From a virus, in IMG/VR virus record IMGVR_UViG_3300022752_003381, positions 1-29,886 of that record: a stretch of 29,886 nucleotides of DNA; one strand, given 5' to 3'. A program made the translations under genes and the position numbers. This document shows positions 1-29,886 of this stretch, one piece after another. The notes beneath the pieces are model-generated. The model was not told the DNA's origin and ran no database searches. It saw nothing but the letters and a program-made list of their open reading frames with translations. Positions within the stretch are counted from its first letter, which is position 1. Every line of letters begins with the position of its first letter.

Positions 1-493
1 TTACTTTACTAGCTAAACCACCTGGACCACCATACTTTTTAGCCCAGATTTGCATGCCAATATCTTCTGCTGTCTTAATGCTTTCAGGTGTAGCACCTTG
101 AGCTGCAGCAATTTTACGTGCATTTTCATAACGTTGAAGTTCAGGATCCTGTGCTGTTAATTGCGCAGTACGAGATACTTCCTGTTGATAAGCACGGTTT
201 GCGTCACCTTGTTGAAGTGCTGGAACAGACGGAACGCGAAGCGGATTGGCACTTGGATTCCAATCAGTAGGTCCGTATTTACCAGTTTGAATTGCATTTA
301 AACTGGTGCCAGGGACGTTTTGTGGATACCGTACAAGTCCCGGAGCCGTCATTGAACGCATTTGTTCTGGCGTAAATCTAGGTTTGCCTACATAAGGAAT
401 ATTGCCTTTTTTAAACTGGTCACCAGCGTACGTTAATTCATTTGCAAGTTTACCACTTACATAAGCTTCAAGTCGAGAGAGTTTTTCTGCCAT
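1..493 (-). CDS. Unknown late virion-type protein (3' end outside window)
   Basis: Open from the ATG at 493 to the window edge, so about 164 N-terminal residues are visible and the C-terminus is missing. A GGAG sequence about 8 nt upstream of the ATG supports this start. The upstream gene on the same strand ends 3 nt before it, so the two are probably translated together. The product is soluble, rich in Gln, Ala and Pro, with a Tyr/Gly/Pro-containing stretch around residues 150-160. I see no signal peptide, membrane segment or catalytic motif and do not recognise a family. Its place at the end of the head gene row suggests a structural or neck role, which is inference only. Confidence 0.7.
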   Translation of the reverse strand, partial: MAEKLSRLEAYVSGKLANELTYAGDQFKKGNIPYVGKPRFTPEQMRSMTAPGLVRYPQNVPGTSLNAIQTGKYGPTDWNPSANPLRVPSVPALQQGDANRAYQQEVSRTAQLTAQDPELQRYENARKIAAAQGATPESIKTAEDIGMQIWAKKYGGPGGLASKV

Positions 494-496
494 TGT

Positions 497-958
497 TTAT
501 CTCCAAGCAAGATTAAGGTAAATACGAGAACCAACTGAGGTATCGGCAGGCCCTGGTAAAGCCTGAATAAATTCAGCACCAGAGCGTTCGTAACGGTATC
601 TGGCTTGAAAAGGATCTTTGTAGTTTGGAACGTAAAGAATACCAGCTAAACGATTAGTTTCGTAAAGGTAAACTTCATCCCAAACCTTCAAGGCTTCCTT
701 GGTATTACTAGAGCGGATCGTGCGATCCACATCACCTGCAATACTTTCTAAACGTGTGGAAGGAGAAGAGGCAACTTCTGTTTTCTTTTCAGCCGTATCA
801 CAACGACCTATTTGAATAGCAATTTTGTCGTAGAAGTAAGAATCAGGAACAGTGTTCAGAGCTTCTTCTAAACGAGCATAATCTCCCGCTGGAACAGAAA
901 CTACATAGTAGCCCAGATGGTATCTAACTCTGCTTTTGTCGAAGTCAGAGAGTTGCAC
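497..958 (-). CDS. Putative head-tail connector / head completion protein
   Basis: 153 residues with a GTG start at 958, chosen because a strong AAGGAGG lies 7 nt upstream. The N-terminus (SDFDKSRVRYHLGY) resembles the opening helix of small phage head-tail connector proteins, and the rest is a mixed charged globular protein with a helical centre (LEEALNTVPDSYFYDKIAIQI). The C-terminal region is Tyr/Arg-rich. It lies downstream of capsid genes, where connectors are usually encoded. The family assignment rests on the look of the N-terminus and on context, not on a motif. A plain hypothetical structural protein is the alternative. Confidence 0.55.
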   Translation of the reverse strand: MQLSDFDKSRVRYHLGYYVVSVPAGDYARLEEALNTVPDSYFYDKIAIQIGRCDTAEKKTEVASSPSTRLESIAGDVDRTIRSSNTKEALKVWDEVYLYETNRLAGILYVPNYKDPFQARYRYERSGAEFIQALPGPADTSVGSRIYLNLAWR

Positions 959-997
959 TTCTATTCCTCCTTATCTATTTATTATAAAAGCATATAA

Positions 998-1726
998 TCA
1001 ACTAAACACATTGTTAAGGAAATCATCTGTTGCTGCAGACTTACCTTGTATAAACGGATTACTTGTTGAGTAGGAAGACAAGAAAGATTGTGGATTAAGT
1101 GCTTGACTTAAAACATTACCTAATAACTTTTCCTTTAACTGTTGTTCAAATGTCTTTGGTGTTTCCTTTGCTTTATCTGCATATCCTGCACCATACAAAA
1201 AAGCTTTAAGTATATCTTCTGTTCGTGCGTCAGTGGATGTTGTTGTTTGTGCAGGTGTAGTTACAGCCGGTGTAATTGATGCAACTGTACTACTCGCCGC
1301 TGGTTTTGTATGTAAGAACTGAATATCATAAGGTTGTCCTTTTGGATCTGTAGTTGATAAAGTACCATAACCTTTATTTGGTGTAAAGGTACCATAACCT
1401 TTATAAGTTAATTGCGTCCCAGCGCCAATGCCTAAATCAATTCCCTCATGGTACGTTGAGGCTTCTGCAGTAGGTGCAAAGCGTGGTCCAAAGCGTGATG
1501 TGATTGGACTGTTCCAGCTCCATTGACCATCTTTGCCTTGTTGTACGATAGGCTTCCCTGCAGCTTGTATGTTTTGAAGTAAAGATCTTATTGTCTCTGG
1601 GTTAATTTTTTTACCTTTATCTTTTCCAAATTGTGGAATTACACGTACATCAAGATGTGGTCCAGTAGTCGCAAAGACATCTTCTCCGGGACTAGCAATT
1701 TTTCCTATTGGTATTAAACCTGCCAT
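998..1726 (-). CDS. M23 (lysostaphin-fold) peptidase-like virion protein, degenerate site
   Basis: 242 residues, ATG start with no clear SD. Residues 72-140 follow the M23 metallopeptidase pattern: an SRFGPR stretch (77-82), then HEGIDLG (93-99) giving the H-x3-D zinc ligands H93 and D97, a Gly-rich strand region, then IQFLHT ending at H139. Active M23 enzymes carry H-x-H at the last site. Here the first His position is Phe (F137), so one catalytic residue is missing and activity is doubtful. A Thr/Ala/Pro linker (about 142-170) leads to a helical C-terminal domain. Phages use this fold for virion-borne peptidoglycan hydrolases or as inactive tail structures. A terminator separates it from the gene upstream. 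Confidence 0.6.
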   Translation of the reverse strand: MAGLIPIGKIASPGEDVFATTGPHLDVRVIPQFGKDKGKKINPETIRSLLQNIQAAGKPIVQQGKDGQWSWNSPITSRFGPRFAPTAEASTYHEGIDLGIGAGTQLTYKGYGTFTPNKGYGTLSTTDPKGQPYDIQFLHTKPAASSTVASITPAVTTPAQTTTSTDARTEDILKAFLYGAGYADKAKETPKTFEQQLKEKLLGNVLSQALNPQSFLSSYSTSNPFIQGKSAATDDFLNNVFS

Positions 1727-1752
1727 TTGTATTTTTATTTTTCTTTTATTCT

Positions 1753-1782
1753 AAAAGCAAAAACCCCTGGTTTCCCAGGGGT
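1753..1782 (-). terminator. Rho-independent terminator
   Basis: On the minus strand a perfect 8-bp stem (ACCCCTGG with CCAGGGGT, 1763-1782, 4-nt loop) is followed by a run of T with one GC break. It lies just after the stop of the HhH gene at 1799, so it should end the head transcript coming from the right. Confidence 0.75.
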
Positions 1783-1798
1783 AAATAGGAGATGAGTG

Positions 1799-2209
1799 CT
1801 AGACACGTATTAAATCAGCAGCAAAAACGTTTTCCCAATCAATTCGTTTAATCTGTCTCAGTTGTTCGAGATTGTTGAATCTTTCACCTGATAAGGACAT
1901 TTGAAGATCTTTGATCTCGCGAGCGGTCTTAAGACCAATGCCCTTGATATGATCTGCGAGCATCTGAGCAGTTGCTGAATTTACATTCAAGCGATGATCA
2001 GGAGGAAAGGTACGTGGCTCTTCTTTTGCTGCTTTATCTTTTACCTGAAGAGTCTTTACCTTTTTAGTGGCATCTTCATCAGGAGATATTTCAGTTTTAT
2101 AAGCTGTAAATAAACGTCCGTCTTGGTCTTCGACCATAAACCAATCGCCGTTATCCCATTCGCTTATAACCTTGAGGCGTGCGCCTGTCTTTTTGTGTTG
2201 ATAGAGCAT
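1799..2209 (-). CDS. Helix-hairpin-helix (ComEA-like) protein
   Basis: 136 residues in two parts. Residues 1-45 form a small beta-rich domain (LKVISEWDNGDWFMVEDQDGRLF), then a charged linker. Residues 74-132 form a ComEA-type helix-hairpin-helix unit: LNVNSATAQMLADHIKGIGL, then TAREIKDLQ, then FNNLEQLRQIKRI. HhH units bind DNA backbone without sequence specificity. In a head operon it may touch the packaged genome or act in head completion, but that is inference. The ATG at 2209 follows directly after a 9-bp hairpin and no SD is visible, so its translation may depend on upstream ribosomes. Confidence 0.75.
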   Translation of the reverse strand: MLYQHKKTGARLKVISEWDNGDWFMVEDQDGRLFTAYKTEISPDEDATKKVKTLQVKDKAAKEEPRTFPPDHRLNVNSATAQMLADHIKGIGLKTAREIKDLQMSLSGERFNNLEQLRQIKRIDWENVFAADLIRV

Positions 2210-2210
2210 A

Positions 2211-2235
2211 AGGACCAGAAGAGTGTTCTGGTCCT
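2211..2235 (-). promoter_or_regulatory. 9-bp hairpin immediately before the HhH start codon
   Basis: A perfect inverted repeat (AGGACCAGA with TCTGGTCCT, 7-nt loop) fills most of the gap between the gene ending at 2248 and the ATG at 2209 and ends one base before that ATG. There is no T-run after it, so it is less a terminator than a possible block on ribosome entry or an mRNA end protector. Confidence 0.5.
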
Positions 2236-2247
2236 AGTTTACCTTAA

Positions 2248-3051
2248 TTAGCTAACAGTGCGACCAATTAAGTAGCTATCGATATCTTCGTAGCCAGGAG
2301 CTTCATCAGGTTGGATGTAGCATATTTCAACTACAAAGTAACCTACACGACCAGCAAGTGAATCACCACTGGAAATGTAGAAACCACCAGAAGTAGCTGT
2401 ACTGTTAGCTGTCTCTTTTGCAAACACCTTCATGGTGGTGGATGCAGTGGCAGCGTAATTAACATTACCTGCTGTTACGCCTGCTGCACCAGAAGCAATA
2501 TGGAACGGGTTAGTACCAAAACCTTGAACACCTGCAGCAAACAAGATTTCACCAGCTTGGCTACCTGAAACTGTAGAGGTTAGGTTTGCTTGAATAACGC
2601 CTTCACCAACACCAGATGCAGCGGTTGGTGAGCCAGCATTACTGCGACCAAATGATAATACGTTACCTGTTGCGGCATAGATGCCAGAGGCAACGCGACC
2701 ATCACCCCAACCAGAAGCTACGGAAATCGCAGTGCGGTATACGTAAGCAGGTAGGGTAGATGAACCAGAGATCACCATACCAGTAATGTTGGTACGTGTG
2801 TCGTCATTCTGATAAGGAGAAGGAACGATCACATCAGCAGAAGATACTGCACCAGCACCGGATGTTGCGGTTACAGCGACATAACCACGTTGTTGAAAAT
2901 AACGATAACCGGGGATAGCCAATACAGAAGTAGGGCCACCTTTAGTTGAATCATTAGAGCCGTTGTCGTTGGTATCAATGTTTTTGTACCAACCGTTCAG
3001 GGGTTCTACCCAATTGCCTGGGTAGATTTTCTTAGCGGACAAATAAGTCAT
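2248..3051 (-). CDS. Putative capsid decoration / structural protein
   Basis: 267 residues, ATG at 3051 with AAGGA about 12 nt upstream. Composition is very rich in Gly, Ala, Ser and Thr with many short beta-prone stretches and almost no Lys, typical of an all-beta virion surface protein. There is no signal peptide or catalytic motif. The gene lies directly after the major capsid gene and is probably cotranscribed with it, the usual place for a decoration or auxiliary head protein. I do not recognise a named family. Confidence 0.6.
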   Translation of the reverse strand: MTYLSAKKIYPGNWVEPLNGWYKNIDTNDNGSNDSTKGGPTSVLAIPGYRYFQQRGYVAVTATSGAGAVSSADVIVPSPYQNDDTRTNITGMVISGSSTLPAYVYRTAISVASGWGDGRVASGIYAATGNVLSFGRSNAGSPTAASGVGEGVIQANLTSTVSGSQAGEILFAAGVQGFGTNPFHIASGAAGVTAGNVNYAATASTTMKVFAKETANSTATSGGFYISSGDSLAGRVGYFVVEICYIQPDEAPGYEDIDSYLIGRTVS

Positions 3052-3087
3052 TTATTTTTTCCTTGGAGATTATTACAGTGATTATGT

Positions 3088-4254
3088 TTAAACAGTGCCG
3101 TCATCAGAGACGTAGCTGAATGCGGTAGTAACGAAGTCCTTGTTCAAGGCTTCAAAACCAGCATACAGTTGCCAAATCAAGATGATGAAACGACTGAAGT
3201 CATCATTATTGTTGATGAGTACTTGCGCGTTAGGACCGCCAATACCAACACCAATTGCTTGAGGACCAAAGAAGTAACCTTGTGCAACTTCTTGAGAAGT
3301 GTAGGTACCACCTGTGTCGTTGAAGGATGTAGTAACGTTTTTGGTTGGGAAGTTAGTTGACTCATAAAACTTCACACCTTCAAACTGAACGCCAGTAGGC
3401 ATTACGGGTTCACCAGCCAAGAAGTAAGCTTGACCAGCTTGAGGACCCATGAAGAAGCTGGCGTTATTAGGCATCATGGGGTTAGCCATGTACATGCCTT
3501 GACCGGGATTACCGGCATAACGTGCAATCTCACGGAAGTCAGGGTCACGACGCAAGTGCATCATGAATGTAGGGTCGCAAATGCAACGATACAAACCATC
3601 AGCAAAACTTGGTACGTTACGCTTACGTAAATCTTTAACTACAGTCAACAAGTCAGTAGCTACATGGAACTGCTGGAGATCCGCTGTATACTCAGTATTT
3701 GTGTAAGAAATACGATTAGATGAATCTTTGGTTTTGTTACCAGCGAAGTAGTAACCACCTTGGGTTCCAGAAGCTTTACCATTAGCTTCAGTTTTAGCTA
3801 ATTCGTCAAGGAAGACGCGATCGCGCCAACGACGATAGTCATCTAACAGTGTGAGGCTACCGATAGATTGGTGGAACATATTCAAGTTACCTGTGTCCAG
3901 CAACATGCGCTGAGCGGTAACTAGAGTCTCACGAGCAATCTTAAAGGTTGAAGGTTGGGTAGGATCACCAGGGTCCGCAGGACCGGTGTACTCCTTAAGC
4001 ACCACAAGAACTTTCTCCTTGGTGATGTTACGGCTGTTGGCGGTACCAATAGTCTGGTCAGCAATACGCTCACGGCTATCCTTGGTGCCAGGGGTTCCCC
4101 AGAACTTGTAGCGGTCGAGTTGTACAGTTTGACCAGGTTGACGTGTAAAGTCGTGGACGACCACGGGCTCAACAGCCATTTCCGCAATATAAGCAGGGTG
4201 AGGACGGTAAAGTTCCGCACCTAGAATCTTTGGAAAATCGTTATCAATGAACAC
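3088..4254 (-). CDS. Major capsid protein, N4 gp56-like
   Basis: 388 residues forming the icosahedral shell. The start is a GTG at 4254 backed by a strong GGAGGA about 10 nt upstream. Visible features fit the N4/gp56-type HK97-fold coat proteins: an N-terminal strap with PHPAYIAEMAVEPVVVHDF, a long helix around residues 105-150, and the characteristic segment where a Cys/Asp/Pro loop precedes helix HLRRDPDFREIARYAGNPG (about 233-251). The C-terminus is beta-rich. The gene follows portal and scaffold-like genes, the canonical head order. A promoter with a TATAAT box lies just upstream, matching the need for very high expression. Family assignment is from pattern memory, not a search. Confidence 0.8.
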   Translation of the reverse strand: MFIDNDFPKILGAELYRPHPAYIAEMAVEPVVVHDFTRQPGQTVQLDRYKFWGTPGTKDSRERIADQTIGTANSRNITKEKVLVVLKEYTGPADPGDPTQPSTFKIARETLVTAQRMLLDTGNLNMFHQSIGSLTLLDDYRRWRDRVFLDELAKTEANGKASGTQGGYYFAGNKTKDSSNRISYTNTEYTADLQQFHVATDLLTVVKDLRKRNVPSFADGLYRCICDPTFMMHLRRDPDFREIARYAGNPGQGMYMANPMMPNNASFFMGPQAGQAYFLAGEPVMPTGVQFEGVKFYESTNFPTKNVTTSFNDTGGTYTSQEVAQGYFFGPQAIGVGIGGPNAQVLINNNDDFSRFIILIWQLYAGFEALNKDFVTTAFSYVSDDGTV

Positions 4255-4309
4255 TTTGTTTTATCCTCCAGTTCTCGGGGAATGTTTTTACAGGGTGAAA
4301 GATTCAGAC

Positions 4310-4338
4310 ATTATATGTCTTATCTAACATGATTTTAA
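4310..4338 (-). promoter_or_regulatory. Candidate promoter for the major capsid gene
   Basis: On the minus strand TTAAAA (4333-4338) is followed after 17 bp by a perfect TATAAT (4310-4315). The box sits in a small palindrome (GACATATAATGTC). It lies about 55 nt upstream of the capsid GTG and just after a hairpin that could end the preceding transcript. The -35 match is poor. Confidence 0.45.
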
Positions 4339-4366
4339 CAGCTTGTAATTTATTCATTACAAGCTG
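4339..4366 (-). terminator. Hairpin after the scaffold-like gene, weak terminator
   Basis: A perfect 11-bp stem (CAGCTTGTAAT with ATTACAAGCTG, 6-nt loop) starts 6 nt past the stop at 4372. The sequence after it on the minus strand is TTAAAATC, not a solid T-run. It may slow or partly stop transcription before the capsid promoter, or act as a processing or stability hairpin. Confidence 0.5.
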
Positions 4367-4371
4367 ATGTA

Positions 4372-5367
4372 TTACTCCATTACAAACAATTTGTTTGCAA
4401 CAGTTTGAGGTTGTGCTTGATTCAAAATGCGCCAAGCATTTTGTGGATCACGTGTCATTGTGTCGTTAAATTCACCCCAAAAGTTACCAGGGGCTTGAGG
4501 AGCAGCCGCAGCAGGAGGTGCAGGGAACTGACCTACTTGTGCATAACCAGCAGGCTGGGTGGGATAACCACGAGTAGCTAGTTGCTCTTCATTTTCGTAC
4601 ACAGGATAAGGACCTTCGGGACCGAAGAACTTAAGTGTGTAGTCGCTGAGTACATCAGGGTTAGTCAGAATCTCGTTATAAGCAAGATTCTCTTGGTGCT
4701 CATTAACGGCAAAGTTGGCGTAACCGGTAATGCAGTTAGTTGCGCGGTTTCCCCATGCGACGGCGCTGTCCACCATCGCTTCCAGGTTTAGAGCGTAGTT
4801 GTTTAGGATTGCCGGAGCTTCCATCCCGAACGCGTCCAGAACCTGACGAGTCTCGTTGCTCAGATTGTAATAATCTGCTACCGCCGTATTTATCGCCTGT
4901 TGATCCTGAACCGCTGAAGATGCTGTCGAGGAGATTGGGGAAGAGTTGGGCAAGTAAGCCTGGTTGGCTTGCCAGGTCTGCGGAGCCGATTGTTGCGTAG
5001 CTTGGCTGTACGGAATTCCGTAATTGGCCGGGGTATACTGAGGTGCCGCTTGAGAGGGTTGACCCTGGAACGGGGATTGGACTGGTGCGCTCAGTAGCCC
5101 CACTACCTTGTTGAACGCCGACTCCCATGGGTTGCTCTGAGGTGCCGCCGGTTGGGATTGGGGGGCGTATTGAGTAGGGCTTGATTGGTAACTGGGGTTC
5201 GCCTGAGGTACCGCTTGGGGGTAGCTCGTACCCACTTGATAAGCCTGAGGTGCTGCCTGGTAGCTGACCGGAGCTGCTTGTGGTGCTGCCACCACGTAAT
5301 TGCTCGGAGCGACGGCTGCTGGTACTTGGCTCATCTGTGGGGTCGATTGGACGGTAGCGTCCTGCAT
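4372..5367 (-). CDS. Putative scaffolding / capsid assembly protein
   Basis: 331 residues, ATG at 5367 with a strong AAGGAG 8 nt upstream. Residues 1-150 are a disordered Pro/Gln/Ala/Ser/Tyr-rich arm. Residues 155-230 are helical (AVADYYNLSNETRQVLDAFG, then LNLEAMVDSAVAWGNR). A second Pro/Ala-rich linker follows, then a short C-terminal helix. A disordered arm plus a helical C-terminal region, placed between portal and major capsid genes, fits a scaffolding protein. Its first 210 codons overlap the open portal reading frame, and GC content rises to about 60% in that stretch (my count of one line) against about 30-40% around it. The function is inferred from position and composition. Confidence 0.65.
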   Translation of the reverse strand: MQDATVQSTPQMSQVPAAVAPSNYVVAAPQAAPVSYQAAPQAYQVGTSYPQAVPQANPSYQSSPTQYAPQSQPAAPQSNPWESAFNKVVGLLSAPVQSPFQGQPSQAAPQYTPANYGIPYSQATQQSAPQTWQANQAYLPNSSPISSTASSAVQDQQAINTAVADYYNLSNETRQVLDAFGMEAPAILNNYALNLEAMVDSAVAWGNRATNCITGYANFAVNEHQENLAYNEILTNPDVLSDYTLKFFGPEGPYPVYENEEQLATRGYPTQPAGYAQVGQFPAPPAAAAPQAPGNFWGEFNDTMTRDPQNAWRILNQAQPQTVANKLFVME

Positions 5368-7114
5368 AACTCATCTCCTTTTGTAATGCTTCTAATGTAC
5401 GATACAGATATGGAGTTAGATCCAATCTTGGATCCGCAGCCATCGGTAAGTCCGGTGATTGCGGGTGAGGAGTCTGCATCATACCCCCCACCAGGCGAGA
5501 AAATTGAGAGTATGCACTCTGTAATTCATTCACCATCCTGAACGGGAACCCAGATAACATCTCGGCCCGCTCCTCTTCCGTTTTTGAGGGGAAAAGGTAT
5601 TTCAGTGCTTCAATGCTATCAACACCTAATTCCTGTAGGTTCCTAACAACAATCGAGTTATTAAGAATATCTTGTGTTGAGTCTTCATAGACAGGACCCA
5701 GCCAACGCCATTGGACCGTCACATCTCCATCTGGAATTAGTCCTAATACACCAGGTGGTATTTGTTGAGTCTTAAGACAAGCCATCATTATCTTTTTGAC
5801 TTGGTCCTCAAACATACCCATGGCTTCGTTATATGCTGCTGTATCTTCATCAGTAGCTTGCTCGGGAAGTTCCAGGGGTCTTTCAATTCCTGCAGCCGCT
5901 GCTAATGTGTTACGGAATAAAGTTTCTTCTTGGAATAAGATAAGTTCTAGACAACGACATATCCCATATGTGTAAATAGCAGTTGCCTTCTTCTTTGCAG
6001 TGGCAGATACTCTACCAAATAGCGATTTGTATTCTGTTGCAGTTACACCTGCAGATATAGATAGCTCGTCTACACCACCAAGAGATGTACGTATCTCTTC
6101 TCGATATTGACGTGCAAAAGAATTTTGATCTCCTGTAATCGCATCTGGAACAATGTAACCAACACGATCGTTGGGTTCAAGGTTTGCAATGATGCGTGGT
6201 ACGCGAAGCTGACCATCGATACCGCGATAGATAGGATCAGATTTGAACTGAGATCTACTTAAGGGTCCTGCACCACCAAAGCCTGAGTTTGCTGCAATAG
6301 AAGGACGTTGCACAGTAGCAGTGTCGCTACTAGATTCCATTAAGTCCGTTTTAGGACGAGAAGAAAGTAGGGTTGGGCTACCAAAGAAAGTAACATTCTT
6401 CCGCATGGTGCGCACCAAGTCATCATGCGTGCATATATGGTTGGCTAAGGCGTCAAATTCACCAACGCCTTCCATTGCAAAACCTTTGGTGTTGTTAAAG
6501 ATCTCAACACAAGGAATAAAACCAAGAGTATTTTTAAGTGTGGTTGTACGCCCGGAGTTCATTTGATAGTTAGTATCGAATGAAAGTTCTGCTTCCGAAT
6601 GTGTCTCTTCTATTGTTTTACGTTTAATTGAAAGACGAATGTAACGCTTGACTCCACCTTGTCCCATGGAAGCAGGACCTGTTATAGCAGAAGATATAAT
6701 ATCTTGTTGAAAGCCAAAACCTTGACGTATCTTATAACTATAAATAATTACAACTTCGTCTAACTCACCGTCAATGTTATAGAAACTCCTATACTCATTA
6801 CGTCTAAAGAAGTAAAGGCGATAATTATTTTCTGTGGGACGTATGTAAAAAAGACCTTGTCCATCACATAGGAAGTAGTCCCAGATGGAGTCTAGGCGTG
6901 TATCTATTTGATTGAATTTAATTACACGGTCGATAAAGTCTTTGCGTTGATTACCAAAGTTATCTTGAGCTGGAAAGAATTCAACACCCTGGCGGATGCC
7001 AAACAACTTCATCTGTGCTAAGTGGGACGCAACAATGCCAGTATCAACGGAAGCTCCTCCATCTTTTTCGATGTAGGAATCAATAATCTCTTTAAGCCTG
7101 GCTTTAGCGTCCAT
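4736..7114 (-). CDS. Portal protein with overprinted low-complexity C-terminus
   Basis: 792 residues; ATG at 7114 with AAAGG about 10 nt upstream. Residues 1-580 look like a phage portal (the dodecameric DNA channel at one capsid vertex): mixed alpha/beta N-terminus with DGQGLFYIRPTENNYRLYFF, a central region with DALANHICTHDDLVRTMRKN, and a helical wing and crown. Size and position (after TerL and psbA, before scaffold and capsid) support the call. From residue 583 the frame lies inside the scaffold-like gene in the +1 frame and runs 210 more codons as Ser/Gly/Pro/Arg-rich sequence. That tail may be a real disordered extension or read-through sequence tolerated by chance. Either way no stop occurs earlier in frame. 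Confidence 0.75.
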   Translation of the reverse strand: MDAKARLKEIIDSYIEKDGGASVDTGIVASHLAQMKLFGIRQGVEFFPAQDNFGNQRKDFIDRVIKFNQIDTRLDSIWDYFLCDGQGLFYIRPTENNYRLYFFRRNEYRSFYNIDGELDEVVIIYSYKIRQGFGFQQDIISSAITGPASMGQGGVKRYIRLSIKRKTIEETHSEAELSFDTNYQMNSGRTTTLKNTLGFIPCVEIFNNTKGFAMEGVGEFDALANHICTHDDLVRTMRKNVTFFGSPTLLSSRPKTDLMESSSDTATVQRPSIAANSGFGGAGPLSRSQFKSDPIYRGIDGQLRVPRIIANLEPNDRVGYIVPDAITGDQNSFARQYREEIRTSLGGVDELSISAGVTATEYKSLFGRVSATAKKKATAIYTYGICRCLELILFQEETLFRNTLAAAAGIERPLELPEQATDEDTAAYNEAMGMFEDQVKKIMMACLKTQQIPPGVLGLIPDGDVTVQWRWLGPVYEDSTQDILNNSIVVRNLQELGVDSIEALKYLFPSKTEEERAEMLSGFPFRMVNELQSAYSQFSRLVGGMMQTPHPQSPDLPMAADPRLDLTPYLYRTLEALQKEMSYAGRYRPIDPTDEPSTSSRRSEQLRGGSTTSSSGQLPGSTSGLSSGYELPPSGTSGEPQLPIKPYSIRPPIPTGGTSEQPMGVGVQQGSGATERTSPIPVPGSTLSSGTSVYPGQLRNSVQPSYATIGSADLASQPGLLAQLFPNLLDSIFSGSGSTGDKYGGSRLLQSEQRDSSGSGRVRDGSSGNPKQLRSKPGSDGGQRRRMGKPRN

Positions 7115-7145
7115 TAATTATTACCTTTGTTAAATGCTAGCAGAT

Positions 7146-7724
7146 TTAAGAAACATATTTATTAATAAAGCCGTTTGGTAAAGAATATTGGTTTTCGCGA
7201 AGCTGCGCTAACATCTGTTCCATGCCATCAGAATCTTCAGTAAAATCTTGAGCAAGAGGGGTAGATTCCTTTGGACGCACATTAGTAGGGCCTGCTGCAC
7301 CACGGTTAGGCAAGATTCCTCCTTTTCCGCCAAACGCGTCAGGATAATATTTAACAGGTGTACTAGGACCTTGATTTTGTGCTTGTAATTGATCAATAAA
7401 ACCAGCAAAATTACCTGGCTGATTTGGATTCATTTGTGCTGTTGCACCGGCAAGGTTACTAGAACCAAAAGGTGATCCGTCTAAAGGAAGCTGTGGACCA
7501 CCACTAGGAGTAATTCCACGGCGTTTCATTTCTTCAAGTAACTGTTGATTATTTGGAGTGCTCTGTAGAAGACGTCGTATCTGTTCTTCTGAACGATTAC
7601 CTAAAGGACCTGGACCTTTATTTACATCAAAACTAGGGTTACCAGCAAGGAAGTTATTAGCTGTACCACCTATATTTCCAACCGCTCCAGGTACGTTGCG
7701 TTCTCCGCCATAATAACCAGCCAT
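7146..7724 (-). CDS. Unknown low-complexity late protein
   Basis: 192 residues, ATG at 7724, no strong SD. Rich in Gly, Pro, Asn and Gln. One short helical stretch at about 46-70 (SEEQIRRLLQSTPNNQQLLE) stands out in an otherwise disordered chain, and the C-terminus (about 160-185) is another helix. There are no membrane segments or catalytic motifs. It sits just upstream of the portal gene on the same transcript, so it may be a minor head protein. I do not recognise it. Confidence 0.6.
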   Translation of the reverse strand: MAGYYGGERNVPGAVGNIGGTANNFLAGNPSFDVNKGPGPLGNRSEEQIRRLLQSTPNNQQLLEEMKRRGITPSGGPQLPLDGSPFGSSNLAGATAQMNPNQPGNFAGFIDQLQAQNQGPSTPVKYYPDAFGGKGGILPNRGAAGPTNVRPKESTPLAQDFTEDSDGMEQMLAQLRENQYSLPNGFINKYVS

Positions 7725-7751
7725 AATTTAACTACTTACTTTTTTTGTATT

Positions 7752-7934
7752 CTACTCTTCTATAACCTCATAACCGCTTGAGTCATTTACTTTACTTAGA
7801 ACAATGCCGTTACTACGTACATCCCAACTAAGTACATCATCTTCTTTCCAGCCTAACTCGTCGATTACTTCCTCTGGAAGCGTGATGAAACAATCACCGT
7901 TTTCATCTTCTTGAACTTCAAGTACGTAGCTCAT
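7752..7934 (-). CDS. AbrB/MazE-type swapped-hairpin domain protein
   Basis: 60 residues, ATG at 7934. Residues 15-50 fit the SpoVT/AbrB fold: CFITLPEEVIDELGWKEDDV followed by a strand pair ending GIVLSKV. The family dimerises into a beta barrel that binds DNA (transition-state regulators, MazE-type antitoxins). The protein is very acidic outside the core and has few basic residues, so DNA binding is not certain. Its start overlaps the stop of the gene upstream by 4 nt (ATGA), meaning coupled translation with a small membrane/coiled-coil protein. It could be a late regulator or a domain reused for assembly. Confidence 0.7.
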   Translation of the reverse strand: MSYVLEVQEDENGDCFITLPEEVIDELGWKEDDVLSWDVRSNGIVLSKVNDSSGYEVIEE

Positions 7935-8224
7935 TTTGCTAAAAGCTTTTCAATTAGCTTATCAAGCTTATTGTTAATCTGTCTAAAATTACTATGCATT
8001 TCTGTAATCTCGTGTAAAAAATCAACCTTTAATACGTAATCCATTGGTAAGCGTTTTACTTCATCTTCTAGATTGTCGATTCTACGTCTCTGTGTATTGA
8101 TGTGTTCCACGCCTTGTTGGATCCTCTCCGTTTGACGGGACAACAGTTTATTAGCCACCCAGGAACCACCTGTGATCGCTGAAATGACCGCAGTCAAAAA
8201 GATAGCAGCGTATTCGGGACCCAA
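7931..8224 (-). CDS. Small membrane-anchored coiled-coil protein
   Basis: 97 residues. The only start available between the upstream in-frame stop and the conserved part is a TTG at 8224, with GGAAAG about 15 nt upstream, longer than usual. Residues 4-24 (EYAAIFLTAVISAITGGSWV) form one membrane segment. The remainder is a charged helical coiled coil (IQQGVEHINTQRRRIDNLED, then a second run to the end). A single N-terminal membrane span with a long helix fits a holin or spanin accessory, or a membrane-touching virion protein. No family is recognised. It overlaps the AbrB-like gene by 4 nt. Confidence 0.6.
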   Translation of the reverse strand: MGPEYAAIFLTAVISAITGGSWVANKLLSRQTERIQQGVEHINTQRRRIDNLEDEVKRLPMDYVLKVDFLHEITEMHSNFRQINNKLDKLIEKLLAK

Positions 8225-8254
8225 AGTGCTAGATTTCTTTCCTTTAGTCTACAA

Positions 8255-8283
8255 TAAAAAACCCGACCGTGTTAGCAGTCGAG
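8255..8283 (-). terminator. Rho-independent terminator after psbA
   Basis: On the minus strand an 8-bp stem (CTCGACTG with CGGTCGGG, two G-T pairs, 6-nt loop) is followed by TTTTTTATTG. It begins about 20 nt past the psbA stop and would end the psbA transcript before the small membrane protein. Confidence 0.8.
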
Positions 8284-8303
8284 TCGATAATTTTATTTTA
8301 AAT

Positions 8304-9383
8304 TTAGCTTAAGGCTGGCGCCTTTAGTGCTACAAGAACAGACTCAGTTGTTGCAAGGTCAAGAGGAAAGTTATGTGCATTACGCTCATGCATAACCTCA
8401 AAGCCTAGGCCAGCTCTGTTGAGAATATCAGCCCAAGTAGACACCACACGATTCTGACTATCAACAATAGATTGGTTGAAGTTAAAACCATTTAAGTTAA
8501 ATGCCATGGTTGATACACCAAGTGCAGCAAACCATATACCGATCACAGGCCAAGCGGCAAGAAAGAAATGAAGACTACGACTATTGTTAAAGCTGGCATA
8601 CTGAAAAATAAGTCTTCCAAAGTAGCCGTGTGCTGCAACGATGTTGTAGGTTTCTTCTTCTTGACCAAACTTGTAGCCATAGTTTTGAGATACGTCTTCA
8701 GTCGTCTCGCGTACCAATGAGGAAGTGACAAGAGAACCGTGCATAGCACTGAATAACGATCCACCAAAAACACCAGCTACACCCAACATATGAAAAGGGT
8801 GCATAAGGATGTTATGTTCAGCCTGGAACACAAACATGTAGTTGAAGGTGCCTGAAATACCCAGGGGCATCGCATCAGAAAATGAACCTTGACCGAAGGG
8901 ATACACAAGGAACACTGCAGTTGCTGCAGCTACTGGTGCAGAGTACGCAACACAGATCCAGGGGCGCATCCCTAATCTATAACTAAGTTCCCATTCTCGT
9001 CCCATGTAAGCAAAGATGCCAATGAGGAAGTGGAAGACGATGAGCTGAAAGGGACCTCCGTTGTAGAGCCACTCGTCAAGCGAAGAAGCTTCCCAAATTG
9101 GGTAGAAATGTAAGCCGATTGCATTGCTGCTTGGCACAACGGCTCCGCTGATGATGTTATTTCCGTATAAGAGGGATCCAGCAACAGGTTCACGAATGCC
9201 ATCAATGTCAACAGGTGGAGCAGCAATAAAAGCGATGATAAAGCAAATGGTGGCGGCCAGTAGGCAAGGGATCATAAGTACACCAAACCAACCGACATAA
9301 AGACGATTTTCGGTGCCTGAAACCCACTCACAAAACTGATCCCACCCAGCCACGCCAGAACGTGGAGCAAGAGTAGAAACCAT
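8304..9383 (-). CDS. psbA: Photosystem II reaction-centre protein D1
   Basis: 359 residues from the ATG at 9383, which lines up with the usual D1 N-terminus and numbering. The frame is open back to a GTG at 9425, but that would add 14 residues of no D1 character. All key positions are present in standard numbering: Y161 and H190, D170, E189, H198, H215, S264, H272, H332, E333, H337, D342 and A344 with a 15-residue cleavable tail. Residue 130 is Glu, as in high-light D1 forms. The gene looks intact with no intron. In cyanophages it replaces rapidly damaged host D1 in the thylakoid during infection. It lies between TerL and a terminator. The PPVDIDG segment is closer to general cyanobacterial D1 than to marine picocyanobacterial forms. 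Confidence 0.97.
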
Positions 9384-9409
9384 GAGGACGTTAAGAAACA
9401 TGTAGATAT

Positions 9410-9425
9410 GTGAGGGATTCCTCAC
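9410..9425 (-). promoter_or_regulatory. 6-bp hairpin in the psbA leader
   Basis: A perfect inverted repeat (GTGAGG, 4-nt loop, CCTCAC) lies 26 nt upstream of the D1 start. No SD precedes the ATG. The hairpin may stabilise the mRNA 5' end or affect translation. Confidence 0.4.
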
Positions 9426-9432
9426 ATTTTTT

Positions 9433-9461
9433 ATTCTATACGTTAAGATCTGCTGCTGTAA
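9433..9461 (-). promoter_or_regulatory. Candidate psbA promoter
   Basis: On the minus strand TTACAG (9456-9461) and TAGAAT (9433-9438) are 17 bp apart, just past the TerL stop and above the hairpin leader. Both boxes are imperfect. Support comes mainly from psbA having its own terminator. Confidence 0.35.
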
Positions 9462-9493
9462 CCAATCTTTGTAATTTTATAAAATCTTTAGAA

Positions 9494-12157
9494 TTAGAAA
9501 TCTAGGTGTAATTGACCTTTCCGTGCTAGACCATTTACTAACCACACAAGGGCATCCGCGCAATCATCATGACTACTTACGCCGAAGTTCGTGAGTTCCT
9601 CGAAGAGATTTGTGAAGTTCCTAAATCGATTAAAGATTATTTTTCTATCTTCAAACATACCCATAATACCGCGAAACCTTGCAAGCTTATCTGCACGGAA
9701 ACCTTTGACGGGATGCCACAAAATATTGTAGAGACCTTCTTGATTTAAACAAACTCTTTTGAAGTCTGCTTCCAGGGATGCCTGGTACTGTACAGCTTCA
9801 GACCATATGTCAACTGTTGCAAAAGTCGGGAAGTAATTATTGTTTTCATCTTTACCAAGAATAGACCAATCGTTAAGAAGTTCTTTAAGTACGTCAAGTT
9901 TTTCTAGATTTCCCATGACTCGTATTCGTCTGTAATCAATGATATGAATCTGATCGCCTATACGTCCACCTAGTACCATAACGGTGTAATCATTCTTTTC
10001 TTTGACACCAGCAGATAGGTCAACACCAACGCCAAGAGTATCAAACTCCGTTGCAATTTCTGCTTTAACTATTAGTTCTGGTGCCAAGGAAAGTTCATTT
10101 TGTCTAACGATTTGATTCATGTATTGGAAAGAGAAAGCAATAGGTGCCTGTCGTTTCTTTTCCTTTAAATATTCCAAAGACCACATTGCAGGCCAATAAG
10201 ACTCTTCTTCTCCTGTTATGCGATTGTGCTTAATTGCAGGAAGAACAATCTGCATCCAATTATTTTGTTCATTAAAAGTTGTCGCATGAATGTCATCATG
10301 TCGGAAGCGTGTACCAAGACATATTGCTCGTGCACCTTCAAACATAGTAGGTGCGATCACAGCGTTCCAGTTCTCTTGCATTTGTTTTCTAATGTCTGGA
10401 TTTGAAATATCTGCCGAACTTTTTATGGCGTCATCTATCATTACTAAATGAGATCGTTTGGAGGTAACTGAACCCTTAAGTCCTGCAGCACAGAGTGTAA
10501 ACTGTTCATCACCAGTTGTGTCAATACCCGCAAAGCGATGATCTATTGACCAGTATTCATTACTAGTTACGTTTTTCATTAAGCGTACAGTAGGAAAAAC
10601 TTCTTGGTATCGTTTACTTTCAATGATGCGTTTGATAGTAGCACTTTTGGATCGTGCAATATCAACTGTGTATGACAAGTAAAGAATTTGTAAAGGACGT
10701 TTAGCTTTAGTGTGAATACCAATAGCCCATGCTGTAAGTAAACCCAAGACTGTGCTTTTGGCTGAATTTTTACTGACGATATAATCTTTTGTTAAGAATG
10801 TATGACACTCATCTTGAACTTCTATACAACGTACCTTTTCTTCAAACGAAGGTTTAATATCTATAATGCCACGGCAAGGAAGGTATTTAGTACAAGGAGC
10901 ATACCTCAGTGCTTTACGCTTCAAGGAGAACGGTCTAATCTCAGGGTGTAGTTTTATTCCTACCTTGTAAGACGGTGTTGTTGTACGTGTTTTTACTCCG
11001 TTGGGCAGTGTATAAGAATTGAACTGTGCAGTACGTCTAGTTGCAATACCTCCTAATGATTGAACTAGTTCAATAATGTTATCTACAAGTTGCTGAGATG
11101 TAGTACAAAAAGAAACAGAACCAGAACTAGATACCGTGCCGTCCGTATCAAGTAAACCTTGTAGCAACGCCTCACGATCAGCAACAGAAGAAAATAAGTA
11201 TTCTTTTGGAATAAATTTTGATACTGATGTTTTTCCGTACAAGCCAAGCTTTTCGAGATTTCTTTTTACAGGATTTGGTACCCCACAAAAAAGACTACCT
11301 TTAATATGCGAAATACGATAATCGTATTTGGAAGCCTTCTTGAACGTGTAGTCTTTAGGTAAAAGTTGAGAGCAACGTTCAATCAATTCTGAATCGGAGC
11401 TAGTTATTGTTAGATTTCCACTGCTTAAGCAACCATCTCCAATTAAAACACCAAGTAGATATGGATCAATTAAAAGTTCTTTTTCTGGATATTGTACTGG
11501 TTCCGTCACAGGAATATAGTAACGAGCGTAGCCCTTGCTATCTAGCCAAGGTTTTTCTTCTGGTGAACAAGTAGCAGTAATACGTTTACTTGGAGAACCA
11601 ACTTTACCGTTTCCTTTTATTCCAATTGTTTTTTGTGTACGAATTTCATTAAGAGACATGACACGCCATTCACCTTTGGCATCAGAACCTATGCGCCGTA
11701 CCTTCCATAAATGTTGATCGTCACAACGTACGGATGAACCATCTGTATAGGATATTTCCCAAGTTGGAGACGATGCATAATCGGATATGTTAATTACTTC
11801 TGTAACTTGTCCTTTCTCAGAAAAAACTAAATCACCTAATTGTAAATCACCGATGGGCACCCATCCGTTAGGAGTTGCTACTGGCATTGAAATGGCAAGT
11901 GGTCCCCTTGGTGCCAATAGATCGACGTTTGGTCCAGCAATGTGTAGAAGGCAGCTACTGTTTTCTTCTGTTATGAAATGTTTATGCCATTCCAGGTGAT
12001 GTTCAGCAGGAGGCTTGTCAGCTACGTATTCACAAAAAAAACCAAAGTCTTCTTGCGCAAACTTAAGAGCATCTACATTCTTGGGTATACGTATTTGTTG
12101 ATTCCGCGCAGCGGCTTTTGCATTACGTCGATAAGCAAGGTGTGTATAGCTAGGCAC
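9494..12157 (-). CDS. terL: Terminase large subunit (packaging ATPase/nuclease), intein-containing
   Basis: 887 residues including a 379-residue intein; the spliced protein would be 508 residues, normal for TerL. The start is a GTG at 12157. Once residues 86-464 are removed, the Walker A loop becomes APRGSAKST (82-85 joined to 465-469). Walker B is LVMIDD (571-576). The nuclease domain shows GVDLSAG (711-717), a second acidic site at VDIW (782-785) and HDDCADA (863-869). TerL cuts concatemeric DNA and pumps it through the portal. The intein splits the ATP-binding loop, so no active motor can form until splicing. The small-subunit candidate lies upstream and psbA follows directly. Confidence 0.93.
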   Translation of the reverse strand: MPSYTHLAYRRNAKAAARNQQIRIPKNVDALKFAQEDFGFFCEYVADKPPAEHHLEWHKHFITEENSSCLLHIAGPNVDLLAPRGPLAISMPVATPNGWVPIGDLQLGDLVFSEKGQVTEVINISDYASSPTWEISYTDGSSVRCDDQHLWKVRRIGSDAKGEWRVMSLNEIRTQKTIGIKGNGKVGSPSKRITATCSPEEKPWLDSKGYARYYIPVTEPVQYPEKELLIDPYLLGVLIGDGCLSSGNLTITSSDSELIERCSQLLPKDYTFKKASKYDYRISHIKGSLFCGVPNPVKRNLEKLGLYGKTSVSKFIPKEYLFSSVADREALLQGLLDTDGTVSSSGSVSFCTTSQQLVDNIIELVQSLGGIATRRTAQFNSYTLPNGVKTRTTTPSYKVGIKLHPEIRPFSLKRKALRYAPCTKYLPCRGIIDIKPSFEEKVRCIEVQDECHTFLTKDYIVSKNSAKSTVLGLLTAWAIGIHTKAKRPLQILYLSYTVDIARSKSATIKRIIESKRYQEVFPTVRLMKNVTSNEYWSIDHRFAGIDTTGDEQFTLCAAGLKGSVTSKRSHLVMIDDAIKSSADISNPDIRKQMQENWNAVIAPTMFEGARAICLGTRFRHDDIHATTFNEQNNWMQIVLPAIKHNRITGEEESYWPAMWSLEYLKEKKRQAPIAFSFQYMNQIVRQNELSLAPELIVKAEIATEFDTLGVGVDLSAGVKEKNDYTVMVLGGRIGDQIHIIDYRRIRVMGNLEKLDVLKELLNDWSILGKDENNNYFPTFATVDIWSEAVQYQASLEADFKRVCLNQEGLYNILWHPVKGFRADKLARFRGIMGMFEDRKIIFNRFRNFTNLFEELTNFGVSSHDDCADALVWLVNGLARKGQLHLDF
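10766..11902 (-). other. Intein with LAGLIDADG homing endonuclease, class 3-like
   Basis: Covers TerL residues 86-464. It begins with Pro1 (PLAISMPVATPNGWVPIGDL) rather than Cys or Ser and ends YIVSKN before extein Ser. Block B reads DDQHLW, giving His at B:10 and Trp at B:12 (intein residue 66). Block F reads VRCIEV, giving Cys at F:4 (residue 359) where Asp is usual. G:5 is Ser (377), the penultimate residue is Lys, not His, and the last is Asn379. Trp, Cys and Ser/Thr at these places are the signature of class 3 inteins, which use the block F Cys as first nucleophile. Two dodecapeptides, LLGVLIGDG (TerL 234-242) and LLQGLLDTDG (331-340), mark a homing endonuclease. Confidence 0.9.
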
Positions 12158-12187
12158 AAGAATGTTCCAACTTCATGGAATCCTACT

Positions 12188-12349
12188 CTATTTTTTAGCT
12201 TTACTGTTTTTTTGATCTTTATATTTTCTTGCTTTATCTAGAGCAGCCTTACGTTTTTCTTTATCATTCATCTCTGTACCATCTTCTTTCTTGGCATCCT
12301 TCTTCTTGAGATACTCAAGAAACTGAGGTGGCATTTTACCTTTAGGCAT
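12188..12349 (-). CDS. Tiny Lys-rich protein
   Basis: 53 residues, ATG at 12349, TAG at 12188. The sequence begins MPKGKMPPQFLEYLKKKDAK and continues as a highly basic helix with repeated Lys/Glu/Asp. There is no SD beyond an A-rich run. It fills the gap between the small-terminase candidate and TerL on the same strand, and its basic helix could bind DNA or shield packaging factors. Small size makes the call tentative, but the frame is clean and compositionally like other small phage proteins. Confidence 0.5.
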   Translation of the reverse strand: MPKGKMPPQFLEYLKKKDAKKEDGTEMNDKEKRKAALDKARKYKDQKNSKAKK

Positions 12350-12388
12350 ATGACTGTAAACTTTTAATTTAAAATCAGTCTAACAGAA

Positions 12389-13048
12389 TCATTCCTCAAG
12401 TTGCATTCTAGACCATACGCTCATTGTTGCCTCTTCCAAGGGTATCTCAATCGGATCGTCTTTGAAGATAAACATTAATTCACGTATAGCCCTGTCAGCA
12501 CCTGCCATCAATAAACCTTTTCTATCTTTAATACTCGTAAACTTTTCTACTTGGTCAATATGGCCACGAATTTCTTTTTGCATAGAAGCGATACGAGCTA
12601 CTCCCGCATCACGTTTTACAACACCATTCTCTACATCTTCTCGTAATTTACGTACGTCCTCTTGCATCTCGTCAATTTCATACAAGAGTTTCTTTCGGTG
12701 ATCTGGTTTATCGTAATGTTGTTTGACCCATAGTTCGCACGCAGTTACGGTTCCTTTGTAACCAAGGAATCGTGAATAAAGATATGCTTCTATTACAGAG
12801 TAATTTTCTTTGGCGAATGCACAGAATGCTTCTTGGGTAGACGCATCTAAATTATCTACCCACCCATCGAATAACTCAATATCGATAAGCTCGTTGGGCC
12901 TGGCCGTAATCGCGTTCTTCGTCCTTTTCTTTAAAGCGCTGTGACTGCTCTGCGGAGGTACGTTGTTCTTCGGCCCCTTTACCGATAGTTTCTCGTTCCT
13001 GTCCACCAGCATCCTCCATCTTTTTCTTGGAAAAGTCGTAAGCCACAC
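12389..13048 (-). CDS. Putative terminase small subunit (start uncertain)
   Basis: The frame is open from a GTG at 13048 (219 codons), but its first ~55 codons look like a shadow of the other frame. Convincing protein begins near ELIDIELFDGWVDNL. The rest is a long charged helix (YEIDEMQEDVRKLREDVENG), then a C-terminal module with KGLLMAGADRAIRELMFIF, similar to small-terminase-like proteins of other phages as I recall them. Position directly before TerL supports that role, which is recognising the packaging site. No SD-backed ATG fits. Options are an ATT start at 12880 overlapping the upstream TGA (ATTGA), a +1 ribosomal frameshift joining it to the 82-residue frame, or a sequencing indel. 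Confidence 0.55.
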   Translation of the reverse strand: MWLTTFPRKRWRMLVDRNEKLSVKGPKNNVPPQSSHSALKKRTKNAITARPNELIDIELFDGWVDNLDASTQEAFCAFAKENYSVIEAYLYSRFLGYKGTVTACELWVKQHYDKPDHRKKLLYEIDEMQEDVRKLREDVENGVVKRDAGVARIASMQKEIRGHIDQVEKFTSIKDRKGLLMAGADRAIRELMFIFKDDPIEIPLEEATMSVWSRMQLEE

Positions 13049-13124
13049 CAGCTGCTTGACGATATTTGTCTAAATCAAACCAATCATCAGCATCAGTTTG
13101 TCCTACTGGAACGCTACTAGTCAT
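12876..13124 (-). CDS. Small charged protein, or N-terminal part of the small terminase
   Basis: 82 residues, ATG at 13124. The sequence starts MTSSVPVGQTDADDWFDLDK and becomes a very hydrophilic Gln/Glu/Arg/Lys helix. Codon-by-codon this frame looks like the true coding frame for 12900-13124, while the overlapping frame there does not. Its TGA at 12876 falls just where the small-terminase frame becomes protein-like, one base out of register. It could be a separate 82-residue protein translationally coupled to the next, or the first third of a single protein made by +1 frameshifting. Confidence 0.6.
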   Translation of the reverse strand: MTSSVPVGQTDADDWFDLDKYRQAAGVAYDFSKKKMEDAGGQERETIGKGAEEQRTSAEQSQRFKEKDEERDYGQAQRAYRY

Positions 13125-13146
13125 GGCTTACAGTACCTATAGAAAA

Positions 13147-13317
13147 TTAGAAGTTACTCATCATATTAGCAAGGCCCCCGGCAAAGATATCACGACGTCC
13201 TTCAACAGACTTCTGACGCTGTTGACGACCTTTAGATGCTTCGAGGCGCTCCAAGAGCTGCTCAAAACGGTTAATGTCAAAATCACTTGCGCTATCCTGA
13301 CCAGATGAAGCTGTCAT
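13147..13317 (-). CDS. Tiny helical protein, 56 residues
   Basis: ATG at 13317 with AAGGA about 10 nt upstream, TAA at 13147. The product (MTASSGQDSASDFDINRFEQ, then LLERLEASKGRQQRQKSVEG, then a Gly-containing tail ending MMSNF) is a short acidic-then-basic helix. The good SD, tight spacing to the genes on both sides and clean frame argue that it is real. I recognise no family. As part of the packaging block it may be an accessory of the terminase or head. Confidence 0.6.
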   Translation of the reverse strand: MTASSGQDSASDFDINRFEQLLERLEASKGRQQRQKSVEGRRDIFAGGLANMMSNF

Positions 13318-13360
13318 TTTTAAAGTTCCTTTACACTAAACAATTATAACAAAGATATCT

Positions 13361-14260
13361 TTAATTAAAACTAAAACTTCCTATCAGCGCTTTGTACATA
13401 TCGCCTGTTGCTCCAATCTTAGCTACATCCGTTGCTCCTTTATTTTTTAACTTCTGTGTTTCTTTGTCAATATCACCTTGGAGATTAGTCAGACCAGCAC
13501 TGTACAGATACTTACGTGTGTCTCTAATATTTTGTGTTTGCTCTTCAAGTTCAGCAGGTGTACCTGTAAAGGTATCCTTGAAGTCTGGAACTGCAATACC
13601 AGCTTTACCTAACGTTCCTTCAGCGTAAGTAGGAAGAAGTGATTTATCAAACTTAAAGCTTCTTGTACCTGTTCTCTTACCTGCTGCATCCCTCTCTTCT
13701 TTACCATACATCGTATCGTAATAGTTACCAAGATAGCTTGTTTGAAACTTATCTTGATATTCCGAACCTTTAGCAAGGGAGTCTTTTAAGTCTTGAACAC
13801 TGCTGTAATAACCTTGATTAAAACGTTCTAAGGCAGCCGTCTTTTCTGGCTCCGTAGCTTCACGTCCCAAAAGTTCTTGATAAGCCGCAGAAACTCCTGT
13901 AGAGCGACGTCCGGGTAATAATTCCTTAGTATAAACATCTGTTAACTTATTAACATCTTCTTCTGGATTTATTTCGTATTTACCAGCATAATCACGTAAT
14001 TGCCTAGAAGCATCATCATATGTAATTAAACCTTGTCTCAACTGTGATTCTAGACCTGAACGTAAACCACCAAAGCCTGCAACACCTGATGCTTTACGTG
14101 CGTCTTCTTTGGCCTTAGCATCTGCTCTTTCTTGATCAGCTCGCGCTTGTGCCCGTGCTTCTTGTTGTTGACTGTAGTTTAAGAAATCTCTAAACGTATT
14201 ATCAGGCGGCGGCGGCATGTATATAGGTGCCGGTGCGCTTTTTCCTCCTCCTCCTCCCAT
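13361..14260 (-). CDS. Virion protein with DUF4214-like segment
   Basis: 299 residues, ATG at 14260 with AAGGAG 10 nt upstream. The N-terminus MGGGGGKSAPAPIYMPPPP is a flexible Gly/Pro arm followed by an Ala/Arg/Glu coiled helix (about 30-57). Around residues 125-172 the segment AAYQELLGREATEPEKTAAL leading to LAKGSEYQDKF matches the look of DUF4214 repeats (Y..LLGR ... S.EYQ), known from surface and secreted proteins. The rest is helical. It belongs to the block of internal or ejection-type virion genes. The exact job is unknown. Confidence 0.65.
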   Translation of the reverse strand: MGGGGGKSAPAPIYMPPPPDNTFRDFLNYSQQQEARAQARADQERADAKAKEDARKASGVAGFGGLRSGLESQLRQGLITYDDASRQLRDYAGKYEINPEEDVNKLTDVYTKELLPGRRSTGVSAAYQELLGREATEPEKTAALERFNQGYYSSVQDLKDSLAKGSEYQDKFQTSYLGNYYDTMYGKEERDAAGKRTGTRSFKFDKSLLPTYAEGTLGKAGIAVPDFKDTFTGTPAELEEQTQNIRDTRKYLYSAGLTNLQGDIDKETQKLKNKGATDVAKIGATGDMYKALIGSFSFN

Positions 14261-14271
14261 AATTTATCTCC

Positions 14272-14757
14272 TTATGTAAAAAGTGTGGAAGTATCTATTG
14301 GTGCAATTCTACCAAACATACCCATCATTTGTCCTTGTTTCTCTGCAAGAGTTCTTTTAAGAGCCTCACGATTAGCTTCTTGACGTAATCCACGTGCAGC
14401 AGATGAGCCCTCCATTCCTATTCTTGCTCTTAAATCATCTCGTTCATTAGCAGCAGAAAGAGGATCTAATATATTACGTTGAAACAAAGAAGCTTTTTGT
14501 TGTCTTCCAAAATCAAGGTCAGCTCCTGTACCAGCGCTAAAAACCTTATCCCATATTCCAAAACCAAGCCTACCTTTTTCAGCTTCTCTTGCTTCTAATA
14601 GACCTGCATTATGTGCAGCAAGCTGTCCTTGTGCAATTTGACGTGAAGTATTATCAGATCTACGAGCAGCCTCTTCAGCTTTGTTAGCGCCAAACATACT
14701 GGCGCCACCGCTAAAAAGACCTGTAATTAAAGGAGCAGCTAAAGGTGCTAGTAACAT
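14272..14757 (-). CDS. Putative internal virion / DNA ejection protein
   Basis: 161 residues, ATG at 14757 with AAGGAGG 6 nt upstream. It opens with a hydrophobic Gly/Ala segment (LLAPLAAPLITGLFSGGASM) followed by an Ala/Glu/Arg/Gln amphipathic helix, a pattern common in small phage ejection or pilot proteins that enter the host envelope. The remainder is helical with no catalytic motif. It is separated by 11 nt from the next gene. Function is inferred from pattern and neighbours. Confidence 0.55.
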   Translation of the reverse strand: MLLAPLAAPLITGLFSGGASMFGANKAEEAARRSDNTSRQIAQGQLAAHNAGLLEAREAEKGRLGFGIWDKVFSAGTGADLDFGRQQKASLFQRNILDPLSAANERDDLRARIGMEGSSAARGLRQEANREALKRTLAEKQGQMMGMFGRIAPIDTSTLFT

Positions 14758-14798
14758 ATTATCCTCCTTGCCATTTAATTATATTGCACATATCTATT

Positions 14799-15338
14799 CT
14801 AACTAAAGTATCTTTGTTGAGAAAGAGGAACCTGCGAAACAAAACTACCTTTACCAAAAGGAGATTTTGCCATAGCCTCATTTCCTGCATCTGTTACTGA
14901 TTTAGCTCCAAGGACTGCTAACATTGCCCGATTAGCAGCATTCGCAGATATCTGTTCGGGAAGTTTAGATAAAGTATCTAATCCTTTATTTAACATATTG
15001 TAGGGTAATGCTGATGCTTGTTGCGCATTTTGATACTCTAACGCATCTTGAAGAGCTTGTTTCCGTGCTTCTGGACTTCTTACTTCACGAGCAAAATTTA
15101 ATAGTTGAGTAATATCAGCTTGACTTCTTGATCTATTTAATAAATCTTCAAATGCTTTTCCTTGTAATTCAGATGGAAGACCTTTGATGCTTTCACCAAA
15201 GCTTTTGTAGTCAACACCTGTAGAAGTTGAAGGTTGTTGTCCGTAAAAAGTTGCTCCTGTGTTTATCCCATCAAAATTCACACCTGATCCATATCTAGGT
15301 GTGTTGGAAGAACCAAGGTTAAAACCTGAAAAAGACAT
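14799..15338 (-). CDS. Unknown late virion-type protein
   Basis: 179 residues, ATG at 15338, no clear SD. The first 45 residues are Ser/Gly/Asn/Thr-rich and probably disordered. Residues 48-125 are helical (ELQGKAFEDLLNRSRSQADI, then an Arg/Ala/Gln helix). The C-terminal third is Ala-rich. There is no membrane segment long enough to call. It lies 5 nt from the gene upstream, so it is probably coupled to it. I do not recognise it; ejection or internal virion role is inferred from position. Confidence 0.55.
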   Translation of the reverse strand: MSFSGFNLGSSNTPRYGSGVNFDGINTGATFYGQQPSTSTGVDYKSFGESIKGLPSELQGKAFEDLLNRSRSQADITQLLNFAREVRSPEARKQALQDALEYQNAQQASALPYNMLNKGLDTLSKLPEQISANAANRAMLAVLGAKSVTDAGNEAMAKSPFGKGSFVSQVPLSQQRYFS

Positions 15339-15343
15339 TTTAT

Positions 15344-16165
15344 TTAACGATACTGGAACGCGGAATTAGCGTAAGGATTAGTAGTCGTCAGTATTTGTCG
15401 TGTAAGTGCACCAGTTTCTGATTGTGCTCCTCCTGCTAGTTCAGCCATATATCTTTGCTGATTAAGTCCACCAGTAAGTTGTGCAGTTTGTTGATTCAAC
15501 TGCATCTGACGATTACGTTGTTGATCAAGGTTTTGATTCAACATCGGATTTAATGCTTGCGCAGCTTCAATACGACCCGTATTTGCTGCGCGTACAAGCT
15601 CAAGCATTCGATTGGCATCCATCCCACCAACTTCTTTAGAACCAATACCAGGGAGACCAGGGATGGGTCCAGCAGACTCACCACGTGCAGCAGTGTTAGC
15701 TGACGCATTACCTAAAGCACTTTGAACAAGTCCGCCTATACCTTTCTGTGCAGCAGTACCAATGCCTCCACCAACAACAGATCCAACTAATGGTGCTAAA
15801 GGTGCTAAAGGTCCCAATAAAGGCGACACAAGTGTACCAGCTCCCATGCCAAGTAAACCACCTGCAGCTCCGCCAACATCACCTTGCAGTAAAGATAATC
15901 CAGCACCAGCAATAGGAATATATTTACCTGCTATTTTACCAGCTACAGAACTTATTGTTGCTCCAGGAGGTAACACGGATCTTACATTTGTACGGAGATT
16001 AGGCGCTAGTTCCGCTTCAGCTTGTCGTAACGCATTCAGTAATTTTTCATAACCTTTACCTTCTTTAGCATTAAACATACTAGTTTTAGCGGAAATACGG
16101 CCCAGTTCACTATTGGGTCCTATCATCCCCTCCATGGGGAATTCCGATCCTAAAGGTTGTACCAT
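15344..16165 (-). CDS. Putative membrane-inserting virion protein (Gly/Ala-rich core)
   Basis: 273 residues, ATG at 16165, no clear SD. Residues 70-150 are a long Gly/Ala/Leu/Val stretch (AGAGLSLLQGDVGGAAGGLL, then LGPLAPLAPLVGSVVGGGIG) resembling glycine-zipper segments that insert in membranes. It is flanked by a charged N-terminal helix and a Gln/Asn-rich C-terminal helix (about 205-245). Such proteins in tailed phages are often ejected to form the trans-envelope channel. That role is inference; no family is recognised. Confidence 0.55.
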   Translation of the reverse strand: MVQPLGSEFPMEGMIGPNSELGRISAKTSMFNAKEGKGYEKLLNALRQAEAELAPNLRTNVRSVLPPGATISSVAGKIAGKYIPIAGAGLSLLQGDVGGAAGGLLGMGAGTLVSPLLGPLAPLAPLVGSVVGGGIGTAAQKGIGGLVQSALGNASANTAARGESAGPIPGLPGIGSKEVGGMDANRMLELVRAANTGRIEAAQALNPMLNQNLDQQRNRQMQLNQQTAQLTGGLNQQRYMAELAGGAQSETGALTRQILTTTNPYANSAFQYR

Positions 16166-16210
16166 GTTTAATACTTTTCTTATTAACTTAATTTTACCAG
16201 TCTACATACT

Positions 16211-17317
16211 CTAACGGTATTCATTTGTACTTGGTAAGTTCTCAGGATTATTATTTAATGAAGCAATAGCTTGGTTAGTTAAGTTACCTACCAATGCTCC
16301 TACTAAAGATCCGGCTAATGCAATACTTGCTGTCTTACGTGTAGCCATTGGTACTTTTGTCTTGATATCTTTTTCGACAATGCCTGAACTTGCGCCAGGA
16401 TATGAAATAACACGACGTTCTTTTGTCGTAACAACAGGTGGTTGGGTTTGTAATGCGCCACGGAGAGCCATTGCTCCTCCTGCTAATGCACCTGCTGCCT
16501 GTAATCCAATTGGAAAGCCAACAATGCGAGCTTCTGGTACACCTTCTAAATTTTCCATTGTTCCTTTAATTAAACCAAGACCAATAACACCTTTATCTTG
16601 GTAATAATTTTTCATGTAATTACTATATCTTTCAGGTGTCAAACTAGGGATATCTTCTTTTGCTGTTTCATATTTAAGTGGGCGACCTTGTCTTCCAAGG
16701 AGCAAACGTTCAATTACTTCAGTACCAGGTTGACTTGTTTCCCGTCGATCTTCTGCTCCTTCTTCTGCATAGGTTTGAGCAAAGCCTTTTGATCTAAATT
16801 GTTCAAAAGGATTTGTTATATCAATGTGTCCCAAAGAAGCAACAGTAGGTGCACTGATAGCTAAACTAACAAGACTTTTTTGTGTTGGGTTAAATTGTTT
16901 ATATGCAGGTCCAGCAGCTTTTTCAATAAGCTTATCTGCAATTGCCATTGGATGATTGTAACGCCAATACAAATGACGAGTGGAATCTGTACCTGCATCT
17001 GTTAATAACCTAGCCGCATAAGCACCTATAAATTCTTGTGGTGTTTCATTAAAACTAATACCTTTTACATCTTTTAATTCTTTTTTAAAATTTGGACTAA
17101 ACGTACTGTAATTTGAAATACTACTAAGAATACGATTACCTTGTTCATCTGTTATTTCACGTCTAGATTCAGGTGTCATTAATTCCACACCTGATTGAAA
17201 TCCTTTTTTAATTTTCGTTGGCATTAAATTGCCAACAGAATGCATTGCATTATTGTAAGCATCTGCTGCGCGTTTAAGAAACGTCTGTGCTTGTTCTGGT
17301 CTACTTGATACAGCCAT
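16211..17317 (-). CDS. Unknown virion protein with two C-terminal hydrophobic segments
   Basis: 368 residues, ATG at 17317, which overlaps the stop of the upstream gene (TAATG), so translation is coupled. The N-terminal two thirds are soluble and charged, with a Tyr/Trp-containing patch near residue 116. The C-terminal third has two Gly/Ala segments suited to membrane insertion (GLQAAGALAGGAMALRG, and later TASIALAGSLVGALVG). The pattern repeats in the neighbouring two genes, which suggests a set of ejected envelope-channel proteins. Not recognised by family. Confidence 0.6.
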   Translation of the reverse strand: MAVSSRPEQAQTFLKRAADAYNNAMHSVGNLMPTKIKKGFQSGVELMTPESRREITDEQGNRILSSISNYSTFSPNFKKELKDVKGISFNETPQEFIGAYAARLLTDAGTDSTRHLYWRYNHPMAIADKLIEKAAGPAYKQFNPTQKSLVSLAISAPTVASLGHIDITNPFEQFRSKGFAQTYAEEGAEDRRETSQPGTEVIERLLLGRQGRPLKYETAKEDIPSLTPERYSNYMKNYYQDKGVIGLGLIKGTMENLEGVPEARIVGFPIGLQAAGALAGGAMALRGALQTQPPVVTTKERRVISYPGASSGIVEKDIKTKVPMATRKTASIALAGSLVGALVGNLTNQAIASLNNNPENLPSTNEYR

Positions 17318-17877
17318 TAGTATTGTATTGTTGAACGATAAGGAAGACCTTGCGTTTGATACAAGGTGCCGTCTGCTGTTTGTGCTTGATACATTTGATT
17401 TAACATCTCTTGTTGACCAAGCTGTTGTTGCTGTGTTACGTATTGATTAATATTTGCTTGTTGTTGAGGATAAAATAAAGGTTCAATTAACATTGGTGCT
17501 GCAACACTACCTGCTAAATTTACAGCGTTAGCTTGCCAGCTAGGTTCATATACACGACTAAGTTGATCTTTGGGTATTCTTCCGGCTCCAGTATATCTTT
17601 GTAATGTTTCATCTGATACATAGTTACGATATTTACCTGCGGTCTCAGGTGCATATTTTTTAAACAATTTACCTACACCTACACCTAAACCAATATCTGT
17701 TGCACCTACCGTAAGACCGGCTATTGGATTACCAGTGGCTAGTGTGGTGTATATGCCTGTAAGTAAGCCCCCTGGTACAGAAGCACGTAACATATCGCCT
17801 CCACCGTCTGCTACCAGCCTTTTTACGGGAGCAGAGTTTTTTAATAGACCTGCTAGTTGACCCGCAATTTTAAACAT
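17317..17877 (-). CDS. Unknown virion protein with glycine-zipper-like N-terminal half
   Basis: 186 residues, ATG at 17877. Residues 30-75 contain a Gly/Leu/Ala-rich hydrophobic region (PGGLLTGIYTTLATGNPIAG, then DIGLGVGVGKLF). The C-terminal 60 residues are strongly Gln/Tyr-rich (YPQQQANINQYVTQQQQLGQ) and probably disordered. It is coupled to the next gene through a TAATG overlap. The combination again suggests a membrane-touching internal virion protein. No family recognised. Confidence 0.55.
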   Translation of the reverse strand: MFKIAGQLAGLLKNSAPVKRLVADGGGDMLRASVPGGLLTGIYTTLATGNPIAGLTVGATDIGLGVGVGKLFKKYAPETAGKYRNYVSDETLQRYTGAGRIPKDQLSRVYEPSWQANAVNLAGSVAAPMLIEPLFYPQQQANINQYVTQQQQLGQQEMLNQMYQAQTADGTLYQTQGLPYRSTIQY

Positions 17878-17916
17878 TTTCCATGTGCATTAATACTATT
17901 TTATCTTTAGTTACTC

Positions 17917-18567
17917 TTATGTTTTACCCGGAGAAACATTAGATTCTACAGCTTCTTCATTTGCAGTTTTTTCTCCTTGTTTTTCTTCTGCTTGTTTTTG
18001 TTCTGCTTTAATTAAACCTTGACGATCTAACAGTTGTGAGATTGAAGGTTTATCTTCTAGTTCATTCTCAGCTCGTTTCTCTGCTCCTGCCATGAGATAA
18101 CCATTCGGATCAGGGTTACGTAAACGTGGCATTGGATTACGTGCTGTTTTTCCTGGTTTTAAAGTAGGACTTAATTTATATGCTTCAATCCAATCTGTAT
18201 TAAAATCAGGTTGCTCTTGTGGACGTTGTATAGTACGTGCTCTACCTTCATCAAAGTCATAATCTTCTGGTCTATTAAAACGACCAAGCCCTTCAAACAG
18301 TTCGTACTGTGGTGTTACTTTTGAATTATCATCAAAGAAAGGAGTGTTACCAACAAAATTAAGATCTGGGTTTAATGTAACTTTACGTGTCATTGCACGT
18401 TTTAATAAGTCACGTTCATTAAATTTTGATGGGTTCCAAGGATACTCTCCACTATTTGCTTTAGATTGAAACAAGTCATCAAAATCTAAACGTTTGGAAA
18501 TTTCTCCTCGACGATTAAAGGGATTTTGTATGTAGCGCCCTAAGTCAAGTCTCGCGTCACGTGCCAT
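17917..18567 (-). CDS. Unknown hydrophilic late protein
   Basis: 216 residues, ATG at 18567 overlapping the upstream stop as TAATG. Arg/Asp/Pro/Asn-rich and without hydrophobic segments. The N-terminus (ARDARLDLGRYIQNPFNRRG) is basic, and the last 50 residues form an acidic Glu/Lys/Gln helix. Probably mostly disordered. Sits between a small Lys-rich gene and the glycine-zipper genes. No family recognised; minor virion protein by context. Confidence 0.55.
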   Translation of the reverse strand: MARDARLDLGRYIQNPFNRRGEISKRLDFDDLFQSKANSGEYPWNPSKFNERDLLKRAMTRKVTLNPDLNFVGNTPFFDDNSKVTPQYELFEGLGRFNRPEDYDFDEGRARTIQRPQEQPDFNTDWIEAYKLSPTLKPGKTARNPMPRLRNPDPNGYLMAGAEKRAENELEDKPSISQLLDRQGLIKAEQKQAEEKQGEKTANEEAVESNVSPGKT

Positions 18568-18791
18568 TAGGTTTTAGTTTTTTTCTCGTCTTTTTTCTTT
18601 TTTAATCCTACCAAAGTTTGACGTAACCTGGCTTGTTTCACAGTTTCAGCATCATACTTTTCTGGCGCCGAAAGAACATTTTCTTGTAGCTGTGCAGTGG
18701 TAATACCTTTTCGTTTAGCTTTAGCCGTAAAGACACCTTTCTTCATTTCAGTTTTCTGAATCCATTTTTTATCTTTTTTCTTTTCTGCCAT
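18567..18791 (-). CDS. Small Lys-rich protein with WIQK-type motif
   Basis: 74 residues, ATG at 18791 with AAAGGAGG 8 nt upstream. Strongly basic at both ends (EKKKDKKWIQKTEMKKGVFT near the N-terminus, KKKKDEKKTKT at the C-terminus). The KKWIQK...K.G...AKRKG...AKQARL-like layout resembles small basic proteins I recall from other phages. Likely to bind nucleic acid or to be packed with the genome, but this is inference. Coupled to the next gene by overlap. Confidence 0.6.
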   Translation of the reverse strand: MAEKKKDKKWIQKTEMKKGVFTAKAKRKGITTAQLQENVLSAPEKYDAETVKQARLRQTLVGLKKKKDEKKTKT

Positions 18792-18793
18792 GA

Positions 18794-21064
18794 TTAACCT
18801 CCTTTAAGTTGCTGAAGAAAAGAATTAACAAGAGCTTGTGCTTTGTCTGGTGGATTACTTCTTTGTATTCTACGTATTTCTTTGGCTGCATCAAAAGATC
18901 GAAGTGTAACTTCTGGGGGTTTAGTTCCAAAGGGGTGAGTTTGATAACGCATTCCTTGCATTGCTGTTGGCTGTTGTGTTGCTTCTTCAGAATATACGTA
19001 ACCTTCTGGAGTGCGTAAATTCACAGGATGCGTACCTTCTTGCCACATAACTGGTTTATATATTTCTTCTCCGTTTTCAATAATTACATCAGATAAAATT
19101 GCCCCTGGCTCATAAACACCAGGAGTACTACCAGATCCTGTTCCAACTGCACCACCAACCCCTCGAATTGATGTTCCAGAAGCTGGTTTTTCTACAACAC
19201 CAGTAGGTTTAGATGGCCTTCCTCTACGTAACTCTAAAGTTTCAGGAATAATTTCACCTTCTGGTGTTTGTTGATAAAAAGGACGAACACCTTCTTGTAA
19301 ATCTGCAACTCTGTACACAGACGGAAATTGTGCTACATTGCTTTTTTTACTTTCAATAATGTCACGTACTTCTCTGCGCAATGATTCAGCTTCGTTCATT
19401 TGTTGAGATAACTTTAAATATTCAGGATTAATAATCTCCCGAGGAGGAGCTTTTCCTTCTCTAAATTTTTGACGATTTTGATAAAAAATATTAGCGGCAG
19501 TAGGATCGCCTTGTTCCATCGCATACATTGCTATATTAGTTTGTTCTTCTAAAGCGGCATACTCTGGATTAATAATTTTTTTAGGTATAGTTTCTCGCTT
19601 AGCACCTAACTCACTAAGACGGTTTGTCATACGCATATCAACATCTTCTTGTTTGTTAACATTTAGTTCCCGTTCTTTAAACGGTGAATAAAGAGAAGAG
19701 GTATTTAATTCGGAAGGTGCATCACCTTTTAAAGATTGTGTAGTAATTAATTGTTGTGTTTTTGGTTGAACACTAATAGGTAAAGAAGGTGTTTCAGAAA
19801 TTAATGATAAAACATTTGGATCTCCAGTTGCCGCATACAACTCAGACGCTTGTTTAATACGAGTCCCTTGTTCTCCTTGTAACATTTGTTTTTCTGCACG
19901 TAAACCACGATAACCTTGTGCTTCTTGTACTTTACGGATCTCTTGCATCCGTTTTTGTGCAAAACTCAAAGCACCTTCTGCTTGATCAACAGGTAAACCA
20001 TCTGGTAACTGAGACGCTACTTGGTTGATAGAAGCATCTGCTTCGTACCCAACCATCTGGGTAGGTTCTCCTTCTTCCATCATTGCTTTTCGATTAGCTT
20101 GCGCCATATCTTCCATGATCTCAATTTGGTTAAGATCTAAACCTTCATTACGTTGCAATTGTTGATAGACGCGTCCAGTTTGTTGATCTTCTGCTGCATC
20201 AATAGCATTAAGTGTTTGATTAGTATTTCTTGGTACATTAGCAACCTGTTGGTCTACCATAGTATCAACATCTTTATAGCCAGCAGTCTTTAAATACTGT
20301 TGGGTAAAATCTCCTTGTGCTGCCGCTTCAGCAGTATTAGCTTCTAAACGAAGAGTAGAAATAATATCCTCTCCTGTTGCCGTAAGTATTTGCCGCTTTC
20401 TTGCTGCTTGTTTTGCTTGTTCTGATCTATTACTAGAAAGTAAATTTTCTTTTGCTAACTCTTCTGCTTCAACAAGTTTTAAAAAATCAGAGTCATCAAG
20501 TAAACGATCAACAGCATCAGGAACTGCTGGAGAAAGTAACGGTGTTCCTCTTGTTATAGTTTCTGTTTTCCTAACTGGAGGTACGGTAGGAGAACCAAAA
20601 GGTGTCAAGATTGTTTCTTTACCTGACCATGGATCTACTGACGTACGTACTTCATCAGCCAGATCAACAAATTTTATACCTTGTGGACGTTCACTACGAG
20701 CTTGACGTGTAATTTCATTTATATTACCTAACCGTTCAACTGTTGTTTGTGGTGCAGGACGTGGTGCAGGACGAGAAGGCACAACAGTTTCTGTAACATC
20801 TATAGGAGGGCGTCCACTTGCACGACGAAGGTTATTAACATTGATATTACTAAGGTCTGTAGTAGCACTTGTATTAAGTACAGAAGTAGGTGCTGCTCCC
20901 CTATTAGCAAAAAAACGACGTCCACCTAAAATACCTGCCGTTGCAACACCCGCCGCAAGTGCTGCTTTACCTAATGCGTCAACTAAATTGTTTTCTTCCT
21001 TTGGCTGTTGGCGTAACTTATCTTGTTCCGTTTGATATGCAGCAAACATAAGTGCAGAATCCAT
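18794..21064 (-). CDS. Large unknown virion protein
   Basis: 756 residues, the first gene of the late minus-strand row; ATG at 21064 with a weak TTTAGG 9 nt upstream. One Gly/Ala hydrophobic segment lies near residues 31-48 (LGKAALAAGVATAGILGG). The rest is hydrophilic and largely helical, rich in Gln, Glu and Arg, with a short internal repeat: INPEY follows a basic pair twice about 50 residues apart (KKIINPEYAALEEQ and REIINPEYLKLSQQ). The C-terminal 150 residues are Pro/Gly/Thr-rich. Length and gene order suggest a major internal or ejection protein. No catalytic motif was seen. Confidence 0.6.
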   Translation of the reverse strand: MDSALMFAAYQTEQDKLRQQPKEENNLVDALGKAALAAGVATAGILGGRRFFANRGAAPTSVLNTSATTDLSNINVNNLRRASGRPPIDVTETVVPSRPAPRPAPQTTVERLGNINEITRQARSERPQGIKFVDLADEVRTSVDPWSGKETILTPFGSPTVPPVRKTETITRGTPLLSPAVPDAVDRLLDDSDFLKLVEAEELAKENLLSSNRSEQAKQAARKRQILTATGEDIISTLRLEANTAEAAAQGDFTQQYLKTAGYKDVDTMVDQQVANVPRNTNQTLNAIDAAEDQQTGRVYQQLQRNEGLDLNQIEIMEDMAQANRKAMMEEGEPTQMVGYEADASINQVASQLPDGLPVDQAEGALSFAQKRMQEIRKVQEAQGYRGLRAEKQMLQGEQGTRIKQASELYAATGDPNVLSLISETPSLPISVQPKTQQLITTQSLKGDAPSELNTSSLYSPFKERELNVNKQEDVDMRMTNRLSELGAKRETIPKKIINPEYAALEEQTNIAMYAMEQGDPTAANIFYQNRQKFREGKAPPREIINPEYLKLSQQMNEAESLRREVRDIIESKKSNVAQFPSVYRVADLQEGVRPFYQQTPEGEIIPETLELRRGRPSKPTGVVEKPASGTSIRGVGGAVGTGSGSTPGVYEPGAILSDVIIENGEEIYKPVMWQEGTHPVNLRTPEGYVYSEEATQQPTAMQGMRYQTHPFGTKPPEVTLRSFDAAKEIRRIQRSNPPDKAQALVNSFLQQLKGG

Positions 21065-21130
21065 AAAACACCTAAAGGTTTATCGTTTTATTTGTTGTAT
21101 ATCAATATTATATTGTTTAAAACTTAAAAT
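21065..21130. promoter_or_regulatory. AT-rich divergent junction with 13-bp palindrome
   Basis: Late minus-strand genes and the plus-strand small genes diverge from this 66-bp AT-rich gap. A perfect 13-base palindrome (CAATATTATATTG, 21103-21115) contains a TATAAT box when read on the minus strand. No good -35 partner is visible on either strand. It is a likely site for divergent promoters or an operator. Confidence 0.45.
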
Positions 21131-21379
21131 ATGGGCGCTATAGTTAAAGAACAATCTATATGCACCAGAATGGACGACGAAACCCGTCTAAAACGAGTAG
21201 AAGCACTCGAAACTATAAAAAATAAAGCTTTAGAAAAGGCACAAAGGGGTGAAGACGCCCTTGAAGTACGTGATTTTGTTACTTCCGCCAAAAAAGAACT
21301 GGCTTATGAGCTACCAGATGAAGATGCATTCCGTAAAGCGATGAAAGCAACTCTCGCATATAAGGCAAAGAAGGGATAA
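21131..21379 (+). CDS. Small charged helical protein
   Basis: 82 residues from the ATG at 21131; a second in-frame ATG at 21170 (MDDETRLKRVEALETIKNKA) could be the real start and gives 69 residues. Neither has an SD. The protein is nearly all charged helix, ending AYKAKKG. It is the only gene between the divergent junction and a strong terminator, so it forms its own short transcript. No family recognised. Could be an early host-directed protein or regulator. Confidence 0.55.
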   Translation: MGAIVKEQSICTRMDDETRLKRVEALETIKNKALEKAQRGEDALEVRDFVTSAKKELAYELPDEDAFRKAMKATLAYKAKKG

Positions 21380-21403
21380 TAATAAAATTCTGTAATTTAA
21401 AAC

Positions 21404-21433
21404 AAAGCCGGGAATAAAACCCCGGTTTTTTTT
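21404..21433 (+). terminator. Rho-independent terminator
   Basis: CCGGG and CCCGG (8-nt loop) extended by a G-T and three A-T pairs, followed by eight T. It begins 25 nt past the stop at 21379 and isolates the first plus-strand gene from the rest. Confidence 0.85.
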
Positions 21434-21872
21434 GTCTAAATTTTTGGGCAAACACACGTTTTGGACGACAAAATAACACTTTTACTGTATATAAGGCGCC
21501 CTTATACCCTCAAATAGGTATTAGATTTACCTGACCGTTCTCCCACCCCCCTACCGAGTAGGTATCTGTAAAGAAAAAAAAAGAGTATGGGTATTACTTA
21601 CATTTTAGTCAAGGGAAGTACGAGTTAAGTAACGAAGAAAGTTCGCTTCGCTCACAAGAGAAGAAGCAACGCTCACTTCGTTCGCTTAAAACTTACTTCG
21701 CTTACGTGTTATTGAGACGATAAGCTTACTGTTTTTATCAATTACCCTCCTCGTGTAGGGCGCGAATCCGGTAAAGGCCCGTCACCACTGGGTTTTCGGT
21801 ATTCAGACTGTTATTAAGTTAGTGGTTAATAGGGGGCTGCGCATCCTTACAACGCAGACACTTGATGGTGTA
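21434..21872. other. Non-coding region with short repeats; possible origin or control region
   Basis: No convincing gene on either strand. It holds a perfect 17-base inverted repeat around TATAAGG (21490-21506), an A-rich run near 21575, and a cluster of short CTTCG/TTCGCT repeats (about 21632-21710) in both orientations, which can fold (CGAAG with CTTCG). Towards the right end a hairpin (CTGCG with CGCAG, 11-nt loop containing CTTACAA) and a 4-bp hairpin (ACAC, GTGT) lead into the first structured leader. Its position beside the strand switch suits a replication origin, packaging site or early promoter region. None of these is proven. Confidence 0.4.
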
Positions 21873-21925
21873 GGAGAGGTTCGATTCCTTTCCCAGGTAT
21901 TGCCCCCAGCGGAGATGGGCACCGC
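21873..21925 (+). ncRNA. Family 1 structured leader, copy A
   Basis: A 7-bp hairpin (GGAGAGG with CCTTTCC, one G-T pair) carries the loop TTCGATT, a canonical tRNA T-loop. Then comes the pseudoknot module shared with the other copies: GCCC (21902) pairs with GGGC (21917), and GCGG (21909) with CCGC (21922). The last 30 bases are identical to copy C. The pseudoknot ends 15 nt before the ATG at 21941. Confidence 0.6.
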
Positions 21926-21940
21926 ACTATGGAGAGATCT

Positions 21941-22219
21941 ATGATCGACCTAACTTCTGGTTGGGTGCAACACTCAGTCGTCTCTGGTGGTTGGCATCTG
22001 GAATATGTTGATCCAGTTGTTGGATTTGACATCTCCATCGTGACCGGACCGAAAGGTTCCGGATTGATGGGCGTTATAGCTCCAGGGCAACCAACGACCT
22101 ATGAAGCCTGGTTACCAGGATTATCTAATCCTACGGGTTACTTAACCTTGGATGAAATACGTGGCATCATCATGTATCTTCGCGAGAAACATCGTGATGA
22201 CACTATGTATGCAAACTGA
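21941..22219 (+). CDS. Unknown small protein behind family 1 leader A
   Basis: 92 residues from the ATG at 21941 (MIDLTSGWVQHSVVSGGWHL). An ATG 12 nt upstream is in frame, but the downstream one has GGAGAG 5 nt before it and sits at the same distance from the pseudoknot as in copies B and C. The protein looks like a small beta-rich fold, with Gly/Trp-rich N-terminus and a C-terminal helix (TLDEIRGIIMYLREKHRDD). No family recognised. Its TGA stop is the first base triplet of the next leader element. Confidence 0.6.
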   Translation: MIDLTSGWVQHSVVSGGWHLEYVDPVVGFDISIVTGPKGSGLMGVIAPGQPTTYEAWLPGLSNPTGYLTLDEIRGIIMYLREKHRDDTMYAN

Positions 22220-22291
22220 TCCGTAAAAGCGGGTGACCAGGTGCAAACCCTGGTCCAGCTATTGCCTAGTCCGCAGGAGATGGGCACCTGC
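22217..22291 (+). ncRNA. Family 1 structured leader, copy B
   Basis: Starts on the TGA of the gene before. Three parts follow: a small hairpin (ATCCG with CGGGT), a perfect 7-bp hairpin (GACCAGG with CCTGGTC, loop TGCAAAC, 22235-22255), and a pseudoknot in which GCCT pairs with GGGC and GCAGG (22273) pairs with CCTGC (22287). The last pair differs in sequence from copies A and C but keeps complementarity. It ends 14 nt before the ATG at 22306. Confidence 0.65.
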
Positions 22292-22305
22292 ACAGCACCA
22301 ACAGC

Positions 22306-22500
22306 ATGGGCATTCGCTCAGGTTTAGTCGCAGCTATTCGCAATGGTGTAGCCGTTGCACGGATGGAGTTTGATGCTGGCTTAGCTCAGCACAATGCGGA
22401 GTACGAACTCCGTCAGATTAAGGCTAGACAACAACAACTTGATGCACGTATTACAGGAGATTATATTCCTGTCTCAAATGTACGTGTGACTAATAGCTGA
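22306..22500 (+). CDS. Unknown small helical protein
   Basis: 64 residues, ATG at 22306 without SD. N-terminus MGIRSGLVAAIRNGVAVARM is a mildly hydrophobic basic helix. The centre (HNAEYELRQIKARQQQLDAR) is a charged helix able to form a coiled coil. It is framed on both sides by family 1 leader elements, and its TGA is part of copy C. No family recognised; a host-takeover or accessory protein is plausible from size and context only. Confidence 0.55.
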   Translation: MGIRSGLVAAIRNGVAVARMEFDAGLAQHNAEYELRQIKARQQQLDARITGDYIPVSNVRVTNS

Positions 22501-22568
22501 TCCGTTAAAGCGGGTCCGGAGGTGCAAACCCTCCGGCAGTAATTGCCCCCAGCGGAGATGGGCACCGC
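22498..22568 (+). ncRNA. Family 1 structured leader, copy C
   Basis: Begins on the TGA of the preceding gene. Hairpin ATCCG/CGGGT, then a perfect 7-bp hairpin (CCGGAGG with CCTCCGG, loop TGCAAAC, 22516-22536), then the pseudoknot GCCC/GGGC and GCGG/CCGC. The second stem sequence differs from copies B and D while the loop is unchanged. The element ends 17 nt before the ATG at 22586. Confidence 0.65.
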
Positions 22569-22585
22569 ACTTCTTAGCTCATACC

Positions 22586-22747
22586 ATGACAACGTACCAA
22601 CAGCTTCGCCAGTATTTTACAGAACAGGAGTTAGATGACGCTGCAGTTATTGCACGTCACTCCCAACAACACTTTCCAGGTAGCACTTATGCCGAAATCT
22701 TTATTGAGGTCTTAGTACAAATGCGTGCATACCCAGTAACTAGCTGA
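22586..22747 (+). CDS. Unknown 53-residue protein
   Basis: ATG at 22586, TGA at 22745. Reads MTTYQQLRQYFTEQELDDAA, then VIARHSQQHFPGSTYAEIFI, then a short helix ending RAYPVTS. A compact helical protein with no SD, placed exactly between family 1 copies C and D. Its last codons and stop match the pattern of the other genes in this set (AGC TGA), as if the stop were supplied by the downstream cassette. No family recognised. Confidence 0.55.
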   Translation: MTTYQQLRQYFTEQELDDAAVIARHSQQHFPGSTYAEIFIEVLVQMRAYPVTS

Positions 22748-22824
22748 TCCGTTAAAGCGGGTGGGCAGGTGCAAACCCTGTCCCAGTTATTGCCAGGTAA
22801 CACTGGCATTAATCTACACCACCT
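22745..22824 (+). ncRNA. Family 1 structured leader, copy D (variant)
   Basis: Begins on the TGA of the gene before. Hairpin ATCCG/CGGGT, then a 7-bp hairpin (GGGCAGG with CCTGTCC, one G-T pair, loop TGCAAAC, 22763-22783). The pseudoknot region has diverged but can still form: TGCC (22791) with GGCA (22805), and AGGT (22795) with ACCT (22821). It ends 7 nt before the ATG at 22832. Confidence 0.55.
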
Positions 22825-22831
22825 GAACTCA

Positions 22832-23071
22832 ATGACTCCTAAAGCTGTTGAACGTCTGTTGACACAAGATGCTCGTCTGCTTGCCAGGCGAGATTCTCCT
22901 GTCATTGACGAAGAACTAGAAGCGCAGCGTCAAGCTGCGTTAGAAGTGTTCTTCAAATGGCAGGATCATGCTTGTCAATTCCAGGAAGTTATACCGTTCT
23001 GTGTTGTACTCCAGCGGAAAGTAGATCTTAATCGAGATTTGCTTCGTTGGGAAAGACAGAACGCTGTCTGA
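22832..23071 (+). CDS. Unknown small helical protein
   Basis: 79 residues from the ATG at 22832 (MTPKAVERLLTQDARLLARR). The frame is also open to a GTG at 22769, but that codon lies in the conserved hairpin of leader D, so I reject it as the start. The protein is helical and charged, with two Cys and a Trp in the middle (KWQDHACQFQEVIPFCVVLQ). No SD. Its stop TGA opens the family 4 element. No family recognised. Confidence 0.55.
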   Translation: MTPKAVERLLTQDARLLARRDSPVIDEELEAQRQAALEVFFKWQDHACQFQEVIPFCVVLQRKVDLNRDLLRWERQNAV

Positions 23072-23153
23072 TTTCTGCACGCAACTCTTCCGCATGGTAC
23101 TCATGTACTATTGCGGTGGGTTTCCTGCAGAGTTCACTCTGCATTCACCATCG
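23069..23153 (+). ncRNA. Family 4 structured leader, copy 1
   Basis: Starts on the TGA of the preceding gene with TTTCTGCAC. It then has an interrupted hairpin (CCGCA/TGCGG outside, GTAC/GTAC inside, 23090-23116) and a 7-bp hairpin (TGCAGAG with CTCTGCA, loop TTCA, 23126-23143), ending in CACCATCG. The early CTGCA can also pair with TGCAG of the second hairpin, so two exclusive folds are possible. It ends 13 nt before the ATG at 23167. Confidence 0.55.
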
Positions 23154-23166
23154 TTTAATTCAACTC

Positions 23167-23571
23167 ATGTTTAGCAACACCATCATCGGCAACATTACAT
23201 ACATGGAAGTTGCCGTCCATGAAGGCAAAGAGTTCCTTGCGATTACTGTCGCAGTGAACGATCGCTTCAATAGTAGCTGCCGCATTAAGTTTAACAACTC
23301 TAATGGGTTGTTAACTGCATACATCAACAAGACACTTGTTGTAGGGCAACAGCTTATCCTGTCCCAGTATGACGTTCGGATTGACAAAATCAGAACGCAC
23401 TACCTAAAAGACGGTAAGATGTTGGCACTCAAGTGTCCTGAGTTGACACTGACTGGAGTACGTGCAACCATTGGCGCTTTACCAAAGGCTGCTAATGGTA
23501 CTGCACCAAAACCCACAATCAGTGCGGCACTAACAGAAGATCTTGAGTTAGAAGAAGCACTAGCTGTTTGA
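23167..23571 (+). CDS. OB-fold, SSB-like single-stranded DNA-binding protein (putative)
   Basis: 134 residues from the ATG at 23167; the frame is open further upstream, but that part lies in the family 4 leader. The order of elements fits a single-strand binding OB fold: FSNTIIGNITYMEVAVHEGK then EFLAITVAVNDRF (compare the AVN.RF strand of SSB), a central loop, LLTAYINKTLVVGQQLILSQ, then strands to about residue 108. The tail is acidic (ALTEDLELEEALAV), as SSB tails often are. It would coat phage single-stranded DNA during replication. No SD is present. A decayed copy of its 3' end lies 353 bases downstream. Confidence 0.5.
   Translation: MFSNTIIGNITYMEVAVHEGKEFLAITVAVNDRFNSSCRIKFNNSNGLLTAYINKTLVVGQQLILSQYDVRIDKIRTHYLKDGKMLALKCPELTLTGVRATIGALPKAANGTAPKPTISAALTEDLELEEALAV
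23513..23540 (+). repeat. Source copy of a 28-base near-direct repeat
   Basis: Inside the SSB-like gene, encoding TISAALTED. Twenty-five of 28 bases match 23866-23893. All three differences are C here and T there. Confidence 0.75.
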
Positions 23572-23636
23572 TCTCTGCACTTAAACCTGATAGTTATATC
23601 AGGTTTTTCTGCAGGGTTCATACCCTGCTATACCAT
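23569..23636 (+). ncRNA. Family 4 structured leader, copy 2
   Basis: Starts on the TGA of the SSB-like gene with TCTCTGCAC, as copy 1 does. A perfect 10-bp hairpin (AAACCTGATA with TATCAGGTTT, 23583-23606) is followed by TT, so it may also act as a terminator. Then a 7-bp hairpin (GCAGGGT with ACCCTGC, 23611-23628) and ACCATTG. The second hairpin keeps pairing although its bases differ from copy 1. It ends 13 nt before the ATG at 23650. Confidence 0.55.
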
Positions 23637-23649
23637 TGTTATTTTATTT

Positions 23650-23856
23650 ATGAAAAACAGTTACAAGATGAAGAACGGTAGGTACGTAACATTAGATTCG
23701 TACCGTCGATCACGATCACATGAGAACAGGTGGAACATACTTAGTGTTCTCCTCGCACTCCTCATTGCTGCCGTCACTGGCGCAGCAGTTGTGGGAGTAG
23801 ATATCACAGCTCCAACAGCTGGACCTACTACACCTGCACATACGACAGGACCTTAA
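23650..23856 (+). CDS. Small single-span membrane protein
   Basis: 68 residues, ATG at 23650, no SD. A basic N-terminus (KNSYKMKNGRYVTLDSYRRS) of about 27 residues precedes one membrane helix (about 29-50, ILSVLLALLIAAVTGAAVVG), then a Thr/Pro-rich tail (TAPTAGPTTPAHTTGP). Positive-inside rule places the N-terminus in the cytoplasm. The layout could suit a holin-like, superinfection-exclusion or other envelope protein. No family recognised. Confidence 0.6.
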   Translation: MKNSYKMKNGRYVTLDSYRRSRSHENRWNILSVLLALLIAAVTGAAVVGVDITAPTAGPTTPAHTTGP

Positions 23857-23865
23857 AGGCAAAGT

Positions 23866-23893
23866 CCACAATTAGTGTGGCACTAATAGAAGA
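23866..23893 (+). pseudogene. Fossil of the SSB-like gene's 3' end
   Basis: Matches 23513-23540 at 25 of 28 bases. In the corresponding frame it reads KSTISVALIEDYEP beside KPTISAALTEDLEL in the intact gene. There is no start codon or leader, so it is a remnant, and it lies directly before a family 2 leader. The stretch can also fold (ATTAGTG with CACTAAT). Confidence 0.65.
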
Positions 23894-23901
23894 CTATGAA
23901 C

Positions 23902-23931
23902 CTTGGCATCCACTCGTGGTGTAAGTCCAAG
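23902..23931 (+). ncRNA. Family 2 structured leader, copy 1
   Basis: Outer stem CTTGG with CCAAG. Inside it the conserved GGCA, a short hairpin (CCA, loop CTCG, TGG) and the conserved GTAAGTCC. It ends 29 nt before the ATG at 23961. Outer stem bases differ from copies 2-4 but stay complementary. Confidence 0.65.
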
Positions 23932-23960
23932 ATTCACCTACTCATATATAAGTTTTACTT

Positions 23961-24062
23961 ATGTCCCGTAGGTGTCTAAGCCTTGTCCTTCTTATGTCCG
24001 TACTTGTCATGACAATGTACAGACACTGTCTACTTTATCCTTCACATCTATTTACATCATGA
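23961..24062 (+). CDS. 33-residue hydrophobic peptide
   Basis: ATG at 23961, TGA at 24060 overlapping the ATG of the next gene (ATGA at 24059-24062), so the two are coupled. Sequence begins MSRRCLSLVLLMSVLVMTMY, a basic start followed by a hydrophobic helix long enough to enter a membrane. It stands at the same distance from the family 2 leader as the first genes of the other four units, which is the main reason to call such a short frame. No SD. It may itself be a leader peptide for the next gene. Confidence 0.45.
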   Translation: MSRRCLSLVLLMSVLVMTMYRHCLLYPSHLFTS

Positions 24063-24307
24063 CTATTCAAGAAGCTTTCCATGCATGGTTGAATACATGT
24101 CCTGCAACAGACTATGAATTACTGTCAGTAGGCGATAATTGTATTACTTATAACTTTAGATTTCCTACTGAAGAACCAGAGTATGCAGAAGAATATACCG
24201 CAGATCAAATTGACTTCCTCTCTGACATTGCTGATGAGCAAGAGAAGATTATGAGGGAAGAAATGCCTGAACCTACTATGGAGTATCCTATTGGAACACA
24301 CGCCTAG
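24059..24307 (+). CDS. Unknown small acidic protein
   Basis: 82 residues from the ATG at 24059; the frame is open further upstream, but that part overlaps the 33-residue peptide and is not protein-like. Sequence begins MTIQEAFHAWLNTCPATDYE with a helix and strand pair, then a very acidic helix (about 45-70). The start overlaps the stop of the peptide gene by 4 nt, so translation probably reinitiates here. No SD of its own. No family recognised. Confidence 0.6.
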   Translation: MTIQEAFHAWLNTCPATDYELLSVGDNCITYNFRFPTEEPEYAEEYTADQIDFLSDIADEQEKIMREEMPEPTMEYPIGTHA

Positions 24308-24350
24308 TACATCAGTACTTACTGAGGATGACCTTATCCTTATTGTCATC
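24306..24350 (+). promoter_or_regulatory. Two-hairpin leader before the 24386 gene
   Basis: AGTAC pairs with GTACT (24306-24319) and GATGAC with GTCATC (24327-24350). The second ends 35 nt before the ATG at 24386, close to the spacing seen for family 2, but its sequence is unrelated. No SD follows it. Confidence 0.35.
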
Positions 24351-24385
24351 ACACTCATTTCCATCCTTATTACAGAACTATTATC

Positions 24386-24724
24386 ATGCTTCACCCCATC
24401 ACTCAAGAAATCGCTGCAACTTTCGGTTACGAACCCTTCGATTCAGAAGAGGGGCAGCAACAGTACCAAGCAGAGTGTGACTTCCAGAACGCACCAAAGG
24501 GAGCAATCCCTTGCACTGGTAACGTTTACAGAAACAAACGGGGAGTCCTTAGGTGTTATTGGATTCCCGTCTACGAAGACAAAGAACTCGAAGGTTGGTA
24601 CGACATCCCAACCAATGAAGAAATTGAGGAGTGGTCGTTCGATAGCGTCTGTTTCACCCCAGGTGACGACGAGGTTGAACCTGACCACCCAGATAGTTGG
24701 TTAACAATTCTTGGTTTGATCTAA
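24386..24724 (+). CDS. Unknown acidic Trp/Tyr-rich protein
   Basis: 112 residues, ATG at 24386, no SD. Sequence opens MLHPITQEIAATFGYEPFDS and is rich in Asp, Glu, Trp and Tyr; a beta-rich centre (GVLRCYWIPVYEDKELEGWY) is followed by an acidic tail. Strongly negative small proteins of this kind are often inhibitors or DNA mimics in phages, but no motif here proves that. Two other frames across the same bases are also open. This one has the most protein-like composition and the expected leader spacing. Confidence 0.6.
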   Translation: MLHPITQEIAATFGYEPFDSEEGQQQYQAECDFQNAPKGAIPCTGNVYRNKRGVLRCYWIPVYEDKELEGWYDIPTNEEIEEWSFDSVCFTPGDDEVEPDHPDSWLTILGLI

Positions 24725-24760
24725 ATCAAGTATTGTTTGACTACAAGAAACTACCAATAC

Positions 24761-24792
24761 CTGGGCACCCATCATCATGGGGTAAGTCCCAG
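24761..24792 (+). ncRNA. Family 2 structured leader, copy 2
   Basis: Outer stem CTGGG with CCCAG, conserved GGCA, inner 5-bp hairpin (CCCAT with ATGGG, loop CATC), conserved GTAAGTCC. It ends 30 nt before an ATG at 24823. Confidence 0.7.
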
Positions 24793-24822
24793 TGTTACCT
24801 TATCTTGTCTGCATTTAAAATC

Positions 24823-24993
24823 ATGATTTCATTTATGTGCTCCAGTGTTGCATGTTTATTCCAATATCTTGGAGCAGGTTATATAACAATGCCTTTAAGC
24901 GGTGGTTTTATTTATAGTACCTATGACAAACAGAATTATCACTGTAAACAATCAAGTGAATTAATAAGGTGCCAACTTATAAACACACCTTAA
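24823..24993 (+). CDS. Small hydrophobic Cys-containing protein (tentative)
   Basis: 56 residues, ATG at 24823. Begins MISFMCSSVACLFQYLGAGY, a hydrophobic stretch that could be a membrane anchor or a signal sequence, followed by a polar Cys/Lys/Gln tail. The frame is open further upstream through the family 2 element; the start is chosen because it stands 30 nt after that element, as in the other units. No SD. It ends 2 nt from the stop of a convergent minus-strand gene. Confidence 0.45.
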   Translation: MISFMCSSVACLFQYLGAGYITMPLSGGFIYSTYDKQNYHCKQSSELIRCQLINTP

Positions 24994-24995
24994 AG

Positions 24996-25607
24996 TTAAC
25001 GTAACATATTCATTAAAGCTTGTCTACCTGCTGATGGAACACCCGGTACATTAGCTGGGTTTAATTTATACAATTGATTTAAAACTTCTGGTGGTAATGG
25101 TGTATCAATAAAGTTTTGACTATTAGGACGCATATCAATTACATCTTTTCGTATAGAAGTATTTAGTTTTTCTTGATCAGGATTATACGGTCGTTCATTA
25201 CCTGGTATATAAGTATTCTCTATACTAGTTTGTGGATTTTTATTACCAAATCTAAATTTTAATTCAGCTCCAGGATCTTTACCTGTCTTTAAATTAAGAT
25301 TAAAATTTTTACCTAATGAAACACTTGCAGTTCCACTTAAAGGATTAATAGTAAAACCTTGGTTATCTTCATCTCTTGCATTGATTCCTGTTCTACCACT
25401 TAGTAATTGGTAAACCTCACCAACAGGATTAGAAGAATTATTATTAACCATTAGATCACTAATGCTAGGCATAAAACTAGCAAGAGGATTGTTTACATTA
25501 TTAGGAGCTTTAAAATTTCCTGGATTAAATCCCATCATATTACCATCGCTATTTCCCATAGATTCCATTAGCTGTTTATTTAAAAATTCTTGAAAAAAAT
25601 CTCCCAT
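24996..25607 (-). CDS. Lone minus-strand virion-like protein
   Basis: 203 residues, ATG at 25607, no SD. Rich in Asn, Pro, Gly and Met, and AT-rich in codon use. Begins MGDFFQEFLNKQLMESMGNS; the centre has a beta-hairpin-like stretch (ASVSLGKNFNLNLKTGKDPG), and the end is a Pro/Asn/Leu-rich helix. Composition matches the late minus-strand genes left of 21 kb, not the plus-strand small genes around it. It faces opposite to every neighbour and shares its 3' end region with the 24823 gene. No family recognised; a displaced structural gene is likely. Confidence 0.65.
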   Translation of the reverse strand: MGDFFQEFLNKQLMESMGNSDGNMMGFNPGNFKAPNNVNNPLASFMPSISDLMVNNNSSNPVGEVYQLLSGRTGINARDEDNQGFTINPLSGTASVSLGKNFNLNLKTGKDPGAELKFRFGNKNPQTSIENTYIPGNERPYNPDQEKLNTSIRKDVIDMRPNSQNFIDTPLPPEVLNQLYKLNPANVPGVPSAGRQALMNMLR

Positions 25608-25643
25608 TTAACAATACTTTATGTGTGTATATTTATTATAACT

Positions 25644-25680
25644 CTGGGCATCTGCTACTCTGTAGTGGTATAAGTCCCAG
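25644..25680 (+). ncRNA. Family 2 structured leader, copy 3
   Basis: Outer stem CTGGG with CCCAG, GGCA, a 7-bp inner hairpin with two G-T pairs (CTGCTAC with GTAGTGG, loop TCT), then ATAAGTCC. A TATAAC box lies just before it (ending 25642), so transcription might begin close to the element. It ends 32 nt before the ATG at 25713. Confidence 0.7.
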
Positions 25681-25712
25681 ATATCTAATCAAACCTTAAC
25701 TTCTTATTCAAC

Positions 25713-26000
25713 ATGACTATCACTACACCACACATCAATGAATACACTGTTCTTGAAGGTATTCTCAAAGACCTCAAGGCTATTGTAATCAGAGAAAGCA
25801 AGCGTCCACAAGGATGTGAAGACCTCACACCTTCTATGCTTGCTCTTCTAGAAGAAGAAATCATTCCTCAACTAGAAAATGAACTTGACTACGATCCAAC
25901 ACCTCAATACCTGTATGACAATACAGGGGGTGAATTACCAATAACAGCTAATGAAATGTATGAGATAGCAAGAGCTCACTCAAAGCTATTGCATTCTTAA
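25713..26000 (+). CDS. Unknown acidic helical protein
   Basis: 95 residues, ATG at 25713 in an SD-less A/C/T-rich context, 32 nt after a family 2 leader. Helical, acidic and soluble: MTITTPHINEYTVLEGILKD at the start, a central helix (MLALLEEEIIPQLENELDYD), then ANEMYEIARAHSKLLHS at the end. No membrane or catalytic motif. No family recognised. It ends 7 nt before the family 3 element that leads the next gene. Confidence 0.6.
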   Translation: MTITTPHINEYTVLEGILKDLKAIVIRESKRPQGCEDLTPSMLALLEEEIIPQLENELDYDPTPQYLYDNTGGELPITANEMYEIARAHSKLLHS

Positions 26001-26007
26001 ATTACAT

Positions 26008-26035
26008 GTCCTAAGCATGACATTAAACTGCCTAC
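26008..26035 (+). repeat. Family 3 leader, copy 1
   Basis: Twenty-six of 28 bases match 27661-27688. A stem can form (TAAGCA with TGCCTA, one A-C mismatch) around an 11-nt loop TGACATTAAAC. An ATG lies inside (26017) and opens a frame, but the same ATG in copy 2 gives only 8 codons, so it is part of the element. It ends 20 nt before the ATG at 26056. Confidence 0.6.
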
Positions 26036-26055
26036 ATCCCATTGCACTTGAACTC

Positions 26056-26421
26056 ATGCTTACAGCATCCACAACAAGTCTCAAAGAGACCACAAAGACA
26101 ATAGAAGATCGTATCGACGGTCTTATTTCAAAGTTAATTAATGACTTTGAAAAACAATATCCTAGTCGCTACGGAGTCAAAACCTTCGAGGTTAATAAAG
26201 GTAATAAATATTACAAAATAATTGAAGTAACTCAAAATGTAGGTTTAAATGACGGTAGAGCAGTCCATGCTTTTGTTAATAGACAAACAGGTGCTGTATA
26301 CAAACCAGCAGACTGGAAGTCTCCGGCTAAACATGTAAGATACAATCTACTAGACGATGCATCCTATGCAGAATGTCTAGAGCGTGCCGACTGGGCAGGA
26401 GGTTATCTATACATAAAATAA
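26056..26421 (+). CDS. Conserved small phage protein of unknown function
   Basis: 121 residues from the ATG at 26056. The frame is open to an ATG at 26017 (134 residues), which I reject because it lies in the family 3 repeat. An N-terminal helix (about 1-40) precedes a compact domain with KYYKIIEVTQNVGLNDGRAV, then AFVNRQTGAVYKPADWKSPA, and a C-terminal ADWAGGYLYIK. The VYK.A.WK.PAK...GG.LY layout is one I recall from many small phage proteins of unknown function. No SD. Cytoplasmic by sequence. Confidence 0.7.
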   Translation: MLTASTTSLKETTKTIEDRIDGLISKLINDFEKQYPSRYGVKTFEVNKGNKYYKIIEVTQNVGLNDGRAVHAFVNRQTGAVYKPADWKSPAKHVRYNLLDDASYAECLERADWAGGYLYIK

Positions 26422-26472
26422 CAACACACACTATGTATTCTAATAATGTCTTGACAATGTCCTGACATCTAT

Positions 26473-26506
26473 CCCCCCTTGACCCCCCGTTGGGGTACCA
26501 GGGGGG
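26473..26506 (+). promoter_or_regulatory. Very stable GC hairpin in the 26613 leader
   Basis: Outer 7-bp stem CCCCCCT with AGGGGGG enclosing an inner 5-bp stem ACCCC with GGGGT. It stands out in an AT-rich 190-base gap. It lies 106 nt before the ATG at 26613, with no T-run after it. The shape (outer stem, inner hairpin) is like family 2 but the conserved bases are absent. Confidence 0.55.
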
Positions 26507-26612
26507 AACCTAATCTTCTATTAGTAATGTTAATGAATAACCTTTGTTAACATCTCTATCCATCCCTTACCTACCAAGTACACTACCTTAATCCAATCTC
26601 CAACCTATCAAC

Positions 26613-26825
26613 ATGACTTCATCTAATCTTCCCAACATTCCCAACTCAATAGCCACAGATCAACTACAAGCTATGGCCTTTGTAGCAAAGATGAAAGAAG
26701 CAGCTAACCGTGTAGGTGCTGGCTTCATTGGTGGCTTTGTCACACCAGATGGTAAGAAATTTGTTATGACAAACTTCTCAGATCAAACAGACATTGACAT
26801 GTTTCTACCCGAGGAACTGAAATGA
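26613..26825 (+). CDS. Unknown small protein
   Basis: 70 residues, ATG at 26613 preceded by A/C/T-rich sequence without SD. N-terminal disordered part (MTSSNLPNIPNSIATD), a helix (QLQAMAFVAKMKEAANRVGA), then a Gly/Phe-rich beta hairpin (FIGGFVTPDGKKFVMTNFSD). Its end overlaps the start of the next gene by 4 nt (ATGA), so both are made from one transcript. No family recognised. Confidence 0.6.
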   Translation: MTSSNLPNIPNSIATDQLQAMAFVAKMKEAANRVGAGFIGGFVTPDGKKFVMTNFSDQTDIDMFLPEELK

Positions 26826-27019
26826 CTAAACGTTCACTCATTAGTTTTGATCGCACCATCCATGGTGTAAACATAACTGAACATGGAGTCAAATCATTTA
26901 CCAAGTCAATTAAACTTGGTCCACTTCAACTAACTCTCAATGCCAATCCCAATGGTGTCAAAGGATCTTTTAGTATCCCTGGCACAGGACTAAGCATTCC
27001 AAATATTAAATTAATGTAA
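26822..27019 (+). CDS. DUF4236-like small protein
   Basis: 65 residues, ATG at 26822 with GAGGA about 9 nt upstream, one of the few SD sites on the plus strand. Residues 25-60 resemble DUF4236: FTKSIKLGPLQLTLNANPNG then GSFSIPGTGLSIP, with the typical SIK.GP...N...G and GTGLS motifs of this all-beta family, whose function is not known. Coupled by ATGA overlap to the gene before it. The assignment is by pattern only. Confidence 0.55.
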   Translation: MTKRSLISFDRTIHGVNITEHGVKSFTKSIKLGPLQLTLNANPNGVKGSFSIPGTGLSIPNIKLM

Positions 27020-27023
27020 AGAT

Positions 27024-27062
27024 CTGGGCATTACCGACGCCAACTCGGTGTGTAAGTCCCAG
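27024..27062 (+). ncRNA. Family 2 structured leader, copy 4
   Basis: Outer stem CTGGG with CCCAG, GGCA, an inner 5-bp hairpin (ACCGA with TCGGT), then GTAAGTCC. It starts 4 nt after the preceding stop and ends 33 nt before the ATG at 27096. Confidence 0.7.
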
Positions 27063-27095
27063 AGGAAACAACCATTCCACCTCACCTCAATTAGT

Positions 27096-27299
27096 ATGAC
27101 ACCTTCTGAATTCCACCGGCTTACCGATCTAATGCAACAGCATGGCGGTAAGTTTATACAAAGTCTTGCTGTTGCATTACGTTATGCTGATCCTATTAAC
27201 AGGCAAAAGATTCTAGATTCTTTTCCAGATCTTGTACTTGAGTATGGACCTACGTCTATGTTCAATGCGCCCATTCGTCAACCTATGGAGGTAATCTAA
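27096..27299 (+). CDS. Unknown small helical protein
   Basis: 67 residues from the ATG at 27096, 33 nt after a family 2 leader and without SD. The frame is open upstream through the leader, which I reject as coding. Helical: MTPSEFHRLTDLMQQHGGKF, then SLAVALRYADPINRQKILDS, with a short tail. Its stop overlaps the next start as TAATG. No family recognised. Confidence 0.6.
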   Translation: MTPSEFHRLTDLMQQHGGKFIQSLAVALRYADPINRQKILDSFPDLVLEYGPTSMFNAPIRQPMEVI

Positions 27300-27565
27300 T
27301 GTCAAACATTTCTGCTATAAGACATGTTGACGTTTATCCCGAAGGTGATAATGAATATCAAGTCTATGCAGAAGCATGGATAGAAGATCGTCTGCAGGTT
27401 AGTCCTGCCACATGGGAAGAACCAGCAGAACATAAACCTGGTCTGTGTTTTGCTTCTACATATGTAGAAGATAAACCACCTAGTGATCCATCAGATCTAG
27501 AGGAGTTTATCCATGAATTAAATCGTGGTAATTCTCTTGATTGGATTGATATTAGTTACACCTAA
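27299..27565 (+). CDS. Unknown small acidic protein
   Basis: 88 residues, ATG at 27299 with GGAGGT 8 nt upstream inside the end of the gene before. As second cistron of a coupled pair it has a normal SD, unlike the first cistron. Beta-rich and acidic: HVDVYPEGDNEYQVYAEAWI, then a Trp/Glu/Pro loop, and a helix DPSDLEEFIHELNRGNS. Cytoplasmic by sequence. No family recognised. Confidence 0.6.
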   Translation: MSNISAIRHVDVYPEGDNEYQVYAEAWIEDRLQVSPATWEEPAEHKPGLCFASTYVEDKPPSDPSDLEEFIHELNRGNSLDWIDISYT

Positions 27566-27660
27566 TCCTTCCATGCCTTAGGTTGTTAAAGATCAACATC
27601 GCACGCATTAAAACCGTTTTAGTACGTGTTGTTGAACAATTAATCACTAGTTTGTTTCGC

Positions 27661-27688
27661 GTCCTAGGCATGACGTTAAACTGCCTAC
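27661..27688 (+). repeat. Family 3 leader, copy 2
   Basis: Near-identical to 26008-26035. Perfect 6-bp stem TAGGCA with TGCCTA around loop TGACGTTAAAC. It ends 27 nt before the ATG of the PcfJ-like gene at 27716. The internal ATG runs only 8 codons. The 95 bases before it hold another weak hairpin (TAAAA, CCG, TTTTA, near 27610). Confidence 0.6.
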
Positions 27689-27715
27689 TACTTTAAATTC
27701 AACTCCGAACTTACC

Positions 27716-29437
27716 ATGCAATTTCAATTACCATCCAATCTTCAAACTGAACTGATTGCTTATGATCCACAGCTTAAAGCTTTGGCTCGTCAACAACATG
27801 CCAACAAACGTGTATCCAAAAAATCTAAGTACCCACTTGGTAATATTCCACACTTGATTCCGTATCGCATCGTACGTGAATCATTGCAACAGGATGCAAT
27901 TGACAACATTAATTCCAATACGGCACGCTATCGTTTTCAGAAATTTACAACGCCTGTGGATGTGGCAACTCCACAAGCTCGCCTTGCAATCAAAGCGATT
28001 CTCTACCATTACGAACAATGTTGGTACGCAGCATGGCTGCCAGCCAAAGGAGAAGACTATGTATATGGCTATGCCATTGCATTCAAAGACAATCCAAGCA
28101 CACGTAAAGTTTTAGCTCGTAACATTCTTGACAAGATTGAATTGTGTTCAGAGATTAGTGTTGGTCGTATCAAGTATTACATCTATCGCAAAGAAGTAAC
28201 AAAGCAAGACATTGCCAACGGCATGACTGATCACAACTGGCGTGCACATCATCTTTATAGTTATTATGAAAAGACTCGGGAAATGGCTCCAGTATTAGAT
28301 GAATTTCGCACTGAATTGCAGCAATCCATTCCTATCTGGGATGATCACCATGAACTATTCTCTCGTTTGCGTTGCACAGAAATCTGGCAAGCATTAGAGA
28401 TCAACAAAGATTTGATTCCAAAACACAAGCATGTGGGCTGGGAACTAACAGTTGATAACTTGCTGGAAGCAATCAACAGACGCAGTGAAGTGTACAAAGA
28501 TTCAGCTACATATCGAGATCTTGAACTGTCATATATCACCAAGTATTCACGTGTATTTAATACACCATTTTTTCGTAAGTGGATGCAACAAGAACTAAAT
28601 ACTTGCGTTGCTTATTACAATGATCCAGATAATCGTGCACACAAAGATGTTGTACGTGGTCTAAACCGTATTATTAAACTTGCTCAGTCAATTCATTATG
28701 TCGAACTTATTTGGCCTGATTGTCCTATTGATTACTACCAAAGCAACATTGAATTGTTATTGATGGTTCGGTTGATCAACAATCCAAACGAACGTTGTTG
28801 TGAATGGTTGCGTCAACACATGCCCGTTGCTTCTTTCTTTCACATTCTTAAAAAGTATGCCGAAGAAAATACAAACAATCCACGGGAGCGTATGCGTACC
28901 AACAGTGAAGAAACAGGTCTTCACGTGCTGTGGCTTACAGAATGGAATGACACGTTGTCAATGTTAAGACGTGTTCTTGATTCGGACAATATCATTGATC
29001 CACCTAAACGTTGGCGCTTGGTTGAGTTCCATGATTATGTTCAAGCTGAGTCTTGGAAAATTCAAAATCCAAATGAAAATCTGCCCCAAGATTTGTTCCC
29101 TGAACCTATTAAACTTCAGCATAACAACAAGTCATGGACATTTTTTCAGCCACATGACACCCACCAACTTGCACTCTGGGGTCAAGCTGTACGCAACTGC
29201 GTCGGCTCTGCCTCCGGATATGCTGAAGGTGTACGTAAGAAACAACACTTCATTGTGTTGTGCATGCTTGATGGCAAACCTCAGTTCACCATTCAACTCA
29301 AGGTATCAAATGGAATGATGTCCGTTGATCAAATCAAAGGACTTTGCAATTCCAGCTTGACGCTTGAACAAAAGGATGAGTACACGGAGGTGTTCCGTCT
29401 TGCTTTGCAAGCACGAGAGGAAATGTTAAAGTCGTAA
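27716..29437 (+). CDS. PcfJ-like protein
   Basis: 573 residues, ATG at 27716 without SD, after a family 3 leader. By far the largest plus-strand gene. The N-terminal 400 residues are helical and Trp/Arg-rich. The C-terminal ~100 residues carry the PcfJ-type domain: HQLALWGQAVRNCVGSASGY with the invariant Cys, then YAEGVRKKQHFIVLCMLDGK, FTIQLKV and DQIKGLCN. PcfJ-like proteins are named after a conjugative plasmid protein and occur widely on plasmids and phages; their biochemical role is not established. Its codons are close to its neighbours', so it is not a recent insertion. A hairpin follows the stop. Confidence 0.8.
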   Translation: MQFQLPSNLQTELIAYDPQLKALARQQHANKRVSKKSKYPLGNIPHLIPYRIVRESLQQDAIDNINSNTARYRFQKFTTPVDVATPQARLAIKAILYHYEQCWYAAWLPAKGEDYVYGYAIAFKDNPSTRKVLARNILDKIELCSEISVGRIKYYIYRKEVTKQDIANGMTDHNWRAHHLYSYYEKTREMAPVLDEFRTELQQSIPIWDDHHELFSRLRCTEIWQALEINKDLIPKHKHVGWELTVDNLLEAINRRSEVYKDSATYRDLELSYITKYSRVFNTPFFRKWMQQELNTCVAYYNDPDNRAHKDVVRGLNRIIKLAQSIHYVELIWPDCPIDYYQSNIELLLMVRLINNPNERCCEWLRQHMPVASFFHILKKYAEENTNNPRERMRTNSEETGLHVLWLTEWNDTLSMLRRVLDSDNIIDPPKRWRLVEFHDYVQAESWKIQNPNENLPQDLFPEPIKLQHNNKSWTFFQPHDTHQLALWGQAVRNCVGSASGYAEGVRKKQHFIVLCMLDGKPQFTIQLKVSNGMMSVDQIKGLCNSSLTLEQKDEYTEVFRLALQAREEMLKS

Positions 29438-29490
29438 AAGCTGAAGCTAGGTTGACCAGCTTTAGCCTTAATACTAGAGCTGGTCTTTTA
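29437..29490 (+). promoter_or_regulatory. Alternative hairpins after PcfJ-like gene; terminator or attenuator
   Basis: The segment GACCAGCTTT (29454-29463) can pair upstream (AAAGCTG at 29437 with CAGCTTT) or downstream (GACCAGCT with AGCTGGTC at 29478). The downstream stem is followed by TTTTA and ends just before the ATG at 29493. The two folds exclude each other. Confidence 0.5.
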
Positions 29491-29492
29491 CC

Positions 29493-29732
29493 ATGAACAA
29501 CAACTACACCGACGACCAACTGCTTGCCATGGCTATGGGAAACCTTGGAACTTTTATCGAAACAAATACAAGACATTACATTCTTGTAGAAGATGATCCT
29601 CGTAATGAAGATGACTATGACACATGGTTTTATGGTACTGAGCCAGTACCTGGTGACCAAACCTGGAAGACAGGTGCTATTGAAATTGATGCAACTACAA
29701 TTGATGATGCACTAATACTTGGCAGTGCTTAG
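29493..29732 (+). CDS. Unknown small acidic protein
   Basis: 79 residues, ATG at 29493, directly after a hairpin and without SD. Begins MNNNYTDDQLLAMAMGNLGT, continues with a strand-rich acidic middle (YILVEDDPRNEDDYDTWFYG) and ends DALILGSA. Highly acidic (many Asp and Glu, very few Lys or Arg), like the gene at 24386. Its last codons and stop lie inside the fifth family 2 leader. No family recognised. Confidence 0.6.
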   Translation: MNNNYTDDQLLAMAMGNLGTFIETNTRHYILVEDDPRNEDDYDTWFYGTEPVPGDQTWKTGAIEIDATTIDDALILGSA

Positions 29733-29746
29733 CACGTAAGTCCAAG
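29718..29746 (+). ncRNA. Family 2 structured leader, copy 5
   Basis: Outer stem CTTGG with CCAAG as in copy 1, GGCA, inner 4-bp hairpin (GTGC with GCAC, loop TTA), GTAAGTCC. It overlaps the stop codon of the preceding gene and ends 27 nt before the ATG at 29774. The TTCACCTACT that follows is also found after copy 1. Confidence 0.65.
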
Positions 29747-29773
29747 ACATACGTTCACCTACTACACAACAAC

Positions 29774-29886
29774 ATGCAAATCCTTGCTGCTTTCAAACAT
29801 CTCATTCCTGAATTCCATGCTTACTCTGATCAAGACAAACGTTACAATCTTGGCGCTACTTGGACAGCACCTGATGGCCTACAAGA
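29774..29886 (+). CDS. Unknown small protein, cut by the window end
   Basis: Open from the ATG at 29774 to the edge, 37 codons visible, beginning MQILAAFKHLIPEFHAYSDQ. The start is 27 nt after a family 2 leader and lacks an SD, matching the first cistrons of the other four family 2 units. Too little is visible to say what it is. Confidence 0.55.
   Translation, partial: MQILAAFKHLIPEFHAYSDQDKRYNLGATWTAPDGLQ

Follow-up and report, generated by a model that had tools for sequence, protein, structure and literature searches.

The leaders of T4 homing-endonuclease genes (I-TevI, SegB, Aeh1 MobE) fold into RNA structures that mask the ribosome site in read-through transcripts, and they contain a late promoter (PMC2988022). 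In phage T7, intercistronic RNase III sites lie a short distance upstream of the following start codon and consist of a stem interrupted by an asymmetric internal loop. HDV-like theta ribozymes adjoin phage tRNAs in gut phages (PMC10879173), and the manA, wcaG and PhotoRC-II motifs are structured RNAs found in what may be leaders of cyanophage genes (PMC2864571). Finally, the PeSL cassettes of the T4-type phages RB49 and phi1 are small intergenic stem-loop cassettes among small variable genes.

Here we analyze an RNA element found in five copies in a viral sequence of 29,886 nt (IMG/VR record IMGVR_UViG_3300022752_003381, positions 1 to 29,886), referred to below as the window. Like the T7 sites, it is an intercistronic stem with an asymmetric internal loop near the next start codon, but in its smallest copies there are no more than about 9-10 base pairs, it also precedes tRNAs and non-coding arrays, and cleavage has not been shown. 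It shares with theta ribozymes its small size and a location beside phage tRNA genes, whereas it is a single bulged hairpin in place of a nested double pseudoknot with a catalytic C, has no Rfam ribozyme match and occurs mainly in cyanophages, not gut phages. Like manA, wcaG and PhotoRC-II, it is a structured RNA in potential cyanophage gene leaders; it differs from them in being one small hairpin with a bulged core and in having no Rfam match in the window or related loci even at E-values as high as 1. It resembles PeSL as a small intergenic stem-loop in regions of small variable genes, yet lacks a conserved upstream sigma70-type promoter (151 non-redundant copies) and, in the copies inspected, a terminator T-tract. 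The likeness to T4 leaders is restricted to some carriers: in the T4-like cyanophages L058, L090, L030 and isolate S-SRM01, a TATAAATA sequence resembling a late promoter and a homing endonuclease-type gene follow the element, whose loop is able to pair with the region around the start. Such pairing, which defines a T4-type leader sequestering the ribosome site, was seen solely in this T4-like subset. Most copies, including the five of the window, have neither loop-start pairing, nor late promoter, nor endonuclease, and the conserved bulged core was not seen in the passages of PMC2988022 consulted.

Five copies of the element in the window

An earlier note, made from the sequence alone, had described five plus-strand copies of a GGCA-hairpin-RTAAGTCC element, closed by a CTGGG/CCCAG stem in three copies and CTTGG/CCAAG in two. 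This description held, the latter stem being that of copies 1 and 5 and the former that of copies 2, 3 and 4 (Table 1). The pattern GGCAN{8,38}RTAAGTCC has six matches in the window, all on the plus strand, corresponding to the five elements and one overlapping longer reading of copy 1, while 0.21 matches are expected in shuffled sequences and none of 100 shuffles reached six. The announced distance of 27-33 bases to an ATG was confirmed with a correction, since the gaps span 28-33 nt.

Table 1. Element copies and associated features in the window
Feature	Position	Strand	Structure and downstream ATG	Support
Copy 1	23902-23931	+	CTTGG-CA-U-CCAC/GUGG-UG-UAAGU-CCAAG; ATG at 23961, 29 nt downstream	R1 E=3.7e-8, R2 E=3e-10
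Copy 2	24761-24792	+	CTGGG-CA-CCCAU/AUGGG-G-UAAGU-CCCAG; ATG at 24823, 30 nt downstream	R1 E=1e-4, R2 E=9.6e-9
Copy 3	25644-25680	+	CTGGG-CA-U-CUGCUAC/GUAGUGG-UA-UAAGU-CCCAG; ATG at 25713, 32 nt downstream	R1 E=0.014, R2 E=2.4e-4
Copy 4	27024-27062	+	CTGGG-CA-U-UACCGA/UCGGUG-UG-UAAGU-CCCAG; ATG at 27096, 33 nt downstream	R1 E=9e-4, R2 E=8.6e-8
Copy 5	29718-29746	+	CTTGG-CA-GUGC/GCAC-G-UAAGU-CCAAG; ATG at 29775, 28 nt downstream	R1 E=2.2e-4, R2 E=2.8e-6
Spacer, copy 1 to next start codon	23932-23960	+		Sequence
95-aa ORF downstream of copy 3	25713-26000	+		No Pfam or PHROG match
67-aa ORF downstream of copy 4	27096-27299	+		Weak match to phrog_15317, unknown function

The ATG following copy 1 opens a frame of merely 33 codons. 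Copy 4 begins 4 nt past the stop codon of ORF 26822-27019, and copy 5 overlaps the 3' end of ORF 29493-29732, whose stop codon lies within the copy 5 loop. For copies 1-3, the nearest co-directional stop codon is at least 36 nt away, and the neighboring gene upstream of copy 3 is divergent.

A covariance model built from the copies of other phages, with no window sequence included (R1), recovered all five copies with E-values from 3.7e-8 to 0.014 in an 884-kb search. A wider model (R2), used without filter on the 29.9 kb window, returned the five copies and no others. Folding energy is clear for two window copies (z about -3.5) and, taken alone, unremarkable for the other three (z about -1); the structural case therefore rests on covariation.

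A covarying structure around an invariant core

The consensus comprises an outer stem ending GG/CC, CA opposite UG, a single bulged U/G, an inner hairpin that varies between copies and, as a second bulge, the five bases UAAGU. The internal core, GG-CA-[U/G] ... UG-UAAGU-CC, is invariant, and the stems vary freely with pairing kept. Copies range from 26 to 60 nt across the family, and two pairs with a GNRA or UUCG loop can be enough for the inner hairpin. Among the 55 copies with a four-base loop on a two-pair inner stem, the loop is GNRA in 20 and UUCG-like in 3, with about 2 GNRA loops expected at random. RNAalifold favors an alternative that pairs the core C with the G of UAAGU, so that just one U bulges out; both pairings fit, because these bases are invariant in the alignment set.

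Compensatory changes were found in 9 of the 13 pairs (114 distinct copies), and the covariation score was reached by none of 500 shuffles. Of the cells, 92.9% are paired, compared with 73% when shuffled and 25-44% when slid, a pattern repeated on a second set of copies. In scans of a whole collection of 2.9 million viral contigs, matched outer stems gave at least 120, 54 and 63 hits, as against 8 and 1 for mismatched stems. Two initial broad viral scans specifying 14 bases had returned mostly chance matches, which were filtered by pairing.

In the window and in L058, L045, L087, L128 and L119, the element has no counterpart among Rfam 15 families, even with E-values up to 1 allowed; the Rfam matches listed for these loci are unrelated weak matches or tRNAs. 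We did not find the motif described in the literature searched, although coverage of search terms was incomplete. The motif is thus new in that it is absent from Rfam, and it is well supported; its function is untested. The earlier note had claimed a structured RNA on the basis of covariation and a motif it did not recognize, to be refuted by an Rfam match or by a lack of covariation in a wider alignment. Both claims held: the Rfam check gave no matching family, covariation is present in the wide alignments, and the matched versus mismatched stem scans agree with it.

Placement at boundaries between RNA units

These results establish the element as a genuine cyanophage RNA motif, and its copies sit where one RNA unit borders on another. 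Identifiable carriers are mostly cyanophages from several unrelated lineages (S-EIV1-like, S-CBWM1-like, S-CBS3-like, T4-like and Prochlorococcus siphophage-like genomes), with up to 10 copies per genome and merely one or two in many genomes. The cultured phages S-EIV1 and S-SRM01 carry it. No match was found in the isolates S-CBS1, S-CBS2, S-CBS3, S-CBWM1, S-SKS1, MED4-117, P-HS2, S-CREM1, S-LBS1, S-CRM01, S-H1 and S-RIP1; as several isolates of carrier lineages lack the element, it is dispensable. A search of cyanobacterial genomes for its commonest form found no copy.

A stop codon lies 0-10 nt on the 5' side of 118 of the 234 non-redundant copies, compared with 15 in antisense and 13 at random positions, the spacing being most often 2-5 nt (58/111 copies). 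In the non-redundant set, the element is co-oriented with the upstream gene, and the AA enrichment seen just upstream of it (151 non-redundant copies) fits stop codons. On the other side, 25-34 nt separate the element from the start codon in 66 of 111 copies, and the spacers after it contain 5.9% G family-wide. An ORF starts 12-60 nt downstream of 170/234 copies, yet also of 107/234 random positions. The stop-codon statistic is therefore the sharper one, and proximity to a start codon is weaker evidence than it appears.

Twenty-four copies precede tRNAs, mostly tRNA-Leu(UAA), 23 of them at 1-6 nt, the typical distance being 1-4 nt. In marine phages, copies also head tandem units of about 150 nt without tRNAs or long ORFs between copies. 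Since the element precedes tRNAs and non-coding units as well as genes, it is not tied to translation alone. The downstream genes, which include highly expressed major capsid genes, have no common function; intergenic copies sit amid small, variable genes, and homing endonuclease genes are among the neighbors. The proposed link to small genes thus held only in part, since tRNAs, non-coding repeat units and major capsid genes also follow the element, and since its usual position is directly after a stop codon.

Discussion

We tentatively favor a role as an intercistronic RNA processing or stability signal, one that would mark sites at which viral RNA is cut or protected; this reading is a best guess, inferred, untested and without transcript-end, RNA-seq or biochemical data. 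On long polycistronic phage transcripts, a trans-acting factor would recognize the folded core. Because the motif recurs in unrelated phage lineages, this factor, whose identity is not known, would most likely be a product of the picocyanobacterial host. It would cut at or beside the core, at a position not known, or an RNase would be blocked there, so that every unit, whether mRNA, tRNA or non-coding RNA, would acquire a stable end of its own; the spacer, poor in G and probably unstructured, would keep the start codon accessible to ribosomes. Evidence at the RNA level (GNRA/UUCG-like loops and compensatory changes), placement after stop codons and before start codons and tRNAs, independence from translation, the spread over several unrelated lineages and highly expressed targets such as major capsid genes all speak for this reading. 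Against it, the tight stop-codon spacing might merely reflect compact genomes, and window copies 1-3 are remote from any co-directional stop codon. Moreover, an invariant bulge of 5 nt is more than a generic RNase site or stabilizing hairpin would need, copies as small as about 26 nt seem short for RNase III, the absence of the commonest form from the cyanobacterial genomes searched is unexpected for a host factor with its own targets, and the element is dispensable, being absent from several isolates of carrier lineages.

It also remains possible that the hairpin acts in translation: bound by a protein of phage or host origin (a repressor or a helper of initiation), it would govern translation of the gene whose start codon lies about 30 nt downstream. 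The narrow start-codon distance and the G-poor leader are in its favor, as is the apical loop of the T4-like copies, which pairs over 10-15 bases with the sequence around the start codon of a gene of homing-endonuclease type, the matched sequences differing among L090, L030, L058 and the isolate S-SRM01. However, copies before tRNAs or heading non-coding arrays have nothing to translate, the cargo genes share no function, and loop-start pairing is rare outside T4-like copies. The longest pairing averages 6.0, compared with 5.5 in shuffled sequences, an excess led by T4-like copies, and the strongest pairings listed include none from the window. We therefore rejected such pairing as a general mechanism, as it is confined to the T4-like homing-endonuclease subset. 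A metabolite riboswitch is unlikely because many copies carry unrelated cargo. In a decoy model, which is unlikely, the repeats would sequester a host RNA-binding protein or an RNase during infection. This would account for up to 10 copies per genome, the tandem arrays and an invariant core as expected for protein binding, but many genomes have only one or two copies, and a decoy would have no need of a set position between stop and start codons or immediately upstream of tRNAs.

Two further readings appear very unlikely. The element could be a small self-cleaving ribozyme releasing RNA units autonomously, as theta ribozymes do beside gut-phage tRNAs; in the bolder form of this idea, just as improbable, the core would be catalytic, and a natural self-cleaving RNA as small as about 26 nt would cut phage transcripts at the borders of genes and tRNAs, in several cyanophage lineages unrelated to one another. 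The dense invariant core within an internal loop, the tRNA-adjacent and tandem copies and the very small size of some of them are compatible with this, but there is no pseudoknot or known ribozyme core and no Rfam ribozyme match. Alternatively, a DNA-level element not used as RNA (hairpin promoter, recombination site or PeSL-like exchange cassette) could explain repeated intergenic copies amid small variable genes with homing endonuclease genes nearby. It is opposed by the RNA-type tetraloops, the co-orientation with the upstream gene and the absence of both a conserved upstream promoter hexamer and, in copies inspected, a T-tract after the stem. A promoter was rejected, no -10/-35 signal being found at a fixed upstream distance in 151 non-redundant copies, and so was an intrinsic terminator, the base composition 3' of the stem showing no T-run; none of the five window copies is among the terminator-like sites listed.

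As the cultured phages S-EIV1 and S-SRM01 carry the element, its role is experimentally testable. Compact, very common and well supported, the element extends the set of RNA motifs known from viruses that infect the main primary producers of oceans and fresh waters, and it is shared by phages that otherwise resemble each other little. Its reader is probably a component of the picocyanobacterial host, which would provide a handle on cyanophage RNA processing and stability during infection.

Copies in the window and in other phages

The window is a phage fragment of 29,886 bases related to Synechococcus phage S-EIV1 (identity about 72%, in patches) and encodes a D1-like ORF (psbA), as judged from its translation. 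The earlier note had reported five copies of a GGCA-hairpin-RTAAGTCC element closed by an outer stem, each ending 27-33 bases before an ATG. All five copies were confirmed, inside a plus-strand region of small ORFs, with the spacing corrected slightly to 28-33 nt. The core pattern gives 6 matches in the window against 0.21 expected by chance, and an unfiltered search (E up to 1) with R2, a wider covariance model, returned exactly the five copies and no others. The R2 seed alignment contains three of the window's own copies; R1, whose alignment (A2) comprises 15 copies, all from other phages, therefore serves as the independent test, and this covariance model recovers every window copy (E 3.7e-8 to 0.014).

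Pattern scans of viral contigs gave many further copies, and R1 found 201 copies across 90 loci, with 120 more matches in 57 additional loci. The consensus has an outer stem of 5-7 bp with GG/CC at its inner end, a core with CA opposite UG (alternatively CG or UA) and a one-base 5' bulge (U or G), an inner hairpin whose length runs from one or two pairs capped by a tetraloop to 10 pairs or more, and an unpaired 3' UAAGU (UAAGC or UAAGA in a few copies).

The nearest isolate is S-EIV1 for the window and contigs L264, L385 and L389, S-CBWM1 for L353, S-CBS3/S-CBS1 for L309, and Prochlorococcus phages MED4-117 and P-HS2 for L436; the nearest relatives of L058 are T4-like cyanophages, and the host assignment of carriers L283, L310, L339 and L088 is unclear. 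Whole-record searches gave three matches in S-EIV1, one in S-SRM01 and two in the single-cell virus AG-345-A17, and no element in twelve isolates searched whole. The strict commonest form, the only one searched for in 84,980 prokaryote genomes, had three matches there, none cyanobacterial by record title.

Positions of the features (S-EIV1, S-SRM01 and L-numbered contigs in their own coordinates)
Feature	Sequence	Position	Strand
Element, five copies	window	23902-23931, 24761-24792, 25644-25680, 27024-27062, 29718-29746	plus
Partly duplicated gene end	window	23868-23888, 23515-23535	
203-aa ORF	window	24996-25607	minus
887-aa ORF	window	9494-12157	minus
Second leader motif	window	22213-22266, 22494-22547, 22741-22794	
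Second leader motif, related copies	S-EIV1	43465-43790	minus
28-nt repeat	window	26008-26035, 27661-27688	
Similar to 28-nt repeat	S-EIV1	near 25880-25922	minus
T4-like site	S-SRM01 (cultured phage)	77572-77670	
Tandem non-coding array, several units	L436	2916-3533	
Tandem non-coding arrays, several units each	L440, L443, L450, L451, L454, L414		
5-nt rhythm	L309	3706-3920	

Other features were observed in the window. The end of an upstream gene is partially duplicated just before the first copy; the related locus L378 instead has a TGA stop 2 nt before the element. The 203-aa ORF, directly upstream of the third copy and within an AT-rich stretch, runs opposite to the small-gene region. The 887-aa ORF resembles, on its translation only, a large terminase with an intein interruption (Hint-like block). 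A second leader motif, CCGTNAAAGCGGGT - hairpin - GTGCAAACCC ... CAGYWATTGCC, is present in three copies, and a 28-nt repeat, GTCCTARGCATGACRTTAAACTGCCTAC (93% identical), found in the leaders of two ORFs, could be a third.

Evidence for an RNA structure

Across 114 distinct sequences, 92.9% of cells are paired, against 73.4% after shuffling and 25-44% with slid partners; both sides change in 9 of the 13 pairs, and the covariation score was reached by none of 500 shuffles. A second set of 99 sequences behaved similarly. Because the proposed structure is favoured by R1 itself and by alignments that R1 produced, a stem test on raw sequence was run independently. Matched outer stems were frequent in viral contigs (CTGGG...CCCAG in at least 120 stretches; CTAGG...CCTAG 63; CTTGG...CCAAG 54), mismatched ones rare (CTTGG...CCCAG 8, CTGGG...CCAAG 1). 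As the scan patterns specify only the core and outer bases, this contrast is direct evidence that outer-stem pairing is obligatory. In orthologous leaders of the major capsid gene, the core is kept and the inner hairpin is mostly different, L290 and L315 having one in common. Finally, in the 55 copies whose inner stem has two pairs and whose loop has four bases, 20 loops are GNRA and 3 are UUCG-like; random loops would give about 2 GNRA among 55 (our own estimate, 1 in 32). We take this excess as pointing to a role in RNA rather than DNA.

Genomic settings

A stop codon (ORFs of at least 30 codons) lies within 10 nt upstream in 118 of all 234 non-redundant copies, against 15 antisense and 13 at random positions. 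The gap from stop to element is 2-5 nt in 58 of 111 copies with a defined upstream ORF, and the start codon follows at 25-34 nt in 66 of 111 copies with a downstream ORF; where it follows at 22-40 nt, G makes up 5.9% of the 20 nt 3' of the element. In an earlier, partly redundant copy set, 24 copies have a tRNA, mostly tRNA-Leu(UAA), within 40 nt downstream, 23 of them within 6 nt.

Contigs with distant similarity to Prochlorococcus siphophages carry arrays of tandem ~150-nt units. Each unit begins with the element, continues with ~90 nt of AT-rich sequence and closes with a second hairpin, GCCTGT-ACTTAA-ACAGGC, between CAAGTT flanks. No tRNA was found by a search of these units, nor any long ORF in the L436 array region. 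A phrog_4652-family gene precedes the element in both L436 and the S-CBS3-like L309. A rough 5-nt rhythm 3' of the element (CGGCT CGGCT..., CTTGG TTTCG CTTGG...), seen by eye only in L309 and the L436 units, appears non-coding.

In a T4-like subset (L010, L030, L045, L058, L090, L115 and S-SRM01), the loop is longer and can base-pair with the start codon or the bases immediately ahead of it; the pairings that were computed span 10-15 bases, with matched changes between loci. Between element and start codon there is a TATAAATA-like late promoter. The downstream proteins of L058, L030, L090 and S-SRM01 have phrog_15526 in common, those of L058 and L030 also matching phrog_314, a homing endonuclease family. 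This agrees with the scheme in T4, where the ribosome site is hidden on read-through transcripts and not on late ones (PMC2988022), and the arrangement before a homing-endonuclease-type gene is likely a ribosome-site switch.

Possible function

This ribosome-site pairing is a specialised use in the T4-like subset, not the general role of the element. Since mRNAs, tRNAs and non-coding units are all preceded by one motif, translation alone is unlikely to be the general explanation; a translational operator remains a rival, as do a decoy, a ribozyme and, despite the loop excess, a DNA-level element. The motif has no match in Rfam and no description was found in the openly licensed literature searched, though one elsewhere may have gone undetected; intercistronic structured phage RNAs are a known kind, and this one is apparently undescribed and of unproven function.

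What all settings share is a boundary between RNA units, and a processing or stability signal is therefore favoured. RNase E, RNase III, Mini-III and RNase J are present in cyanobacteria (PMC10989914). Our preferred reading, an inference held only tentatively, is that the element may act as a processing or stability signal at RNA-unit boundaries, which would be recognised by a factor common to the hosts.
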